This document shows, in pieces, positions 1 through 64,000 of a stretch of DNA of 64,000 nt; within the stretch, counting starts at the first letter, position 1; each line of letters begins with the position of its first letter. The position numbers were made by a program, and so were the translations under genes. This stretch comes from Hydrogenimonas sp. (GTDB lineage: Bacteria > Campylobacterota > Campylobacteria > Campylobacterales > Hydrogenimonadaceae). Under the pieces are notes generated by a model. That model was not told the origin of the DNA. It did no database searches and was given only the letters and a program-made list of their open reading frames with translations. Location: assembly GCA_003945285.1 (NCBI GenBank), contig AP019005.1, positions 1,812,001 to 1,876,000 of the forward strand. Direction: 5' to 3'.

Positions 1-852
1 GTGCCAGTGCTCGTAGTACCCTTCCGCGATTTTGTAACCCTTGCCTTTGATTGTCTGCGCATGTACGATAACCGGTTTTCGCATCTCCTTCGCGACTGTG
101 AGAGTCTCTATGAGCTGCTCCAGATCGTGACCGTCGACCGGGCCGATATACTCCAGCCCCATCTCTTCGAAAAGTATGCCCGGGGTTATCATTCTTATAC
201 CCTCTTCCATCCTTTTCGCCATATATGCGGCTGAGTCCGGCAGATGTTCGAGCATCTTCTCCGTCCTCTCTTTGAACTTCTGATAGAAGGGGCTTGCCAT
301 TGCCTGGGAGAGTATTCGGCTGATCGCACCGATAGGTTTTGCAATGCTCATCTCATTGTCGTTCAGTATAATGACTGCCGGGTATTTCCTGTCACCCAGT
401 TCATTGAGAGCCTCATAGACCATCCCCGCGCTCATAGCCCCGTCTCCGATCATAGCTACAGGTATCCGCTCCCCCTCCTCACCTTTCAGCCTGATAGCCT
501 TGGCGGCTCCGACGGCCAGAGATACGGATGTGGAGCTGTGTCCGGCTACATAGTAGTCGTAAGGGGATTCAGAAGGCTTCGTGTATCCGCTTATTCCGCC
601 GAACTGGCGCAGTGTCTCGAATCTATCCCACCTATCCGTAAGAAGTTTGTGGGCATAGGCCTGATGGCTCACATCGAACAGGAAGGGATCCTTTTCGACG
701 TCAAAAACGTAATGCATCGCAACTATCAGGTCTGTCGCACCTAGAGTACTGCTCAAATGACCGCCGTGCCGGCTGACAACATCCAATATAAGTTTGCGTA
801 TCTCATCCGCGAGCTTCTCGAGCTCCGGCAGACTCATCTCTTTTATATTCAT
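1..852 (-). CDS. dxs: 1-deoxy-D-xylulose-5-phosphate synthase, N-terminal part (cut by window start)
   Basis: This gene makes 1-deoxyxylulose 5-phosphate from pyruvate and glyceraldehyde 3-phosphate, the thiamine-diphosphate-dependent first step of the MEP isoprenoid pathway. About 284 N-terminal residues are visible; the rest lies beyond position 1. The translation shows the RHGGHLSSTLGATDL segment near residue 30 and the ThDP motif starting IGDGAMSAG and ending NDNEMS. The ATG at 852 overlaps the fliH TGA as ATGA, so it is probably translationally coupled to the flagellar genes. fliF-fliG-fliH-dxs is the order known in Campylobacter and Helicobacter. Confidence 0.95.
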   Translation of the reverse strand, partial: MNIKEMSLPELEKLADEIRKLILDVVSRHGGHLSSTLGATDLIVAMHYVFDVEKDPFLFDVSHQAYAHKLLTDRWDRFETLRQFGGISGYTKPSESPYDYYVAGHSSTSVSLAVGAAKAIRLKGEEGERIPVAMIGDGAMSAGMVYEALNELGDRKYPAVIILNDNEMSIAKPIGAISRILSQAMASPFYQKFKERTEKMLEHLPDSAAYMAKRMEEGIRMITPGILFEEMGLEYIGPVDGHDLEQLIETLTVAKEMRKPVIVHAQTIKGKGYKIAEGYYEHWH

Positions 853-1649
853 CCGTTCCCTTGATTGACGGTTCCGAAAACCGCTTCCTTGATTCTTTCA
901 AACCTGTGCATTATCTCACCGTCTATATTTCCTATATCGCTCTGAATAATAACTCCGCCGGCTCCTACAGCCGGATCCGCCGTTATCTCCACCCCGCTGC
1001 CGCTCTCGGCAAGATTGGCTTTCAGGTAGTCGTAATCATCCGGATTGACTTTGAGAGTGATCTTGGCGGCATCCTTCACCTCCGCAAGTAGCAGCCTGGC
1101 AAGTCTAAGCGCCACCTCTTTGGAGTCGCTTTGCACCTCTTTGGCAACAACCTGTTTCGCAAGGTCTAGCGCAGTCTCTATAAGCTCCTCTTCTATCGTA
1201 TCTACTTTCCGAAGGAACATCTCTCTGCTCTGTTCAAGTGCTTCGACAGCCGTGGCCAGCCGCCTTCTCTGCTCTTCGAGGGCGCTCTCGACCTGCTCCA
1301 TGCACTCCTTCGTACCCGCCTCTTTTCCAGCTTCGAAAGCGGCTGCTTTCTCCTCTTCGATGCGCTTTTCAAACTCCTGCTGCTGCTTTTCGAGCTGCAT
1401 CTGCATCTTGACGAGGTTGGTGGAGAGCTCATCCGCCTTTTTCAGCATCTGCTCCACAACTTCATCTCTTCTCTCTACCGGCTGCGGCTGGTCGGAAGAT
1501 ACCGTCTGCTCCTCCTCTCCGGTACTCTCTTCGAGCACCTCCTCGTGCAGGTGCCCATCCTCGTTTTTCGGACCTTCGGCGAGAACTTTGAAGTGGTACT
1601 TCTGGATCACATGCCCGCTTGTTTTGTTCGGTGGGATAACAGTCTCCAT
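849..1649 (-). CDS. fliH: Flagellar assembly protein FliH
   Basis: FliH is the cytoplasmic stator-like regulator of the flagellar export ATPase FliI. The 266-residue product has an acidic N-terminal third, a long Glu/Gln/Lys-rich coiled coil at about residues 60-160, and a C-terminal FliH/YscL-type domain that includes LDLAKQVVAKEV. It lies one base after the fliG stop and overlaps dxs by four bases. Sequence similarity in this family is low, so position behind fliF and fliG carries much of the weight. No fliI is present in the window. Confidence 0.9.
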   Translation of the reverse strand: METVIPPNKTSGHVIQKYHFKVLAEGPKNEDGHLHEEVLEESTGEEEQTVSSDQPQPVERRDEVVEQMLKKADELSTNLVKMQMQLEKQQQEFEKRIEEEKAAAFEAGKEAGTKECMEQVESALEEQRRRLATAVEALEQSREMFLRKVDTIEEELIETALDLAKQVVAKEVQSDSKEVALRLARLLLAEVKDAAKITLKVNPDDYDYLKANLAESGSGVEITADPAVGAGGVIIQSDIGNIDGEIMHRFERIKEAVFGTVNQGNG

Positions 1650-1650
1650 T

Positions 1651-2682
1651 TTACTCTATCATCTCCTCTGCCTCTCCGATGCTGACTACCCCCTCTTCGG
1701 CCAGCTTCTGAACGACTTCGACAATCTTCCTCTGGGCACCCTCCACCTCTTTCACTTTTACGGCACCCATAAACTGCATCTCCTCTTCGAAAGCCTCCCT
1801 GGCACGCTGGGACATGTTCGACAAAAAGCGCTCTTTCAACTCTACCGGAGCGCTTTTGAGTGCAAGCATCAGATCCTTTTTGTCCACAGATTTAAGAATC
1901 TCTCTTATCGCATTGTTGTCCAGATTCACTATATCTTCGAAGGTAAACATCATCTCTTTGATAGCACTGGCGAGCTGCTCATCGAGCTGTTCTATCTGAA
2001 CAAGCGTAGATTTCGCAGCCTTCTGGCCAAGGCGGTTGAATATGTCGGCAACCGCTCTCGGTCCGCCGACCTCTACCTTGTAACTTGCAAGAGACTCCAG
2101 CTTGTTCTCCAAAACGGTAGATACCCGCTTGATGATCTGCGGAGATATATCTCCCAGATTCGCCATACGCATGGCTATTTCGGCACGAAGGTCATCTTCG
2201 AAAAAGCTCAGGACATTGGCCGCATCACCCGGATCCATATGGGCGAGTATGAGTGCGATCGTCTGCGGATGCTCGTTGACGATGAAATCGGCAAGCTGCT
2301 GGGGCTTGATTTTGGAGAGAAAACCGAAATTCTGGCTGCTCTGCATGGTTTTAGAAAGGCGCTCTATTATCTTCTTCGCCTCCTCGGGGCCGAGAGCCTT
2401 GTAGAGAATCTCCTTCGCATACTCCAACCCTCCGGTACTCAGGTACTGGTTGGACTGCATTATCGCGTAGAACTCCTCCAGTATCGCCATGGCCACAGGC
2501 CTATCGATTGTTTTCGCCATAGCGATAAACTTGGAGATCTCGGTAATCGCTTCCACATCTAGATGAGCGAATATGTTTGTAGTCACATCCTCGCCCAGCT
2601 GGATAAGAAGAATGGCTATCTTCTCCGCCATCGACAACTCTTCAAGCTGGGCCTGCTGCTGAGGCGTCAACTGCACACTCAC
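1651..2682 (-). CDS. fliG: Flagellar motor switch protein FliG
   Basis: FliG is the C-ring protein that contacts the MS ring (FliF) and the MotA stator, so it transmits torque and switching. The 343-residue product has the expected length, the middle-domain EHPQ motif (VNEHPQTIALILAHMDP) and a charged C-terminal torque domain rich in Lys and Glu. The start is GTG at 2682, overlapping the fliF TGA as GTGA, with a GGAG Shine-Dalgarno about five bases upstream inside fliF. This coupling should help keep the FliF to FliG ratio constant. Confidence 0.96.
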   Translation of the reverse strand: MSVQLTPQQQAQLEELSMAEKIAILLIQLGEDVTTNIFAHLDVEAITEISKFIAMAKTIDRPVAMAILEEFYAIMQSNQYLSTGGLEYAKEILYKALGPEEAKKIIERLSKTMQSSQNFGFLSKIKPQQLADFIVNEHPQTIALILAHMDPGDAANVLSFFEDDLRAEIAMRMANLGDISPQIIKRVSTVLENKLESLASYKVEVGGPRAVADIFNRLGQKAAKSTLVQIEQLDEQLASAIKEMMFTFEDIVNLDNNAIREILKSVDKKDLMLALKSAPVELKERFLSNMSQRAREAFEEEMQFMGAVKVKEVEGAQRKIVEVVQKLAEEGVVSIGEAEEMIE

Positions 2683-4388
2683 GAGCTCTCCTTTTTGATT
2701 TTGCTGGCCGCATTCTGCTCCAGTTCGTTCTCGTCACGGATAAGAGCATTGATCAGTGCCGCAAACTCATCCGTCTTCTCTTCGGCCATCTCCTTGATCT
2801 TGTCCAGTAATATATCATATTTGAGCTCCTCTTCACTGAGCTCTTCCGTCAGCCCGAGCTGTTCTTCCACCTTTTTACGCATTTCGGTAAACTTTTCGGT
2901 CAGCGACTCATGCTCCTCCTCTCCCAGGCTGAGAACAGGCTCTCCCTCTGTGCTCTCCTCTACCGGAATCTCGAGCATTCTCTCGCTGAACGGGGCGATG
3001 ACCTTTTTATAGAAGAGAAAGAGAACGATGGCAAGCAGAAGATACTTCAGTACCGGAACTATAGGTTCTACATATGAGTAGAAGGTGGAGACGGCCGTTT
3101 TGTATAGGTTCGGTTCCATCTCACGTGCTACAGACTCGAATTTGAAATTCGATACACTAACCTCATCGCCGCGTCTGCTGTCGAAGCCGATCGCCTGTTT
3201 TACCAGAGAAGAGATTTTCTCCAGCTCTTCCGGAGTCCTTGGGACATACTCCATGCCGCCCTCTCCGGACGGGGTGTACTTCCCGTCGACAACAACTGCC
3301 GCCGTGACGCGCTTGATGGATGCGAACGGGCCCTTTATATTCGATACCGTTTTCGATATCTCGTAGTTCGTAGTGGTTGTAGACTTCTGGTACTTCTCTT
3401 TATTGGAAGATGACTCGAGTCCCTGTACGGGACCGATATTGCTTACGGCACCGGGAACACCTCCTGTTTGGGCCGGCCCAGAACCCTCACGCTTCTCCTC
3501 CAGACTCTGCTCGCTTCTGACCACATTCTCCGGGTCGTAACGCTCCTCGACACTCTCTCTTCTGGAGAAATCGAAATCGATGGTCACTTTGGCCACCACA
3601 CGATCCTTCGAGCCTATGAATGGTGCCAGTATATTCACTATCTTCCGCTCATATGCGGATTCGTAGCGGTTTTTGTAATCTATCTGCAGCTTCGCAAGCT
3701 CTCCATCGGCCCCCTCTTCACCGCTCTCGTTCAGCGGTTCGCCGAACTCATTGACGATTTTCACATTCTGCGGTGAGAGATTCGGCACCGCAGCGGCGAC
3801 AATATTCTTTATTCCGGCTATCTGCTTTCTGGAGAGGCGCATTCCTTCGACCGTCTTGACCACAACCGAGGCACTGGGGGGAGTAGACTTGGAGACAAAG
3901 ACACTCTCCTTGGGAAGCGCCAGATGTACAGAGGCGCTCTCTATGGGTTGAAGACTCTGTATCGTCCGTGACAGTTCCCCTTCAAGAGCTCTCAAAAACT
4001 TCACTTTCTGGTCGAAATCCGTAGAGCCGAACTGCTGGGTATCGAATAGTTCGAAGCCTACATGGCTCTCCTTGGGGATTCCCTGGGAGGCTACATCTAT
4101 CCTGACCCTGTAGACCATTTCACGAGGGACCTCTATTACCCCGTCTTTTGGAATTCTGTATGATACTCCCTCTTTTTCGAGCTCCTGAATCACAAGAGCC
4201 GCGTCTTTACTGCTCAGATGATCGAACAGCACGGCATACTCACCGCTCCTGGAGGAGGAGGTATACATCACCAGAAAGACTATGAAGCCTATAACGGCCA
4301 GCAGCGTCCCGGCTATAACGAGTTTCTGCGCGCGGTTGAGCCTCTCATAGAGCCTGGTGAGCTGTGTTGCCAGATCTTTGAAATTCAT
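2679..4388 (-). CDS. fliF: Flagellar MS-ring protein FliF
   Basis: FliF forms the inner-membrane MS ring that anchors the basal body and export gate. The 569-residue product has a first membrane segment at about residues 23-43, a large periplasmic region with the ring-building motifs, and a second membrane segment at about 445-465 (LKYLLLAIVLFLFYKK). An acidic cytoplasmic tail that binds FliG follows. The ATG at 4388 overlaps the hisC TGA by four bases, so the flagellar genes follow hisC in one transcription unit, as in C. jejuni. Confidence 0.96.
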   Translation of the reverse strand: MNFKDLATQLTRLYERLNRAQKLVIAGTLLAVIGFIVFLVMYTSSSRSGEYAVLFDHLSSKDAALVIQELEKEGVSYRIPKDGVIEVPREMVYRVRIDVASQGIPKESHVGFELFDTQQFGSTDFDQKVKFLRALEGELSRTIQSLQPIESASVHLALPKESVFVSKSTPPSASVVVKTVEGMRLSRKQIAGIKNIVAAAVPNLSPQNVKIVNEFGEPLNESGEEGADGELAKLQIDYKNRYESAYERKIVNILAPFIGSKDRVVAKVTIDFDFSRRESVEERYDPENVVRSEQSLEEKREGSGPAQTGGVPGAVSNIGPVQGLESSSNKEKYQKSTTTTNYEISKTVSNIKGPFASIKRVTAAVVVDGKYTPSGEGGMEYVPRTPEELEKISSLVKQAIGFDSRRGDEVSVSNFKFESVAREMEPNLYKTAVSTFYSYVEPIVPVLKYLLLAIVLFLFYKKVIAPFSERMLEIPVEESTEGEPVLSLGEEEHESLTEKFTEMRKKVEEQLGLTEELSEEELKYDILLDKIKEMAEEKTDEFAALINALIRDENELEQNAASKIKKESS

Positions 4389-5494
4389 CTTGTCCCACTA
4401 TCCAGCAGTTGATCCATCGCTTCGAAAAAACGGATATTCTCTTCCGGTTTTCCTATCGTGATCCTAACGGCGTTTATGCCGTACCCTTTCAGATCCCTGA
4501 CGATTATTCCCTTGCGCAGGAGCGCATCGCTCAACTCCGTGGAGTCGAGCGGGTCTTCAAACATATATGTTATGAAGTTTGTATAGCTCTCTATAGCTTC
4601 TATGCCAGCCTTTCTAGCGAAAGATATATACTCTTTCATCTGCTCGAAGCAGTTTTCAAGCGTCATCTCCACGAACTCTCTGTCACCGAGCGCCTGCTCC
4701 GCGGCAATGAGACTGAGGGTAGTGACGTTGAACGGAGGTCTTAGTTTATACAGCCCCTTGATGATCTCTTCGGAGGCGATACCGTAACCTATACGCATAC
4801 CGCCCAACCCATACGCCTTGGAGAAGGTTCCAAGGTATAGAAGGTGTGGAAACCTTTCGGTCATTGCGGCCGGATCGAGCGCTTTGGATCGGTCTTTATA
4901 GGCCGCATACTCCTGATAGGCCCCGTCGAGAACCACCAGAGTGTCACGATCTACCGCATCGACGAAATTCTCTATGTCCACCCTGTCCAGGCAGTCTCCG
5001 GTAGGGTTGTTGGGCGCACAGATAAAGATGATTTCAGGTCTGTGCTCTTTGTAGAGAGAGTAGATCGCGTCGAGGTCGTGACTTATGCCGGGGGCCTTGA
5101 TTACCGAGGCACCGCACTGGGCGGCATATATCTGGTACATGGCGAAGGTTATCTCGCTCTGCAGAATCTTGGCGCCGCCGTAGAGTTTGGCTCTGCAGGC
5201 GAGCTCTATTACCTGATCGCTTCCGGCACCTATGATGAGATTGGAACTTGAGACCCCGAAGTGTCTGCCGAGCCTCTCTTTGAGTGAACCCATCGTGTCA
5301 TCCGGATATCGGAACATAAGATCCGCAGACTTTTGAACCGCCTCGACCGCTTTCGGGCTGCATCCGTATGGATTTTCGTTGGAAGCGAGTTTTATGATTT
5401 CAGAGGGCTCTATGCCGAACTCCCGGACGACCAGCTCTATAGGCTTGCCCGGCTCGTAAGTCTTCAGGTGTTCGATGACCGGATTGAATTTCAT
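4385..5494 (-). CDS. hisC: Histidinol-phosphate aminotransferase
   Basis: This PLP enzyme converts imidazole-acetol phosphate to histidinol phosphate in histidine synthesis; in some bacteria HisC homologues also transaminate aromatic 2-oxo acids. The 369-residue fold-type I sequence has NENPYG near residue 40, the CAPNNPTG segment, and the Schiff-base lysine in GTFSKAYGLGGMRIGYG. It sits between pheA and fliF, and the pheA neighbour makes a shared role in phenylalanine synthesis plausible (inference). It starts at ATG 5494, nine bases after the pheA stop. Confidence 0.93.
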   Translation of the reverse strand: MKFNPVIEHLKTYEPGKPIELVVREFGIEPSEIIKLASNENPYGCSPKAVEAVQKSADLMFRYPDDTMGSLKERLGRHFGVSSSNLIIGAGSDQVIELACRAKLYGGAKILQSEITFAMYQIYAAQCGASVIKAPGISHDLDAIYSLYKEHRPEIIFICAPNNPTGDCLDRVDIENFVDAVDRDTLVVLDGAYQEYAAYKDRSKALDPAAMTERFPHLLYLGTFSKAYGLGGMRIGYGIASEEIIKGLYKLRPPFNVTTLSLIAAEQALGDREFVEMTLENCFEQMKEYISFARKAGIEAIESYTNFITYMFEDPLDSTELSDALLRKGIIVRDLKGYGINAVRITIGKPEENIRFFEAMDQLLDSGTR

Positions 5495-5502
5495 TCTCTT
5501 CC

Positions 5503-6564
5503 TTAACCGTTCTGAACGTAACTGCCCAGAATTTTTATGCTCTCTTTATGCTTTTGCAGAACCTCTTTGATCGCAGGTTCATCCTTGTGGCCCTCAAAGT
5601 CTATATAGAACCAGTAGTCAAACTCCGCTTCACCGGATGCCGGCCTGCTCTCAATCTTTTTGAGGTTTATACCCGCTTCATGAAAACTGCGCAGAAACTC
5701 GTAGAGGCTTCCCGGTTTGTCCGACAGCTTCGCCAGAATCGAAGTCTTGTCCGATCCGCTCGGTTCGTTTTCGAAATCTCCCAGAATGATAAAACGCGTT
5801 CTGTTTTTATGGTTATCCTCGATATTTTCGAACATTATGGGCACATTGTAGAGCTTCGCCGCGATATGGGAGCAGATCGCCGCACTCTGCGTATCGGCGG
5901 CAGCAAGCCTGGCAGCTTTTGCCGTGGACTCCACCGGAACATACTCCACCGTATCGAGTTCATGCTCCAGTAGAAAGCTTCTGCACTGGTTGAACGCTAT
6001 ATCTTTGGAGTAGATCCGCTCTATCCGGCGCAGGTGCTCCGCCTTGGTGACGAAGGAGTGGTGTATCGGCAGATAGAGCTCCGCGACTATTTTAAGGTCG
6101 CTCTCGGCCAGCTCATCCAGTGTCTCGCCCACGAAACCGTTTGTATTGTTCTCAATGGGGACAACGGCAAACCTGGCCCGATCGGCGTGGACAGCCTTGA
6201 ATACCGCCGGAATGGAGTGTAGAGGAATATATTCGCTCATCGCCCCGAAGCGGTTTTCGGCGGCCTGGTGCGTAAAGCTGCCCTCCGGTCCGAGATAGGC
6301 TACCCGCTGCGGCTGCTCGAAGTTCCTGGCAACCGCGAAAATCTCCAGAAATATAGCCTCTATGGCCGGCTCGGTAAGTGGTCCTTCATTCTTTTGAACG
6401 AGCCTTTTTATGATCGCCTTCTCCCTCTCCGGCCTATATATCGAAGCCCCGGTCCTGTGTTTGAGCTCTCCGACTCTCTGCACAACTTCTATACGCCTGT
6501 TAAGAAGCTCCAGCAGCCTGTCGTCGATCGCGTCGATCTGCTTTCTGAGCTCTTCAAGATTCAT
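5503..6564 (-). CDS. pheA: Bifunctional chorismate mutase / prephenate dehydratase
   Basis: The product converts chorismate to prephenate and then to phenylpyruvate. Its 353 residues contain, in order, an AroQ-type chorismate mutase domain (about 1-90, MNLEELRKQIDAIDDRLLELLNRR), a prephenate dehydratase domain that starts at VAYLGPEGSFT, and a C-terminal ACT domain with the GSLYEFL and ESRP motifs that usually bind phenylalanine for feedback inhibition. The ATG at 6564 overlaps the upstream HAD gene as ATGA. The order lysA-HAD-pheA-hisC matches Campylobacter. Confidence 0.95.
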   Translation of the reverse strand: MNLEELRKQIDAIDDRLLELLNRRIEVVQRVGELKHRTGASIYRPEREKAIIKRLVQKNEGPLTEPAIEAIFLEIFAVARNFEQPQRVAYLGPEGSFTHQAAENRFGAMSEYIPLHSIPAVFKAVHADRARFAVVPIENNTNGFVGETLDELAESDLKIVAELYLPIHHSFVTKAEHLRRIERIYSKDIAFNQCRSFLLEHELDTVEYVPVESTAKAARLAAADTQSAAICSHIAAKLYNVPIMFENIEDNHKNRTRFIILGDFENEPSGSDKTSILAKLSDKPGSLYEFLRSFHEAGINLKKIESRPASGEAEFDYWFYIDFEGHKDEPAIKEVLQKHKESIKILGSYVQNG

Positions 6565-7361
6565 GCGGCACCTCTCTCATATGATTCATACCATTCGCCT
6601 ACACTCCCGCAGACCCACTCCGGCTCTATCCGCTCCAGCTCCTCAGCGACTTCATCCGCGGAAGCTATCTTTCCGCTCAGAACCAGTGCCGTACGCATAC
6701 CCATCTCCTTGGCCCCTTTGAGATCACCGGTCAGATCGTCGCTGACCATGACAACGCTTCCCGGTTCAGCGGAACCTCCCTGCTCTCTCAACATATCGAG
6801 AGCCAGGCTGTAGAATCTCTCACTCGGCTTCCCAACCACTTCATAATCGCGACCGGTGGCGAAAGAGAGCATCTTCAAAATCGCCCCTACACCCGGGTAC
6901 CTTCTACCGCTTTTGGCATAGAGAGAGGTTTCGTGCATTCCTATAAGCGCGGCACCTCCCAAAAGCGCCTCTATCATCGTGGCGAACTCATCGTTGCCAA
7001 AATCCTCTTTTATACTCACAAGAACGGCCTCGGGAGAGTCGTACTCAAGCCTGTAGCCCCTCTCCCGCAGCACTCTCAAAAAAGGCTCGGTGCCGTAGGC
7101 GGCGACGCGGCAGGGGGGCAGAACACTCTCCAGAACCATCAGCGGATCGAGGTACTGCTCGTCGGAGAAGTCGAACCCCAAGCCCCGCAGGTAGCCTCTG
7201 AATTCGGCACTCTCCATCTTTGTATTGTTCGTCACGAGCATAAAGGGGACTCCTCTCTTTCTAAGCGACTCGATCACCTCCAGGGAACCGGGAATGGCTC
7301 TTTTGTCGGCATCGTCTATCAACGTTCCCTGTACATCGATCAGAAAACCTTTCACAGACAC
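6561..7361 (-). CDS. HAD-IIA family hydrolase with altered motif I
   Basis: This is a haloacid-dehalogenase superfamily protein of the NagD/HAD-IIA type, 266 residues. Motif I reads LIDVQGTL, so the usual second aspartate of DxD is glutamine. Motif II is LVTNNTK, the motif III lysine is in VVGKPS, and motif IV is VSDDLTGD. The nucleophile aspartate is kept, so a phosphoryl-aspartate intermediate is possible, but the general acid/base residue is not the usual one and the substrate is unknown. It starts at GTG 7361 with a GGAG upstream, overlapping lysA by ten bases. Confidence 0.85.
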   Translation of the reverse strand: MSVKGFLIDVQGTLIDDADKRAIPGSLEVIESLRKRGVPFMLVTNNTKMESAEFRGYLRGLGFDFSDEQYLDPLMVLESVLPPCRVAAYGTEPFLRVLRERGYRLEYDSPEAVLVSIKEDFGNDEFATMIEALLGGAALIGMHETSLYAKSGRRYPGVGAILKMLSFATGRDYEVVGKPSERFYSLALDMLREQGGSAEPGSVVMVSDDLTGDLKGAKEMGMRTALVLSGKIASADEVAEELERIEPEWVCGSVGEWYESYERGAA

Positions 7362-8554
7362 ATCTTCTCCAGTTTTACAAGATCTTCGAAGCTCTCTCTT
7401 ACCCTTATGCAGCGCTCTTTGCCCTCGATAACGGCCACCTCGGCGGGTCTTGGCCGCGTATTGTAGTTGCCGGCCATGACGAATCCGTAGGCGCCGGCGC
7501 TGTGTACAACCACCAGATCACCCGGCTCCGTCGCCGGAAGCAGACGGTTTTTGGCGAAGAAGTCACCGCTTTCACATACCGGCCCAACCAGGTCGGCCTC
7601 GCTCTCGCCGCCGCTTTTGCCTACCACCTCGACTTTGTGGTACGCATTGTAGAGACTCGGCCTCAAGAGGTCGTTCATACCGCCGTCGACGATGATGAAC
7701 CTCTTCCCCTCGTTTACCTTTTCATAGAGCACTTTCGTAAGGAAGAAGCCGCTGTTGCCCACTATGAACCGTCCCGGTTCACAGATGACCGTGACATCCA
7801 GCCCGCGCAGTGCGGAGAAGATGGCCTGTGCATAGTCGTTCGGCGATATTGTCTTCTCATCGTCATAGACGATCCCGAGTCCGCCCCCTACATCGAAAAA
7901 GCGTATATCGATCTTTATCGCCTTCAGGCTGCGTACCAGATCCGCCACGATGGCGGCAGCCTCTCTTATGGGGTCCAACTCGGTCAGCTGCGAGCCGATA
8001 TGGAAGTGTATCCCTACCGGGTCGAGATGCGGAGAGTTGTTGGCCCTTATATACATCCTTTTGGCGGTCTCTATGTCGACCCCGAATTTGTTCTCGTGCA
8101 GACCCGTCGAAATGTAGGGGTGTGTTTTGGGGTCGATATTGGGATTGACCCTTATGCTTATGCGGGCCTCTTTGCCCAGCCCGGAGGCTATCTCTTCGAC
8201 ACGCTCCATCTCCGCTTCGCTCTCCAGGTTCAGAAGCAGAATATCTTCTTTCAGCGCCTCTTCGATCTCATCGTCACGTTTTCCCACTCCGCTGAAGATT
8301 ATCTTATATTTGGGAACACCGGAGAGCAGCGCCCGTCGCACCTCCCCTATCGAAACACAGTCCGCCCCGGAGCCGAGCCGGGCCAGATGGGCTATCACTG
8401 AGAGGTTTGAGTTCGCCTTGACGGCATAGCTTATAAGGGACTTTTTTCCCGAAAACGCCTTTTTCAGCTCTTCGTACTGCCCGGTTATATGGGCGAAATC
8501 GTATATATAAAGCGGTGTATCATATTTCTCCGCAAGGGCTTTGAAGTCGATCAA
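7352..8554 (-). CDS. lysA: Diaminopimelate decarboxylase
   Basis: LysA decarboxylates meso-diaminopimelate to lysine in the last step of lysine synthesis. The 400-residue fold-type III PLP enzyme shows the PLP lysine in SYAVKANSN near residue 45, the HFHIGSQ motif, the glycine-rich DVGGGLGIVYD segment, EPGRFIVGNSG, and the dimer-contributed CESGDFFAKNR. The start is TTG at 8554 with AAAGG eight bases upstream. It is the first gene of the lysA-to-dxs unit, and an extended -10 promoter lies 72 bases upstream. Confidence 0.95.
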   Translation of the reverse strand: MIDFKALAEKYDTPLYIYDFAHITGQYEELKKAFSGKKSLISYAVKANSNLSVIAHLARLGSGADCVSIGEVRRALLSGVPKYKIIFSGVGKRDDEIEEALKEDILLLNLESEAEMERVEEIASGLGKEARISIRVNPNIDPKTHPYISTGLHENKFGVDIETAKRMYIRANNSPHLDPVGIHFHIGSQLTELDPIREAAAIVADLVRSLKAIKIDIRFFDVGGGLGIVYDDEKTISPNDYAQAIFSALRGLDVTVICEPGRFIVGNSGFFLTKVLYEKVNEGKRFIIVDGGMNDLLRPSLYNAYHKVEVVGKSGGESEADLVGPVCESGDFFAKNRLLPATEPGDLVVVHSAGAYGFVMAGNYNTRPRPAEVAVIEGKERCIRVRESFEDLVKLEKMCL

Positions 8555-8625
8555 GAGGAGGACCTTTGGTTGAAAATTTTATATCGCACAGCGGCAAATC
8601 CGTACCGCTTAACGTAAATATCAGT

Positions 8626-8634
8626 ATTTTATCA
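8626..8634 (-). promoter_or_regulatory. Extended -10 promoter upstream of lysA
   Basis: On the minus strand this reads TGATAAAAT, preceded by a run of T. The longer string TTTTTTGATAAAATA recurs upstream of the UPF0323 gene at 24396. T-rich sequence before an extended -10, without a conserved -35 box, is the usual vegetative promoter form in Campylobacter. It lies in the 138-base gap between lptG and lysA, which otherwise holds nothing recognised. Confidence 0.55.
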
Positions 8635-8692
8635 AAAAATCGTTAAAGTTGAGATTTTGCCCGAATTCTCCAAATCTGGGCAGCTTTTCGGA

Positions 8693-9754
8693 CTACCTGC
8701 CGGTTCTGAAAAGGTAACTGTAAATAGCCGCGGCACCCAGAAGGGCCACCGCGGTTACGGTTCCGAGCTCAGGCACTATCACTCCGCTGAGACTGATACG
8801 GTAAAGAAGGTAGATAACTCCCCAAACAAAGAGTGTGGTTCCTATCAGAACGAAAGAGACCAAAAGCAGGTTGCTGCTGCGGGCATGGGGCGGTATCGAC
8901 AGAAAGAATATTATTACAAGAGACATCGCGAAAAAGGGGGAGACGACCATATAGTAGAGAATTGAGCGCACCTTCGACGTCTCCAGTTTCTGGGAGACCA
9001 AAAGCCCCAGCGCATCGTAGGCATCCTGGATAGTGTAGTATCTTTTCCCCTCGAAAACGGAGGTCAGAATCTTCGGCTTGAACCCAGCAAGTGTCTCGAC
9101 GCCACTTTTATACTCTATTTTAAGTCCCTCATAGGTAAGCCCTTTCACATGAGGCTTCGTTACGATCTTGGCATCGGCAATCAACCATTTGCTACCGTCG
9201 AATTTTGCACTCTTTCCATATATGGTCTGCACAAGATCACCCTCCTGCATTCTGTATATACGGATATCTTTCGCCTCCTTGCGTGAGGGAATCAGCTGCG
9301 AAATATAGACGAAACTGTCGTTATATTTGACAAAAAGATTCCGTGTAACGGTAAGGTTGTGCTTCTTCTGCATGAGAGCTTTCGCGTAGAGCTCCGAGTT
9401 TACGAAAGTGGTGAAGTGCAGGCCGATGTAGAGCAGAGTCAACAGGAACGAGACAAATATGAATGGCCTCAAAACCTCTTTTTTGGAGTACCCCAGGGCA
9501 TAGAAGCTGACAAGGGCGTTCGATCTTATCAGCGCCATTTTGGCGACGATCATCGAAAGAACCAGCGCGATCGGAAAGAGGAGGCTCAATGCGTACGAGC
9601 CTTTGTAGAACATATAGAGAATTTTTATGTTGAATCCGTTCAGCTTCGAAGCGTTCTGCATATAGTCGAGGCCCGCGAAGAAAAAAGCGAGCGCAAACGC
9701 TATGAGAAAGAAGTGACGGATATATAGCCAGGAGACATAACGGAACATCCTCAT
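8693..9754 (-). CDS. lptG: LptF/LptG family LPS export permease
   Basis: This is a YjgP/YjgQ-family inner-membrane subunit that works with LptB to pull lipopolysaccharide toward the periplasmic bridge. The 353 residues have the family layout: three membrane helices near the N-terminus (YIRHFFLIAFALAFFFAG, then YALSLLFPIALVL, then a pair near 100-120), a large periplasmic beta domain, and three C-terminal helices. The ATG at 9754 is chosen because it overlaps the pth TGA as ATGA. A longer reading frame to 9856 would run through pth. LptF and LptG are hard to separate by sequence alone. Confidence 0.85.
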   Translation of the reverse strand: MRMFRYVSWLYIRHFFLIAFALAFFFAGLDYMQNASKLNGFNIKILYMFYKGSYALSLLFPIALVLSMIVAKMALIRSNALVSFYALGYSKKEVLRPFIFVSFLLTLLYIGLHFTTFVNSELYAKALMQKKHNLTVTRNLFVKYNDSFVYISQLIPSRKEAKDIRIYRMQEGDLVQTIYGKSAKFDGSKWLIADAKIVTKPHVKGLTYEGLKIEYKSGVETLAGFKPKILTSVFEGKRYYTIQDAYDALGLLVSQKLETSKVRSILYYMVVSPFFAMSLVIIFFLSIPPHARSSNLLLVSFVLIGTTLFVWGVIYLLYRISLSGVIVPELGTVTAVALLGAAAIYSYLFRTGR

Positions 9755-10323
9755 CTGCTTTTCCAATCCGCTTTTTTGACACTGTATCGGGAGGCGACAT
9801 GCTCCAGCGTATGGCGGGTAAGCTCCAAAGATGCTTCCGCCGAATGCTCTATCCATTTAGGCAGCGCCTCTCTCTCCTCCGGGCTGAAGGGGCTTAGAAC
9901 ATAGTCTGCCGTCTGCGATTTATAGGGAGGCTTTCCTATGCCCATGCGTACACGGAGATAACCGTTTCCTATGGCGGCATCTATAGATTTGAGCCCGTTG
10001 TGCCCGCCGTCTCCTCCGCCCCGTTTGAATCTGACAGAGCCGAAAGGGAGATCCAGGTCGTCGTGGATGACGATAATATGCTCGAGGTCGATCTTGTAGA
10101 ACTGTTTCACCGCCTGCACGCTGATACCGGAACGGTTCATATAGGTGGAGGGTTTCAACAGAAGCAGATTCGAAGTTTTATGTAGTTCACCGTGAAAAGA
10201 GGAGGATGATGCAGGGTGCGCCTGCACCTTTTCGACCAGGCGGTCGACGGTCATAAAACCTATATTGTGGCGAGTCGCCTCATACTGGACTCCGGGATTT
10301 CCCAGGCCGACGACTAGCCACAT
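9751..10323 (-). CDS. pth: Peptidyl-tRNA hydrolase
   Basis: Pth recycles tRNA by cleaving peptidyl-tRNA that drops off ribosomes. The 190-residue protein starts WLVVGLGNPG, keeps the catalytic histidine in TRHNIGFM near residue 20, and has the KPSTYMNRSG and HDDLDLPFG motifs and the GGGDGGHNGLKS loop. It starts at ATG 10323, ten bases after the rplY stop, and couples to lptG by ATGA. rplY-pth-lptG is the Campylobacter order. Confidence 0.97.
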   Translation of the reverse strand: MWLVVGLGNPGVQYEATRHNIGFMTVDRLVEKVQAHPASSSSFHGELHKTSNLLLLKPSTYMNRSGISVQAVKQFYKIDLEHIIVIHDDLDLPFGSVRFKRGGGDGGHNGLKSIDAAIGNGYLRVRMGIGKPPYKSQTADYVLSPFSPEEREALPKWIEHSAEASLELTRHTLEHVASRYSVKKADWKSR

Positions 10324-10332
10324 CGCAGATTC

Positions 10333-10869
10333 TTATTTCGCTTTGATAACCCCGACAACAGGTACACGTCCGGCTACCATGATCTTATACTTGTCGGACT
10401 CCGGTATATCACGCACAAGGATGGCGTCTCCCACATCCAGATCGCTTACGTCGAGCGTAAAAGATTCGGGAATGTTCTCGATGGTACCTTTTACCTTGAT
10501 ACGTCGTTTGGATATAGCCAAAACACCCTTGTTTTTGAGGCCTTTGGGAGTTCCGGTCGTCTTTACCGGTACCATGTAGTGAGTCACGACGCCGGGCTGG
10601 GCCACCATCAGGTCTACATGCAGTATCTGATCTGTAACAGGGTGCAGCTGATACTCCTGAATAACCACATCCATCTCTTTTCCGCCCACTTTGACGGGGA
10701 AAGCCAGTTTCTCCTTGTGGCGGACGGTTCTTATAAATTCACCCATCTTGAACGCGGCGTGAGTGTTCTCAAGCCCTTTTCCATAGATGTTGGCGATTAG
10801 ATAACCATCTCGGCGAAGTTTTTTCGCATCGCTCTTGCCGATACTCTCTCTAACGATTCCTTCCAACAT
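10333..10869 (-). CDS. rplY: 50S ribosomal protein L25/general stress protein Ctc
   Basis: This binds 5S rRNA in the large subunit. The product has the L25 N-terminal domain followed by a TL5-type C-terminal beta domain ([17 protein letters not shown] onward). The start is placed at ATG 10869, giving 178 residues that begin MLEGIVRES. An ideal AAGGA lies seven bases upstream of it, whereas the in-frame ATG at 10884 has no Shine-Dalgarno and would itself overlap that site. It leads the rplY-pth-lptG unit. Confidence 0.93.
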
Positions 10870-10941
10870 ATTGTTGTCCTTCATACAGAAAATATAAGTA
10901 CGCAGACGTACTTTAAGAGGCGAATATTACCAAAAATCTGT

Positions 10942-12141
10942 TTAATCTTCTTTTAAAGCGAAAATGTCGGAGTCATGTTCAGTTATAAAGGCACCCTCTC
11001 CCGATTGTCCGGCTTTGATGTTTGCATCCATTCCCTCTATGCGCAGCTTCAGATCGCTCGGACTGGAGGCGTGTCTTATAGCCTCTTTCATAGAGATCTT
11101 TCCCTTCTGGTAGAGCTTCAAAAGAGCGGTGTCGAAACTCTGTGTTCCATATATCTGCGTTCCTTCGTCAAGCGCATCTTTTATCTCCATGTCGCGCCCT
11201 TCCAGAATCAGCTTCTGAATGTAGGAGGTATTGAAAAGAATCTCCACAGCTGCTGTCTTTTTCCCGTCCAGCGTCTTGACAAGCCGCTGTGAAAGAACCC
11301 CCTCGAGCACCGAAGCGAGGGTGTTTCTTACGCGGTTCTGGTCCTCTGCGGGAAAGACGCTTATAATTCTGTTGATCGTCTCTTTGGCATCCAGCGTATG
11401 CAGAGTCGAAAAGACCAGGTGGCCGGTCTCCGCGGCGTGCAGCGCCGTATCTATGGTCTCGACGTCGCGCATCTCACCCACCAGGATGATATCCGGGTCT
11501 TCACGCAGTGCTGAACGCAGAGCGTTGGCGAAACTTAGTGAATCCTGCCCTATACTCCGCTGGTTTATAAGACACTTTCTATCTTTGTGAACGAATTCGA
11601 TGGGATCTTCTATCGTAATGATATGCTTTCTGTGTTTTCTGTTTATCTCATCTATGAGTGCCGCGAGCGTAGTGGACTTACCCGAACCGGTCACCCCCGT
11701 CACCAGAACCAGACCTCGGGATATATCCGTAAGTTTGTGGAGAGCCTGCGGAAGCTCCAGCTGATCTATCGAGAGGATATTGACCGGAATGACCCTGAAT
11801 ACGGCCGAAACACCGTCCATCTGGAAGAACATGTTTCCCCTGAAGCGTATCTTCTCGTCATATACATAGAGGAAATCTATCTCTTTCTTCTCCACAAACT
11901 CGGCGAAACGACGGCGAAGCATCTCCTTCGCCAGCAGGATAGACTCCTCTTTCGTAATCTTCTCTTTCGTAACCGTTACTATATCTCCGTTTATACGGGC
12001 ACGCACCTGCGAGTTGGCTTTGATATGAAGGTCGCTCCCCTCATGTTCGATAAGCCCCTTCATATATTGGCGGATGCGATTTGTCATCTCGAACGTAAGT
12101 TCGTTTACATCTACCTCTTTTTCCAGTTCGTTATGTTCCAT
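10942..12141 (-). CDS. pilT: PilT/PilU-type retraction ATPase
   Basis: This is a secretion-superfamily hexameric ATPase of the PilT class, which depolymerises type IV pili. Its 399 residues include GSDLHIKANS near residue 40, Walker A GVTGSGKST near 140, Walker B DIILVGEMRD, and the HAAETGHLVFSTLHT box. A PilT-like AIRHASSPSDLKLRIEGM tail follows. It lacks the tetracysteine zinc site present in the GspE protein of this window. No pilin or PilB gene is nearby, so its partner machine (twitching, uptake, or the type II system here) cannot be told from context. Confidence 0.87.
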   Translation of the reverse strand: MEHNELEKEVDVNELTFEMTNRIRQYMKGLIEHEGSDLHIKANSQVRARINGDIVTVTKEKITKEESILLAKEMLRRRFAEFVEKKEIDFLYVYDEKIRFRGNMFFQMDGVSAVFRVIPVNILSIDQLELPQALHKLTDISRGLVLVTGVTGSGKSTTLAALIDEINRKHRKHIITIEDPIEFVHKDRKCLINQRSIGQDSLSFANALRSALREDPDIILVGEMRDVETIDTALHAAETGHLVFSTLHTLDAKETINRIISVFPAEDQNRVRNTLASVLEGVLSQRLVKTLDGKKTAAVEILFNTSYIQKLILEGRDMEIKDALDEGTQIYGTQSFDTALLKLYQKGKISMKEAIRHASSPSDLKLRIEGMDANIKAGQSGEGAFITEHDSDIFALKED

Positions 12142-12144
12142 ACG

Positions 12145-13140
12145 TTACTCCAAGTGGGATAGTAGCCCGGCAAAAGCCTCTTTGAAAGCCTTCAGACCAT
12201 CCTCGGTAAGCTTACGGTATACCTCCTGCATATCTATGCCGGCGCTCTCTACCGCTTTGAAAAAGGTATCTATGGCGGCTTCGTCGATCGGAAGCTTTGG
12301 TGCATGCAGGGGGTGTTCGAGAAACGCTTCGATGGTCTCCAGCGGAGCTGTGTTTACCGAATGCGGCGCCATTAGCTCCTTGATGTAATAATCGGCCTCA
12401 TAGGCATCGGACTTAACCCCGGTACTGGCGAAGAGGGTCCTGATCGCCCTCTCCTTTCTCGATTCGACCAGGTTGTAGATTCTGGCCGCGTTTAAAATAC
12501 CTAGCCTGCCCGGCTGCAGGCCGGCACGCTCCAGTTTGCCGTCGAGCATCCGGTCGAATCGGCTTACGAAGACGCTCAGTACGGCTCTCACGTTTTTCTC
12601 TCCCGTCGCCCTGTAGATTTTCAGCCCCTCCTCAACGGCATCGAGGCAGCGCAGGGCCTGCATCGGCGAGAAGATGAGAGTCGCGTTTACATGCAGACCT
12701 TCGCTTATCAGGATTTTCATCGCCTCATATCCCGCATCTGTTGCGGGAACCTTGATCATGACATTCTCCATGCCTATTTCACGGTAGAGCCTCCGACCCT
12801 CTTCGACTGTCGCCTCCGTATCGTCGCAGAGGTAGGGGTCGACCTCTATGCTGACGAAGCCGTCCCTGCCCTCCTCGTAAAGAGGGAAGAGCGCATCGGC
12901 GGCCATCTTTATATCTCTAACAGCAAGCGCTTCGTACTTCGTCTTCGCCGAGTGGTTTTGAAGCTCATCCAGCTGTGAAGTATATGCCGGTGAAGTCTCG
13001 ATGGACGAGGCGAAAATGGCGGGATTGCTGGTCGCACCGTTTATGACCCCTTCGGCCACCATGCGGCCGAACTCCTTTTGCAGATGGTCACGCTCTATAA
13101 AGTCGAGCCATAAAGAGAAGCCGATGCGCTCGTTTACCAT
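12145..13140 (-). CDS. tal: Transaldolase
   Basis: The enzyme moves a dihydroxyacetone unit between sedoheptulose 7-phosphate and glyceraldehyde 3-phosphate in the non-oxidative pentose phosphate pathway. The 331-residue sequence begins with the SLWLDFIERD and GATSNPAIF motifs, carries the Schiff-base lysine in NVMIKVPAT, and includes VNATLIFS. Length and motifs fit the transaldolase subtype found in Campylobacter. Three bases separate its stop from pilT. Confidence 0.94.
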   Translation of the reverse strand: MVNERIGFSLWLDFIERDHLQKEFGRMVAEGVINGATSNPAIFASSIETSPAYTSQLDELQNHSAKTKYEALAVRDIKMAADALFPLYEEGRDGFVSIEVDPYLCDDTEATVEEGRRLYREIGMENVMIKVPATDAGYEAMKILISEGLHVNATLIFSPMQALRCLDAVEEGLKIYRATGEKNVRAVLSVFVSRFDRMLDGKLERAGLQPGRLGILNAARIYNLVESRKERAIRTLFASTGVKSDAYEADYYIKELMAPHSVNTAPLETIEAFLEHPLHAPKLPIDEAAIDTFFKAVESAGIDMQEVYRKLTEDGLKAFKEAFAGLLSHLE

Positions 13141-13170
13141 AATAAAATCTCCTTCTTTCAGATCAAAAAA

Positions 13171-13896
13171 CTACCAACTCATCGCTTCAAGCAGAGGCTC
13201 ATATTTTTGCCACGTACCGTGCACACCCGGATAGCTCTGCGTCTCCTCGAGCTCGTCGAGAAATCTGTCTCGACCCACCCGAACGGCTCCGAGTCTCGCA
13301 AGATGCTCGGAGGGGATCTGGCAATCTATGAAGTCGAAACTCCATATCTTCGCCAGCTCCACCATATGAGCCAGGGCTATTTTCGAAGCATCGGGAGCAA
13401 GTGCGAACATGGACTCCCCGAAAAAGGCTCTGCCGGTACTGATTCCGTAGAGTCCCCCGACCAGCTTCCCCTCTTCGTCGTAAACTTCGACCGAATGGGC
13501 AAAGCCGCGCGAGTAGAGCTGGGTGTAGGACTCTATCACTTCAGGCAGAATCCAGCTTCCGTTCTGCCCGTGCCTCGGTACAGCTGAGCAGTAGTGCATA
13601 ACGGAACCGAAGTTTCGGTCCAATTTTACCGAAAAGCGTTTTTGACGAAGCTTTTTTCTGAGAGACCTGGAGATTTTGAAGTCGTCGGGATATAGAAGAA
13701 ACCTGGGGTCGGGCGACCACCACAAGATAGGGTCGCCCTCGTTGTACCAGGGGAATATCCCTCTTCTGTAGGCACTCAACACCCTGTCGGGGTTGAGATC
13801 CCCCCCGTATGCCAGAAGCCCCTCTTTCATGGCATAACGGGGATTCGGAAAGATATGGTCGAAGCCGAGCCTGGGAATTCCGGGCCCGTTAGACAC
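13171..13896 (-). CDS. aat: Leucyl/phenylalanyl-tRNA-protein transferase
   Basis: Aat adds leucine or phenylalanine to proteins with N-terminal Arg or Lys and so creates N-degrons for ClpS-ClpAP. The 241-residue protein has the diagnostic RRGIFPWYNEGDPILWWSPDPR block near residue 45 to 65, ESMFA, and a C-terminal DCQIPSEHLARLGA segment. It starts at GTG 13896, overlapping the clpA stop by eight bases. The clpS-clpA-aat order puts the modifying enzyme, adaptor and unfoldase into one transcript. Confidence 0.95.
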   Translation of the reverse strand: MSNGPGIPRLGFDHIFPNPRYAMKEGLLAYGGDLNPDRVLSAYRRGIFPWYNEGDPILWWSPDPRFLLYPDDFKISRSLRKKLRQKRFSVKLDRNFGSVMHYCSAVPRHGQNGSWILPEVIESYTQLYSRGFAHSVEVYDEEGKLVGGLYGISTGRAFFGESMFALAPDASKIALAHMVELAKIWSFDFIDCQIPSEHLARLGAVRVGRDRFLDELEETQSYPGVHGTWQKYEPLLEAMSW

Positions 13897-16084
13897 GCTC
13901 GGCGACCTTGAAGGTTAGTGACCCGCCTTTTACGCCGAAGAGCACCTCTCCCCCCTCTTTCAGGGAGCCGAAGAGTATCTCTTCGGTGAGCGGTGCTTTT
14001 ATCTTCTCGGCGATTACACGTCCCAGAGGCCTTGCGCCCATCGTCTCGTCATACCCCTCTTTCGCAAGATGCCCCCTGGCGGCGTCGGAGAGCTTGATCA
14101 CTATCTTTCTCTCGGCCATCTGGGCATTGAGTTCGTCGATAAACTTGTCGACTATCTTTTTGACATGTTCGAACCGGAGATGCTCGAAGCGTATGACCGC
14201 ATCCAGACGGTTTCTGAACTCGGGAGAGAACGCCGTCTTTATAGCGGTATCGTGCTTCGATTCACTATGTGCGCCGAAGCCCATGACATTCGCCTCCGTC
14301 GCACCGACATTCGATGTCATGATTATAATGACGTTTTTGAAGTCGGCCCTGTTGCCTGTATTGTCGGTCAGCATCGCATTGTCCATCACCTGCAGCAGCA
14401 CCTGTATCAGATCGGGGTGGGCCTTCTCGATCTCATCCAGCAGCAGGACAGTGTGGGGATGCTTTCTTATAGCCTCCGTAAGCTGGCCACCCTGCTCGTA
14501 TCCCACATAACCCGGAGGGGCGCCTATGAGGCGGCTGACGGCATGTTTCTCCATATATTCACTCATATCGAAACGCTCGAAGTGCACACCGAGCGCCTCC
14601 GAAAGCTCGAGCGCCAGTGCGGTCTTTCCGACTCCGGTAGGACCGGCAAAGAGGAAGGAGCCGACCGGCTTGTTCGGTGCGCCCAGTCCGGCTCGCGCAC
14701 GCTTGATGGCAGCAGCCACCTCCTCCACAGCACGGTCCTGACCGATTATCCTGCTCTTAAGAACGCTCTCGAGGTTCTGCAGAGTCGCCAGGTCATCGCT
14801 GTTGATACGTGCCGGCGGCAGGTTGAGCATACGGCTTACCGCATCCTCTATATCCCGCTCGTTGACACGGCGCCTTTTTCTCGCTTTAAGCCTGAAAGAG
14901 GCACCCACTTCGTCGATGATATCTATCGCCTTGTCGGGCAGAAATCTCTCGTGCATATACTTGATAGAGAGATCTATCGCCGTCTTCAGCGCCTTTTCGC
15001 TGAAATGGACATCGTGGTGTGATTCGTACTTGTACTTGAGCCCCTTCAGGATTTTGAGCGTATCTTCGAAACTCGGTTCGGCCACATCGACCTTCGCGAA
15101 ACGGCGGCTCAGCGCCCTGTCTTTTTCGAAAAAGTTCCTGTACTCCTCAAACGTGGTGGCGCCTATACATTTGAGATCTCCGCTCGCCAGAACCGGTTTG
15201 AGCAGGTTGGAGGCGTCCATGCTTCCGCCGTTGGTAGCGCCTGCTCCAACGAGATTGTGTATCTCGTCTATGAAGAGTACCGCGTTTTTTCGTTCCTGAA
15301 GCTCATGCAGCACCCCTTTCAGGCGCTTTTCGAAATCGCCGCGATATTTCGTTCCGGCTATAAGCGTGCCTATATCGAGGGCGTATATTTCGGTGTTTTT
15401 GAGCATCTCAGGTACTTTGCCGTCCGCAATCTCCAGAGCGAGGCCCTCGGCTATCGCCGTCTTTCCCACGCCCGGTTCGCCTACTAGAACCGGATTGTTC
15501 TTCTTGCGCCGGCAGAGAATCTGCATAACACGGTCTATCTCCTTTTCCCGTCCTATTACCGGGTCTATCTTCCCTTCACGGGCACGCTTTACGAGATTGA
15601 CCGTGAACTGGCCCAGATATTCGCTCTCCTCCTCTTTTTTCTCCTCGAAATCACTCTCTGCGTTCGACTCCGCGACAACCTCCAGGATACTCAGCCTGGT
15701 AATTCCGTAGGAGTTCATCAATGCGACGGCGAAAGAGTGCTCCTCGTTGAAAATGGAGGCAAGCAGATCGCCGATGCTGGCCTCTTTCTTGTCGGCGCTC
15801 TGAGCGTGGCGAATCATATGCTCTATAACCCTTGAAAGGGCCACCGTCTCGAAAGGTTCACGGGAAACCCCTTCCGGCAGAGGCCTCAAAGATGTGACGA
15901 GATGCTGATTTATCCTGTTTTTCAGCTTCTCTACATCCGCTCCGGCAGCTTCCAGAATCTTTGCACCCTGCGGGCTGAGCAGCACCGCAAGAAAAATATG
16001 TTCGACTGTTAGATACTCATGCCTGTGCATTTTGGCATACTTCACAGCCTCTTTGAAAATGTCGTTCAAATCTTTACTAATCAT
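13889..16084 (-). CDS. clpA: ATP-dependent Clp protease ATP-binding subunit ClpA
   Basis: ClpA is the AAA+ unfoldase that feeds substrates to ClpP and receives N-degron substrates from ClpS. The 731 residues have a Clp N-domain (about 1-145), a first AAA+ module with GEPGVGKTA, and a second with [20 protein letters not shown], and the VMGFGAHSE loop expected to dock on ClpP. It has no ClpB-type coiled-coil middle domain, which separates it from ClpB. The ATG overlaps the clpS TGA as ATGA. clpP is not in the window. Confidence 0.96.
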
Positions 16085-16380
16085 TCTTTCTCCATTGTAA
16101 CGCGCAAAGGAAACTCGTTGGCTCTGGCTCTCTTGGTCGCCTGATGCACTTTGGTTTCGGCGATTTCGTACGTATAGCGACCGCAGATACCCTTGCCCTT
16201 CTCGTGAATCGCAAGCATAATCTCGATCGCCTCTTCGTAACTCTTGTTAAATATATCGGCCAAAATCTCCACAACGAAATCCATTGTAGTATAATCGTCG
16301 TTCCACATGATCACTTTGTAGAGATCCGGCTCGTCGAGATCAACCGTGCTTTCACTATCGATCCACTCTTTCTGTGCCAA
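16081..16380 (-). CDS. clpS: ClpS adaptor for N-degron substrates
   Basis: ClpS binds N-terminal Leu, Phe, Tyr or Trp and hands the substrate to ClpA. The 99-residue protein has a flexible acidic N-terminus, the ligand-pocket motif MWNDDYTTMDFVV, the AIHEKGKGICGRYTYEIAETK core and a basic C-terminus. The start is TTG at 16380 with AAAGGA six bases upstream. It is the first gene of clpS-clpA-aat, and a good sigma-70 promoter lies 63 bases upstream. Confidence 0.95.
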   Translation of the reverse strand: MAQKEWIDSESTVDLDEPDLYKVIMWNDDYTTMDFVVEILADIFNKSYEEAIEIMLAIHEKGKGICGRYTYEIAETKVHQATKRARANEFPLRVTMEKE

Positions 16381-16442
16381 CTTTTTTCCTTTGTCGAAAA
16401 ATTTTCCGTACCGGCAGCCGGCACGTGTTTTAGTTTATTTTA

Positions 16443-16470
16443 AGTATATCATAATTTTGGAATTTTTCAA
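16443..16470 (-). promoter_or_regulatory. Sigma-70 promoter of clpS-clpA-aat
   Basis: On the minus strand a TTGAAA -35 box (16470-16465) is followed after 16 bases by TATACT (16448-16443). It is the best match in the gap between metY and clpS. Confidence 0.65.
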
Positions 16471-16479
16471 GTGCCGGAT

Positions 16480-16512
16480 GCTACAAACCCCGGAATCAAG
16501 GGATTTTGTAGC
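16480..16512. terminator. Hairpin between the metY gene and clpS promoter
   Basis: GCTACAAA and TTTGTAGC pair around a CCCC/GGGA inner stem. It lies downstream of metY (minus strand) and just upstream of the clpS -35 box. No clean T-run follows on either strand, so it may be a weak terminator of metY or a regulatory element rather than a classic intrinsic terminator. Confidence 0.35.
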
Positions 16513-16570
16513 CAAAAGTATCAGCAGTTCATAAGTTTCCGGAGAATAGAAAGGAGTGGGGGAAATATAT

Positions 16571-17815
16571 CTACCCGGAGGCTCTTTTCCAGGCTGAGAG
16601 CATATCTTCCGCCAGTACGCGGGGAGTCTCCAGCCCTACCGAAACACGTATCAGGCCGGGAGTGACTCCCATCATCCTTCTCTCCTCCTCGGTAAAGTCG
16701 CGATAGATGGTGCTCGCCATATGAAGAGCGAGTGTGCGGTTGTCCCCTATGTTGGCGGTGAGAGTGACTGTTTTGGACTCGTTCAGAAAGATGAAGGCAC
16801 GCTCTTTCGATCCGCAGTCTATCGTCAGGATCGGGCCACACCCATCTTCAAAAAGAGCTTCGTAGCGCAGATTGTGTTCATGGTTCTGCAGACTGGGATG
16901 TCTCACGTTCACCCCTTCGTCGTGCAGCTGCCGGGCGAGTTTTTCGACGGAAGCGTTGACCCTCTCCGTTCTTAGAGCCAGCGTCTCGAGGCCGACCATC
17001 GTCAAAAACGAGGCGAAAGCGTTGGCACTCATCCCGAAGTCGCGCATCGCCCGTTTTTTCAGCACCATCATCAAGGCGCCCTTCCCCTTTTTCAAAATGG
17101 GGTGAATCGAAAAGAATCTCTCTCCCGTGAGCTTCTCTTCTTCGCTTTTAAGAGCCCGGAAAACTGCGGCTCCTCCGAGAGCCGCCGAGTGTCCGCTCAC
17201 TATTTTTGTAGTTGAGTAGACGACGATATCCGCCCCCATCTTGAGCGGTTGTACGATCAGCGGAGTCAATGTGTTGTCGACCACGAAGAGTGCGCCGTAG
17301 CGGTCACAGAGAATCGCCATACGCCGTATATCGGGAAGTCTGAGATTTGGGTTGCCGACGCTTTCGGCAAATACCATCTTCACCCCCTCTTCAAGACTCT
17401 TCTCCATCTTTTCGAAGTCGTCCACATCGCAAAAGTCGGCCTCTATGCCGAATCTGGGCATGGTCTCTCTCATCATGGCGAATGTTCCGCCGAAAAATCC
17501 TCCGACACACAAAACCCTGTCGCCACTCTGCAAAAATGCCGTAAGAACCATGGCTATCGCACCCATCCCCGACGACGTTACAACGGCTCCCGCACCTCCC
17601 TCCATCTTTGCAAGCGCCTGCTCCAGCTTCCCGCCTGTAGGGTTTCCCATCCTCGCATATACCGGCTTGGGGGCCTCTCCCGCAAAGATCGCTTCCGCCT
17701 CCTGCGCCGAAGCGTATCCGAAAGCCGCCGAAGGGGTGATCTGTGATGCTATCGGCCCCTCTCTGTTCGCTGTGAGATGGGGGAGCAGTGTGTTAAAATA
17801 TTCGTAGTGTTTCAT
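16571..17815 (-). CDS. Cys/Met metabolism PLP-dependent enzyme (O-acetylhomoserine sulfhydrylase or methionine gamma-lyase type)
   Basis: This 414-residue protein belongs to the trans-sulfuration family. Its PLP lysine is in YSTTKIVSGHSAALGG near residue 205; PVYARMGNPTGGKLEQALA near 50 and the SSGMGAI segment near 80 are also typical. It could sulfhydrylate O-acetylhomoserine to make homocysteine, or act as a lyase; family members are not separable by eye. It starts at ATG 17815. The upstream region toward divergent bioD holds a tandem 83-bp repeat and a heptad array but no recognisable SAM riboswitch. Confidence 0.82.
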   Translation of the reverse strand: MKHYEYFNTLLPHLTANREGPIASQITPSAAFGYASAQEAEAIFAGEAPKPVYARMGNPTGGKLEQALAKMEGGAGAVVTSSGMGAIAMVLTAFLQSGDRVLCVGGFFGGTFAMMRETMPRFGIEADFCDVDDFEKMEKSLEEGVKMVFAESVGNPNLRLPDIRRMAILCDRYGALFVVDNTLTPLIVQPLKMGADIVVYSTTKIVSGHSAALGGAAVFRALKSEEEKLTGERFFSIHPILKKGKGALMMVLKKRAMRDFGMSANAFASFLTMVGLETLALRTERVNASVEKLARQLHDEGVNVRHPSLQNHEHNLRYEALFEDGCGPILTIDCGSKERAFIFLNESKTVTLTANIGDNRTLALHMASTIYRDFTEEERRMMGVTPGLIRVSVGLETPRVLAEDMLSAWKRASG

Positions 17816-17818
17816 TTA

Positions 17819-17995
17819 GATCCTTTACGCCGTCGGAGCAAAGCCCCGATCGGCTACGTTGACACTGGGTCCGCTTCGGCAGCGGGCCCACGCGCGGATA
17901 AACCGCGCTCTTGATCCTTTACGCCGTCGGAGCAAAGCCCCGATCGGCTACGTTGACACTGGGTCCGCTTCGGCAGCGGGCCCTCGCGCGGATAA
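17819..17995. repeat. Tandem 83-bp direct repeat (94-bp period)
   Basis: Copies at 17819-17901 and 17913-17995 differ at one base (A against T after GCGGGCCC). Each contains a GC-rich hairpin, GGGTCCGCT pairing with AGCGGGCCC around a short loop. The pair fills most of the divergent gap between the metY-like gene and bioD. Confidence 0.9.
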
Positions 17996-18030
17996 CTGCT
18001 GCATACTGCACGCTGCCGGCTGCACGCTGC
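17996..18030. repeat. Heptad array A, five NNNCTGC units
   Basis: Five consecutive seven-base units end in CTGC (ctgCTGC, ataCTGC, acgCTGC, cggCTGC, acgCTGC). The inner units are nearly identical to the reverse complement of the array at 34954-34981. It begins at the end of the second 83-bp repeat copy. Confidence 0.8.
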
Positions 18031-18088
18031 CAACCAAAACCGGCACCCGTCGATAAGAGTTTCAAATTATAGCGAAAGTGAAAAATAG

Positions 18089-18739
18089 ATGGCCAAAAAG
18101 ATATTCGTAACCGCGACCAATACCGGCGTAGGTAAGACCTTCACCACTCTGCGACTGATGGAAAAGGCCGCCGAAGCGGGCTTCCGCGTCGGAGCGTTGA
18201 AACCTATAGAAACCGGGGTCGAAGGGGGAAAGCCGCAAGACGGTATGAAGCTTCTGGAGATGATGAAAAGGGTCAACCCCTCAGCCTCAGGCATAACGCT
18301 GGAAGAGATAGTCCCCCTGCAGTACACCCTTCCCGCCGCACCCTATGTCGCGAAAGGAGATAGTGCCGTAGAGTGGTCGAAGATCGGGCGTTCACTGGAG
18401 CTGATAGAGCCGCTGTGCGATATTCTCTTCATAGAGGGTGCCGGCGGCTTGCTGGTACCGATAGACGAGAAACGTTTCATGATCGACCTGCCTTCACTTT
18501 TCGATGCGCACACCCTTCTCGTTTCACCGAGCAGGCTGGGCTCCATAAACGATACTCTTTTGAGTATCGAAGCATTGAAGAGAAGGGGAGTTGGGTTCGA
18601 TCTTGCCGTAAATCTTTTCGAGGAGAGGGAGAGTTTCTACACCGTCACCCTCCCCTACTACGAGAAGGCCGGGGTAAGCCTCTACCTGCTCCCCCGAGAC
18701 CTTGAAGCCCTGACCGTCTCACTCTCTACTCCGGGCTGA
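18089..18739 (+). CDS. bioD: Dethiobiotin synthetase
   Basis: BioD carboxylates diaminopelargonic acid and closes the ureido ring using ATP, the next-to-last step of biotin synthesis. The 216-residue P-loop protein begins KKIFVTATNTGVGKTFTT (Walker A), keeps the KPIETG substrate lysine segment, and has IEGAGGLLVPID. It stands alone on the plus strand between minus-strand genes, so it is probably transcribed from its own promoter in the repeat-filled 17816-18088 gap. No strong Shine-Dalgarno was seen. Confidence 0.94.
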   Translation: MAKKIFVTATNTGVGKTFTTLRLMEKAAEAGFRVGALKPIETGVEGGKPQDGMKLLEMMKRVNPSASGITLEEIVPLQYTLPAAPYVAKGDSAVEWSKIGRSLELIEPLCDILFIEGAGGLLVPIDEKRFMIDLPSLFDAHTLLVSPSRLGSINDTLLSIEALKRRGVGFDLAVNLFEERESFYTVTLPYYEKAGVSLYLLPRDLEALTVSLSTPG

Positions 18740-18753
18740 TGCCGGAGCCCCAC

Positions 18754-19242
18754 TCAATAGGAGACAGTGACGGTAATATCTATTCTTTTGAGCGGTTCAT
18801 CGCTGAATTTCACAATCTCCTGACCCTTGTAGCGTGCATAATTCTTGTACCCTACAAAGCGGTTTTCGGTACGCTCTTTATATCTGGTTTTGCAGCGTCG
18901 CTCTATTCTATAGCCCGGTGCAGCCTGCTGATCAGAGAGGTTTTTACCCACCAGAGTACCTATTATCGCTCCACCGACCGTTGCTGCCGTTTTACCGCTG
19001 CCGCTTCCTACCTGGTGCCCGAGAATACCGCCGGCAGCCCCGCCGATTATGGCTCCCAGTGTACCGTCACTGTTTCTTGAGACGGGTACCTCTTCATCCC
19101 AGCACTCCTCTATCGGCGTGCGTATCGTAACCGTTCTGTATGTAGGCTCACTGCGTATGACCTTGACACTCTCATGCCACGAAAACGACTCGGCCATCAC
19201 CATGGATGCCGCGATTGTCAAAAGAAAAGCAACTCTTTTCAT
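18754..19242 (-). CDS. Glycine-zipper 2TM surface-antigen-like protein
   Basis: This 162-residue protein has a Sec signal peptide (MKRVAFLLTIAASMVMA) and a glycine-zipper region of the 17-kDa antigen type (IIGGAAGGILGHQVGSGSGK, then VGGAIIGTLVG) at about residues 70-115. A short C-terminal domain with two cysteines follows. Such proteins sit in the outer membrane or periplasm, but their job here is unknown. The ATG has GGAG seven bases upstream. Its 3' end faces bioD, 14 bases away. Confidence 0.8.
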   Translation of the reverse strand: MKRVAFLLTIAASMVMAESFSWHESVKVIRSEPTYRTVTIRTPIEECWDEEVPVSRNSDGTLGAIIGGAAGGILGHQVGSGSGKTAATVGGAIIGTLVGKNLSDQQAAPGYRIERRCKTRYKERTENRFVGYKNYARYKGQEIVKFSDEPLKRIDITVTVSY

Positions 19243-19265
19243 GTTCTACTCCTTGTTTCATTTTA

Positions 19266-19358
19266 TGTTACTCCTTTTCCGGGCGGAGCCCGGAAAAGGG
19301 CAGGGACACAAGTGTCCCTACAACCCCATGAAGCTTCGAAATCAATGATTTCGAGACG
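19266..19358. repeat. Diverged copy of multi-hairpin intergenic repeat
   Basis: This stretch follows the plan of the 119-bp repeats at 24662 and 26726: TGTTAC, an 11-bp hairpin (CTTTTCCGGGC with GCCCGGAAAAG), a GGGACAC/GTGTCCC hairpin, a CTACAACCCC linker, and CGAAATC-aat-GATTTCG ending GAGACG. The first hairpin has a different sequence from the other copies while its position is kept. It fills most of the 199-base gap between two envelope-protein genes. Confidence 0.65.
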
Positions 19359-19441
19359 GCCTCGCACTTCGTGACGGGCCTTGGAGGGGTCACTCATCGA
19401 AATCATATCAAAAGAGCGTGAACCGATCGTGAACAGATCTC

Positions 19442-20263
19442 TCAAAAGGCGTAGCCAACCCTTAAAGAGAGATAGTTGTCGCTTGTAGAGTCACTTAGCC
19501 CCTTGGCGTAGCTTACGGTAGTGAACCAGTGCCTGTCAATGCTGTAGAATGCGTACAGAGTTAAATTCTCAATATCTTCTACACCTTCAAATATCGACTC
19601 CGATCTGTAATATGAGATACTGCCGTAGAGCCTAGAACCAAAGTAGTGACCAACCCCTACGTTGTAAGCGTTCGTATTCTGATATCTGACCACTGTCGTG
19701 CCGTCATCGATATCGTCGTCACCGATCAGTGTGTAGATGTAGCCTGCGAAAATGTTGTTCTCTCCTACAGTGTAGCTCAGGTTTGCCGAGAGAGAGTAGT
19801 CTGTGTTGTTGTTACCGTAATCACTGCTGTATGTGGGGAAAATGACCCCTACACCGGTGTTGAGACTCAAAGAGTCGGTCGGCTTCCACCTATAGTACCC
19901 GGCTACTGTAGTATCGTTCATGCCGTTACTCTCATATCCTGCCGTGTCGCTGCTTGTATAGTATGAAGTTGAAAACTGTAAGGAGAAGTCGCCTCTGTAG
20001 TAGTCCGCCTGAAAAGATGTAGTGTATGTATCGGTTTTTTCATTCAGTTGGTAGTTGATCTCGCTGTATGAGAGACCGAAAATTATATCGTAACGCTCAT
20101 CGGTTATGAGCGATTTTACGGAACAGCCGTTCGCATCGACCAGGTCCGTTATGGGCGTGTTCGGGCACTTGTCCCTGCTGTCGTCCACACCGTCCAGGTC
20201 ACTATCCGTAAAAGCGAACAGTGCTACGCTGCATAGAAGTATCGCAACTATTGTTCTTATCAT
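19442..20263 (-). CDS. Outer-membrane beta-barrel protein with thrombospondin type 3 repeat
   Basis: The 273-residue product has a signal peptide (MIRTIVAILLCSVALFA), then a Ca-binding type 3 repeat (DSDLDGVDDSRDKCPNTP) at about residues 20-37, then about twelve alternating beta strands rich in Tyr, Ser and Thr. It ends in the outer-membrane signature VGYAF. It may be a small porin or transporter-like barrel; the exact family was not identified. The ATG has GGAGAGG upstream, and the gene is probably co-transcribed with the periplasmic protein gene at 20303-20791, 39 bases away. Confidence 0.75.
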   Translation of the reverse strand: MIRTIVAILLCSVALFAFTDSDLDGVDDSRDKCPNTPITDLVDANGCSVKSLITDERYDIIFGLSYSEINYQLNEKTDTYTTSFQADYYRGDFSLQFSTSYYTSSDTAGYESNGMNDTTVAGYYRWKPTDSLSLNTGVGVIFPTYSSDYGNNNTDYSLSANLSYTVGENNIFAGYIYTLIGDDDIDDGTTVVRYQNTNAYNVGVGHYFGSRLYGSISYYRSESIFEGVEDIENLTLYAFYSIDRHWFTTVSYAKGLSDSTSDNYLSLRVGYAF

Positions 20264-20302
20264 ATCAACCTCTCCTTTACAGCGGGCGTAAAGCCCGCAA
20301 AA

Positions 20303-20791
20303 TTACCGCCTCGGTCCGCCAAAGGGCATTCCGTTTCCGTCCATACCGACCGAGCCTGAATCTCTATACTGATCCATACCCTGCCTCTGAAGCATCTGCT
20401 CCATCTCACCGGCCCGCTGCATCTGCATTGTCTGCTGCCTGACTGCCGCCTCTTCCATATTCTGTACACTCTCTTCCGTTCTGATCCTGCTTTGCGTTCT
20501 TGTACGTACACGTGCCTGCTGTGCCACCTGCTCACCGTCGGATACGTTCATACTCTCACGAAGCTTGGAGATAACCTCCATACGCTCTTCGCTGTTCATA
20601 TTGGCCAGCTCCTCCTTCAGGTTATTCATAAGTTCACGCCTCTGATCCGGGTCGGCATTTTTTATCTGCTCTATCTGTGCGTCTATACTGCTCTCGACTA
20701 CAACATCAGTCTCAACAGTCGTATCTGCCGCATAGAGTGACAGTGTAGCGCCCAGAAGCAGCGCTGCCGTAACTTTACTCATCTTTCTCAT
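20303..20791 (-). CDS. Periplasmic Gln/Met-rich protein
   Basis: This 162-residue protein has a Sec signal peptide (KVTAALLLGATLSLYA), then a helical region (DPDQRRELMNNLKEELANMNSEERMEVISKLRE) and a Gln/Met/Arg-rich tail. The ELMNNLKEEL-type helices resemble in style, but not clearly in homology, small periplasmic helical chaperones of the Spy/CpxP type and the protein at 31567. GGAGG precedes the ATG by five bases. It lies downstream of the two-component genes, which suggests but does not prove that it belongs to their output. Confidence 0.7.
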   Translation of the reverse strand: MRKMSKVTAALLLGATLSLYAADTTVETDVVVESSIDAQIEQIKNADPDQRRELMNNLKEELANMNSEERMEVISKLRESMNVSDGEQVAQQARVRTRTQSRIRTEESVQNMEEAAVRQQTMQMQRAGEMEQMLQRQGMDQYRDSGSVGMDGNGMPFGGPRR

Positions 20792-20864
20792 GAAAGCCTC
20801 CTTGAAATATTTTTGTCACGGCACAATTATGACGCACAAGTGTAAGCAGTTCATTACTAAACCG

Positions 20865-21926
20865 TTAGCTCAGTGTTACCTTTTTCAGATCGAAGATGAA
20901 ACGCGTACCGACACCCTTATCACTCTCCACCTTCACACCTATTCCCGTCTCGTCACAGAGCTTCTTTACAATGTTCAGCCCTATCCCGACTCCCCTGTCA
21001 TGCTCCCTGTAGAAGCGTTCGAAGACTCTCTCCGGATTCTCGATGCCCACACCGTTGTCTTCTATCCTGAGTATCTTCCCCTCCGCATCCAGCTTTACAA
21101 AGACGCGGCCCCCTTCCACATTGTATTTGGCCGCATTGGAGATTACATTGTCTACTATCCTTATGATAGCATCTTTCGCGCATCTTACCTCGAGCGGCTC
21201 CAATTCGGTTATGAACTCTATCGACGGATAGCCTCTGCCTATGAGAGCCGCCCTCTCTTCAAGCAGGGTGTCGAGCCTGAAGCTCTCTACCTGCATCTCG
21301 TGGCCGCCGAGGTAGGCCCTCAGGTTGGCCTGCAGCCTCAAGAGCGTCTCCACCGCATCCTCTATTCTGGTGCTTTTGGGGCTTCCTGGGCACTCTTTCT
21401 CCAGCATCCTGACATTCAGCCTTATTATTGAGAGCGGCGTGTTGAAGTCATGAAGAATATCACGTACGAACTCTTCGGTAAGCTTCAGGGCCTGCCTCAG
21501 CGGATTTATGGAGTAGAGGGCGAAGAGAGCGGATAGAAGCAGAACGGCAAACTCTACGGCAAAGAACTCCAGAAGCGTCTCTTTGCGGATTTTGGCGATA
21601 TCTTTTTCATAACTGTTGCGGGGATAGGCTATTTTAAGCAGGTAACGGCTGCCCCCGCCTATCGGGAAGAGCGAGTAGAGCCCGCTCCCGCTCTTTTTCA
21701 GGGTATAGAGCTCTTTCGAACCGCTATCTTCGAAATCGATTTTGAATTTAGGACACTTCAGGTCGAAGCTGCATATGCGCATCTGCGAAAAGAGAGAAGA
21801 GTCGAGATTTGCAAGCTCCTTTTTGTAGATCGTAAAAAAGAGAAGCGCCAGAAGTATGCTCAAAGATGAGAAAAAGAGCAGAAAACTCTTTATGAAAGCT
21901 TCGCGCTCAACACCCCTCAAGCGCAT
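20865..21926 (-). CDS. Sensor histidine kinase
   Basis: The partner of the response regulator upstream, 353 residues. It has a membrane segment at about 10-35, a periplasmic sensor of about 90 residues with two cysteines (ICSFDLKCPKF), a second membrane segment (EFFAVEFAVLLLSALFALYSI), and a HisKA helix with DILHDFNTPLS. The ATPase domain has the N-box DNVISNAAKYN, EDNGVGI and RGVGIGLNIV. The ATG at 21926 is preferred because GGAG lies six bases upstream and it overlaps the regulator stop by 20 bases; an ATG at 21944 also exists. No stimulus can be inferred. Confidence 0.88.
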   Translation of the reverse strand: MRLRGVEREAFIKSFLLFFSSLSILLALLFFTIYKKELANLDSSLFSQMRICSFDLKCPKFKIDFEDSGSKELYTLKKSGSGLYSLFPIGGGSRYLLKIAYPRNSYEKDIAKIRKETLLEFFAVEFAVLLLSALFALYSINPLRQALKLTEEFVRDILHDFNTPLSIIRLNVRMLEKECPGSPKSTRIEDAVETLLRLQANLRAYLGGHEMQVESFRLDTLLEERAALIGRGYPSIEFITELEPLEVRCAKDAIIRIVDNVISNAAKYNVEGGRVFVKLDAEGKILRIEDNGVGIENPERVFERFYREHDRGVGIGLNIVKKLCDETGIGVKVESDKGVGTRFIFDLKKVTLS

Positions 21927-22545
21927 AGCCGACTCCACGGACATTCTTGAACTCGAGCCCGGTCTTCTCTTTCAGTTTGTTTATAGCGACACGCAGGGCC
22001 GAAGCGCCCGGATGCTCCAGACACTCCATAAGTATATCCTTGTCGACCACCTGTCCGCAGTTCTCCATGAAAAGCCTCAGCAGGCAGAACTGCACCTCAC
22101 CCAAAGAGATGATGGTCCCACCCTTTTTCACAACCCCGGACGAGGGGTCGAGCTCGACATCCCCCTTTACAAGAGTCGAAGCCCTTTTTGAGAGCTTCGC
22201 ATTTACCCTTATAAGCAGCTCTTCGGGAAAGAACGGCTTCTTCAGATAGTCATCCGCCCCGGCTTCAAACCCTTTCTCGATCGCTTTCAGGTCGACCATG
22301 GCACTTATGTAGATGGCCGGGGTCCTGTCATCGGCACCCCTCAAACCCTCAAGAAGCTCGTAGCCGTCCAGTTCGGGTACGTTGATATCGAAAATGTACA
22401 GATCGTAGCTCCCATCGTAGCTCAGCTCCGCGGCCTCCGCCCCCTCTTTGGCCCAGTCCACCGAGTACCCGCTCTCTTCGAGCAGCTCCTTTATCGTCTC
22501 TCCCAGTGCCCTGTCATCTTCCAGGAGGAGTATGCGTCCGCCCAT
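21907..22545 (-). CDS. OmpR/PhoB-family response regulator
   Basis: The 212-residue regulator has a receiver domain with acidic pocket E9-D10-D11, phospho-acceptor D53 (YIFDINVPELDG) and the conserved lysine in DYLKKPF. A C-terminal winged-helix DNA-binding domain ending NVRGVGYALEGC follows. It is transcribed just ahead of its kinase and one base after the ATP-grasp gene, so the order is ATP-grasp protein, regulator, kinase. Targets are unknown. Confidence 0.9.
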   Translation of the reverse strand: MGGRILLLEDDRALGETIKELLEESGYSVDWAKEGAEAAELSYDGSYDLYIFDINVPELDGYELLEGLRGADDRTPAIYISAMVDLKAIEKGFEAGADDYLKKPFFPEELLIRVNAKLSKRASTLVKGDVELDPSSGVVKKGGTIISLGEVQFCLLRLFMENCGQVVDKDILMECLEHPGASALRVAINKLKEKTGLEFKNVRGVGYALEGC

Positions 22546-22546
22546 T

Positions 22547-23725
22547 TCAGACCTCGATAAGATGGCTTACGAATTTGCTCATATTGTCGAGTATTTCTCC
22601 GCCTCTTCTGTAACCGAGTCCGCACCCTTCGTATGCGAAAAAGACTCCGGCCTGGTAGCTTCTGCCCATGGCATCCCTGGGCAGCTGCACATACTCCTGG
22701 AATATGGCCGGCTGCCCTTCGTAGAGATCTTCGGCCGCCTCCAGAACGTCACCCTTCTCATCCAGTATCTTCACACTCCCCCCTTCGCGGCCGAAGAAGG
22801 GCTTTTGCACCTGTTTGATGCCGAGAGGCTCGAACGAGCTCTCCAGAAGCAGCGGATGGCCGGGGAAGAGGTCCCAGAGAATCTTCATCATCGCTTTGGA
22901 CTGGAACATGAGAGTATAGGCGGGGTTGAGTATGATCGCCCTACGGTTCTCCATGATCTTCGTGAGAATCCTGGCAAGATCGCTCTCCTCGACGGCTATA
23001 ACCTCCCAAGGAATCAGTTTGAACCAGTACTCGTACCGCTCGTTTTCGAAAAATATCCCCTCTTCATCGGAAAACTCCACCTCGTCTACATAGGCGAACC
23101 CGGTATTAAAGCCTGCATCGTCAGCCATCTTCTGCAGGAGCCTGGTCGTATTCTCATCCTCTATGTTTCCGCGAACGGAGCTGAAGAGTATCTTCCATCC
23201 GCGGTAGTGCTTTTCGAAATCCGCGATATCGTCCTCAAGAACTATCAGACGCTTGAAGTTGTCTCTGACCGCTTCGTAGATGTTGTTGAACTGCCCGGCC
23301 TCGTCGAGTCCGTTCGCTTTCAGCAGAGCCCACTGCACGATGGCGGTCTCAAAGAGAGCGGTAGGTGTATCGGCGTTGAACTCCAGGAGCTTTATCGGAT
23401 CTCCGCCGACTCCGCCGGCAAGATCGAAACGGCCGTAAATATGCCAGTGGACATCGTTCTCCCAGCTCTTTTTGACCGCATCTACGAGATTGAAGGGTAT
23501 CCCTATCTCGTGAAAAAGGTCGTTCTCGATCACATATTCACCCGCCTCCACAAACATGGCGTAGAGCGTATTTGCGGCTTCATAGTAGGCTTCCGCCTCC
23601 ACCTCGTCTATCACTACCGCCTCGTCGGCTATGTAGGAGGTTTCGTCGCTGTCTGTATGCCAGAAAAAGCCTATCGATTCCAAAAACTCCGGAGTGAGAG
23701 GCTCAAGTTTGCGCAGCGGTACCAT
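22547..23725 (-). CDS. Glutathionylspermidine-synthase-like ATP-grasp protein
   Basis: This 392-residue protein resembles the C-terminal synthetase module of glutathionylspermidine synthase and the YgiC family, with LLEFNADTPTALFETA, the EIGIPFNLV region and a C-terminal segment FFAYEGCGLGYRRGG. No amidase domain is present. Family members form an amide bond with ATP, but the substrate is not established. An ATG at 23725 with AGGTGA upstream is preferred over GTG at 23734. It directly follows a UPF0323 lipoprotein, matching the Cj0371-Cj0372 and ygiB-ygiC pairings. Confidence 0.83.
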   Translation of the reverse strand: MVPLRKLEPLTPEFLESIGFFWHTDSDETSYIADEAVVIDEVEAEAYYEAANTLYAMFVEAGEYVIENDLFHEIGIPFNLVDAVKKSWENDVHWHIYGRFDLAGGVGGDPIKLLEFNADTPTALFETAIVQWALLKANGLDEAGQFNNIYEAVRDNFKRLIVLEDDIADFEKHYRGWKILFSSVRGNIEDENTTRLLQKMADDAGFNTGFAYVDEVEFSDEEGIFFENERYEYWFKLIPWEVIAVEESDLARILTKIMENRRAIILNPAYTLMFQSKAMMKILWDLFPGHPLLLESSFEPLGIKQVQKPFFGREGGSVKILDEKGDVLEAAEDLYEGQPAIFQEYVQLPRDAMGRSYQAGVFFAYEGCGLGYRRGGEILDNMSKFVSHLIEV

Positions 23726-23734
23726 GCCACTCAC

Positions 23735-24340
23735 CTACGAACCGAATGTGGAGCGCGAAGAGGTTCCGCTTTTTGAACCGAAAAACCCCGAACGGGTCGT
23801 TCCGGCTCTACTCGAGCTTCTTGCCTGCTTGGCTTTGTTGAAGCTGTTGACGCTTCTTTGGTACGCCGAAGGGGATTTGTACCCACGCTGCCGGTTCTGC
23901 TGGTAATTCGGGTTGTTGAACAGTTTGCTCCCTATCCAGCTTCCGATAATTGCCCCTGCGGCGGAGGCCAGAAGCGCCTCTCCCAGACTGAGACCTCCGC
24001 CCGAGTTGGGCTGCGTAAGTGCGGACTCCCCGCTCTCTATACGCTTCGCCTCCTGCGCGACAAGCGCGTCGAGCTCCTCTTTGGAGAGGATCTTCTCGCT
24101 GCCGTCGAGTTTTCTCAATATCACCCGCGTGGTATCGGCCGGATACTCCTCCGCGATCTTGTATTGGTTCGGAGCCACCTCATCTATGACGACAAATGCC
24201 CCCTGCCTCTGACTCGCCTGTGTAAAGGTATCTCCGCTCCCCTGCGGCCTCTGTTCACAGCCGGTCATGACCACCATCGCAGCCGCCCCTATGGAACCAA
24301 CCATGGCATATGTGGAGATCTTTTTTATGTAGTGTTTCAT
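23735..24340 (-). CDS. UPF0323 family lipoprotein
   Basis: This 201-residue predicted lipoprotein has a signal peptide with lipobox VMTGC near residue 28, a central domain with a hydrophobic glycine-rich segment (LLASAAGAIIGSWIGSKLF), and a Ser/Arg/Gly-rich low-complexity tail. The start is ATG 24340 (MKHYIKKIS) with AGAGG six bases upstream; the preceding ATG and TTG codons are too close to or within that site. It pairs with the ATP-grasp gene as in C. jejuni. Function is unknown. Confidence 0.82.
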   Translation of the reverse strand: MKHYIKKISTYAMVGSIGAAAMVVMTGCEQRPQGSGDTFTQASQRQGAFVVIDEVAPNQYKIAEEYPADTTRVILRKLDGSEKILSKEELDALVAQEAKRIESGESALTQPNSGGGLSLGEALLASAAGAIIGSWIGSKLFNNPNYQQNRQRGYKSPSAYQRSVNSFNKAKQARSSSRAGTTRSGFFGSKSGTSSRSTFGS

Positions 24341-24395
24341 CATTTTCCTCTGCAAAATTGCCGGGCTCCTAATCGCCCACTATTAAAGAAGTACT

Positions 24396-24404
24396 ATTTT
24401 ATCA
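24396..24404 (-). promoter_or_regulatory. Extended -10 promoter of the UPF0323 gene
   Basis: TGATAAAAT on the minus strand, preceded by T-rich sequence, 56 bases upstream of the ATG. The 15-base context is almost the same as at the lysA promoter. Confidence 0.55.
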
Positions 24405-24478
24405 AAAAAGTGTGCCCTATGTTGCAAACTTGCATACCTATACGGTAATTACGGTAATTCAAACCCAAGATATACGAA

Positions 24479-24643
24479 GAGACGGGTCGGCAAAATCTGC
24501 TAGCATTGCGATTTGAGCGGCAGCGGGGCGTTAAGAAAACCGCTCGTGCCCGAAGGGTTCCGTAGGAATTTGCGGTTTTCAGCCCCGCTGCCGCGCCCCG
24601 AAGGGCAAATCGCACCTGCGTACAGGTTTTGCCGACCCGTCTC
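24479..24643. repeat. 165-bp imperfect palindrome followed by a T-run
   Basis: The outer arms pair perfectly over 17 bp (24479-24495 with 24627-24643, GAGACGGGTCGGCAAAA). Inner stems pair GCGATTTG (24508) with CAAATCGC (24606), a 13-bp GC-rich arm (24517-24529) with 24582-24594, and AAAACCGC (24536) with GCGGTTTT (24572). A run of T follows at 24646. It may be a large terminator, a structured RNA or a MITE-like element. No convincing gene lies inside. Confidence 0.85.
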
Positions 24644-24661
24644 GGTTTTTTCTTTAGGCCT

Positions 24662-24780
24662 GATGTTACGCAAAGCTTGAGCCAAGCCCAAGCTTTGGCG
24701 GGGACCGGCCGTCCCCTGCACCCCCCTAAAGCTACGAAATCTTAGATTTCGAGATGACGTTACACTTTTTGCGTAACGTT
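24662..24780 (-). repeat. 119-bp multi-hairpin repeat, copy 1
   Basis: Read on the minus strand it has four successive hairpins: AACGTTAC/GTAACGTC-like, CGAAATC/GATTTCG, GGGGAC/GTCCCC, and AAAGCTTGGGC/GCTCAAGCTTT, ending GCGTAACATC. It has the same length as, and is inverted with respect to, the copy at 26726. The two copies bracket pyrB-pabB. It lies 18 bases after the 165-bp palindrome. Just after it, GGTTACCGTG is repeated twice (24781-24800). Confidence 0.85.
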
Positions 24781-24822
24781 GGTTACCGTGGGTTACCGTG
24801 TAATCGGGACGAGCTCCCCTGT

Positions 24823-24848
24823 TTCTATTTCTAGATTTGGGGTATAAT
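24823..24848 (+). promoter_or_regulatory. pyrB promoter with adjoining 19-base motif
   Basis: A consensus TATAAT (24843-24848) lies 46 bases before the pyrB ATG. It directly follows TTCTATTTCTAGATTTGGG (24823-24841), a motif that recurs with one change at 28979-28997 and in part at 31463-31479. No good -35 box was seen, which is common in this phylum. Confidence 0.6.
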
Positions 24849-24893
24849 TTCTAAATCCAAACAAAAGCAAAAAATCGGAGGCAAAGGAGAGGT

Positions 24894-25775
24894 ATGCGGC
24901 ATCTCATCACCACGGACGACCTTGATACCGGCGAAATTGAGGCCCTCTTCGACGATGCCGAAGCGTACCTTCAAAAGCCGCCGCCGAAGCTTCTGCAAAA
25001 CCGCCTAATCATCACCCTCTTTTTCGAAAACTCCACCAGAACCCGCAGCAGTTTCGAGATAGCGGCGAAAAAGCTCGGCGCCGACGTCGTACACCTAGAC
25101 GTGGCGAAGAGCTCGACGAAAAAGGGGGAGACCCTCTACGATACGGCGGCGAACCTCAACGCCATGGGCCCGGATGCAATAATAGTAAGACATGCCCAGA
25201 GCGGAACCCCCTACCAGATATCCCGCCATGTAGACTGTGCGATCTTCAATGCCGGCGACGGCGCACATGCGCACCCTAGTCAGGCTCTCCTGGACCTTTT
25301 TACCATAAGAAGGCACTTCAACTCCGATATAGAGGGGAAGAAGATCGCCATAGTGGGGGATATCAAAAACTCCCGTGTCGCAAACTCGAATATGCGCCTG
25401 CTTCCGAGGTTCGGGCTCGAGATAACCCTGGTAGCACCGCCCCACTTCATGCCCGAAACAGACTTTCCGTCCACCGACAGGCTGGAGGATGTGCTGGACG
25501 ATGTCGACATAATAATGAGCCTCAGAACCCAGACCGAACGCCACGCACACCCCATATACGCAAGCCTGAAAGATTACGCCAGCGACTACTGTATAACCGG
25601 GGAGCTCATAGGCGAACGGGATATTCTGCTGCTCCATCCCGGGCCGGTGCACCGAAATATCGATATAGACGACGCTATGCTGGCAGACCCGCGCTGCAAA
25701 GTACTCGAGCAGGTGCGAAACGGGGTAGCGGTCAGAATGGCGGCTCTAAAAAAACTGATATTGGCAAATGGATAG
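24894..25775 (+). CDS. pyrB: Aspartate carbamoyltransferase catalytic subunit
   Basis: PyrB condenses carbamoyl phosphate with aspartate, the first committed pyrimidine step. The 293-residue chain has [12 protein letters not shown] near residue 45 (carbamoyl phosphate loop), the SSTKKGE loop, [11 protein letters not shown], and LHPGPVHR near the C-terminus. No regulatory PyrI gene is adjacent. The ATG follows AAGGAGAGG. It overlaps pabB by eight bases, and the pair is bracketed by inverted 119-bp repeats. Confidence 0.96.
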
Positions 25776-26700
25776 ACTCTCCGCTCTCGCAAAAGAGGGG
25801 AGACCGTTTCTTTTCGTCATCTCCTACGACAAGAGCGAGATTTTCGCCGAACCCCTGGATGAACTTCCTCCAGATATACTCGTATCTCACCGCCGACCCC
25901 CTTCCGCCCTGCACCCGGCACCGACACTTCTCAAACATCCCGTACCTTTCGGAAGATACGCCGATGCGTTCGAGAGGGTCATAGAGCAGATAGAGGCGGG
26001 AAATACCTATCTTTTGAATCTCACTTTTTCCACCCCTGTAGAGATCGGCCTGACCCTCAGGGAGATATACGAAAGGGCGAACGCACCCTTCAAGCTCCTT
26101 TTCAAAAACAGATTTGTCTGCTTCTCGCCGGAGCCGTTCGTAACGATAGAAAACGGTACGATAAGTACTTTCCCTATGAAAGGGACCATAGACGAAGCCC
26201 TGCCCGGGGCCGCCGAAAAGATAATGGCCGACGAGAAGGAGATGGCGGAGCATGTGATGGTGGTCGACCTGCTCAGAAACGATCTCGGTATGGTGGCCGA
26301 AAAGGTAAGGGTAAAGAGGTTCCGTTACATAGACAAAATAGTAACGGCCGACAAAACCCTCCTGCAGGTGAGTTCACACATAGAGGCGAAACTGGATGAA
26401 GAGTGGCCAAGCCGCCTCGGGGAGATCATGGATGCGCTGCTTCCGGCCGGCTCCATCACCGGAACGCCGAAAAAGAGGACATGCGAAATCATAGAGTCGG
26501 TAGAGTCGCACGAGAGAGGCTTTTTTACCGGGGTTTTCGGAGTCTGTGACGGCAAAAGACTCTGGAGCGCAGTCATGATCCGCTTCATAGAACGGACTCC
26601 CGGCGGGCTCGTTTACAAAAGCGGCGGCGGAATAACCATAGACAGCGATCCCCAATCGGAGTATCGGGAGATGATAGACAAAGTCTACTTTCCGCTTTAA
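25768..26700 (+). CDS. pabB: Aminodeoxychorismate synthase component I (chorismate-binding domain only)
   Basis: The 310-residue product makes 4-amino-4-deoxychorismate for folate synthesis, or is a related anthranilate-synthase-type enzyme. It shows the chorismate-binding signatures [40 protein letters not shown] and [10 protein letters not shown]. It is shorter than typical PabB because the variable N-terminal part is missing, and no fused aminotransferase domain is present. The start overlaps the pyrB stop (ATGGATAG). PabB is preferred to TrpE because of the short length and the KGTI segment. Confidence 0.85.
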
Positions 26701-26725
26701 CCCAAGTCCTTAAACAGTATTACCT

Positions 26726-26844
26726 GACGTTACGCAAAAAACGTAACGTCATCTCGAAATCTATGATTTCGTAGCTTTAGAGGGGTGCAGGGGACGGACA
26801 GTCCCCGCCAAAGCCTGGGCTTTGCCCAAGCTTTGCGTAACATC
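26726..26844 (+). repeat. 119-bp multi-hairpin repeat, copy 2
   Basis: Four hairpins in order: GACGTTACG/CGTAACGTC (9 bp), CGAAATC/GATTTCG, GGGGAC/GTCCCC, and AAAGCCTGGGC/GCCCAAGCTTT, ending GCGTAACATC. It lies between the convergent 3' ends of pabB and upp, where it could work as a two-way terminator. It has the same length as copy 1, in inverted orientation. Confidence 0.87.
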
Positions 26845-26901
26845 GGTAATAGATTGAAATAGTTGTGATGATTACAGTCAGGCAGTTTCGGGATTCATGT
26901 T

Positions 26902-27522
26902 TCAGGGAGTGTTGAATGCCCTGTCTCCGGCATCTCCCAGACCGGGTACTATGTACGCATCCCTGTTCAGGTGCGGATCTATCTGCGCTATGTGTATGGC
27001 CACTCCCGGAAACGCTGCGGCGACTCTTTCGACCCCCTCTTTCGCGCCTATGACATTCAGCGATACGATGGCATCGGGCCCGCCCTCCGATACCAGCGAG
27101 AGGGCATCGTGCAGCGAACCTCCGGTTGCGACCATCGGGTCCACCACTATCGCCGTCTTTCCTTTGAGATCCGGGATTCTGTCGTAGTAGAGACGGCTTT
27201 CATGAGTCTGCTCGTCACGCCTCATGGCCAAAAAACCCCCTTCTGCATCGGTTAGCACCTCCAGAACACCATCCTGCATCGGAAGCGCCGCACGCAGAAT
27301 CGAGATGCAGACAACCCTGCTCTCATCTATGAAACTCCCAGTGAAACTCCCCTGCCAGGTAAGAATTTTGCGCTCGGTAAGAGGAAGGCTCTGCGCAGCC
27401 TCCGCAAGAAGGAGCTTGGCCAGCTCTTTTAGCCCGTGCCTGAAACACATGGCATCGCATCCGGCGTCTCTGAGGCTGTTCACCAGATGTTTCACCAGCG
27501 GCGAACTACTCTCGATTATCAT
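26902..27522 (-). CDS. upp: Uracil phosphoribosyltransferase
   Basis: Upp salvages uracil to UMP using PRPP. The 206-residue protein has the PRPP-binding motif VDPMVATGGSLHDAL, the SILRAALPMQDGVL segment, and the C-terminal uracil-binding YIVPGLGDAGDRAF. The ATG lies 17 bases inside the 3' end of the CDF transporter gene, so the two are probably co-transcribed. Confidence 0.96.
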   Translation of the reverse strand: MIIESSSPLVKHLVNSLRDAGCDAMCFRHGLKELAKLLLAEAAQSLPLTERKILTWQGSFTGSFIDESRVVCISILRAALPMQDGVLEVLTDAEGGFLAMRRDEQTHESRLYYDRIPDLKGKTAIVVDPMVATGGSLHDALSLVSEGGPDAIVSLNVIGAKEGVERVAAAFPGVAIHIAQIDPHLNRDAYIVPGLGDAGDRAFNTP

Positions 27523-28417
27523 GACTCTCTCCTTCGATCAGAAATTTTTCATCTTTGCGCATATACTCCGGCTGAAGGACGACGTAGGATATTCCGTAAC
27601 GCTCCTTGAGCATCTTCTCCACCTCCCCCATCCTCCGGTTGACCTCTGCCAGGCTCAGGTTCCTACTGAAATCGAGATGCGCCTGCAAGAAGAGATCTTT
27701 GTCGTTCAGGCGCCATAGATGTATCTTGTGAATATTCTCTATGTCAGGTACTCTTTTCACCTCTTCGGCTATCTTTTCTATATCGATATGCTCGGGAGCG
27801 AACTCCATGAGCACCCCCGTAGACTCCCTTATCAGGGAGAGGGAAGCGTAGATGAGATAGAGGGCTATGAGAACGGAAACCAGCGGATCGACCCAGTATA
27901 TCTGCCAGAAGTACATAGCCGTACCGCCCGCTACGACGGCTGCAGAGGTAAGGGTGTCTCCAAGCAGGTGCAGGTATGCGGCCCTTATGTTCATGCTCCC
28001 CTCGGCTTCCGCCTCCAGCAGCCAGATACTGCCGCCGTTGACGACGACTCCCAGAAGTCCCAGAACGATGACCCACGAAGAGAGTACCGGCTGCGGGTCG
28101 TAAAACCTCACGACGGACTCGTAGATAAGATAGATACCTATACCCACAAGCACCGAAGCGTTGAAAAGGGCCGCTATGATTTCTGCCCTTTTGTAGCCGA
28201 AAGTACTTCTGCTGGTCGCTTTCCGGGCCGATATGGTCCGAGCTACATGGCTTATGGTAAGAGCCGTCACATCGCTGAAGTTGTGCAGAGCGTCGCTCAA
28301 AAGCGCAAGCGAACCGGAGATGACACCCCCTACTATCTGCGCCACCGTTATAACGACATTCAGTACAATGGCAAGAAACAGCCTGTCGCCGCTTACTTTA
28401 TGGCGATGGATTCCCAT
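27506..28417 (-). CDS. Cation diffusion facilitator family metal exporter
   Basis: This 303-residue inner-membrane antiporter probably exports Zn or a similar divalent cation. It has six membrane helices, the first metal site in SLALLSDALHNFSDV and the second in LHLLGDTLTSAAVV, and a C-terminal cytoplasmic domain with HKIHLWRLNDKDLFLQAHLD. Those HD/HD-type sites fit the Zn-transporting ZitB/CzcD group. The ATG follows GAGGG. It lies ten bases downstream of the rhodanese gene. Confidence 0.88.
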   Translation of the reverse strand: MGIHRHKVSGDRLFLAIVLNVVITVAQIVGGVISGSLALLSDALHNFSDVTALTISHVARTISARKATSRSTFGYKRAEIIAALFNASVLVGIGIYLIYESVVRFYDPQPVLSSWVIVLGLLGVVVNGGSIWLLEAEAEGSMNIRAAYLHLLGDTLTSAAVVAGGTAMYFWQIYWVDPLVSVLIALYLIYASLSLIRESTGVLMEFAPEHIDIEKIAEEVKRVPDIENIHKIHLWRLNDKDLFLQAHLDFSRNLSLAEVNRRMGEVEKMLKERYGISYVVLQPEYMRKDEKFLIEGESHDNRE

Positions 28418-28427
28418 TCACCCTCTT

Positions 28428-28862
28428 TCATTTGACGGTCGGAAGGGCGGCACGCTTCCAGCCGATTATCCCTCCCTCTATATTCAGAGGCTTGAACCCT
28501 CTGTCGGCGAGCATTCTGGAGGCTTTTGCGCTGCGATGGCCGCTTCTACAGTAGACAAGTATCTTTTTTCCTCTGTAGGAAGCCAGTTCGCCGACTCTTT
28601 GAGAAAGCTCACCCAGGGGAATCAGAACGGCCCCTTCTATATGCCCTTCACCACGGTACTCCTGCGGAGTACGTACATCCAAAACCGGAATTTCCGGCTC
28701 CTTTTTCATAATCTCATATGCCGCAACAGGCTTCACACTCTCGAAGTTGGCAAATATGATCCCTTTGCCGTATAGATAGTAGAGACCCGCCGCAACAAAG
28801 ATTAGAGCGACAATATAGCTGCTATATTTTTCAAACGCTTTCTTCACCGTCTGCCTCCGCAT
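28428..28862 (-). CDS. Membrane-anchored rhodanese-domain protein
   Basis: The 144-residue product has one N-terminal membrane segment (SSYIVALIFVAAGLYYLYG) followed by a single rhodanese domain with DVRTPQEYRGEGHIEGA and the active-site loop VYCRSGHRSAKA carrying the catalytic cysteine. It may handle sulfane sulfur at the periplasmic face, but the acceptor is unknown. It is the first gene of rhodanese-CDF-upp. A 222-base gap separates it from the divergent toxin-antitoxin genes. Confidence 0.87.
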   Translation of the reverse strand: MRRQTVKKAFEKYSSYIVALIFVAAGLYYLYGKGIIFANFESVKPVAAYEIMKKEPEIPVLDVRTPQEYRGEGHIEGAVLIPLGELSQRVGELASYRGKKILVYCRSGHRSAKASRMLADRGFKPLNIEGGIIGWKRAALPTVK

Positions 28863-28978
28863 ATATCTCGATCATCGCACCGACAGATAATCTTGCAAAT
28901 ATCTTACCTCAAAAAGATTGAAACGGGACTTTCCGGCGATATACCCCAAGTAGACACAAATACGGAAATAGAGATAGA

Positions 28979-29055
28979 CCCAAATCTCGAAATAGAATAG
29001 TTTGAAATTTGGGATAGAGAGGTATATTGACAACAATGGATATAGTAAGTAAAAT
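28979..29055 (+). promoter_or_regulatory. Promoter and inverted repeat before the toxin-antitoxin pair
   Basis: TTGACA (29027-29032) and TAAAAT (29050-29055) are 17 bases apart, a good sigma-70 promoter 30 bases before the antitoxin ATG. Just upstream, 28979-29013 is an imperfect inverted repeat, CCCAAATCTCGAAA with TTTGAAATTTGGG. It could be an operator for the ribbon-helix-helix antitoxin, though its position upstream of -35 is not diagnostic. Confidence 0.55.
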
Positions 29056-29084
29056 GGTAATACCCGGAGCAGTAAAGGAGTATT

Positions 29085-29327
29085 ATGCGAACATTGACGC
29101 TGAAAACCGATGACCGCTTTTTCGATAAGGTGACAAAGCTTGCCAAACGTCTGCATTTGAGCAAAAGTGAACTGATACGCCGTGCAATATCCGAATATGA
29201 AGAGAGCATACGGCGCAAAGAGCTCAAAGAGCAGATAAAAGCCGCCTCTTTCCGGGTGAGGGAGAGTAACCGCCGGATAAACGAGTCGTTTGACGACACT
29301 CTCGAAGACGGTCTTTGCGATGTTTGA
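29085..29327 (+). CDS. Ribbon-helix-helix antitoxin
   Basis: This 80-residue protein starts with a ribbon-helix-helix DNA-binding domain (MRTLTLKTDDRFFDKVTKLAKRLHLSKSELIRRAI), followed by an acidic/basic helical tail expected to cover the toxin. AAGGAG precedes the ATG. Its stop overlaps the toxin start (ATGTTTGA), the usual antitoxin-first arrangement that couples translation. It is likely to repress its own promoter. Confidence 0.85.
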   Translation: MRTLTLKTDDRFFDKVTKLAKRLHLSKSELIRRAISEYEESIRRKELKEQIKAASFRVRESNRRINESFDDTLEDGLCDV

Positions 29328-29667
29328 TCGGGGTGGAATCTACCTGGCGAAGCTCTATCCGTCAAAAGGGCATGAAGTTGGAAAAACGAGGCCCGTCCTA
29401 GTTCTACAGACCGATGCCCTCAACAGTATCGGGCATACCACGACTATCATTGCTCCTCTCACAACACAGTGTATTGACGGATCGTTCCCTCTTCGCTACC
29501 GCCTGAAAAAGCGGGGAAAGCTTCAAAAAACCTCGGAAGTTCTCTGCGACCAGATAAGAGCTGTCGATATAAACCGTTTACTGCCGGATAAGCTGGCCGC
29601 CCTATCGGAGAAAGAGATGCTCGAGATCGGGCAGCAGATCGCTCTGATCCTCGATATGGATCTGTGA
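29320..29667 (+). CDS. PemK/MazF-type endoribonuclease toxin
   Basis: The 115-residue protein has the MazF-fold signatures RGGIYLAKL, GKTRPVLVLQTDALN and TTIIAPLTTQ, plus SEVLCDQIRAVDI near residue 80, so it should cut RNA at short motifs. The ATG at 29320 overlaps the antitoxin stop; an ATG at 29290 would extend into the antitoxin gene and is rejected. The gene appears intact. Confidence 0.87.
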   Translation: MFDRGGIYLAKLYPSKGHEVGKTRPVLVLQTDALNSIGHTTTIIAPLTTQCIDGSFPLRYRLKKRGKLQKTSEVLCDQIRAVDINRLLPDKLAALSEKEMLEIGQQIALILDMDL

Positions 29668-29704
29668 AACGAAAGAGTGGAGAAATCTTCGTACCATACC
29701 CTGC

Positions 29705-29724
29705 ACCGCGGCCTGGGCCGCGGT
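29705..29724. terminator. Perfect hairpin between convergent genes
   Basis: ACCGCGGCC and GGCCGCGGT pair over nine bases around a TG loop. It lies between the converging toxin gene and the outer-membrane gene at 29736. There is no T-run, so the terminator call is tentative. Confidence 0.4.
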
Positions 29725-29735
29725 ATCAAAAGGTT

Positions 29736-31040
29736 CTACCAGCGCGAAACGAGCGCCAGGTTGAGACGGGCGTAACGGGGAATTTCGTTTCCGTCATAGT
29801 AGCCTGTTTCGGTACTGACCATACCAGAAAGGTCTATCTGAAGATACTTGAAACCCAGACCGAGACCTCCCGTAACTACGGTGCCGAATGTATCGTCCGC
29901 TATATTCTGCATGGCTCCCAGCCTCAGGGAGAACCACTGGGTCGGATGGATATTAATACCCCCGCCTATATACTGCGAATCTATACCGTCAAGAAAAGTT
30001 TTGTTCGATGTCAGGTCGAAGTCCAACGCGAAATCGAGCCAGTGGTCGAAGCCGGCGTAATAGACCCCGGCTCGAACCATCGGGTCGACTTTGTAGACCT
30101 CGTTCGTCACCGTATCGAATTCCGGTCCGTTGAGGTTTTTACCCACAATCGCGACACGCAGATTCCTATACTCTCCGGGGGTATAGTATGCTCCCAGGTC
30201 CACACCCAGGGCGGACGATCTTCTGTCGCGGTCTTTGAAGGAGTCGCTGACATTACCCGAAGATGTATCTATACTCACTTTAGTATCGTACGTTATGCCG
30301 TACATATACTTCAGCGAGCCGCCCACCCCGACGGTACCGGCCGAAGTCTCAAAAGAGTGTCCGTAGCTGAACGGCACCTCGCCAATGCTGAGACCCTTCA
30401 AAGAGAGGTATGTCTTACCGTTGTTTATCGCGTACTCGAGCGACGTACTTTCATATGTCGCCTGATCGGAAAGCGTATATGTATCCGTTACCGGATCATA
30501 GGAGTAGTACTGTTGCGTGTTTGCGTCATCGTAAACTACAAGATCGAGACGGTTGGGATCTATCACAGGAGATGCCGTAGCCTCAGAGCTGACGTAAAGA
30601 CCTATACCGAAGTTTTTTACCTGCACTCCGAATGCCCCTCCCGGCGTTAGCACAAGGCCGCTTGTCTTTCCCGCCATATCTTTCAAAACGGCTTTCGCGT
30701 CTATAATATTGTTTCTATCTTCATCACTGTTTTGACCAAATGGCGCATTGTTCGCGATCCTCTCGAGCGTCCCGCTGAGATCGTCATTGCTCAGCCTGTC
30801 CAGATTTTCGGCAAGATTGTACTCAGAAACGCCTACACCGCCGGATAGAACCACCTCTGTTGTATGGCCGTCCACCGCGAGCAGTGCCGGGTTGTAATAT
30901 GGCGCCATCGAGCCTGTGGCACTCGCCACGCCGGCACCCCCCATGCCCATACTCTCGAATCCGAGCGGCTGAAAGCTCATCGCCTGGGCAGCCGAAGCGG
31001 CTATACATAGGCCGATACCTCTTTTAATCCAGTTTTGCAT
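29736..31040 (-). CDS. TraF-like/FadL-type outer-membrane protein
   Basis: The 434-residue product has a signal peptide (GIGLCIAASAAQA), then FQPLGFESMGMGGAGVASATGSMAPYYNPALLA. That pattern is typical of the TraF_2/OMPP1-type family, which Campylobacterota annotations often call conjugal transfer protein TraF. Long stretches of amphipathic beta strands follow and end with ARLNLALVSRW. No other conjugation gene is nearby, so the TraF label should not be read as conjugation. It may be a transport barrel. The ATG has AAGGAG upstream. Confidence 0.75.
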   Translation of the reverse strand: MQNWIKRGIGLCIAASAAQAMSFQPLGFESMGMGGAGVASATGSMAPYYNPALLAVDGHTTEVVLSGGVGVSEYNLAENLDRLSNDDLSGTLERIANNAPFGQNSDEDRNNIIDAKAVLKDMAGKTSGLVLTPGGAFGVQVKNFGIGLYVSSEATASPVIDPNRLDLVVYDDANTQQYYSYDPVTDTYTLSDQATYESTSLEYAINNGKTYLSLKGLSIGEVPFSYGHSFETSAGTVGVGGSLKYMYGITYDTKVSIDTSSGNVSDSFKDRDRRSSALGVDLGAYYTPGEYRNLRVAIVGKNLNGPEFDTVTNEVYKVDPMVRAGVYYAGFDHWLDFALDFDLTSNKTFLDGIDSQYIGGGINIHPTQWFSLRLGAMQNIADDTFGTVVTGGLGLGFKYLQIDLSGMVSTETGYYDGNEIPRYARLNLALVSRW

Positions 31041-31566
31041 AGAAACTCCTTGAAATAAACATACTACACAATATCGTCTCCGAATCGGATAATGTAAACA
31101 GATAAAACGCCTCTTCTATAATTAGGCGCTCTTTGTTACAATAATTCCGACCACTATAACGAAGTAGCAATAACAGTTCTTTACTATATCAATCCGGATT
31201 ACACCGTTCCAGTGTAGTATTGTTCTGTTTTTTGAAAGAGTATACCGGCATACTTCCTTAAACAATCATAAGATATATCGATAGTTTCTCATTAGCCTAT
31301 CCAAACATGACAAGCTGTTACATTATTTCACAATTATAATTTTGGATACTGTACAGGGGGCTAGGGAATCGGGCGATTAATGATAAGCTACTTTACCACA
31401 TTGAGATATCCCGACAAAGCAATATAGAGGTTTTGAAGCTATGTTGTTCCTTGATCCATGTCTATATTCTAGATTTGGGTCCAAGGGCCACATCGACTCT
31501 GTTTTCATATTCAGACTGTTTATCGGCAAGATTATAAACCTTGCCGATATTGAAACAGTTTATGCT
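31041..31566. other. 526-base AT-rich gap without a recognised gene
   Basis: No convincing reading frame was found. It holds a short hairpin (CGCCT/AGGCG, near 31108-31130), a possible TTTACA/GATATT promoter for the outer-membrane gene on the minus strand, a partial copy of the TTCTAGATTTGGG motif (31467-31479), and the terminator of the downstream small gene. A small RNA is possible but not visible. Confidence 0.5.
31514..31559 (-). terminator. Hairpin terminator of the small gene at 31567
   Basis: CTTGCCGATA and TATCGGCAAG form a ten-base stem, extended by AACAG/CTGTT. It starts within ten bases of the stop codon on the minus strand. A T-rich stretch is only partial. Confidence 0.5.
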
Positions 31567-31878
31567 TTATGCATACGTGGACAAAGTATAAACACTTGAA
31601 GCACTCTGTTCCGTGTTTGATTGATCAAGCATATCCAAAAGAGTCTGTGCATACTCTTCACTGCTCATTGATGTTGCATCAACCTCTTTCATTTGAGCAA
31701 TCATCGACTGCCTCTCATCTTGCGAAAGAGAACTCATTTTCTCTTTTAGTGCGCTTCTGTCCTCAGCCGAGAGATTCTGCATGATATCCTTCATGCCGCC
31801 TTTACCTTGTCCACCACCGGCACCATACATCTGCTGCATCTGCATCTGCTGCATTGAACCACTTGCGTTGACATTCAT
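31567..31878 (-). CDS. Small Met/Gln-rich hypothetical protein
   Basis: This is a 103-residue protein of unknown function. The N-terminus is rich in Gln and Met (SMQQMQMQQMYGAGGGQGKGG), followed by a helical acidic/basic region (LSAEDRSALKEKMSSLSQDERQSMIAQMKEV) and a Ser/Thr tail. There is no signal peptide. The start is ATG 31878 because AAAGGA lies six bases upstream; the longer frame to 31914 has none. It stands alone, with a terminator behind it and a palindrome upstream, which suggests a regulated single gene. Confidence 0.7.
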   Translation of the reverse strand: MNVNASGSMQQMQMQQMYGAGGGQGKGGMKDIMQNLSAEDRSALKEKMSSLSQDERQSMIAQMKEVDATSMSSEEYAQTLLDMLDQSNTEQSASSVYTLSTYA

Positions 31879-31950
31879 GGTTAATCCTTTGATTGGGTCT
31901 GTGTAAGCAAGCAAAAACTATTCCTTGTTTACACAATATCGATTGTATGA

Positions 31951-31976
31951 TTTCAATGTTAATGGAATATTAACAT
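31951..31976 (-). promoter_or_regulatory. -35-like box with adjoining palindrome
   Basis: ATGTTAAT-ggaat-ATTAACAT (31956-31976) is a perfect 8+8 inverted repeat. It abuts TTGAAA (31956-31951, minus strand), a candidate -35 box for the small gene at 31567. A second short inverted repeat, ACAAT-atcg-ATTGT (31933-31946), lies downstream. It may be a repressor or activator site. Confidence 0.4.
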
Positions 31977-32095
31977 GGTACAGTACAAAATCCGGATTTG
32001 GCTGTTGCGATTTACCGCATAATGGTTTCTGTAGCCTGAAGTGCCCATCCTGGCCCGACCTCCCTGCCATTCTGAAAAACCGAAGGTTAATTGGC

Positions 32096-32101
32096 TATAA
32101 T
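32096..32101 (+). promoter_or_regulatory. -10 box of ccoI
   Basis: TATAAT lies 25 bases before the TTG start at 32127, with a weak CTGAAA 18 bases upstream. This argues against the in-frame ATA/ATG-side start at 32091, which would lie at or before the -10 box. Confidence 0.55.
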
Positions 32102-32126
32102 TTGCAAAAAATTCCGAAGGTGTGTT

Positions 32127-34544
32127 TTGGCCAAGGTTCCCTGTTCGCATTGTCATCTCGAGTTCGACGAATCGGTAATGATTACAGAAGAGGAGAGCAG
32201 CGGAGATGTTCACCACTTCTGCTGCAAAGGGTGTCAGGGGATCTTCCACCTTCTTCGTGAAGAGGGGCTGGACACCTTCTACGACAAGCTCGGAAAAAGC
32301 AGTCTCGAACCTCCGAAGCAAAGAGAAGATGATCTTCACAAGTTCGACCTGGAGGGTTTCAGGAAGAAATACATAAAAGAGCGTCCCGACGGTCTCAGCG
32401 AAATCTACATGATCATCGAAGGCATCCACTGCAGCGCCTGTGTCTGGCTCAACGAAAAGGTGCTTCACCAGACCGATGGAATCATCGAGGCGACCATAAA
32501 CTACACGACGAACAAAGCTCACATCGTCTGGGACCCGAAGCAGGTAAAGCTCTCCAAAATCGTCGAGAAGATCCGCTCCATCGGATACAACGCCTACCCT
32601 TACGACCCGAAACTGCAGGAGGAGCACGCGAACAGGGCGCGGCGGGACTACTACTCGCGTCTACTCGTGGCTATATTCGCGACCATGAACATCATGTGGA
32701 TAGCGGTAGCCAAATATACGGGTATGTTCACCGGAATGCGCGAAGATGTGAAGACGGTGCTCGATTTTGCGGAGTGGGTTCTAGCCACTCCTACACTCTT
32801 TTACAGCGGGTGGATCTTCTACAGGGGCGCATGGTACGGCCTGAAAAACAGGTTCGTCAACATGGACTCTCTTGTTGCCACCGGGGCCTCCCTGGCCTAC
32901 TTCTACTCTATCTGGGCGATGGTGACGGACCACGGGGAGGTCTACTTCGACTCCGTTACGATGATCATCACCTTCGTTCTGGCCGGAAAATACCTGGAGG
33001 TTTTGAGCAAAAAGCGGGCGGCAGATACGATGGATGCGCTTTCGAACGCTCTACCCACGGAAGTTACGGTGATCTACGGCAACGAGAAGACGATGGTGCC
33101 GGTGGAGGAGGTGAAGCCGGGAGATATCATAGAGGTGCGTCCGGGTGAAAAGGCGGCTATAGACGGCGTGGTACTCAGCGGCGAGGGGAGTTTCGACGAG
33201 AGCTCCCTTACGGGTGAGAGCGAGCCCATCTACAAGCGTCCGGGCGATGAGATCGTCAGCGGAAGCGTGGCCATAGACGGGGTGGTGCGGTACGAGGCCA
33301 CAAAAGATTACGGCACCTCCACTCTGGCTACGCTTGTGGGTCTTCTGGAGGAGTCGCTGACCAAAAAGCCGAAGATCGAGAGGCTCGCCAACGAGATTTC
33401 CGGCTACTTCTCAAAGACCATCCTTACCATCGCGGTGCTGACATTCATAGCGTGGTACTGGATGAGCGGCGGATTCGAACATGCGCTTGTCGTCGCCATC
33501 TCCGTCATCGTCATAGCCTGCCCCTGCGCGCTCGGGCTGGCTACGCCGGTGGCGACGCTGATAGGCATAAATCTTGCGGCGCGGCGCGGTGTGCTCTTCA
33601 AGGAGGCGGCCTATATAGAAACGATGGCCAAGTGCGACGTCCTGGTACTCGACAAGACGGGAACCGTAACGGAAGGGAAGCCGCACGTGGTGAGTTACGA
33701 GAGCTACGGCGACTACGACCCGAGCCTCCTCTACTCACTGGTCAAAAGCTCCATCCATCCCGTCAGCCGCGGAGTCGAAAAGTATCTCAAAGAGCACTTC
33801 GAAAACCTCAAAGAGGTGGAGCTTGAAAATGCCAGGCAGGTGGAGGCGCGCGGAATCGTAGCGAGGTATGGGGGGCACACACTCCGCGGCGGGAACGCGA
33901 AGATGATGAGAGAGTTCGGGCTCGATGTCGACGAGCAGAGCGAGTATACTCTCTTCTACTTCGCCATAGACGACATGGTGGTAGCCCGCTTCGAGCTCAG
34001 GGACCTGCCCAAAAAAGGGGCGAAAGAGGCTATAGAAGATATCCGCCGTCTGGGCATCGATATAGTGATGCTTACCGGGGACAACGAAAAGGCGGCGCAG
34101 AGGGTGGCCGAGGAGGTCGGAATACCGAGCTTCAAAGCGGGGCTTTTGCCTGAAGAGAAGGCGAAAGAGATAGATATTCTGCACGCCGAGGGGCGGCTGG
34201 TGGTCATGGCGGGCGACGGCATAAACGATGCGCTCGCACTTAGCAAGAGCGACATAGCCATAGCGATGGGAAGCGGTTCCGACGTGGCGCTGGAGGTGAG
34301 CGACGTAGTGCTTCTGGATGACCGCATAACCTCGCTGCGCGACGCCTTCCTGATAAGCCGCCGCACATTCAGATTCGTCAAGCAGAATCTCGCCATTTCG
34401 ATAATCTACAACACCATAACCATACCGCTGGCCGTAGCCGGGTATGTCATTCCGCTTGTCGCCGCTTTGTCGATGAGTCTGAGTTCCCTGCTGGTCGTCG
34501 GTAACTCGATGCGCATCAAATCGGCCTTTAAAGAGAAAAATTAA
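32127..34544 (+). CDS. ccoI: Copper-transporting P1B-type ATPase for cbb3 oxidase assembly
   Basis: This 805-residue ATPase of the FixI/CcoI group is thought to supply copper for cytochrome cbb3 oxidase. It has an N-terminal Cys-rich domain (VPCSHCHLEF, then HFCCKGCQG), a GIHCSACVW heavy-metal domain, eight membrane helices, the ion-site motif CPC in VIACPCALG, the phosphorylation site DKTGTVTEG, HP in SIHPVSRG, and MLTGDN plus GDGINDA. TTG 32127 is chosen because AAGG lies six bases upstream and a TATAAT ends 25 bases before it. ccoS follows three genes later. Confidence 0.92.
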   Translation: MAKVPCSHCHLEFDESVMITEEESSGDVHHFCCKGCQGIFHLLREEGLDTFYDKLGKSSLEPPKQREDDLHKFDLEGFRKKYIKERPDGLSEIYMIIEGIHCSACVWLNEKVLHQTDGIIEATINYTTNKAHIVWDPKQVKLSKIVEKIRSIGYNAYPYDPKLQEEHANRARRDYYSRLLVAIFATMNIMWIAVAKYTGMFTGMREDVKTVLDFAEWVLATPTLFYSGWIFYRGAWYGLKNRFVNMDSLVATGASLAYFYSIWAMVTDHGEVYFDSVTMIITFVLAGKYLEVLSKKRAADTMDALSNALPTEVTVIYGNEKTMVPVEEVKPGDIIEVRPGEKAAIDGVVLSGEGSFDESSLTGESEPIYKRPGDEIVSGSVAIDGVVRYEATKDYGTSTLATLVGLLEESLTKKPKIERLANEISGYFSKTILTIAVLTFIAWYWMSGGFEHALVVAISVIVIACPCALGLATPVATLIGINLAARRGVLFKEAAYIETMAKCDVLVLDKTGTVTEGKPHVVSYESYGDYDPSLLYSLVKSSIHPVSRGVEKYLKEHFENLKEVELENARQVEARGIVARYGGHTLRGGNAKMMREFGLDVDEQSEYTLFYFAIDDMVVARFELRDLPKKGAKEAIEDIRRLGIDIVMLTGDNEKAAQRVAEEVGIPSFKAGLLPEEKAKEIDILHAEGRLVVMAGDGINDALALSKSDIAIAMGSGSDVALEVSDVVLLDDRITSLRDAFLISRRTFRFVKQNLAISIIYNTITIPLAVAGYVIPLVAALSMSLSSLLVVGNSMRIKSAFKEKN

Positions 34545-34600
34545 GTTGAAGTGCAGTAGCGGCGTGCTAGCATTTACAAAACAGTAAACGAGGGTTGAAT

Positions 34601-34939
34601 ATGCAGTATGTAGATATGAGTTCCGACGAGTTTCTGGCCGAGCTGGAGAAGACGAAGAAGTTTACGGAAAAAGTGTGCAAGCAGTTCGGGTGGGTATATA
34701 ACCCCAACGAAGAGGTCAACGAGGGTGTGACCATGGGCCTTGCGCGAAACAAGATGCTCTACGGCAAGAGGTGGTGCCCATGCTTCATGGTCATAGAAGA
34801 TGAGAATGGAAATCACAAGAGTGCGGATGACAGACTCTGCCCATGCAAGCCGGCCATAGAGAAGGAGATCCCCGAAGAGGGTAAATGCCACTGCGGCATC
34901 TTCTGTACGCCGGAGTATGCGGCAACGCATGATCATTGA
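34601..34939 (+). CDS. Ferredoxin-thioredoxin reductase catalytic-chain-like protein
   Basis: This 112-residue protein carries the Cys pattern of the FTR beta chain: a cysteine in EKVCKQFG, then RWCPCFMV, LCPCKPAIE and KCHCGIFCTPEY. Those residues should hold a 4Fe-4S cluster beside a redox-active disulfide. No FTR alpha chain is nearby, so it may work with another ferredoxin or thioredoxin partner. The start is ATG 34601 with GAGGG upstream. It sits between ccoI and ccoS, which hints at a redox role in oxidase or copper handling (inference). Confidence 0.87.
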   Translation: MQYVDMSSDEFLAELEKTKKFTEKVCKQFGWVYNPNEEVNEGVTMGLARNKMLYGKRWCPCFMVIEDENGNHKSADDRLCPCKPAIEKEIPEEGKCHCGIFCTPEYAATHDH

Positions 34940-34953
34940 TTTTTCAATAGCGG

Positions 34954-34981
34954 GCAGTCGGCAGCGTGCAGTATGCAGTAA
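34954..34981. repeat. Heptad array B, four GCAGNNN units
   Basis: Four seven-base units begin GCAG (GCAGtcg, GCAGcgt, GCAGtat, GCAGtaa), starting 15 bases after the FTR-like gene. The array is close to the reverse complement of array A at 17996. Confidence 0.8.
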
Positions 34982-35002
34982 AATCGGAAGCGGGAGTTTT
35001 AG

Positions 35003-35302
35003 TTGGTAGTTCATATCGTGATGTTTCGGTTCAAGGATGAGTCGAAGGCGGAGAGTATAGAGAAGGTAAAGGGTATGCTCGAAGCGCTGCCCGCCAAGAT
35101 AGAGCCGCTTCGTTCGATGGAGGTTGGAGTCGATTTTCTCCACTCCGAGCGCTCTATGGACCTTGTGCTCACATCCGTTTTCGACGACAGGGAGGGGCTG
35201 GAGGCTTACCGGGTACATCCTGCCCATCTGGAGGTCGTAGAGTTCATCAAAGAGGTGACGGTAGAGAGCAGAGTGGTCGACTACGAAAAGGGGGCGGATT
35301 GA
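35003..35302 (+). CDS. Dabb (stress-responsive alpha/beta barrel) family protein
   Basis: This 99-residue protein has the Dabb fold pattern: VVHIVMFRFKDE at the start, a central LRSMEVGVDFLHSERSMDLVLTSVFDDREGLEAYRVHPAHLEVVEFI, and a short tail. Family members are small dimeric ferredoxin-like proteins of unclear function. It starts at TTG 35003 with GGGAG six bases upstream. Its stop overlaps the ccoS start (TTGA). Confidence 0.85.
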   Translation: MVVHIVMFRFKDESKAESIEKVKGMLEALPAKIEPLRSMEVGVDFLHSERSMDLVLTSVFDDREGLEAYRVHPAHLEVVEFIKEVTVESRVVDYEKGAD

Positions 35303-35544
35303 GCTCCGGAATTCTGGCGATGATGCTCGGCATCTCCACACTGCTCGGCGCACTGGGACTGCTGGCGCTTCTGTGGGGGCACAGGACAGGTCAGTTCGAA
35401 GATCACCACAAATTCATAGACGGCGCTCTCTACGACGGAGAAGAGGAGCTCAAAGACGCGATCTTGATGGAGAAGAAGCGCAAAGAGGCGAAAGAGCGTG
35501 CGCTCGAAGAGAAGCGTAAAGACAAAAGGGTTATGCCCGATTAG
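35299..35544 (+). CDS. ccoS: cbb3-type cytochrome oxidase assembly protein CcoS
   Basis: The 81-residue product has one N-terminal membrane helix (ILAMMLGISTLLGALGLLALLWG) followed by HRTGQFEDHHKFIDGALYD, the short CcoS signature (RSGQFDD-like), and then an unusually long Lys/Glu tail. CcoS is needed to insert heme b and Cu into cbb3 oxidase. It starts at TTG 35299, overlapping the Dabb stop. Its presence supports the CcoI call. Confidence 0.85.
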   Translation: MSSGILAMMLGISTLLGALGLLALLWGHRTGQFEDHHKFIDGALYDGEEELKDAILMEKKRKEAKERALEEKRKDKRVMPD

Positions 35545-35556
35545 CGAGGAGTACCA

Positions 35557-35679
35557 GTGGGACCGGCATATATGCCTACCGGCGGCCATGTCATAAACAG
35601 TTCCGCACTGCCGGGATTTCTGGTCTGGGCGGGGCTCATCATTCTTATAATGGCGCTCGTATGGCTGCTTGAGAGATGA
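35557..35679 (+). CDS. 40-residue single-span membrane protein
   Basis: This is a short gene with a GTG start and GAGGAG five bases upstream. The product starts MGPAYMPTGGHVINSS and has one hydrophobic segment (LPGFLVWAGLIILIMALVWLL) ending ER. The stop overlaps the gmhB ATG as ATGA, so it is translated within the same transcript. It was not recognised as a known family. Position after ccoS suggests a role in cbb3 assembly or a link to the envelope genes, but this is inference. Confidence 0.7.
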   Translation: MGPAYMPTGGHVINSSALPGFLVWAGLIILIMALVWLLER

Positions 35680-36161
35680 AGAAGGCGCTATTTCTCGACC
35701 GGGACGGTGTGATAAACATAGACCACGGCTATGTAAGCAGAATCGAGGATTTCGAGTTCGTAGAGGGCATCCTGGATCTTGTTTACGAAGCCCAGAAGAG
35801 AGGCTACCTGCCGATAGTGGTGACAAATCAGTCCGGGATAGGGAGGGGATACTACTCTCCGGACGATTTCGAAAGGCTCACATCGTGGATGTTGGAAAAG
35901 ATGCGTGAAAGGGGCATTGTGATCGACCGTTCACATGTGCTTCACTGCCCCCACTCTCCCGATACGGGGTGCGGGTGCCGCAAACCGATGCCCGGAATGT
36001 TTCTGGAGGCCAGAGAGAGGTTCGAGATAGATATGCCGAACTCATGGATGATAGGCGACAAACCAGGCGACATAGAGGCGGCTGAAAGGGCTGGAGTCGG
36101 ACACACCTATCTGACGGAGAAGAACCGAAGAATCGATATAAAGGATCTGCATGGATTTTAA
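35676..36161 (+). CDS. gmhB: D-glycero-D-manno-heptose 1,7-bisphosphate 7-phosphatase
   Basis: GmhB removes the 7-phosphate of heptose bisphosphate in ADP-heptose synthesis. The 161-residue HAD protein starts KKALFLDRDGVINID (motif I), has VTNQSGIGRG (motif II), the Zn-binding cysteine cluster CPHSPDTGCGCRKP, and MIGDKPGDIEAA (motif IV). It overlaps hldD by 11 bases. Genes gmhB, hldD, hldE and gmhA together make the complete ADP-L-glycero-D-manno-heptose route. Confidence 0.95.
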   Translation: MKKALFLDRDGVINIDHGYVSRIEDFEFVEGILDLVYEAQKRGYLPIVVTNQSGIGRGYYSPDDFERLTSWMLEKMRERGIVIDRSHVLHCPHSPDTGCGCRKPMPGMFLEARERFEIDMPNSWMIGDKPGDIEAAERAGVGHTYLTEKNRRIDIKDLHGF

Positions 36162-37146
36162 CGGCAAAAGCATACTCATAACCGGAGGGGCCGGTTTCAT
36201 AGGCTCCAATCTGGCGCACCGTTTTCAGGAGAGTTTCCCCGGGGCCGAGGTGGTGGTTTTCGACCTATTCCGCACCGGCGAAACCTTCGACAACGGAAAC
36301 CTCAAGAGCTTCGGCCACTACAAAAACCTCAAAGGCTTCAAGGGTGAGATAATTTCCGGAGACATAACCAAAAAAGAGGATCTCGAGCGCCTCGAAGATT
36401 TCAGTTTCGACTACATATTCCACGAGGCGGCGATAAGCGACACCACGGTTTACGACCAGAAGATAATGATAGATACCAACCTGAACGCCTTCAAGGATCT
36501 TCTGAAGATGGCGAAAAAGATGGATGCGGCGATAATCTACGCAAGCTCCGGCGCCACATACGGAAACGCACCCGCACCGCAGACGGTCGGGCGTGAAGAC
36601 CCGGCGAACATCTACGGTTTCAGCAAGCTCGCCATGGACAACCTCGCCTACGAGTGGATGAAAAAGAGCGACCTGCCGATAGTGGGACTCCGCTACTTCA
36701 ACGTCTACGGCCCGAGGGAGTTTTTCAAAAACAGAACCGCCTCGATGGTACTGCAGTTCGGCCACCAGATACTCGCCGGCAAAAACCCCAAACTCTTCGA
36801 AGGCTCCGACACGATTCTTCGCGACTTCATATACATAGACGACGTAATACAGGCAAACATAAAAGCGTGCAACCCAAAAAGAAGCGGCGTCTACAACGTA
36901 GGAACCGGAAAAGCGAGAAGCTTCCAGGATATCGTCGACATACTCCAAAAAGAGCTCGGCACTAGTCTGGAGTGCGAATATATTCCCAACCCCTACATAG
37001 GGCAGTACCAGTTCTTCACCCAGGCGGACATAGAGCCGACGAGAGAGTTTTTGGGGTATGAGCCCGAAGTGACGCTCGAAGAGGGAATCCGGCGGTATGT
37101 TCCGGAGATTGTTCGGCTTTTCAAGGAAGAAGTCGATGGTCGATAG
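36151..37146 (+). CDS. hldD: ADP-L-glycero-D-manno-heptose 6-epimerase
   Basis: This 331-residue extended SDR enzyme inverts C6 of ADP-heptose to give the sugar used by WaaC and WaaF. It has the Rossmann loop ITGGAGFIGSN, the catalytic serine segment ASSGATYG, and YGFSK with the catalytic Tyr-Lys pair. It ends VDGR; the last codons and stop (TAG) lie inside the left inverted repeat of the S23 cassette, so the repeat has supplied the C-terminus. Confidence 0.95.
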   Translation: MDFNGKSILITGGAGFIGSNLAHRFQESFPGAEVVVFDLFRTGETFDNGNLKSFGHYKNLKGFKGEIISGDITKKEDLERLEDFSFDYIFHEAAISDTTVYDQKIMIDTNLNAFKDLLKMAKKMDAAIIYASSGATYGNAPAPQTVGREDPANIYGFSKLAMDNLAYEWMKKSDLPIVGLRYFNVYGPREFFKNRTASMVLQFGHQILAGKNPKLFEGSDTILRDFIYIDDVIQANIKACNPKRSGVYNVGTGKARSFQDIVDILQKELGTSLECEYIPNPYIGQYQFFTQADIEPTREFLGYEPEVTLEEGIRRYVPEIVRLFKEEVDGR

Positions 37147-37166
37147 TCGATGGTCGATAGTGAATG
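37132..37166 (+). repeat. Left inverted repeat (heptad array C)
   Basis: Units GTCGATG and GTCGATA alternate twice, followed by GTGAATG. The hldD stop codon lies in it. Confidence 0.9.
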
Positions 37167-37179
37167 AGAGGGTGGTGCT

Positions 37180-37548
37180 GTGAAGTGTGAAAATATGGAT
37201 GTTTGGAAAAAATCTGCGTCTGTGAGTTCCGAAATATATTTACAACTTAGAGAGTTCAAAGATTTCAGTTTCAAAGATCAGTTAACCCGTTCCGGTTTGT
37301 CTGTTCCGAGCAATATAGCAGAGTGGTTGGAGAGAAAATCCGAACAGGAGAAGATCCGTTTTTTGGATATTGCAAGAGCTTCCATAGCTGAAGCCAAAAC
37401 CCAAATCTATATTGGCATGAAAATAGACTATATTCCGGTAGAAAAAGGTAAAAGCTGGATAGCGGAATATGAAAGTATCGGAAAAATGCTTACTGCGTTG
37501 ATAAACAGTATCCAGAACAGAAGTGCGGAGAAAACCGATGACCATTGA
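37180..37548 (+). CDS. Four-helix-bundle protein, S23/IVS family
   Basis: This 122-residue all-helical protein shows the family features MDVWKKSASVSSEIY, the loop SGLSVPSNIAEWLERKSEQEKIRFLDIARASIAEAKTQ, and GKMLTALINSI. Such proteins are found inside 23S rRNA intervening sequences, as stand-alone genes, and as the related Avd of diversity-generating retroelements. It starts at GTG 37180 with GAGGG upstream; ATG 37195 is an alternative. Its stop (TGA 37546-37548) lies in the right inverted repeat. Function is unknown. Confidence 0.88.
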   Translation: MKCENMDVWKKSASVSSEIYLQLREFKDFSFKDQLTRSGLSVPSNIAEWLERKSEQEKIRFLDIARASIAEAKTQIYIGMKIDYIPVEKGKSWIAEYESIGKMLTALINSIQNRSAEKTDDH

Positions 37549-37584
37549 CTATCGACCATCGACTATCGACCATCGACCATCGAC
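37543..37584 (-). repeat. Right inverted repeat (heptad array D)
   Basis: CATTGAC is followed by five units of (T/C)ATCGAC, the reverse complement of array C plus one extra unit. It overlaps the S23 stop codon and extends an open frame upstream of hldE. Confidence 0.9.
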
Positions 37585-37604
37585 CCGCAGCCAAAGGCGG
37601 GAAA

Positions 37605-39038
37605 ATGCGTAAATACCAAACCCTAAAACCTTCGGTGCTGGTCATCGGAGACCTGATGATAGACCATTATCTGTGGGGAAAGACGGAGCGTATCTCCCCG
37701 GAGGCGCCTGTACCGGTCATAGATGTACAAAACGAGAGCGAGGTGCTAGGCGGTGCGGGCAATGTCGTAAACAACCTCGTGGCGCTCGGTGCGGATGTCA
37801 GTGTCGCCTCAGTTATAGGTATGGATGAGAACGGAAAGCGGCTTGCGAAGATGCTTGAAGAGCTCGGCGTCGGCAGCGATACACTGGTTTTGGAGCGGGG
37901 AAGAAGGACTACGAGGAAGAGCCGGGTTATTGCTTCGCATCAGCAGGTGATCCGCTTCGACAGCGAGAGTAGACAGGAGATAGGCAAAGAGAGCGAAGAG
38001 AAGATACTATCCCTTGTCCGAAGCAGGCTGCCCGAAACGGATATAATTCTGCTCTCCGACTACGGCAAGGGTGTCCTGAGCGACTCCCTGACGCGTCGGA
38101 TAATCGGCATGGCGAGAGACGGAGGGGTCAAGGTGCTGGTAGACCCCAAAGGGAGAGACTACTCCAAGTACGAGGGTGCGACACTGGTGACTCCCAACAA
38201 GAAGGAGGCGAGCGAAGCGACCGGCATAGCCATCGTCGACAAAGATTCTCTTAGAGAGGCCGGCTTCAGGCTCAAAAACGGACTCGGACTGGATATGGCT
38301 ATGATAACCCTCTCCGAGGAGGGGATGGCGATATTCGACGAGACGATGAGGAGCATCCCGACGGTGGCCAGAGAGGTCTACGACGTAACGGGGGCGGGAG
38401 ATACGGTGCTCTCCACACTCGGCTTCGTCCTGGGTGCCGGAGGCGACATCGACGAAGCGGCACGAATAGCCAACGCGGCGGCGGCCGTAGTGGTGGGCAA
38501 GCTGGGCAGCGCCACCGCTACATGGGATGAGATAATAGCCTACGAGACGACCCTGCACGACTCTACGACGGAGCACCGCATAAAAGATAAAAAAGAGCTC
38601 GAAGAGAGTGTCGAAAGGCTCAAAAACGAAGGTAAACGCATAGTTTTCACAAACGGATGTTTCGATATACTTCACCTCGGACATGTGAAGTATCTGGAGA
38701 AGGCCAAAAGCTTCGGGGACGTTCTGATAGTCGGGGTCAACTCCGACGCTTCGGTAAAACGCCTCAAGGGTGAGAGCCGTCCGGTCAACCCTCAATTCGA
38801 CAGGGCCTATCTTCTTGCGGCGCTGGATGCCGTCGATTTCGTCACGATTTTCGACGAAGATACCCCCTACGACCTCATAAAGGCGGTCAGGCCGGATGTG
38901 CTGGTAAAAGGCGGGGACTACGAAGGCAAAGAGGTGGTCGGCAGCGATATTGCGAAAGAGGTCAGGCTGGTCGACTTTGTAGATGGAAAAAGTACTACCG
39001 GGATTATAGAAAATATCAACAAAAAGGGGAAACAGTGA
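37605..39038 (+). CDS. hldE: Bifunctional heptose 7-phosphate kinase / heptose 1-phosphate adenylyltransferase
   Basis: The 477-residue fusion phosphorylates D-glycero-D-manno-heptose 7-phosphate, and later adenylates heptose 1-phosphate. It has an N-terminal ribokinase-like domain (LVIGDLMIDHYLWG, GGAGNVVNNL, DVTGAGDTV with the catalytic Asp) and a C-terminal cytidylyltransferase-type domain with TNGCFDILHLGHVKYL. ATG 37605 has AAGGCGGG upstream. The open frame continues back to 37545, but that part is heptad repeat (TIDHRLSTIDHRP) and probably not translated. Confidence 0.94.
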   Translation: MRKYQTLKPSVLVIGDLMIDHYLWGKTERISPEAPVPVIDVQNESEVLGGAGNVVNNLVALGADVSVASVIGMDENGKRLAKMLEELGVGSDTLVLERGRRTTRKSRVIASHQQVIRFDSESRQEIGKESEEKILSLVRSRLPETDIILLSDYGKGVLSDSLTRRIIGMARDGGVKVLVDPKGRDYSKYEGATLVTPNKKEASEATGIAIVDKDSLREAGFRLKNGLGLDMAMITLSEEGMAIFDETMRSIPTVAREVYDVTGAGDTVLSTLGFVLGAGGDIDEAARIANAAAAVVVGKLGSATATWDEIIAYETTLHDSTTEHRIKDKKELEESVERLKNEGKRIVFTNGCFDILHLGHVKYLEKAKSFGDVLIVGVNSDASVKRLKGESRPVNPQFDRAYLLAALDAVDFVTIFDEDTPYDLIKAVRPDVLVKGGDYEGKEVVGSDIAKEVRLVDFVDGKSTTGIIENINKKGKQ

Positions 39039-39604
39039 TGAAAAAAACGTTTATTGCGGCTCTGATTGCGTCTTTGCCGCTTATGGCTCAAAACAGTGCG
39101 GAGATAAATCTCAATTCGAACGACATAGAGGTGGCCGGAAGCTACCAGACCGGCTACGGCTTCGCCTATGACGGCAGAAGCAGCCGAAACTACCTGCACG
39201 CCCGCTACCTATACAGCGGAGAAAGTCAGACCCAGGGTCAGAACCTGGGAGAGTTCGGATACCTTGCCACAGGTACCGTAGGAAGCTTCACCAGGCTCAG
39301 ACTGGGCATCGGAATAATGGCTTCCGCCGCGGACAGCTACTTTGCCGTACCGTTGGGGCTAACCGCCAAGTATCTTCTACCGGTCGAGTGGCCTGTCACC
39401 CTGACCGCATCGTTCTATGCCGCTCCGGACCCGCTCGTTTTCGGCGACGGCAGCGGCTACAGCGCATACCGTATCGGCCTGGAGTCACAGATAATTCCAA
39501 ACGCATCACTCTACGGCGGATACCGGAATATAGATCTGAAATATGAGAATGGACGCAAAAACTTCAACGACGGATGGTACGTGGGTGTCCGTTTCTACTT
39601 CTAA
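39035..39604 (+). CDS. YfaZ-family outer-membrane protein
   Basis: This 189-residue product has a signal peptide (KKTFIAALIASLPLMA) and a small beta barrel with repeated aromatic strands (ARYLYSG, GYLATGTVGSFTRLRLGIGIM) ending VGVRFYF. It fits the YfaZ family of small barrels by length and layout. The ATG overlaps the hldE stop as ATGA-like TGATGA. Why a barrel gene lies inside the heptose operon is not clear. Confidence 0.75.
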   Translation: MMKKTFIAALIASLPLMAQNSAEINLNSNDIEVAGSYQTGYGFAYDGRSSRNYLHARYLYSGESQTQGQNLGEFGYLATGTVGSFTRLRLGIGIMASAADSYFAVPLGLTAKYLLPVEWPVTLTASFYAAPDPLVFGDGSGYSAYRIGLESQIIPNASLYGGYRNIDLKYENGRKNFNDGWYVGVRFYF

Positions 39605-39613
39605 GGGGTGTAT

Positions 39614-40180
39614 ATGCTTACGGTAATAGAGAATGAGCTCGAGGCGCACAGAAAGACTCTCGAGAGTGTAATAGAAGGGCTGCAGCACTTCATCTACTCT
39701 CTGGGTGTAATAGCTACCGAGACGCTCGAAGGCGGCAACAAGATACTTCTTTGCGGCAACGGCGGGAGCGCGGCCGACGCACAGCATATAGCCGCCGAAC
39801 TGACCGGGCGCTACAAGATCGAGCGCAGAGGGCTTCCGGCTATTGCGCTTACTACTGATACATCGGCTCTCACAGCCATAGGCAACGATTACGGCTACGA
39901 GCAGGTCTTCTCGAGGCAGGTCGAAGCGCTTGCACAGAAGGGCGACCTTCTCATCGCCATCTCCACCAGCGGAAACAGCCCCAACGTGATATACGCTATC
40001 GAAAAGGCGAAGGAGATGGGGTGCCGTGCGGTAGGACTGAGCGGCAAAGGGGGTGGAAAGATGAACGATGTCTGCGACCTGAACATCATCGTTCCCTCCG
40101 ACGATACGGCCAGAATTCAGGAGATGCACATACTCATAGGCCACATAGTCTGCCAGCTGATCGATAACGAATACAGGTAG
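39614..40180 (+). CDS. gmhA: Sedoheptulose 7-phosphate isomerase
   Basis: GmhA starts ADP-heptose synthesis by isomerising sedoheptulose 7-phosphate. The 188-residue SIS-domain protein has [21 protein letters not shown], the [13 protein letters not shown] phospho-sugar loop, and [13 protein letters not shown] at the C-terminus. ATG 39614 is preferred (AAGGGG five bases upstream); the in-frame GTG at 39608 abuts the Shine-Dalgarno. A terminator follows the stop. Confidence 0.95.
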
Positions 40181-40199
40181 ACAAACAATATAAACTCCG

Positions 40200-40243
40200 G
40201 GCTCTCTTTTCAACGGTTTGAAAAAAGAGAGCCGCATTTTTTT
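40200..40243 (+). terminator. Rho-independent terminator after gmhA
   Basis: GGCTCTCTTTT and AAAAGAGAGCC form the stem around an ACGGTTTGAA loop region, followed by GCA and seven T. It ends the plus-strand ccoI-gmhA run and faces the convergent waaF end. Confidence 0.85.
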
Positions 40244-40299
40244 CAATGTATTGAAAAATACCTAATTTCAGCCGCCGACTCTTCTAAAATTTTATCCCT

Positions 40300-41277
40300 T
40301 CACATACTTTCCAAAAGGCGATTCGCCGCCTCTGTGACTTCCGAAGCCTCTATACCTTTCATGCACTCGTGTGTCTTTATGGGACATGTACGCTTCATGC
40401 AGGGAGCGCACTCGAGATCATGTCTGACTATTACACTCTTTTGGTTCATCCACTGGCAGGTCTCTTTGTGTCTGGTGGGGCCGAAAACGGCTACGGTCGG
40501 GACCGAGTAGGCGGCGGCTATATGCATCGGGCCGCTGTCTCCTGTGATGAATAGATCGAGTCCGCCTATGAGCGAGCAGAGCTCGGGAATTGTGGTTTCG
40601 CCCGCTATGTTTTTGACCTTTTCAACACCCTTTTCATGTACCGCTCTCTCGATATCCGCCGCTATCTTCCTCTCTCCCGGCCCTCCGAAGATTAGTATGT
40701 CGAACCTGTCGGAAAGCTCTGCGGCGACTTCTGCGAACTTTTCGGGATACCAACGTTTTGCGCTGCCGTATGTCGCGCCCGGGTTAATGCCGAGTGTCTG
40801 TCTCTCGAAGCTCTTTGCCGGCCAGTAGAGCTTGAGCGGTCCGGGGAGGTCGTTTCGGCCTGTTATGCCGTTTATGAAGGATTGGTAGCGTTGGACTTGG
40901 TGGGCGGCGCTTTGCGCCGAGTCGATGGTCGATAGTCGATGGTCGATGGAGGTTTTTTTGTAGATATATCTTTTCGGTGTGCCGGTGAGCAGAAGGAGAA
41001 GTTTTGAATAGAAGTGGCTGCGGAAGCTTAGTGCTAGATCGTGCTTTTGCAGCTCTTTTGAGAGGCGGTAGATGTTGAGCGGGCGGAAGCCGCCGGATTT
41101 TGTCTTGTCTATAACTACGCGATTTATGCGAGGGTGTACCTTTAGCGCCTCCGTTGAGACGTATGAGCCTACTATCGTGATTTCGGCCTCCGGGTAGGCT
41201 GCGAAGAGGTTTTCCAGTGCTGGTGTGGCCATGACGGCGTCGCCCAGCCATGTGGGAAGCTCTATGAGTATCTTCAT
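40300..41277 (-). CDS. waaF: ADP-heptose:LPS heptosyltransferase II-like
   Basis: This 325-residue GT9 glycosyltransferase probably adds the second heptose to the core. It has LPTWLGDAVMATPAL at the N-terminus, LGINPGATYGSAKRWYPEKF in the middle, and the donor-binding GDSGPMHIAAAYSVPTVAVFGPT. The start is ATG 41277, overlapping the upstream GT2 stop as ATGA; the longer open frame to 41418 is rejected. Residues 110-119 (SIDHRLSTID) are encoded by a heptad array in frame in a loop region. The C-terminal CAPCMKRTC cluster is family-typical. Confidence 0.88.
   Translation of the reverse strand: MKILIELPTWLGDAVMATPALENLFAAYPEAEITIVGSYVSTEALKVHPRINRVVIDKTKSGGFRPLNIYRLSKELQKHDLALSFRSHFYSKLLLLLTGTPKRYIYKKTSIDHRLSTIDSAQSAAHQVQRYQSFINGITGRNDLPGPLKLYWPAKSFERQTLGINPGATYGSAKRWYPEKFAEVAAELSDRFDILIFGGPGERKIAADIERAVHEKGVEKVKNIAGETTIPELCSLIGGLDLFITGDSGPMHIAAAYSVPTVAVFGPTRHKETCQWMNQKSVIVRHDLECAPCMKRTCPIKTHECMKGIEASEVTEAANRLLESM
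40921..40948. repeat. Heptad array E inside waaF
   Basis: Four GTCGATN units with N = G, A, G, G. The same unit forms the inverted repeats of the cassette at 37132. Here it is solo and in frame. Confidence 0.9.
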
Positions 41278-42134
41278 TTCACCAGCCGGTAATGTTTTTT
41301 GCTCAGCTCCAGCCCGAAGAGCTCTTCCAGCTTTTTCATCAGGCGGTGCTTCTTCTCTTTTCTTGTCAAGACATGGTTGGGATCGGCACGAAATACCCCT
41401 TTGGCTTTGGGCAGCCACTCTTGAACAGCTTTCGGGTGGCTCCCTTTGAACTCCTTTATGATGGAGGGGTCTATCTGCGAGTAGTCGATGGCCCGGTGGC
41501 TCTTGTTCCAGTACTTCTGTACCTTTTGGCTCTTGAGGTTCATCTGCTCTTCGCTTCTTACCCAGCCGTAGTGGTACATCTTGGCTCCTGTCAGGGCGGC
41601 ATTTGGGTAGCGCCCTATCTTGTTGCTTGCGAGCACCAGCCAGAAGAGGCCGTCGGGCGCGTAACTTCTGACGGAGTTTTTGATGATTCTCGGAGCGCGG
41701 CGGTACCAGCCCGGCGAGTCGAGGTAGCTGTTGGCGTTTCCGTAGAAGTGGATATAGTCGAAAACGAGCGCCTCGACACGTTCGTCGTCTCTGTATCTTT
41801 TCATAGCCTCAACGATCTTTTCGAGGTCATCCTCGTGAACCACCTCATCGGCTTCGAGGTAGAAGGCCCAGTCACCCGTACAGTTGAACTGCGCTATCAT
41901 CTTCTGCTGGCCGTAGACGTAGCCTCTCTCTCTCATCACTTCGTTCCACTGCGTATGGATGACCCTGATCTTCGGGTCACCTATAGCCTCCAGCATACTC
42001 TGGGTCTCATCTTCACAGGGGCCGAGTGCGACGATGAACTCATCCACTATGGGAAGAATCGATTTTATCGACTCCACGAAAGGGTAGCCGAGCATCTGCC
42101 CGTTTCTAAGAAATGTAAAACCGCTTACTCTCAT
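41274..42134 (-). CDS. Glycosyltransferase family 2 protein
   Basis: This 286-residue protein has the GT2-like N-terminal strand GFTFLRNGQMLGYPFVESIKSILPIVDEFIVALGPCEDET and a DxD-like acidic site in FYLEADEVVHEDD, followed by a long C-terminal helical extension. It probably adds a sugar to the lipooligosaccharide core. ATG 42134 has GGAG upstream and overlaps the next gene as ATGA. The acceptor and donor are unknown. Confidence 0.78.
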   Translation of the reverse strand: MRVSGFTFLRNGQMLGYPFVESIKSILPIVDEFIVALGPCEDETQSMLEAIGDPKIRVIHTQWNEVMRERGYVYGQQKMIAQFNCTGDWAFYLEADEVVHEDDLEKIVEAMKRYRDDERVEALVFDYIHFYGNANSYLDSPGWYRRAPRIIKNSVRSYAPDGLFWLVLASNKIGRYPNAALTGAKMYHYGWVRSEEQMNLKSQKVQKYWNKSHRAIDYSQIDPSIIKEFKGSHPKAVQEWLPKAKGVFRADPNHVLTRKEKKHRLMKKLEELFGLELSKKHYRLVK

Positions 42135-42928
42135 TTTGGCTCCTTGATGAATCTGTCGATCCCCTCTTCGCACCGCACCAATTTCTCTTCGATAGTGCGT
42201 CTTAGCCTCATATCGTTTTCGGCCAGAGACTCTCTTGTGCTCTCTTCATGGTAGAGGTGGTAGGCTACCGCCGCAAATCTCAGATCTTTTCTGACAAGGC
42301 CCCTGTTCAGAAGCCTTGCGGCGAACTCGCTGTCTTCGCGCCCCCACCCTGTGAAGCGGTTGTCGAAGCCGTTCACGGCCAGAACTTCATCTCTGAAAAG
42401 TGCGAAGTTGCAGGTTCTGATGCCCCTCAAAGAGCGGCTCTTTTTCGAAAAAAGCGAGCTCAGCAGACTGCATCTGAGGGCGTTTTTCCTGTTCTTTACC
42501 GATTTCGAAAAGATCGAAAAGGAGATTCTTCCCCTCTCGAGCGCCTCGTCTGTGGCAGCCTTGGTCAAAAGCACCCTTCCCCCCTGCACGAAACACCCCT
42601 TTTCGGATGCTTCGATATGGTCTTTTATGAAGAGCGGATGAAGAATCATATCTCCGTCTATCATCACGATATACTCGCCGCTGCTCATAGCTATAGCCCG
42701 GTTGCGTGACATTGCGGCTCTGAACCCCTCATCCTCCTGCCAGGCGTGGAGTATCGGCACGGCACTGTTTGCGGTCATCTTCTCCACCACCCTTTTCGTC
42801 TCATCACGGCTGCCGTCGTCGGCCACGACTATCTCATGGGGAGGAGTCTTCTGGTTCAGCGCGCTTTCGAGGACCAACTCCAGCGCATCGGGGCGGTTGT
42901 AGGTGGTAACTATGAGCGATACTCTCAC
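42131..42928 (-). CDS. Glycosyltransferase family 2 protein
   Basis: This 265-residue GT2 enzyme begins VSLIVTTYNRPDALELVLES, has VADDGSRDE, an IDGDMILHP acidic site near residue 95, and the TGWGREDSEFAARL motif near 195 that is typical of galactosyl/N-acetylgalactosaminyl-transferase-like GT2 members. It probably builds the outer core. It overlaps both neighbours by four bases, so translation is coupled. Confidence 0.82.
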   Translation of the reverse strand: MRVSLIVTTYNRPDALELVLESALNQKTPPHEIVVADDGSRDETKRVVEKMTANSAVPILHAWQEDEGFRAAMSRNRAIAMSSGEYIVMIDGDMILHPLFIKDHIEASEKGCFVQGGRVLLTKAATDEALERGRISFSIFSKSVKNRKNALRCSLLSSLFSKKSRSLRGIRTCNFALFRDEVLAVNGFDNRFTGWGREDSEFAARLLNRGLVRKDLRFAAVAYHLYHEESTRESLAENDMRLRRTIEEKLVRCEEGIDRFIKEPK

Positions 42929-43677
42929 CTTTTCGCCTCTCTCTTCTCATAGAGCTTCATATATTTGTAAAAGACCCCGTTGGCGTTCGAGACGCTTATG
43001 AGAAGCCCTTCGTAGCCGTACATGAAACCTCTTTGCAGAAAGTAGTTTCTGAAAAATGCGAAGGTTGCACGCCAGAAGGCTTTTGCCGGAGATGAGGGCT
43101 TGTCGCTCTGCTTCGCGTAGAGTGTGGAGTAGCTCTGCATCTTGGCTATCAGAGATTCGACACTCTCGAACGGGTAGTGTAGAAGCTCCCCTCTCAAAAC
43201 TTTCGGCTCTATACCCGGCGGGACGATAAGCGACTCGTGCACCAGGGCGTCGCTGAAAGATGTAGAGCTTCTGTTGAATATTCTCATCACTATGTCTGGG
43301 TACCATCCGCAGCACTTTACAGGCCTGTTTCCGTAGTGGTTGAGACGCTCTACGGAGTAGATGTTTTCAATCTTTTCGGGATCGAGCTCTTTTATCGACT
43401 CTATCAGCTGCCGCGTTGCCACTTCGTCGCTGTCTACAGAAAATATCCAGTCGTTTTTCGCCTCTTTTGCGGCGAAGTTCTTCAGCGGACCGAAGCCGGT
43501 GAACTCATGCTCCAATACCCTTACATTCGGATATTTCGAGGCAATTTCAAGCGTATCGTCGCTCGATCCGTTATCGACTATAAGAACTTCGTCGAACTCT
43601 CTCAGCGCATCGAGACAGCGTGCAAGACGGCGCTCAGAATTCTTCGTCAAAATAGTTACGCTGATTCGTTCAACCAT
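42925..43677 (-). CDS. Glycosyltransferase family 2 protein (WaaE/KdtX-like)
   Basis: The 250-residue product begins ISVTILTKNSERRLARCLDAL, has VDNGSSDDT and a DSDEVAT acidic site, and resembles the WaaE/KdtX-type GT2 enzymes that add glucose to the inner core. ATG 43677 with GAGGT six bases upstream is used; the longer frame to 43767 overlaps the preceding gene. The neighbours support a core-assembly role. Confidence 0.8.
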   Translation of the reverse strand: MVERISVTILTKNSERRLARCLDALREFDEVLIVDNGSSDDTLEIASKYPNVRVLEHEFTGFGPLKNFAAKEAKNDWIFSVDSDEVATRQLIESIKELDPEKIENIYSVERLNHYGNRPVKCCGWYPDIVMRIFNRSSTSFSDALVHESLIVPPGIEPKVLRGELLHYPFESVESLIAKMQSYSTLYAKQSDKPSSPAKAFWRATFAFFRNYFLQRGFMYGYEGLLISVSNANGVFYKYMKLYEKREAKR

Positions 43678-44738
43678 CTTTTTACCTCGTTGAAAATCGT
43701 ATGCGGATCTATGGCATAGAGGCAGTCGCTCCTGCCGTGCCTGTCGTCGCATCCCGCTTTGCCGCACGCCACACAGGGCATATCGGCCTGGAAGATCGTG
43801 ATGTTGCCGTAGCTTTGCACCGGTGCGCTGAGCTTTGTCGCCCTCTGCAGCTCATTGCACCACGGAGACCATATCTGCGGAAGCGTGGGGCCGAATATCG
43901 CGAAAACTCTCCTGTTCAGAGCGGCGGCTATGTGCATATTCAGCGTATCCATACCTATATACGCTTTCGACTTTTCGCACAGAGCCATGTAGCCGGCCAG
44001 AGATGTTTTTCCTATGAGGTTATAGATATTCGGAAGATCGGGGAGCTCCGACGATATTCTCATATCTATCCCGCCCGGGCCGCCCGTTACCGCTACGGGA
44101 ATGTCTAGTCCGCTCAGCATCTTGAGCAGGCGGTCTCTAAGCTCTTTCGGGTAGATTTTGTAGTCGTACTGCGCCGAGGGGTGAAATATCAGAAAAGGGG
44201 CGGAGGTGTCGAAAGGGAGATCTTTCAGCTCCTCTTTTGCAGCTTCGGGCACCATGGCGTGAACCTCCATCTTTTTAGGTTCTATTCCCAGCAGTTTCAG
44301 CGGCATATGTGTATGTTCGACAATATGCCTCTGCGGGTCGAAGTCGAAGTGAGCGCTCAGAACGAGGCGCTTCCACCACGATTTTACGGGCTCCTTCTCA
44401 ACACATGAGACCGCCCTTTTGCCGGCTATACGTGCGTAGAGTACGCTTCTATCGCTCGCGGTCAGATTTACGGCCAGATCGTAGCCGCCGAAGATGCTTT
44501 TCGCAAGCCCTATCTCCTTTTGCACTCTTTCGAAAAAGCCCATCTTTTTCCACCCGTAGTCATAGGTGTGGACTGTTTCGATGTGGGGCAGAGTTTTCGC
44601 TATGGCGAGAGTGTCGCGGTTTACCAGCATGTCTATCTTCGCTTCCGGGTAGCTTTCGTGCAGCCTCTCTACAAGGGGAGAGGATAGAAAGACATCTCCG
44701 TTGGAGCGCTGTACTATCAGGAGAATTCTCCTATACAT
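43656..44738 (-). CDS. Glycosyltransferase family 9 (heptosyltransferase-like)
   Basis: This 360-residue GT9 enzyme has the N-terminal RRILLIVQRSNGDVFLSSPLVERL and the C-terminal MDTLNMHIAAALNRRVFAIFGPT donor site, with a cysteine-rich CVACGKAGCDDRHGRSDC near the end. It resembles WaaQ-type heptosyltransferase III more than WaaC or WaaF, both of which are present separately. Its acceptor cannot be told. Confidence 0.8.
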   Translation of the reverse strand: MYRRILLIVQRSNGDVFLSSPLVERLHESYPEAKIDMLVNRDTLAIAKTLPHIETVHTYDYGWKKMGFFERVQKEIGLAKSIFGGYDLAVNLTASDRSVLYARIAGKRAVSCVEKEPVKSWWKRLVLSAHFDFDPQRHIVEHTHMPLKLLGIEPKKMEVHAMVPEAAKEELKDLPFDTSAPFLIFHPSAQYDYKIYPKELRDRLLKMLSGLDIPVAVTGGPGGIDMRISSELPDLPNIYNLIGKTSLAGYMALCEKSKAYIGMDTLNMHIAAALNRRVFAIFGPTLPQIWSPWCNELQRATKLSAPVQSYGNITIFQADMPCVACGKAGCDDRHGRSDCLYAIDPHTIFNEVKRWLNESA

Positions 44739-45957
44739 CCTCTACCCTAGAACTGAAAAGAAGCGCAGCCATATAGGCGAAAAAGAGCGTGGTGTAGTGT
44801 CCGAGCAGGTAGGAGTCGCTCAACATTATGGTAAGGTAGAGAACCAGCAGGGAGTAGCGCACACCGCGGTAGGTATCATCTATCTTGCGTGCCGTTTTGA
44901 AGAGTGCGTAGAAGATGTAGAGCAGCAGCAGAAGCCCTACGATGCCGAACTGGACGAGTGTCAGCATATAGAAGTTGTGCGGCTGGGAGGTTGCGCGGAC
45001 CTTCGGGGTGAGTTTTTCGTTTATCCGCTTGTACTCCTTTTCGAAAGCCCCGGTACCGAAGCCGAAGATCGGGCGCTCCTTGAAGAGCTCCCAGGAGTTG
45101 AGCGTGAAGTTGATCCTGTGGCCTACCGAAGTGTGCGGGTTGTTTTTGAAGTTCGCGACGTTGTGGTAGGCCAGCATCATCCTGTCGTGAAAGGGCCTGT
45201 TTAAGAAAAAGACCACTACAATAGCCGCCAGTGCGATGCCCAGCAGTGCCGCCATCTTCCTGAACTCCTTTCTGAACTGGTAGGCCAGGTAGAAGAGGAG
45301 TATCACGATAAAACCTATCTGCCCCGCTCTCCCACCGCTTATGAAGATATTGAGCGACATGGTGATCATGAAAAAGAGGTAGAGACTCTTCTCCGCCCTG
45401 CTCTCATCCCCGTAGATGATTCTGTGAATCAGCAAAATCACTGCGAAAGCGACCATCGGAGAGTAGGAGAGGTGGCTTACGAACGGTGTCGGGTACGGCT
45501 CTTTGGCGTAGTCGTGCCAGGGAATATGAACCAGGTCGAAATACATAGCGTAGGAGAGAACTTCGGAGATCATCATAGCCAGCAGAAATGCGCTTAACGC
45601 CTTTTTGACAAACTCCGGGCGAAGAACAGACAGAAAAAGGGGCATGAAGAGCAGCAGCTGCTCTCTGGTTATAATCTCTTTGAGTCCTGTTGCCGGATCT
45701 CTGCTGTAGATGAGCGCCGCGATATGGAGAGCGAAAAAGATCAAAATAGCCACCGCCGCCCTGTTGCCGCGAATCTTCCGCCATCTCCGCCTGAAGTCGC
45801 CGGCAAGAAGCCAGAGAACCAGGAATATGGCCAGCAGCATATTGTTCACCGCGATTGAGATTGGAAGCGTGAAGCCCAGTGCGACTATAATGTAGTTCAT
45901 CCAGAGCTCGAGCTTCTCTCTTTTTGGAATCGCCACTCTTCTGATATTTATCTCCAT
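44731..45957 (-). CDS. waaL: O-antigen ligase-like membrane protein
   Basis: This 408-residue inner-membrane protein has about eleven membrane segments, and a large periplasmic loop near residues 270-320 that includes SVGHRINFTLNSWELFKERPIFGFGTGAFEKEY and PHNFYMLTLVQFGIVGLL. Those are the signatures of the O-antigen ligase/polymerase family (Wzy_C). In this gene set a WaaL-type ligase that adds O-chains to lipid A-core is likely, but a polymerase cannot be ruled out. It overlaps its neighbours by eight and ten bases. Confidence 0.75.
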   Translation of the reverse strand: MEINIRRVAIPKREKLELWMNYIIVALGFTLPISIAVNNMLLAIFLVLWLLAGDFRRRWRKIRGNRAAVAILIFFALHIAALIYSRDPATGLKEIITREQLLLFMPLFLSVLRPEFVKKALSAFLLAMMISEVLSYAMYFDLVHIPWHDYAKEPYPTPFVSHLSYSPMVAFAVILLIHRIIYGDESRAEKSLYLFFMITMSLNIFISGGRAGQIGFIVILLFYLAYQFRKEFRKMAALLGIALAAIVVVFFLNRPFHDRMMLAYHNVANFKNNPHTSVGHRINFTLNSWELFKERPIFGFGTGAFEKEYKRINEKLTPKVRATSQPHNFYMLTLVQFGIVGLLLLLYIFYALFKTARKIDDTYRGVRYSLLVLYLTIMLSDSYLLGHYTTLFFAYMAALLFSSRVEDV

Positions 45958-46856
45958 ACATCTCTCCCGTAAAATTCTTCATACCGGTTCTTCCACCTTT
46001 TGTGGAGCCAGAACCACTCCTCCGGCTTTTTGCGTATAGCCTTTTCCGTAATGTCAGCCTGTGCCTGCACGTTTTTAAGTATGCGCTCCTCTTTTTCGCC
46101 CTCTTTTTCAAACTCCAGCGGCGGATAGTACTCTATCTTGTAGCGCCGGTGATCCTCGGTCGTTATGAACGCCGGAATTATCACTGCATCCATACGCAGC
46201 GCCAGCAGTGCGGCGGCGGGGGTGTGGCGCGCCTCTTTGCCGAAGAAGGAGACTAAAAGCCCTTCGTTTTCGGCTGTATTCTGGTCCACCAGCAGACCGA
46301 CGGCTCTACCCTGCTTCAAAGCTTTCATCAGCTCTCTCATAGCACCCTTTTTAGGGACCATCTTTATATCGAACTGCTCTCTGTTCGCCTTTAGAATCTC
46401 ATCCATCACTTTCGAATCGAGAGGCCTTCCCACTCCCGTAAGCGGACCGAATTTTGCCGCAGTAGCCAGCGGAAGAAGCTCCCAGTTTCCGTAGTGGGCG
46501 GTTACGAATACAACCGGACGACCAGAATCTAGCGCCTCTTTTACTATATGGGAGTTGACAAACTCCACCTTCCCCAGAAGCTCCTCTTCCGTTATGCCCT
46601 GATTCTGAACGAAGTCGGCGAGGTTGAAGAGGAGGTTTTCATATGTCTTTTTTATAATATCTTTTTTTTGCCCGTCGCTCAACTCCTCTCCGAATGCCAG
46701 GTCGAGATTTACCATCGCTATGTTTCTATGTTTTCTGTCTGCCAGATAGATCAGCCGTGCGAGCGCCCTGATGAGGAGAGATTTGACTTTCGGGGGTGTA
46801 TGGATCACTATCCATCTGAAAGTTTTGAAAAGCGCCAGGTAGAGTCTATCTCTCAT
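45948..46856 (-). CDS. lpxL: Lipid A biosynthesis lauroyl/myristoyl acyltransferase
   Basis: This 302-residue protein of the HtrB/LpxL family adds a secondary acyl chain to lipid A. It has an N-terminal membrane anchor region, the catalytic motif HYGNWE near residue 118, and the KRWKNR segment typical of the family's C-terminus (LHKRWKNRYEEF). ATG 46856 overlaps the waaC TGA as ATGA; the frame open to 47090 is rejected. LpxL and LpxM are not separable by eye. Confidence 0.86.
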   Translation of the reverse strand: MRDRLYLALFKTFRWIVIHTPPKVKSLLIRALARLIYLADRKHRNIAMVNLDLAFGEELSDGQKKDIIKKTYENLLFNLADFVQNQGITEEELLGKVEFVNSHIVKEALDSGRPVVFVTAHYGNWELLPLATAAKFGPLTGVGRPLDSKVMDEILKANREQFDIKMVPKKGAMRELMKALKQGRAVGLLVDQNTAENEGLLVSFFGKEARHTPAAALLALRMDAVIIPAFITTEDHRRYKIEYYPPLEFEKEGEKEERILKNVQAQADITEKAIRKKPEEWFWLHKRWKNRYEEFYGRDVWR

Positions 46857-47854
46857 GAGAGCAGTTCCAGGGCGGTCCGCGCCACTTCGGCGGGGTCTAT
46901 CTTCGTTATGGAGCGGTCGCTCCTGTCGAATCTGCAGGGGTGTACTTTCGCACCCGATGTAAGCGCTATGTTCACGGGAGTCTCCATCATCATCGACCTC
47001 GGGGTAGAGCCGAAAAGCAGAAGCGATGGGCGGTTCATGGCCCATGCCATATGGCTGGGGCCGGTATCGCCGCCTATAAGAAGATCGCATCGCGATACGG
47101 CGTACTTGAGTCCGTTCAGGCTCATCCGCGGAAGCAGCCTGGCGCTCGAGGACTCCTCTATTTTTGCGGCGGACTCCCTCTCCCTTTCGCTACCCGCCAC
47201 CAACAGAACGTTGCACCCTTCAAGTCTGCCGGCGACTTCGGCGAACTTTTCGGGCGGGTATGTTTTGCTCTCGTTGCTGGCCCCGGTGACTATGAGCACA
47301 TTTTTCGCACTCTCCTCGAAGTAGCCGGATATCTCTTCGCACTCTTCGGTCTCCTCGTAGATCAGGTAGGGGCTCTTCTTCAGAAGCATCTCTTTCGTTA
47401 TCTCCGTTTTCAGGGCAGAGGCTATCAGGGAAGCGAAACGGTACGGGGCGGTTTCCGAGCAGTCTACCCTGAATCTTTCGGAGTAGAGAAAAGACGCGAC
47501 TCCCTCTTTTGCCGAATCGTAATCGAGCCCGGCGACCATCCTGCCGGCTATCCGGGCCAAAACCGCCGACTTCACAAGCCCCTGCACATCTATCACCAGG
47601 TCGAAAGGGCCGCTCTCCCTCACCTTTCGCACCTCATCTTTAAGGGCCGAAAGCGAAAAAGAGCTCTTGAAGCGGTGGAGATTTACCGGAACTATATTGT
47701 CTATATCCAGGCTGTTCTCGAGAATCTGGGCGAATTTACTCTCGACGAACCATGTAATTTCCGTATCGGGTTGTGCTCTCTTGACGAACTGCAGGGCGGA
47801 GAGGGTGTGGATTACGTCGCCCATAGCCGTCAACCGGACAATCGCTACTTTCAT
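46853..47854 (-). CDS. waaC: ADP-heptose:LPS heptosyltransferase I
   Basis: WaaC adds the first heptose to Kdo2-lipid A. The 333-residue GT9 protein begins VAIVRLTAMGDVIHTLSALQFVKRA, with the WaaC-like MGDVIHTL, and has VIDVQGLVKSA and the donor site GGDTGPSHMAWAM. Its start follows the gspK stop by 45 bases, so it may be read through from the type II secretion operon or have its own promoter. Confidence 0.92.
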   Translation of the reverse strand: MKVAIVRLTAMGDVIHTLSALQFVKRAQPDTEITWFVESKFAQILENSLDIDNIVPVNLHRFKSSFSLSALKDEVRKVRESGPFDLVIDVQGLVKSAVLARIAGRMVAGLDYDSAKEGVASFLYSERFRVDCSETAPYRFASLIASALKTEITKEMLLKKSPYLIYEETEECEEISGYFEESAKNVLIVTGASNESKTYPPEKFAEVAGRLEGCNVLLVAGSERERESAAKIEESSSARLLPRMSLNGLKYAVSRCDLLIGGDTGPSHMAWAMNRPSLLLFGSTPRSMMMETPVNIALTSGAKVHPCRFDRSDRSITKIDPAEVARTALELLS

Positions 47855-47899
47855 GAAGACCTTAATTTTAGACGCTATTATACCAAAAGCTTTTCAGGC

Positions 47900-48805
47900 T
47901 TACGGGCATCTTATCTGTGAAATCCTGATCGAGTCTATCCTCTTCCTCTTTTGCAACTCCATTCGAAAAGCCATCCTGCCGCTGCACTCCTGGGTCGTTT
48001 CAAACTCTATCGAAACATCTATGTCGCCGCTTTTGAGCGTCGGCCTGATTCCGAACCTCGGAGCCAACAGCTTCATTCTCGACTCCGGGTCTATAGGTAT
48101 ATCGTCGACACTCTTGTATATAGATGTATGGGAGGCCAGGGTATCCAGGGCGATCTGCGGAAGATCCGGATAGAGAAGTCTCAGCTGATCCTTGCCTGCG
48201 TAGTTGAGGTCTATGGTATCACCTTCGAAACCGAAAACCGATGTCCAGCGCTCGATGGAGATGTTCATATCGCCGCTAAGTTCCGCATAGTGGTTGAGTA
48301 TCGTCCTGAGTGCACGCTCGTTCGCTATCGTTCCGTTTTGAAACCAGGGTCTCTTCAGTACGATTTCACTTCCGTCCATCCGCTCGTATCTATCCTTGTC
48401 GTAGCTGTCCAGAAGAATCGATATAAGAAGCGGCTGGTTTTTCAACTTCAGGGTATCGAGCCAGTCCAGCAGGCTGATAAGCGCCTGCTGCTCACTCATG
48501 ACACTCTTTAGAAATCTGTTTATGTTTATGCGGTTTTGGGCCGAAGTCATGGATATCGTCCCGTTTATGCGGCCAAGATCGAGAGAGACGGGAATTTCGG
48601 AGCCGTAGAAGATATCCTCCTGCGAAAACTCCTGCTTTTTGAGAAAGCCGCTCATATCGTTCAGCAGCAGGTTGGTCTGTATGACAGCCATGTTTTCGCG
48701 TACACTCGCTTTGATCTCGCCCCCCTCTTTCAGAAAGAGCATTATGATACCGCTGAGCATGAGCAGAATGGCTAGAGTAATGAAGAGAACGACACCCCGT
48801 CTCAC
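47900..48805 (-). CDS. gspK: Type II secretion minor pseudopilin GspK
   Basis: The 301-residue product starts MRRGVVLFITLAILLMLSGIIML: a short leader with glycine at the cleavage site and no glutamate at position 5, the known exception of GspK. A large alpha domain with DTIDLNYAGKDQLRLLYP and SVDDIPIDPES follows. GspK caps the I-J-K tip of the pseudopilus. It overlaps gspJ as ATGA and ends the operon. Confidence 0.85.
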   Translation of the reverse strand: MRRGVVLFITLAILLMLSGIIMLFLKEGGEIKASVRENMAVIQTNLLLNDMSGFLKKQEFSQEDIFYGSEIPVSLDLGRINGTISMTSAQNRININRFLKSVMSEQQALISLLDWLDTLKLKNQPLLISILLDSYDKDRYERMDGSEIVLKRPWFQNGTIANERALRTILNHYAELSGDMNISIERWTSVFGFEGDTIDLNYAGKDQLRLLYPDLPQIALDTLASHTSIYKSVDDIPIDPESRMKLLAPRFGIRPTLKSGDIDVSIEFETTQECSGRMAFRMELQKRKRIDSIRISQIRCP

Positions 48806-49317
48806 ATTCCGCCTTTATATAGGGTCACTGCGATCGGCGCCAGATCTTTACACTTCAAAATGATATCGACCCGCGCACCTCTCTCTGCGGCCCTGAAGGA
48901 GTCACACCCCTCGGCCAGCTTGTCGGCGAAGAGATATGTGCCGTTGGCGTCACCGACGTAGCCGGTAGAGAAGAAGTCTATCGGGGCGGTAGCCTCCACC
49001 CTTATGAGCGCTCTCGATTTCGCACTTATGAAGTAGTGCACCCACGGACGGGGTATCGAGTAGATGGAGTTGTCAGTGGTGAAAGAGATTCGGTCGAAAC
49101 CCGCTTCATGTACGATATTCGTCGCGCTTCTCAACTGCGTTATATCTTTCGAGAGGAGCGAAAAGATCCGCTGCGCATCCGTCACCGTCTTTGCCGACTC
49201 CAAATAGCGGGAGTGACTCTTTTTGACGCTGTTGAGAGTCGCATATATATAGGTGAAAACTATAGCGGTTAGAAGAATGGAGATGAGCATCTCCACAAGG
49301 GTGAAAGCCCGTCTCAA
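48802..49317 (-). CDS. gspJ: Type II secretion minor pseudopilin GspJ-like
   Basis: The 171-residue prepilin has the class III signal MRRA|FTLVEMLISILLTAIVF with glutamate at mature position 5 and alanine before the cut. The rest is a beta-rich domain. The position between the I- and K-like genes makes it J. Overlaps of four bases on both sides show tight coupling. I, J and H assignments rest mainly on order and length. Confidence 0.8.
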   Translation of the reverse strand: MRRAFTLVEMLISILLTAIVFTYIYATLNSVKKSHSRYLESAKTVTDAQRIFSLLSKDITQLRSATNIVHEAGFDRISFTTDNSIYSIPRPWVHYFISAKSRALIRVEATAPIDFFSTGYVGDANGTYLFADKLAEGCDSFRAAERGARVDIILKCKDLAPIAVTLYKGGM

Positions 49318-49712
49318 GGTACGACCCTCACAAATCCGACCTTGACTCCGTTACGTTTGACCGTTACTGGATAGAGCCTGTATGTAAGATCCAGCTCACC
49401 GCTTTGGAAGATTGTCCTCTTCTCACCTTTCCCTACATCGACTTCGGCCGAGAGGTTTTTCAGCCAGAAGACTTCATCGTCTCTGAGCCTGGGAAATTTC
49501 ATCGTATCGTAGAGTGTATCTCTCTTGAAGCTGCTCTTTCTGCTCTCGTAGAGATTGGGGGTAGACGTATAGAGAAGAAGAGACTTCTCTTTGTATCTTC
49601 CTATCTCCTCTTTTATCCAGCCGTCGAATTTGAGCAGCGCCAGCCCCATTGTGAAGAGAATGAAGATACTCAGCAGCACTTCAAGAAGTGTAAAAGCGGC
49701 TCTACTGCGCAT
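49314..49712 (-). CDS. gspI: Type II secretion minor pseudopilin GspI-like
   Basis: The 132-residue prepilin has MRSRAA|FTLLEVLLSIFILFTMGLALL, with alanine before the predicted cut. It is shorter than GspJ and GspH, as expected for GspI. It overlaps gspH by 11 bases and gspJ by four. Confidence 0.78.
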   Translation of the reverse strand: MRSRAAFTLLEVLLSIFILFTMGLALLKFDGWIKEEIGRYKEKSLLLYTSTPNLYESRKSSFKRDTLYDTMKFPRLRDDEVFWLKNLSAEVDVGKGEKRTIFQSGELDLTYRLYPVTVKRNGVKVGFVRVVP

Positions 49713-50244
49713 AACCGGCCTGATCAGGAAGATAGTCGCTTCGGCGCATGAAGGAGACCATCGTTACAGGGTCGTCGAAAGTGTAAACCTTGCCGAAAGG
49801 GTGAAGGTAGAACCACTTCTCGCCTCTTCTGATGACCAGCGGTTCGAACAGGGTATCCGCACTGCACCTGATGATAAACTGCGGCCTGAACTCATCGGTT
49901 CCTATTTTGACGTGCGGATACTCTATCGACTGAAACGTCTCATCCGGGTTGACGATGTATACCCTGCCGCCGCCCCGCACCTTTATGCCGCCCGATACAA
50001 TCCTGCCCCCGCCGGTCAGAATACAGGTGCCGCCCTCTTTGCAGTAGAGTGCCAGATCGGCTTTGCCGTAGAGATCCCGGGAGCGGAAAAAGGAGCCGAT
50101 TCTCTCGAGTGTAAGCTCCGAAGATGCAGATTTTTCGCTTTTGGGCATCATGTAGTTGAAAGCGAGAGCGTAGACTATCCCCATCAGAAGAAGGACTATC
50201 AGCAGCTCTATCAGTGTAAATGCACACTTTTTCCGCTCTCTCAA
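49702..50244 (-). CDS. gspH: Type II secretion minor pseudopilin GspH-like
   Basis: The 180-residue prepilin has MRERKKCA|FTLIELLIVLLLMGIVYALAF, then a small beta domain that includes two cysteines (CKEGGTC). It follows gspG by three bases. GspH binds the pseudopilus near its tip in better-known systems; that role is assumed here by position. Confidence 0.78.
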   Translation of the reverse strand: MRERKKCAFTLIELLIVLLLMGIVYALAFNYMMPKSEKSASSELTLERIGSFFRSRDLYGKADLALYCKEGGTCILTGGGRIVSGGIKVRGGGRVYIVNPDETFQSIEYPHVKIGTDEFRPQFIIRCSADTLFEPLVIRRGEKWFYLHPFGKVYTFDDPVTMVSFMRRSDYLPDQAGYAQ

Positions 50245-50247
50245 ACC

Positions 50248-50760
50248 CTACTGCCTTTCACACTCCTTGAGTGTTATATCTTTAGCGTCACCCTCGCCGC
50301 CCTCTTTTCCGTCAGCGCCCAGACTAATGAGCTCTATTTCGCCTCCGTTGTTGATATATATATACCTGTGCTTCCACGGATCCTTCGGCAGATGCCTGCT
50401 CTCGAGGTATCCTGTGGGGGAGTAGTTGGTATACTTCTCCGGGTCGGGATTTTTCAAAAGAGCCTCGAGCCCCTCTTCGGTAGTCGGGTAGATACCGTTG
50501 TCGAACTTGAACGACTTGAGCGCCTCTTCGATATTTTTCATCTGTATGCAGACAAGTTTACGCTTCGCACTCTCGGCTTTGCCGATGAGATTCGGCAGAA
50601 CCAGCGCACTCAAAAGACCGAGAATTATGATGACGATCATCAACTCGAGAAGCGAAAAGGCTTTACGGGTTTTATAGTGGGTAGTGGGTAGTGGGTAGCT
50701 TGCAGATTTGTTTGAGTTTGTAGCCTGCAGTCTGCAGTTTGCAGAAATTTTTTGGGTCAT
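50248..50760 (-). CDS. gspG: Type II secretion major pseudopilin GspG with an extended leader
   Basis: GspG is the main subunit of the pseudopilus. Its mature part (about 136 residues) starts FSLLELMIVIIILGLLSALVLPNL and has the Ca-site region and GEIELISLGADGKEGG near the C-terminus. The leader is 34 residues, much longer than usual, and residues 6-29 are encoded by heptad repeats. ATG 50760 has AAAGGA five bases upstream, and no other good start lies closer to the cleavage site (KTRKA|F). The cut follows alanine, as in the other pseudopilins here. Confidence 0.88.
   Translation of the reverse strand: MTQKISANCRLQATNSNKSASYPLPTTHYKTRKAFSLLELMIVIIILGLLSALVLPNLIGKAESAKRKLVCIQMKNIEEALKSFKFDNGIYPTTEEGLEALLKNPDPEKYTNYSPTGYLESRHLPKDPWKHRYIYINNGGEIELISLGADGKEGGEGDAKDITLKECERQ
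50674..50745. repeat. Heptad array F inside the gspG leader
   Basis: Three units of (A/G)TAGTGG (50674-50694) run into GTAGCTT and GCAGATT, then after 11 bases GTAGCCT, GCAGTCT, GCAGTTT and GCAG (50720-50744). It lies in frame in the gspG leader. Confidence 0.8.
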
Positions 50761-50840
50761 GCTTTTCCTTTGAAATTGTTTTTAAGAGATTTTAACATTT
50801 TAATAATCATCGCACATTGAAATCAGATAGATTGAAACAG

Positions 50841-50875
50841 ACTCCCCACTTCTCACTCCCCACTTCCCACTCAAC
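50841..50875. repeat. Heptad array G at the gspF stop
   Basis: Five units start ACT (ACTcccc, ACTtctc, ACTcccc, ACTtccc, ACTcaac). The gspF stop codon lies within the last unit. The units match the (A/G)TAGTGG part of array F in inverted orientation. Confidence 0.8.
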
Positions 50876-52067
50876 CCATACTGATCGAGAATATAGGCAG
50901 AAGCATCGAAATGACGAGAAAGCCTATGATACCGCCGATAACAAGCATCAGAATCGGTTCCAGCAGTGCCAACATAACCTCTATGCGGTCGCGGTTCTGC
51001 TGTGCATATAGTTCGGAGAGGCTTTTGAGGGAAAAGGCCAGGTGGGAACTCTTTTCGCCGAGCGCTACGGCGTTTATGAAGTCGTTGGGGATCTCCCTCT
51101 TTTTTACATTCTCCCTGACCGCCTGCGTGAAGCTTTTACCCTCCACTATCTGTGTCGCTATTTTACCGAAAAGCTTATGAAGGTAGCGGTTTCCTACGGT
51201 CTGTGCCGCATAGTTGAGAGCCTGTGCGAAGGGTACGCCGCTTTGGAGCAGCAGTGCCATCACGCGGCCGAAGCGTCCAAGCTCCATCGCGGTTATCATA
51301 CTTCCGAAAAGCGGTATTTTAAGCAGCGTTTTGTCCATGAGATAGCCGAAGCGTTCACTCCTTTTCCAGAAGATGGCGACCGCGGCTACAGAGAGTGCGA
51401 CGGCCGCTATCATGGCCCATGAGTATGACTGGAAAAAGTGCGATAGCGCCAGCGTCACCTTCGTGGATGTCGGGAGTTCACTCTTGGTAGCCTCGAACAT
51501 ATCGACAATTTTGGGTATGATCGTCGTCAGCATGAAGTTTATCATCGCAACCGCTATGAGCAGAATGAAAGAGGGGTAGATGAAGGCTTTGACTACATCC
51601 CGCTTAATGCGCTCCTGCTCCTGCACGTACTCGGAGAGCTCCAGCAGCACCATCTCGAGATTTCCGCTCTTTTGCGCCACCTTTACCGTCTGCAGGAAAA
51701 AGGGCGGCACCCTGTAGACGCCCTGTGCGGCCAGCGCGTCGTAGAAGGAGCCGCCGCTCTCTATGAGTCTTGCCGTCTCTTCGAGAAACCTGTACTGTTT
51801 CGAGCGCTTCGGGAAGTTTTCGGCTACCAGGTGCAGCCCTTTTGGCAGAGATATACCCGCTTTCAGGTAGAGGCTCAGATTCCTTCCTAGCGCGGCTGTC
51901 AAAGAGGGGGGGAGCTCGCTTGTGAAGAGGCTGCGGTGAGGCTTCACACTCTCGACGAGAATGCCCATATGCCTCAGCTGCTCTTTCGCATCCTCGATCC
52001 CGGCAGCGTTTACAACCCCTTTTACCCTCTTTCCGGAGCTGTCGTAGCCTCTATACCTGAAGGTCAT
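50871..52067 (-). CDS. gspF: Type II secretion inner-membrane platform protein GspF
   Basis: GspF is the integral platform protein that links the ATPase to the pseudopilus. Its 398 residues have two cytoplasmic GspF domains, each with a short helical bundle, and three membrane segments (VVKAFIYPSFILLIAVAMINFMLT, MIAAVALSVAAVAIFW, and LEPILMLVIGGIIGFLVISMLLPIF at the C-terminus). It overlaps gspE by four bases. The 110-base gap before gspG holds array G and no gene. Confidence 0.93.
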   Translation of the reverse strand: MTFRYRGYDSSGKRVKGVVNAAGIEDAKEQLRHMGILVESVKPHRSLFTSELPPSLTAALGRNLSLYLKAGISLPKGLHLVAENFPKRSKQYRFLEETARLIESGGSFYDALAAQGVYRVPPFFLQTVKVAQKSGNLEMVLLELSEYVQEQERIKRDVVKAFIYPSFILLIAVAMINFMLTTIIPKIVDMFEATKSELPTSTKVTLALSHFFQSYSWAMIAAVALSVAAVAIFWKRSERFGYLMDKTLLKIPLFGSMITAMELGRFGRVMALLLQSGVPFAQALNYAAQTVGNRYLHKLFGKIATQIVEGKSFTQAVRENVKKREIPNDFINAVALGEKSSHLAFSLKSLSELYAQQNRDRIEVMLALLEPILMLVIGGIIGFLVISMLLPIFSISMG

Positions 52068-53551
52068 ATACTCTTGACTCCGATGCGCACCGCTTCGGGT
52101 ATGCTCGTCTCACCCTCTATAACCATTCTGCGAAGTTCGTTGAACATCGGCCTGAAGTCGGTATGTTCGAGCAGGTAGCGCCTGAGGCTCTGCTCGTCGG
52201 CCCCGCCCTTTATCTGTGCGGCGAAAGCCTCGTCGACTACGATGATCTCACCTATCGCCCGGCGGCCGATATATCCGGTCCCGCCGCACTTGTCACACCC
52301 TTTGGGGCCGAAAAGCCGAACGTCGTGCGGAAGGTCGAAATATCTTATATCCTCGTCGCTTGGCAGATACCCGGTCTTGCAGTGCGGGCAGAGAAGCCGC
52401 ACCAGCCGCTGCGCGATGATACCTATGAGAGTGGAGCTGACCAGAAACGGGTCTATGCCCATATCTATAAGTCTCGGAATCGCCGCCGAAGCGCTGTTGG
52501 TGTGCAGGGTGGAGAGTAGCAGGTGGCCGGTCATTGCGGCCTGTGTCGCTATCTTCGCCGTCTCCTTGTCGCGCATCTCTCCGACCATTATGACATCCGG
52601 GTCCTGGCGCAGAATGGAGCGGAGCGCTTCGGAGAAGGTTAGGTTCACCTTTTCGTTGACCTGTATCTGGTTGATACCTTCAGCGTTGTATTCGACCGGA
52701 TCCTCCACAGTGACTATATTGTAGTGTTCGTGGTCTATCTCTTTGAGAAACGAGTGGAGTGTCGTAGATTTACCGCTGCCCGTTGGGCCCGTTATCAGGA
52801 TCATCCCGTAGCTGTGCTTGAGCAGAGATTTGAGTTTCGAAAAGACCTCTTCCGAAAAGCCGAGCTGCTGAAGCGAAGGTATCGACTCCCCTTTCATAAG
52901 AAGTCTCAAAACAGCCTTCTCACCGTAATATGTCGGAAGGATGGATACACGCACATCGACACCGGCACCGGCTATAGTCACCTTCGTGCGCCCGTCCTGC
53001 GGAATACGCGACTCCGATATATCGAGATTCGAGATCACTTTGATACGGTTTATTATGGAGTTGACGGCACCCTTGTTGAGGGTGGCTATTCTGTTCAGAA
53101 CACCATCTATCCTGAATCGCACATCACCCTCTTTTTCGAAGGTCTCTATATGTATATCGGTGGCACGGCGCTTCAGGGCCTGGACAAAAAGCGAGTTGAC
53201 GTAGCGGATTATCGGTGCTGAGTCCTCACTTGCCAGCAGATCTTCGTTCTGAAGGAAGTTCTCGATCTCCTCCGGACTCTCGAAACCCTCTATTCCGCCG
53301 ATTCCCTCTTCACTTTTAAGCTCCAGAAACCTCCTCTTGAGCTCTTCGTAACTCTCCTCTTCGAGTATGGCCAACGGCAGCCCGCCGCCGAAGTGGGAGA
53401 GTGCGTTGAGCATGTCGGCATCCGGATTCTCCCTTATGAATGCGTGCGGTCTCCCTTCGTATATACCGAAAAGGAGCCCGTTCCTGATATAGAAATCTAT
53501 GTTCGGAACATCCGTGTAGAGCTCCGGTTCAACCCTGAGAGGCTGCGTCAT
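52064..53551 (-). CDS. gspE: Type II secretion ATPase GspE
   Basis: GspE powers the system from the cytoplasmic face. Its 495 residues have an N1 region, RRATDIHIETF, Walker A GPTGSGKST near residue 265, the Asp box, Walker B DPDVIMVGEMRD, the His box MTGHLLLSTLHTNSA, and the tetracysteine Zn site CPHC with CDKC near 400-435. It overlaps both gspF and gspD by four bases. Confidence 0.95.
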   Translation of the reverse strand: MTQPLRVEPELYTDVPNIDFYIRNGLLFGIYEGRPHAFIRENPDADMLNALSHFGGGLPLAILEEESYEELKRRFLELKSEEGIGGIEGFESPEEIENFLQNEDLLASEDSAPIIRYVNSLFVQALKRRATDIHIETFEKEGDVRFRIDGVLNRIATLNKGAVNSIINRIKVISNLDISESRIPQDGRTKVTIAGAGVDVRVSILPTYYGEKAVLRLLMKGESIPSLQQLGFSEEVFSKLKSLLKHSYGMILITGPTGSGKSTTLHSFLKEIDHEHYNIVTVEDPVEYNAEGINQIQVNEKVNLTFSEALRSILRQDPDVIMVGEMRDKETAKIATQAAMTGHLLLSTLHTNSASAAIPRLIDMGIDPFLVSSTLIGIIAQRLVRLLCPHCKTGYLPSDEDIRYFDLPHDVRLFGPKGCDKCGGTGYIGRRAIGEIIVVDEAFAAQIKGGADEQSLRRYLLEHTDFRPMFNELRRMVIEGETSIPEAVRIGVKSI

Positions 53552-55353
53552 TCACCCTCCCCGCTCTTTTTGCCGCCCTTTTCTAGCTCCTTCTCAAGGA
53601 TCTCCGCAAGCCTAGCTTTAAGCTCCTCGCTCTTCGCTATCTTCTCCTGTATCTTCGCCAGAGAGTCGCTGTTTTTTATGATGTACGGAGTTAGAATGAC
53701 TATTACGTTTATCTGATCGGTACTCTCCGAGGTCGATCTGAAAAGCCCCCCGAGGAAGGGGAGGTCGCCCAGAAGCGGAACCTTGGAGACCGCTTTGGAG
53801 TAGTAGTTCTTCAAGAGCCCGCCTATTATGACGCTCTCGCCGTCGTTGACTATGGAGACGGTGTTGACCTCACGCTTCAGAGTTGTAGGCCTGTCGGCCG
53901 CAACCGTGCTGGCGCGGTCTATATCTTCGATCTTGGTTTTGACCTCTACAAGCACCTTGTCGTCACCGGCTATCTGCGGCTTGACCTCCAGGGTCAGACC
54001 TATATCTTCACGGCTGTATGTGTTGCGCGTCAGGGAGGTGGTGTCGTTACCTGTCGCCTGGCTGGTCAGAATGGATATCGTCTTACCGACATATACGGTC
54101 GATTTCTTGTTGTTCATACAGAGAATGTTCGGCTCGGAGATGACATTCACGGCACCGTTCTGTTTCAGCAGGTCTATAATTGCGCCTACCGCTATACCCT
54201 TTGAGGTGGTTCCGAAGTCTATCGTACTGGCGAGAGTAGAGGGTAGCACGAATGATGAACCCCCCATATTGAAGATGGAGGTCGCCAAAAGATTGCCGGA
54301 GGCCGCTCCGCCGGCGAGACCCCATTTTACCCCCAGGTTGTTGAGCCTGTTCTGGCTTATCTCGTATACATGGGCCTTTATGTAGACCTGCTGCTGCTCT
54401 ATATCCAGCTTCTTGATGACCTTGCTTATAAGTTTCACGGCTTTGGGGGTACCGGTGATGGCGATGGCGTTGATATCCTCTTTCGCCTGGATCGAAACCT
54501 GCGACTGCGTCTGCTTGTCAAAACTCTTCATCAGTCCGTTGACTATCTTGAGTGTTGCGGCGGCCTCGGCGTTGTTCAGGAATATGACGTCGCTCACCAT
54601 CTCCTTCGCACTGTTTTCGCTGTCATACTTCCTGACGATATCCTCGGCTCGTTTTATGTCGTAGGAGTCGGCTATGATGATTATTTTGTTGCTTTTCACA
54701 TCGGCCTTTATCGTTACCGGGAAGCGGAAGGTGTTTGCGAGCGCCTTGAAGATGCCCGTAAGATTCTTCGCCGCGGAAGCGGCGTCGGCATTGTCGAGAG
54801 AGACGAACCGCACCTCTTTCTTCATCGGCCTGTCTATCTTTGCCAGAGTCGCTTCGAAGCTCCTGATATGCTCCGGATAGTCGCTCATTATGATGATGCT
54901 TTTCTCGTTGTCGAACGTCAGGGATGCGAACTGGCTGCTTAGATAACGCAGCTTCTGAACCGCGTTCGCAGCCTTGATATAGTGTACCGGAATGATCTTG
55001 GTAACCATCCCCGCTTTCACTTTCCTGCCGGCCGGTGCGGCCAGCTTTTTGGCGTTCGCGGCGCGGGTCACCAGGATGTAGCCGTTGTTGCCGTCTACGA
55101 CGGTATACCCCTTGTTCTGCAGTATCCTGGTCAAAAGAGGAATGAGATCTTTTTTATCTATCGGCGTCTGGGATATGAAGTTCACTTTTCCGCTGATCTT
55201 GTCGGTTACGAGAATGTTGTTGTTCGTCTGCTTTGCCACGAACCGTATCACATCGCGAATCGGCGTATCGTTGAAGTTTATCGTTATCTTCTCCGCACTC
55301 AAAAGCGGCGGAAGAAGCATCACGGCCGCAAAAAATATTTTAAAAAATCTCAT
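53548..55353 (-). CDS. gspD: Type II secretion secretin GspD
   Basis: GspD forms the outer-membrane gate. The 601-residue product has a signal peptide (FFKIFFAAVMLLPPLLSA), an N0 domain (KITINFNDTPIRDVIRFVAKQTN), N1-N3 repeats, and a secretin domain with VPLLGDLPFLGGLF. It ends in a charged Glu/Lys tail (KELEKGGKKSGEGE) instead of an obvious pilotin-binding S-domain. ATG 55353 (AAGGA eight bases upstream) is preferred over an in-frame GTG at 55380. It overlaps gspC by 14 bases. Confidence 0.94.
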   Translation of the reverse strand: MRFFKIFFAAVMLLPPLLSAEKITINFNDTPIRDVIRFVAKQTNNNILVTDKISGKVNFISQTPIDKKDLIPLLTRILQNKGYTVVDGNNGYILVTRAANAKKLAAPAGRKVKAGMVTKIIPVHYIKAANAVQKLRYLSSQFASLTFDNEKSIIIMSDYPEHIRSFEATLAKIDRPMKKEVRFVSLDNADAASAAKNLTGIFKALANTFRFPVTIKADVKSNKIIIIADSYDIKRAEDIVRKYDSENSAKEMVSDVIFLNNAEAAATLKIVNGLMKSFDKQTQSQVSIQAKEDINAIAITGTPKAVKLISKVIKKLDIEQQQVYIKAHVYEISQNRLNNLGVKWGLAGGAASGNLLATSIFNMGGSSFVLPSTLASTIDFGTTSKGIAVGAIIDLLKQNGAVNVISEPNILCMNNKKSTVYVGKTISILTSQATGNDTTSLTRNTYSREDIGLTLEVKPQIAGDDKVLVEVKTKIEDIDRASTVAADRPTTLKREVNTVSIVNDGESVIIGGLLKNYYSKAVSKVPLLGDLPFLGGLFRSTSESTDQINVIVILTPYIIKNSDSLAKIQEKIAKSEELKARLAEILEKELEKGGKKSGEGE

Positions 55354-56164
55354 ATTTGAATTCCTTGCTCTCTTTTCCACGTCTAATCGTCAAAGTGAGT
55401 GAATCGAGCTGTTCCAGCTTGTTGAAATAGGCAAAAGCGTCACTCTCGCTCTTTATCGGCTTACCGTCGATCTTCTCTATAATATCACGTTTTTTCAACC
55501 CCATTTTATCAAAAACGGAACCTCTCTTCACATTCGCCACACCGAATCCGACAAGCTTGTTGTCTCTGTATATCGGGTTTATGCTTATATATCTGAAGAT
55601 TTTTCTCAGATCGTGCATCTCGCTCAGCAGCTCTCTGGGAACGTAGAATGTATCACCTTCGCGGCGAACCTGTTCGACCAGCTCCTCTTCGGGCTTTTTG
55701 CCCTTTTTCACGGCAGCCGGTTTGACGGTCCCGGCAGCACTCCCCTTTTTCATGCCCAGCCAGTAGTCACGGCCGTTTTTGGTCAGCTTCACCCTGTCCG
55801 TATAGACCTCTTCAAGCCTGAAACCGTCGATCTTTTCGCCTACGCTCACGAGCTTGCTCTTGCCGTTTTTAACGATAATGGCCATGCTCGGAGTGCCTAT
55901 CGCGGTCATGCTCAGCGTATACCCCCTGAGCGACTCCTGCCTACGCACCGGAGGCGCGTTTTTTACCGGTCTGGTTGCACTTTTGAGGCCGAATGCGGAG
56001 GCGAAACTGTAGCTATCGGCCGGTTTTTCAACTTCGCTTACACACTCCAGCTTCGGCAGAGGAGGCAGAAAAGCGTCGATGACCAGGGCGGTTATCTTGG
56101 CTCCCAGCACCAGCAGAAGCAGCAGTGAAACGGTCGGCACCAGAGCTTCAAAACGAGAGGTCAT
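55340..56164 (-). CDS. gspC: Type II secretion protein GspC with PDZ domain
   Basis: GspC connects the inner-membrane platform to the secretin. The 274 residues have one N-terminal membrane segment (TVSLLLLLVLGAKITALVIDAF), an HR-type domain at about 85-140 (LSMTAIGTPSMAIIVKNGKSKLVSVGEKIDGF), and a C-terminal PDZ domain (KLVGFGVANVKRGSVFDKMGLKKRDIIEKIDG). The start overlaps the upstream gspN-like gene by 17 bases. Confidence 0.9.
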   Translation of the reverse strand: MTSRFEALVPTVSLLLLLVLGAKITALVIDAFLPPLPKLECVSEVEKPADSYSFASAFGLKSATRPVKNAPPVRRQESLRGYTLSMTAIGTPSMAIIVKNGKSKLVSVGEKIDGFRLEEVYTDRVKLTKNGRDYWLGMKKGSAAGTVKPAAVKKGKKPEEELVEQVRREGDTFYVPRELLSEMHDLRKIFRYISINPIYRDNKLVGFGVANVKRGSVFDKMGLKKRDIIEKIDGKPIKSESDAFAYFNKLEQLDSLTLTIRRGKESKEFKYEIF

Positions 56165-56660
56165 ATCTGTACCTTCCGTTTTTATATCTGAAAGTGCGCA
56201 GAGCCGCAGAGTATCTCCTCTTCATCAAAGATGAGGGGAGAAGTACGAACTCCGCTTTACGCTTCATCAGCGAAACATTCCCGTCGAGCACTCCGAAATC
56301 ACCTCTTGCCGAGACTCTGCCGTTAAACGGCGTATATCTCACCGACTCTATCTTCGCCGGCAGCATATCGGCAGCGATACCTTCGAGCCTTATGCCGGAG
56401 ACCTCGATCTTCCATGGAGAAAAATCGGCCTTTTTTATCTTCGCTACAGGGGAGTGGCCGTAGAGTAGAGTTATGCGCTTCATGGAGCAGCCCAAAGCCG
56501 AGGAGTCGTACCCGTCGAAACAGAGGGTCACCCCGGCCTTTTCGGCGGCGCTGTTCAGTGCCGTGTTGCAAAGCCTCTCCTTGGAGACGAAGAGCAGTGT
56601 CAGAAGCACCCAGACGACAACGGCCGAAAGAGCGAGCGCTATGCCCTTTACCCATCTCAC
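56148..56660 (-). CDS. GspN-like type II secretion protein
   Basis: This 170-residue protein has an N-terminal membrane anchor (GIALALSAVVVWVLLTLLFV) followed by a periplasmic beta-rich domain with repeated strand pairs (IKKADFSPWKIEVSGIRLEGI). This fits GspN by position between M and C and by its AsmA-like layout, but sequence conservation is poor. It overlaps gspM and gspC. Confidence 0.65.
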   Translation of the reverse strand: MRWVKGIALALSAVVVWVLLTLLFVSKERLCNTALNSAAEKAGVTLCFDGYDSSALGCSMKRITLLYGHSPVAKIKKADFSPWKIEVSGIRLEGIAADMLPAKIESVRYTPFNGRVSARGDFGVLDGNVSLMKRKAEFVLLPSSLMKRRYSAALRTFRYKNGRYRYDLSF

Positions 56661-57052
56661 AGCGCAACCTCCAGTCTAACTTCGAGCTTTCCGTCAGGGG
56701 TGCGGCGTGCCAAGAAGGAGCGGATCACGATGTTGCTGTTCAAAATCCTGCCGAGAACTTTGTCCGCTTTGGAGGCATCGAGGGTGAATATGTAGAGCTT
56801 TTTCCCCCCTCTCCTCTCCGTTTTGGGGACGATGGAGTAGATTCCGAGCATTCTCTCCATCTGCTTCAGGGCCCTCTTAGCAGCCATTTCGGACCAGAGG
56901 GAGGCTAGCGCTTCGTAGCTTCCGGTAAGCTCTTTTTTCCTTATGAACTCCTCCCGGAGCTTCGATGTTTTTCCGTCGATGTAGAGTGCACCGCCGACCC
57001 ATATGAGTACTATGAGGCCCGAAACCGCCGCAAAGAGCTTCATGCTACTCAT
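56657..57052 (-). CDS. GspM-like type II secretion protein
   Basis: The 131-residue product has a short cytoplasmic start, one membrane segment (LFAAVSGLIVLIWVGGALYI), a coiled-coil-like helix and a ferredoxin-like C-terminal domain, the architecture of GspM. The call rests on size, topology and position after the L-like gene. ATG 57052 has AAGGG upstream; ATG 57043 is possible. Confidence 0.65.
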   Translation of the reverse strand: MSSMKLFAAVSGLIVLIWVGGALYIDGKTSKLREEFIRKKELTGSYEALASLWSEMAAKRALKQMERMLGIYSIVPKTERRGGKKLYIFTLDASKADKVLGRILNSNIVIRSFLARRTPDGKLEVRLEVAL

Positions 57053-57830
57053 ATCTGCAGCCCTTTTTCAGGTCGCACTCGAGCGACTTGATGCGGGAAG
57101 AGAGGGCCTTTTTTATCTCTCTTCTTAGCATCTTCTGCTTCAGCTCCGTTTTGCGATATCTCTTCACCAGGGCCTTTATCTCGTACATTGTTTTCCCGCT
57201 GCCGTCGGATGAACCCATCTGCGAGAGGGCGTGAAGCTTCTGGTAGCGAAGAGCCAGATCCCCGGCCGCGGCCGTAAAAAGTGCCGCCAGAAGAAGTATG
57301 GCCAACCCTTTGGAGAAGCTTCCGCCGCCAGATCCGTTAAAGGGTTTCGCTACGGAAGAGAAGTCGAGAGAGTCGAGAGAGGGAAGGCTTTTTGCCGACT
57401 TTTCCGTCTCTATGGCGATCCCGTTTATGGTATCGGCAGCCAGGTTTTCATCTATGCGAAGCGGCAGCTGCCCTGAGAGCTGCTGCAGGAAATAGGCGGG
57501 TGTCCTATAGGTCGTTTCGGCTTCGATGAGTGAACGGACCCGCCCCTCGTCGTAGGCGTAACAGTCGAAACCGCCCCCTCTCTTTTCGACATATATCGAA
57601 GTGTATGAAGCGGGACGCGACGCAAGATAGCTGTCGGCAAGCCTCTTCGCCTTCGAAAGCGACTTCGTAGGAAACTCCGCATGTGCATACCAGTAGAGAG
57701 AGGGCGAAACCACTACTACATCCTCCTCTCTCTCCTTTACAATGGTGCCGCCGTCTCTAATGTAGTAAAGAGCCAATATATTCCTTGGAGCTGGAGTTGT
57801 ACAGAATAGAAGGGGGCCGCTCAGATACAT
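57045..57830 (-). CDS. GspL-like type II secretion protein
   Basis: This 261-residue protein has a cytoplasmic N-terminal domain, one membrane segment (SKGLAILLLAALFTAAAGDLAL) at about 175-195 and a periplasmic helix pair. GspL links GspE to the platform. The cytoplasmic part is shorter than in well-known GspL proteins. ATG 57830 has only a distant GAGGG, and an in-frame GTG about 39 codons in has GAGGAGG upstream, so the true start may be internal. It is the first gene of the operon. Confidence 0.6.
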   Translation of the reverse strand: MYLSGPLLFCTTPAPRNILALYYIRDGGTIVKEREEDVVVVSPSLYWYAHAEFPTKSLSKAKRLADSYLASRPASYTSIYVEKRGGGFDCYAYDEGRVRSLIEAETTYRTPAYFLQQLSGQLPLRIDENLAADTINGIAIETEKSAKSLPSLDSLDFSSVAKPFNGSGGGSFSKGLAILLLAALFTAAAGDLALRYQKLHALSQMGSSDGSGKTMYEIKALVKRYRKTELKQKMLRREIKKALSSRIKSLECDLKKGCRYE

Positions 57831-57951
57831 GAACAGACCGACCCTCTACCGGCCGAAACTTCACGAACGGATGAAACGACAATCCAACGCCGCATCAGCC
57901 GATACGCTTTCCGGCACAATATCCGTTTCGGTTTTTGTGCAATAGTATCTG

Positions 57952-57957
57952 ATTATA
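57952..57957 (-). promoter_or_regulatory. -10 box of the type II secretion operon
   Basis: TATAAT on the minus strand, preceded by TTTAC. No good -35 box was seen. It is the best promoter candidate for the L-to-K genes. Confidence 0.45.
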
Positions 57958-58170
57958 GTAAAACATCGATAAATGTTTATTGAACCGTAATCTCGGAATA
58001 AAATAGTTTAAGGGTACCTCTAAAATCGTAATAAAATTTGCGGTCAGGCGCTTTTGGAAAGATTTGAGGCACACCCGCCGGGTCGTCGACGGTTTTTCCC
58101 AAAGTGTACAGCCGCAATGACTGTGACTGGTTCCTATATCTTTGTTCCGGGGTGTGTGAAGCGGGTCCTG

Positions 58171-58200
58171 TTGACAATAAAAAGCTAAAATTGATACAAT
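58171..58200 (+). promoter_or_regulatory. Sigma-70 promoter of rho
   Basis: TTGACA (58171-58176) and TACAAT (58195-58200) are 18 bases apart, with 111 bases to the rho ATG. Confidence 0.7.
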
Positions 58201-58311
58201 AGCCGCATCAAAACATAATAACAGGCCGTACGGTTACTCTTAACTGCGGTCATATTATCTGCATAACACTGCCAGTACTCTGCAAATTTCAAGTTTACAA
58301 AAGAAGGAACC

Positions 58312-59631
58312 ATGAGCGAAACCTCTACCCGCAGCAACAGTAACGGAAAGTCGAGAACCCACATTCCGGTCGAAGGATACAAGATAGAAGATCTGAGGCA
58401 GAAGAGTCTCGAAGAGCTTGTCTCTATCGCCAAAGAGCTGGGCGTGGAGCATCCGAACGAGCTCAAGCGTCAGGATCTGATGTTCGAAATTCTCAAATCG
58501 CAGGTGAGCAAGGGCGGCTACATACTGTTTACAGGCATTCTGGAAATCACCAACGAGGGGTATGGATTCCTTCGCGCCATGGACGCCAACTTCTCCAACT
58601 CCAGCAACGACGCCTACGTCTCCAGCACGCAGATTCGCAAATTTGCCCTGAGAAACGGGGATGTCGTGACAGGGCAGGTCCGCCCTCCGAAGGAGCAGGA
58701 GCGCTACTACGCTCTGCTGAAGATCGAAGCGATCAACTACATGCCGGTCGCCGAAAGCAAAAACCGACCCCTCTTCGACAACCTCACCCCGCTCTACCCG
58801 CAGGAGAAGCTGAAGCTGGAGTACAACCCCACAAAACTCACCGGCCGGGTTCTGGACCTGTTCACACCGATAGGAAAGGGGCAGAGGGGGCTCATTGTGG
58901 CTCCGCCCAGATCGGGAAAGACGGAGCTCATGAAGGAGCTGGCCCACGGCATCACCTACAACCACCCGGAAGTGGAGCTCATCGTACTGCTGGTCGACGA
59001 ACGCCCCGAAGAGGTTACCGATATGGAGCGCAGCGTCAAGGGAGAGGTCTACAGCTCCACCTTCGACCTTCCCGCGCAAAACCATGTGCGTGTCGCCGAG
59101 CTCGTTATAGAGAAGGCTAAACGCCGTGTAGAGATGGGGAAAGATGTCGTGATACTTCTCGACTCGATAACACGTCTTGCACGCGCCTACAACACGGTCA
59201 CGCCAAGCAGCGGGAAAGTGCTCTCGGGCGGTGTCGACGCGAACGCGCTCCATAAGCCCAAGCGCTTCTTCGGAGCCGCCAGGAACATCGAAAACGGCGG
59301 CAGCCTCACCATCATAGCCACCGCACTCGTAGATACCGGAAGCCGAATGGACGAGGTGATCTTCGAAGAGTTCAAAGGTACGGGCAACAGTGAAATCGTA
59401 CTCAGCAGAAACATCGCGGACAGGCGAATCTACCCCGCAATAGACATCATAAAGTCCGGTACGAGAAAAGAGGAGCTGCTTACAGACCCCAACACCCTTC
59501 CCAAAATCTGGGCCCTGCGCAACGCGATGCACCAGATGGACGAAGTGGAGGCGCTCAAGTTCCTCTACTCCAAAATGCTCAAGACAAAAAACAACGAAGA
59601 GTTTTTGAGCATCATGAACGAAGGCGCCTGA
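58312..59631 (+). CDS. rho: Transcription termination factor Rho
   Basis: Rho is the hexameric RNA helicase that ends transcription. Its 439 residues include an N-terminal helix bundle ([19 protein letters not shown]), a cold-shock RNA-binding domain ([15 protein letters not shown]), Walker [12 protein letters not shown], and Walker [18 protein letters not shown]. The length is normal, with no large insertion. AAGGA precedes the ATG, and a strong promoter lies upstream. murI follows 28 bases later. Confidence 0.97.
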
Positions 59632-59659
59632 CGCGATACGTTCGCCTGCACCAGACAGC

Positions 59660-60430
59660 ATGAGAGAGAGATTCGCGGCCGGAAGAGGACCCTCGAGAGC
59701 AGGGGTGTTCGACAGCGGCGCCGGCGGCCTTACCGTCGTGAAGTCGCTTATGGCGCACAACCTCTTCGATGAGATAGTCTACTACGGCGACACGGCCCGC
59801 GTTCCATACGGCCCCAAAGACCCAGCCACCATCACCCGCTACGCCCTCGAGGCGCTGGAGTTTTTCAGAAATTTCGAGATAGACCTTCTGGTTACCGCCT
59901 GCAACAGCGTAAGCGCCCACGCCCTGCCGGAACTAAGGGCAAACGCCGAGTTTCCCGTCTACGGTGTCATAGAGCCGGGTATTCTGGCTCTTGAAAACGC
60001 CGAACTCGACAGGTCGAGCCGGATACTGGTGCTTGGCACGCGCGCCACCATAGGCAGCGGCCGCTACCAAAGAGGGATTCGCGAACTCGGCTTCGAAAAT
60101 ATAGAGGCGGTCTCCCCTTCGCTTTTCGTTCCCATTGTCGAAGAGGGCATCTTTGAAGGGGATATATTGAGAAGCACGCTGGAGTACTACTTCAAGGATC
60201 TGCCCGTGCCGGATGCGATTATTCTGGGGTGCACCCACTTTCCGCTCATAGCTGAGCCTATAAGAGACTATTTTCCCAACCGCCCGCTGCTGATACACTC
60301 CGGCGAAGCGATCGCCCAGCATCTCGAAAACAACGGCCTCAAGCCGGGCCCCAAAGCAGAGACAAAGCTCACGATCTTCGCTTCGGAAAACCCGGACGCC
60401 CTGAAACGTATAGCAAAAAAGTGGCTTTAA
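59660..60430 (+). CDS. murI: Glutamate racemase
   Basis: MurI makes D-glutamate for peptidoglycan. The 256-residue protein has GVFDSGAGGLTVVK, the catalytic cysteines in TACNSVSAHA and LGCTHFPLI, and YYGDTARVPYG. The ATG 59660 adds about 13 residues before the usual start and has no clear Shine-Dalgarno, so the true start may be slightly downstream. Linkage of rho and murI is also seen in other Campylobacterota. Confidence 0.94.
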   Translation: MRERFAAGRGPSRAGVFDSGAGGLTVVKSLMAHNLFDEIVYYGDTARVPYGPKDPATITRYALEALEFFRNFEIDLLVTACNSVSAHALPELRANAEFPVYGVIEPGILALENAELDRSSRILVLGTRATIGSGRYQRGIRELGFENIEAVSPSLFVPIVEEGIFEGDILRSTLEYYFKDLPVPDAIILGCTHFPLIAEPIRDYFPNRPLLIHSGEAIAQHLENNGLKPGPKAETKLTIFASENPDALKRIAKKWL

Positions 60431-60546
60431 GCCCTCTTGAGATAAACTAAAGGGCACCTATAAAATCTGAACTGGCTTTAAGCAAAATCCGCCCGCGTAG
60501 AAAGTGGTGTGTATTGTATCCCGGCGCTGTGCGAAGCTGAAGCGCC

Positions 60547-60640
60547 GTCTCGAAATATTCTATTTCGTAGCTTTAGGGGGGTGCAGGGGACGGCCAGTCC
60601 CCGCCAAAGCTTGGGCTCTGCTCAAGCTTTGCGTAACATC
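60547..60640 (+). repeat. Multi-hairpin repeat, copy 3, in the dnaX leader
   Basis: It has the hairpins CGAAATA/TATTTCG, GGGGAC/GTCCCC and AAAGCTTGGGC/GCTCAAGCTTT, and ends GCGTAACATC. The first hairpin of the 119-bp form is absent. The CGAAATA/TATTTCG stem carries a base-pair change that keeps pairing against copy 2. It ends 26 bases before the dnaX start. Confidence 0.87.
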
Positions 60641-60665
60641 AGATAATAACAAAAAAGAGGTTGAC

Positions 60666-62387
60666 TTGTCACAGGCACTTGCACTCAAATACCGTCCGAA
60701 ACGTTTTGAAGATCTGATAGGGCAGGACTCGATTTCGCAGACTCTGGCGATGGCGCTCGATCAGAACCGCCTCGGCCACGCATATCTCTTCTCCGGGCTC
60801 AGGGGAAGCGGAAAGACATCGACGGCGCGTATATTCTCGAAAGCCCTGCTCTGCGAAAACGGCCCCACCTCCAAACCGTGCGACAGCTGCGAACAGTGCG
60901 TCATGGCCAACGAAGGGCGCCATATAGACATCATAGAGATGGACGCCGCCTCCAGCCGCAAGATCGACGACATCAGGGATCTGATAGAGCATACCAAATA
61001 CAAACCCTCCATAGGCCGCTACAAGGTCTTCATCATCGACGAAGTGCATATGCTTACAAAAGAGGCGTTCAACGCGCTTCTGAAAACCCTGGAGGAGCCG
61101 CCGGAGTTCGTAAAGTTCATTCTCGCCACGACCGACCCGCTGAAGCTGCCCGCCACCATACTGAGCCGTACACAGCATTTCCGTTTCAAAAAGATCGCCA
61201 AGCCGCTCATCATCAAGCATCTGGAGCATATCCTAAACAGTGAAAACATCCCCTTCGAGCCCGAAGCGCTCGATATACTGGCCAGAAGCGGCAGCGGCTC
61301 TCTGCGCGATACGCTGACACTTCTCGACCAGGCCATCGTATACTCCAAGAGCCATGTGGATGTGGTTACGGTAACGCAGATGCTCGGCATCATCGACCCG
61401 GAGTTTCTGGAGAAGCTCTTCGATGCCGTTTTGAAGAGGGATGAAGAGAGTATACGCGGATATCTCAAAGAGCTTGAAAACTACGAAGCCGAGATGGTTA
61501 TAGATGAGATGAGTCTCTTTCTGAAAGAGAAGCTCTTTTCGGCCGACCGGAGGTTCTCCCCCATGCTTCTGGAGCGATTCTACCGGATTCTTGCAGAGAG
61601 CAAACCGCTGCTGGCGCTCGGAACGGACGGAGATTTCGTACTCTCTTTGACCCTCTTCAAGATGGTCGAAGCCCTCAATATCAAACAGATAGACGAGATG
61701 ATAGAGGCACTCGAAAGCGAGCTTGGAAGTGCGGTGGCAAAAAGGGTACCGCCAAAAGAGAGCAGACCCAACGTCGGGCCCCGGACCGTTCAGCCGCAGC
61801 CGGCCGCTGCGCCTGAACCCTCCCAACCCCGGCCTGCGGAAGCGGCACCCGCCGAAACCGCGCCTGCCGCGCCGAAAGAGTATGCACCGGACAACGCCAT
61901 ACGCTTCAGAAAGCTCATAGAGAAGCTCTACGACCGCAATGCCGAGCTTGGGCGCGCTTTCGAAGAGAGCATAGAGTTTGTAAACTTCGAAAACGGGGTA
62001 CTTTCGTGGGCCAGCCATGCGGAGGGGGAGAACAAAGAGCTTTTGAAGACCCACTTCGGTATAGTGCGCCACTTCGTACAGGAGATTTTCGGATTTGAAA
62101 CCAAAATCTCTCTGGTCAAGTCGGAAAATCCGCCCCCAAAGCCGAAGGCTCCCGAGAGGGAGCCTGAGAGAGAAGAGGCCCGGCCGGACGACGCAAACGC
62201 ACAGAGCAACACCTCATCGATGATAGAGGAGGTGGAGTGCAACAGCGGCGGATGCGTAACCGGAAACTGCTCCGAAGAGCCACCCTCGAAAGAGTTCGAC
62301 GCCAAAGAGATCCAGAACGATCCGATGGTGAAAAAAGCGGTTGAACTCTTCGGCGCCAAAAAGATAACGATACGCTCCAAAGTATGA
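60666..62387 (+). CDS. dnaX: DNA polymerase III subunit tau/gamma
   Basis: DnaX is the clamp-loader ATPase. The 573-residue product begins SQALALKYRPKRFEDLIGQ, with Walker A GLRGSGKTS near residue 45, a CxnCxxCxxC zinc site (CENGPTSKPCDSCEQC), Walker B IIDEVHML, and the sensor segment LATTDP. After residue 370 a proline/alanine-rich linker leads to a variable C-terminus. TTG 60666 is chosen because AAGAGG lies five bases upstream; the longer frame from 60504 runs through the repeat. No convincing internal frameshift site was seen. Confidence 0.95.
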   Translation: MSQALALKYRPKRFEDLIGQDSISQTLAMALDQNRLGHAYLFSGLRGSGKTSTARIFSKALLCENGPTSKPCDSCEQCVMANEGRHIDIIEMDAASSRKIDDIRDLIEHTKYKPSIGRYKVFIIDEVHMLTKEAFNALLKTLEEPPEFVKFILATTDPLKLPATILSRTQHFRFKKIAKPLIIKHLEHILNSENIPFEPEALDILARSGSGSLRDTLTLLDQAIVYSKSHVDVVTVTQMLGIIDPEFLEKLFDAVLKRDEESIRGYLKELENYEAEMVIDEMSLFLKEKLFSADRRFSPMLLERFYRILAESKPLLALGTDGDFVLSLTLFKMVEALNIKQIDEMIEALESELGSAVAKRVPPKESRPNVGPRTVQPQPAAAPEPSQPRPAEAAPAETAPAAPKEYAPDNAIRFRKLIEKLYDRNAELGRAFEESIEFVNFENGVLSWASHAEGENKELLKTHFGIVRHFVQEIFGFETKISLVKSENPPPKPKAPEREPEREEARPDDANAQSNTSSMIEEVECNSGGCVTGNCSEEPPSKEFDAKEIQNDPMVKKAVELFGAKKITIRSKV

Positions 62388-63667
62388 TACGGCTGCTTCT
62401 TTGCGCACTGCTGACACTCTGGGTCGGCGGGTGCGCTCTGAAAAAGCCCTCATCTCCCGCCGTTTCCGAAAATATCGCCCCGTTTCTGAAGGGTGCTCCC
62501 CCTCCCTTGGGCGAAAAAGAGAAGTCGCGGCTCTATGCGGACTTTTTACAAAAACGCTATACACCCTGGCTGCTGAATGAGGTCAACGCCACCGCAGAAA
62601 CGGCATCCTGGGCCGTGCGACACTACGGAAAAAAGGAGCTCTACGGCGAAAACCGTCTGCCGCTTCAGAAAGAGCGCTGGCGAAGGTGGATCGAAAACGC
62701 GGACTACTCTTCGCTCAACTCCCTGAAGCGCCGTGCCGTTACCGTATACCCCTGCTCCCTGCGCCTCTTTCCGACCGACCGCCCCATCTTCTACGACCCC
62801 TCCCTGGACGGTGAGGGGTACCCGTTCGACTACAACCAGAACAGTGCGGTAAAGGCATTTACCCCTCTCATCGTCTCGCACATGAGCCGCGACGGCGGCT
62901 GGGCCTTCGTTCAGACACCCTTCGCCCTCGGATGGCTCAAGATGAGAGATATAGCCTTTGTTACACAGGAGCAGACGGGGCGTGTAATGAAGATGCCTAT
63001 GGTTACCGTTTTGAAAGAGGGGGCGCCGATATATGACGGAAAACAGAACTTCCTCTTCTACGCCAAAACGGCGACCATCTTTCCGCTGCTTGGGGAAGAA
63101 GATGGCTTCTACCGTATTCTGGTGCCCAAAAAGAGAGAGCGGAGCCTGAAGCTCGAAGAGAGCCTGCTCCCTATCTCATGGGCTGTGCGGATGCCCGTTT
63201 CGATGAGTGCGTCCAACATAGGATCGATCGCAAAGAGACTCCTGGGTGAGCCCTACGGGTGGGGAGGAGTAGCGATGGACAGGGACTGCTCCGCGATGAC
63301 GCGCGACTTTTTCGCACCGTTCGGTATCTGGCTTCCGAGAAACTCCAAAAAGCAGGCAGAAGTCGGAGAGGTCACGGAGCTGAAGGGGTTGCCGGAGAAA
63401 GAGAAGGAGCGGCTCATCATCGAGAAAGGGGTACCGTTCAGAACGCTTCTGCACCTACCGGGGCATATTATGCTCTATGTCGGCTCTGTAGGAGAAAAGG
63501 TCTATGTGATGCACAACATATGGGGGGTTAAGATGAGAGAGGATAGACGCTACATAATCGGAAGGGCCGTCATAAGCACCCTCTATCTGGGCAAAGATCT
63601 GCCGGATGTCGACCCGGAGGCCCTGCTGATACGCAGAGTCGATTCGATGAATAGGGTAGCTCCCTAG
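62384..63667 (+). CDS. SH3-domain NlpC/P60 peptidoglycan hydrolase lipoprotein
   Basis: This 427-residue lipoprotein has a signal with lipobox WVGGC near residue 17, an N-terminal stabilising domain, SH3b-type domains in the middle, and a C-terminal NlpC/P60 domain with the catalytic cysteine in DRDCSAMTRDFF and histidine in HLPGHIMLYVG. It probably cleaves peptide stems of peptidoglycan. The ATG overlaps the dnaX stop as ATGA-like, so it is co-transcribed with dnaX. Confidence 0.87.
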   Translation: MIRLLLCALLTLWVGGCALKKPSSPAVSENIAPFLKGAPPPLGEKEKSRLYADFLQKRYTPWLLNEVNATAETASWAVRHYGKKELYGENRLPLQKERWRRWIENADYSSLNSLKRRAVTVYPCSLRLFPTDRPIFYDPSLDGEGYPFDYNQNSAVKAFTPLIVSHMSRDGGWAFVQTPFALGWLKMRDIAFVTQEQTGRVMKMPMVTVLKEGAPIYDGKQNFLFYAKTATIFPLLGEEDGFYRILVPKKRERSLKLEESLLPISWAVRMPVSMSASNIGSIAKRLLGEPYGWGGVAMDRDCSAMTRDFFAPFGIWLPRNSKKQAEVGEVTELKGLPEKEKERLIIEKGVPFRTLLHLPGHIMLYVGSVGEKVYVMHNIWGVKMREDRRYIIGRAVISTLYLGKDLPDVDPEALLIRRVDSMNRVAP

Positions 63668-64000
63668 AGCTCAAGAGCGGAGAGATCGACCGTTTTGCCG
63701 CGCTTGAACCGTTTGCAGTACTCCACTACCATGCCGTGAAAGAGGGCGTAGATCTGAGCTTTAGGCTCTGTGGGAAAGAGTCTTCTGACCTTTATATCGT
63801 TATCTTTCAACCCCTCTATCATCCACGCCTGCAGACCCCTGTAATCCTCGAACTCGTACCCCAAAGAGCGCAATAGTGCGGCTGTGTAACTGTCTACCAC
63901 CATCGCTTCGCGGTAGCAGGCGTAGTTCAATATGGCATCGGCGCTCTCTTCGCCGATCCCCTTCTTCCGAAGAAGCCACCCCCTGTCGACTTCGGCCTGA
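63664..64000 (-). CDS. Endonuclease III-like DNA glycosylase (MagIII-type), C-terminal part
   Basis: The last about 111 residues of a HhH-GPD glycosylase are visible; the N-terminus lies beyond 64000. The translation has a helix-hairpin-helix LLRKKGIGEESADAILNYA and the catalytic aspartate in MVVDSYTAALL. The position where bifunctional Nth enzymes have lysine is glutamate here (GEESAD), which fits the monofunctional 3-methyladenine glycosylase MagIII of Helicobacter. No C-terminal Fe-S cysteine cluster is present. It overlaps the NlpC gene end by four bases, convergently. Confidence 0.83.
   Translation of the reverse strand, partial: QAEVDRGWLLRKKGIGEESADAILNYACYREAMVVDSYTAALLRSLGYEFEDYRGLQAWMIEGLKDNDIKVRRLFPTEPKAQIYALFHGMVVEYCKRFKRGKTVDLSALEL

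Follow-up and report, generated by a model that had tools for sequence, protein, structure and literature searches.

Within the window, the stretch of 64,000 nucleotides of Hydrogenimonas sp. contig AP019005.1 analysed here, the genes hldD and hldE are separated by an insert of ~450 bp that carries a gene for a four-helix-bundle protein of the S23 family (Table 1). The gene lies between inverted arms of 35 nt (37132-37166 and 37543-37577), which are 376 nt apart, pair at 34 of 35 positions (97% complementarity) and are both arrays of GTCGAT(A/G) heptads, the right array being longer than the left and having more than five units. Allowing one mismatch at most, GTCGATNGTCGAT was matched 11 times in the window against an expectation of 0.48, and the inverted-repeat score of the insert was 32.5, whereas the highest score among the 635 control windows from the wide set of S23 loci described below was 16. 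The layout reported in the original prediction was confirmed, including the provision of stop codons by the repeats: TAG at 37144-37146 in the left array ends hldD, and TGA at 37546-37548 in the right array ends the S23 gene. The interior of the insert was also found to be more AT-rich than its neighbours, as had been stated, with a GC content of 39.6% vs 52.0% for hldD and 54.9% for hldE. Folded as RNA, the whole unit was far more stable than shuffles (z=-7.8), and its terminal inverted repeats can form a stem in the manner of the intervening sequences (IVS) of rRNA genes; its position, in contrast, is a junction of protein-coding genes and not a 23S or 16S rRNA gene. By comparison with relatives, hldE most likely starts at the ATG placed outside the array. 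At four hldD-hldE loci (L042, L112, L130 and L049), the 3' array and hldE are separated by a small hairpin in which a ribosome-binding site may lie, the sequences differing by species. A third GTCGAT array of the window (40921-40949) falls within waaF, the gene for heptosyltransferase II, where it is in frame and reads SIDHRLSTID on the minus strand.

Table 1 Features of the hldD-hldE insert and its surroundings (window coordinates, except where a locus is named)
Feature	Coordinates	Strand	Basis or remark
hldD, ADP-heptose 6-epimerase	36151..37146	+	TIGR02197, 343 bits; ORF
5' arm, five GT cores at spacing 7 (GT-CGATG-GT-CGATA-GT-CGATG-GT-CGATA-GT), 30 nt	37132..37161	+	Complementarity extends to 37166
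S23 / 23S_rRNA_IVP four-helix-bundle gene, 122 aa	37180..37548	+	PF05635, 100 bits; NF008912, 152 bits; GTG start as called, putative
3' arm, inverted GTCGATN array, ~six units, holds S23 stop codon	37539..37585	-	Inverted repeat of the 5' arm
Short segment from 3' array to hldE, candidate ribosome-binding site in small hairpin	37586..37604	+	Sequence; putative function
hldE, bifunctional heptose kinase/adenylyltransferase, ATG 37605	37605..39038	+	NF008454, 502 bits; start by comparison with relatives
rRNA-operon heptad hairpins	L034 2612-2843, 6067-6143; L040 2216-2303, 5440-5840		At gene junctions

The S23 ORF matched PF05635 with 100.1 bits (cut-off 33.8) over positions 1-105 of 106, which assigns it to the family, and its AlphaFold model displayed the four helices of a four-helix bundle at a pLDDT of 94.8. 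The best structural neighbours of the model were 2gsc (TM 0.84) and 2rld, followed by the Avd structure 4dwl; the NCBIfam Avd model, on the other hand, gave 19.6 bits on S23, far under its 80-bit cut-off. By analogy with 2gsc and 2rld, crystal entries that hold five chains each and that suggest a pentamer for S23, the protein encoded at hldD-hldE probably forms a ring.

Comparison of the same junction in related genomes revealed all manner of occupancy. Within the genus, hldD and hldE were tightly joined with no insert in G009, G006 and G011, providing the empty sites that the original prediction had proposed to look for. In G015 there were heptads alone, in G017 a GTCGAT inverted pair enclosed a decayed interior, and in G005 GGTTTTA arms accompanied a deleted S23 gene. 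A full S23 gene occupied the junction in five genomes, with arms made of GTCGATN in G000, GGTGAGAN (period 8) in G002, GTCGTTN in G007 and G016, and a GTCGAT/GTCGTT mixture in G010. Presence was equally sporadic, as is the case of rRNA IVS, at cysD-cysN: the two genes overlap at TAATG with no insert in G002, G015 and the second copy of G000, an array stands alone in G009 and in the second copy of G005, and the remaining genomes carry S23 with several differing arm sequences. A single clade for the S23 proteins of hldD-hldE was rejected (p-AU 0.0003), and the S23 of the window grouped inside those adjoining cysD, one of which (L080) also has GTCGAT arms. Since the hldD-hldE proteins do not form one clade and that of the window is nested among cysD-adjoining ones, this junction was taken on more than one occasion, one move from cysD to hldD-hldE being likely. 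The claim that the cassette is an inserted unit was thereby supported, both junctions being polymorphic and the S23 proteins at hldD-hldE not one clade; the outcome that had been set against it, namely a cassette fixed in all relatives and no heptad ends near other S23 genes, was not what we observed. The genomes compared are of different species, and the sites have thus been shaped by losses as well as by gains; no movement was observed among them, and no target-site duplication was seen relative to empty hldD-hldE sites, which are those of other species.

The genome itself, a single contig of 2.19 Mb, harbors three S23 genes, all of which lie between same-strand genes and are flanked by inverted period-7 arms. 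The check for other S23 genes with the heptad ends of the hldD-hldE insert, as advised in the original prediction, showed inverted heptad arms at all three, with letters that differ each time: GTCGATN at hldD-hldE, GCAGNNT at cysD-cysN and AATTAAA next to hypB. Arrays devoid of S23 are common. A census by pattern searches, wherein overlaps within an array were counted separately, returned 52 matches for GTCGATN (1 for the reversed control), 29 for GCAGNNT (0 for the control) and 35 for AGTGNGN (1 for the control). Across the genomes searched, GTCGATN was nearly private to this one, with 40 matches vs 0-5 in the others. Both rRNA operons contain GTCGATN hairpins without S23 at the 16S|tRNA-Ile, tRNA-Ile|tRNA-Ala and 23S|5S junctions, and the tRNA-Ala|23S junction bears one of AGTGAGG type; no heptad hairpin was present in the 16S-23S spacer of G007. 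Several other arrays were noted. In the window, an AGTGGG-type inverted pair (50675-50698 and 50841-50871, ~145 bp apart) lies without S23 among type II secretion-like genes and encloses a GCAG-type array (50719-50744); further GCAG-type arrays are found at 34954-34978 and at 17999-18030, the latter after a 94-bp repeat in almost two copies (17819-17995). Elsewhere, a 61-nt GTCGAT/GTCAAT array (L041 2585-2645; G000:C1:1932584-1932644) lies in a CRISPR array, where it seems to form all or part of an overlong spacer, and an AGTGGGT array of ~20 units adjoins a GCAGTTT array in an unusually big double heptad tract (G000:C1:1367650-1367858).

The same architecture was found well beyond this genus. 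In a wide set of 79 S23 loci, which represent at least 15 phyla as counted by record titles, the upstream and downstream flanks formed an inverted repeat with an arm score of 14 or more at 55 loci, control windows from the same loci having a 99th percentile of 12.5 and a top score of 16. For the combined set, a lag of 7 was best in 102/133 upstream and 107/133 downstream flanks, vs 113/1058 background windows, and S23 loci from viral contigs, an independent draw, showed the same kind of arms. Of 136 loci, 110 had the S23 gene in sense between two co-directional genes, and two had it antisense to both neighbours. The two arms of one locus agreed at six or more of the seven unit positions in 59/70 cases, as opposed to 3.8% between loci, and loci with more similar S23 proteins had more similar unit letters (Mantel r=0.33, p=0.001). 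The 5' arms contain little C (9%) and much G (29%), and stop-codon triplets are only slightly enriched in them. Host junctions, the gene names of which were assigned from Pfam domains, include sdhA-sdhB, gmd-fcl, pdhB-pdhC, fadB-fadA, rho-murI, tpiA-fabI and pairs of ABC-transporter genes; the gmd-fcl junction holds S23 in four phyla (L089, L193, L198 and L209), which may reflect repeated insertion or operon transfer. None of the 20 loci with odd flanks had S23 inside an rRNA gene. Inserts of this build, originally proposed to have targets beyond rRNA, occupy operon junctions in many phyla; they are special neither to this genome nor to the GTCGATN letters, one of many arm sequences. The sense bias fits with insertion on or near a transcript as well as with selection for promoterless S23 expression, two explanations that the data do not separate.

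Although arrays ranged from 18 to 180 nt and the right arm at hldD-hldE exceeds five units, arm length peaked sharply at 30-32 nt, as five cores of 2-4 nt repeated every 7 nt would give; in simulations, four and five full heptads came to 28 and 35 nt. Among interior copies of 30-32-nt arms, phases occurring five times were conserved at 0.90 vs 0.76 for those occurring four times (p=9e-11), and arms of period 8 had a median length of 35 nt (n=20), as expected of five cores set 8 nt apart. L100, L103 and L105, which have arms of this period, fall within a single S23 clade. The arms are therefore best read, from their sequences, as five conserved cores at spacing 7. Given the five chains in each entry of the solved S23 relatives, we propose that the five cores of an arm are read by a pentamer of S23, with one subunit per core.

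The nearest described counterpart is the IVS of the Coxiella burnetii 23S rRNA gene, an element of 428 nt with an S23 ORF, heptameric repeats (GACAGAT) just before the S23 start and an RNase III cut at the first of these repeats (PMC4990558). Our comparison with rRNA IVS is based on this paper, the heptamers of which strengthen the kinship between the insert and rRNA IVS that had been suggested from the outset. The two elements share the S23 ORF, a similar size, terminal inverted repeats (stem of ~28-35 bp) and heptamers before S23. The hldD-hldE unit differs in occupying a junction in a protein operon rather than a 23S helix and in its heptad letters; cutting of this unit by RNase III is predicted from the likeness. 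The S23 protein of Coxiella is apparently not made in vivo (PMC4990558), and the protein may thus be dispensable in rRNA copies. Heptamer direct repeats, TAACTGA among them, are known from Beggiatoaceae, Cyanobacteria and Bacteroidetes (MacGregor 2015, PMC4679880) and resemble the present arrays in being tandem, intergenic and spread over unrelated phyla; however, they are described mainly as direct copies of a single sequence, and the paper ties them neither to S23, which it does not mention, nor to inverted arms. In the open-access literature searched, the Coxiella paper was the only one to join S23 and heptamers. Thus, S23 IVS with inverted ends were already known, as were heptamers in one rRNA IVS and, without S23, elsewhere (PMC4679880), while nothing was found there on the operon-junction branch, on the tie between variable heptads and S23 in different phyla, or on the rules for orientation and five cores. 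A ring that reads repeats has a precedent of another kind. The TRAP ring binds spaced (G/U)AG repeats; the S23 fold is unrelated to it, and the likeness would be confined to the proposed logic, in which each subunit of a ring takes one of a series of short, regularly spaced repeats.

Because the site is polymorphic and hosts several S23 lineages, because insertion is in sense and because the same build recurs in many phyla, we consider the hldD-hldE unit to be an inserted, IVS-like element, the operon-junction branch of the S23 IVS kind, with a probability of about 0.6. The unit consists of a 5' five-core array, the S23 gene and, on the 3' side, the reverse complement of the 5' array, and is set in sense in an operon. 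In the operon mRNA, the arms would most likely pair into a stem of ~30 bp which, by analogy with rRNA IVS, RNase III could cut, and the cut would be as harmless at a gene-gene junction as it is in an rRNA helix. S23 would be translated from the host transcript and its pentamer would bind one arm, one subunit per core, the five cores being at spacing 7 or 8. More tentatively, S23 proteins at large may be pentameric rings that read five cores (spacing 7/8) of lineage-specific letters and that belong to a bacteria-wide family of sense units colonising places where RNA can be cut (rRNA helices, rRNA spacers and operon junctions) and spreading while encoding neither a classical transposase nor a reverse transcriptase.

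Three other explanations were weighed. The unit could be a MITE-like DNA element, the arms of which are recognised in trans by an unrelated transposase, such as one of the RAYT-type Y1 kind, with S23 as cargo or regulator; this would account for the inverted ends and for the many gene-less copies of the arms, and the genome does encode one RAYT-like Y1_Tnp, which showed no link to the arms. However, the complete genome G016 has two S23 genes and zero Y1_Tnp, arm letters go with the S23 protein clade, and a strong sense bias is unexpected of a plain DNA transposon, making such an element rather unlikely. We also regard as unlikely an RNA-level retroelement in which S23, like its relative Avd, partners a reverse transcriptase in trans. 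No match to RVT_1 (PF00078) was found in this complete genome or in G016 and G040, two other complete genomes with S23, and the enzyme is thus not needed for the unit to be present, although a past or divergent reverse transcriptase could have served. In favor of a retroelement are insertion in sense and the kinship of fold with Avd and the complex of diversity-generating retroelements (4dwl, 8ube), Avd being likewise a four-helix bundle (TM ~0.75) in a multi-chain assembly; identity to Avd is nonetheless only 12-15%, and with neither PF00078 in the genome nor an Avd score above the cut-off, the unit does not qualify as a diversity-generating retroelement. Finally, a fixed operon gene beside microsatellites made by slippage, where nothing moves, would agree with the existence of heptad arrays without S23 and with the proposal of heptamers as translational regulators elsewhere (PMC4679880), but is very improbable given the empty sites, the several S23 clades at one junction, the complementary arms that flank the gene in many phyla and the inability of slippage to yield inverted partners that change letters in step.

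In very many genomes, S23 genes carry the functionless label 'four helix bundle protein' or '23S rRNA IVP', and published heptamer repeats have been left without an explanation. An inserted, IVS-like unit ties the two together, with ends, an orientation rule and a target rule, namely co-transcribed gene junctions. It also offers a testable recognition code of five cores, spacing 7 or 8 and five subunits, whereby the role of the rRNA IVS protein, a long-standing question, would become directly testable.
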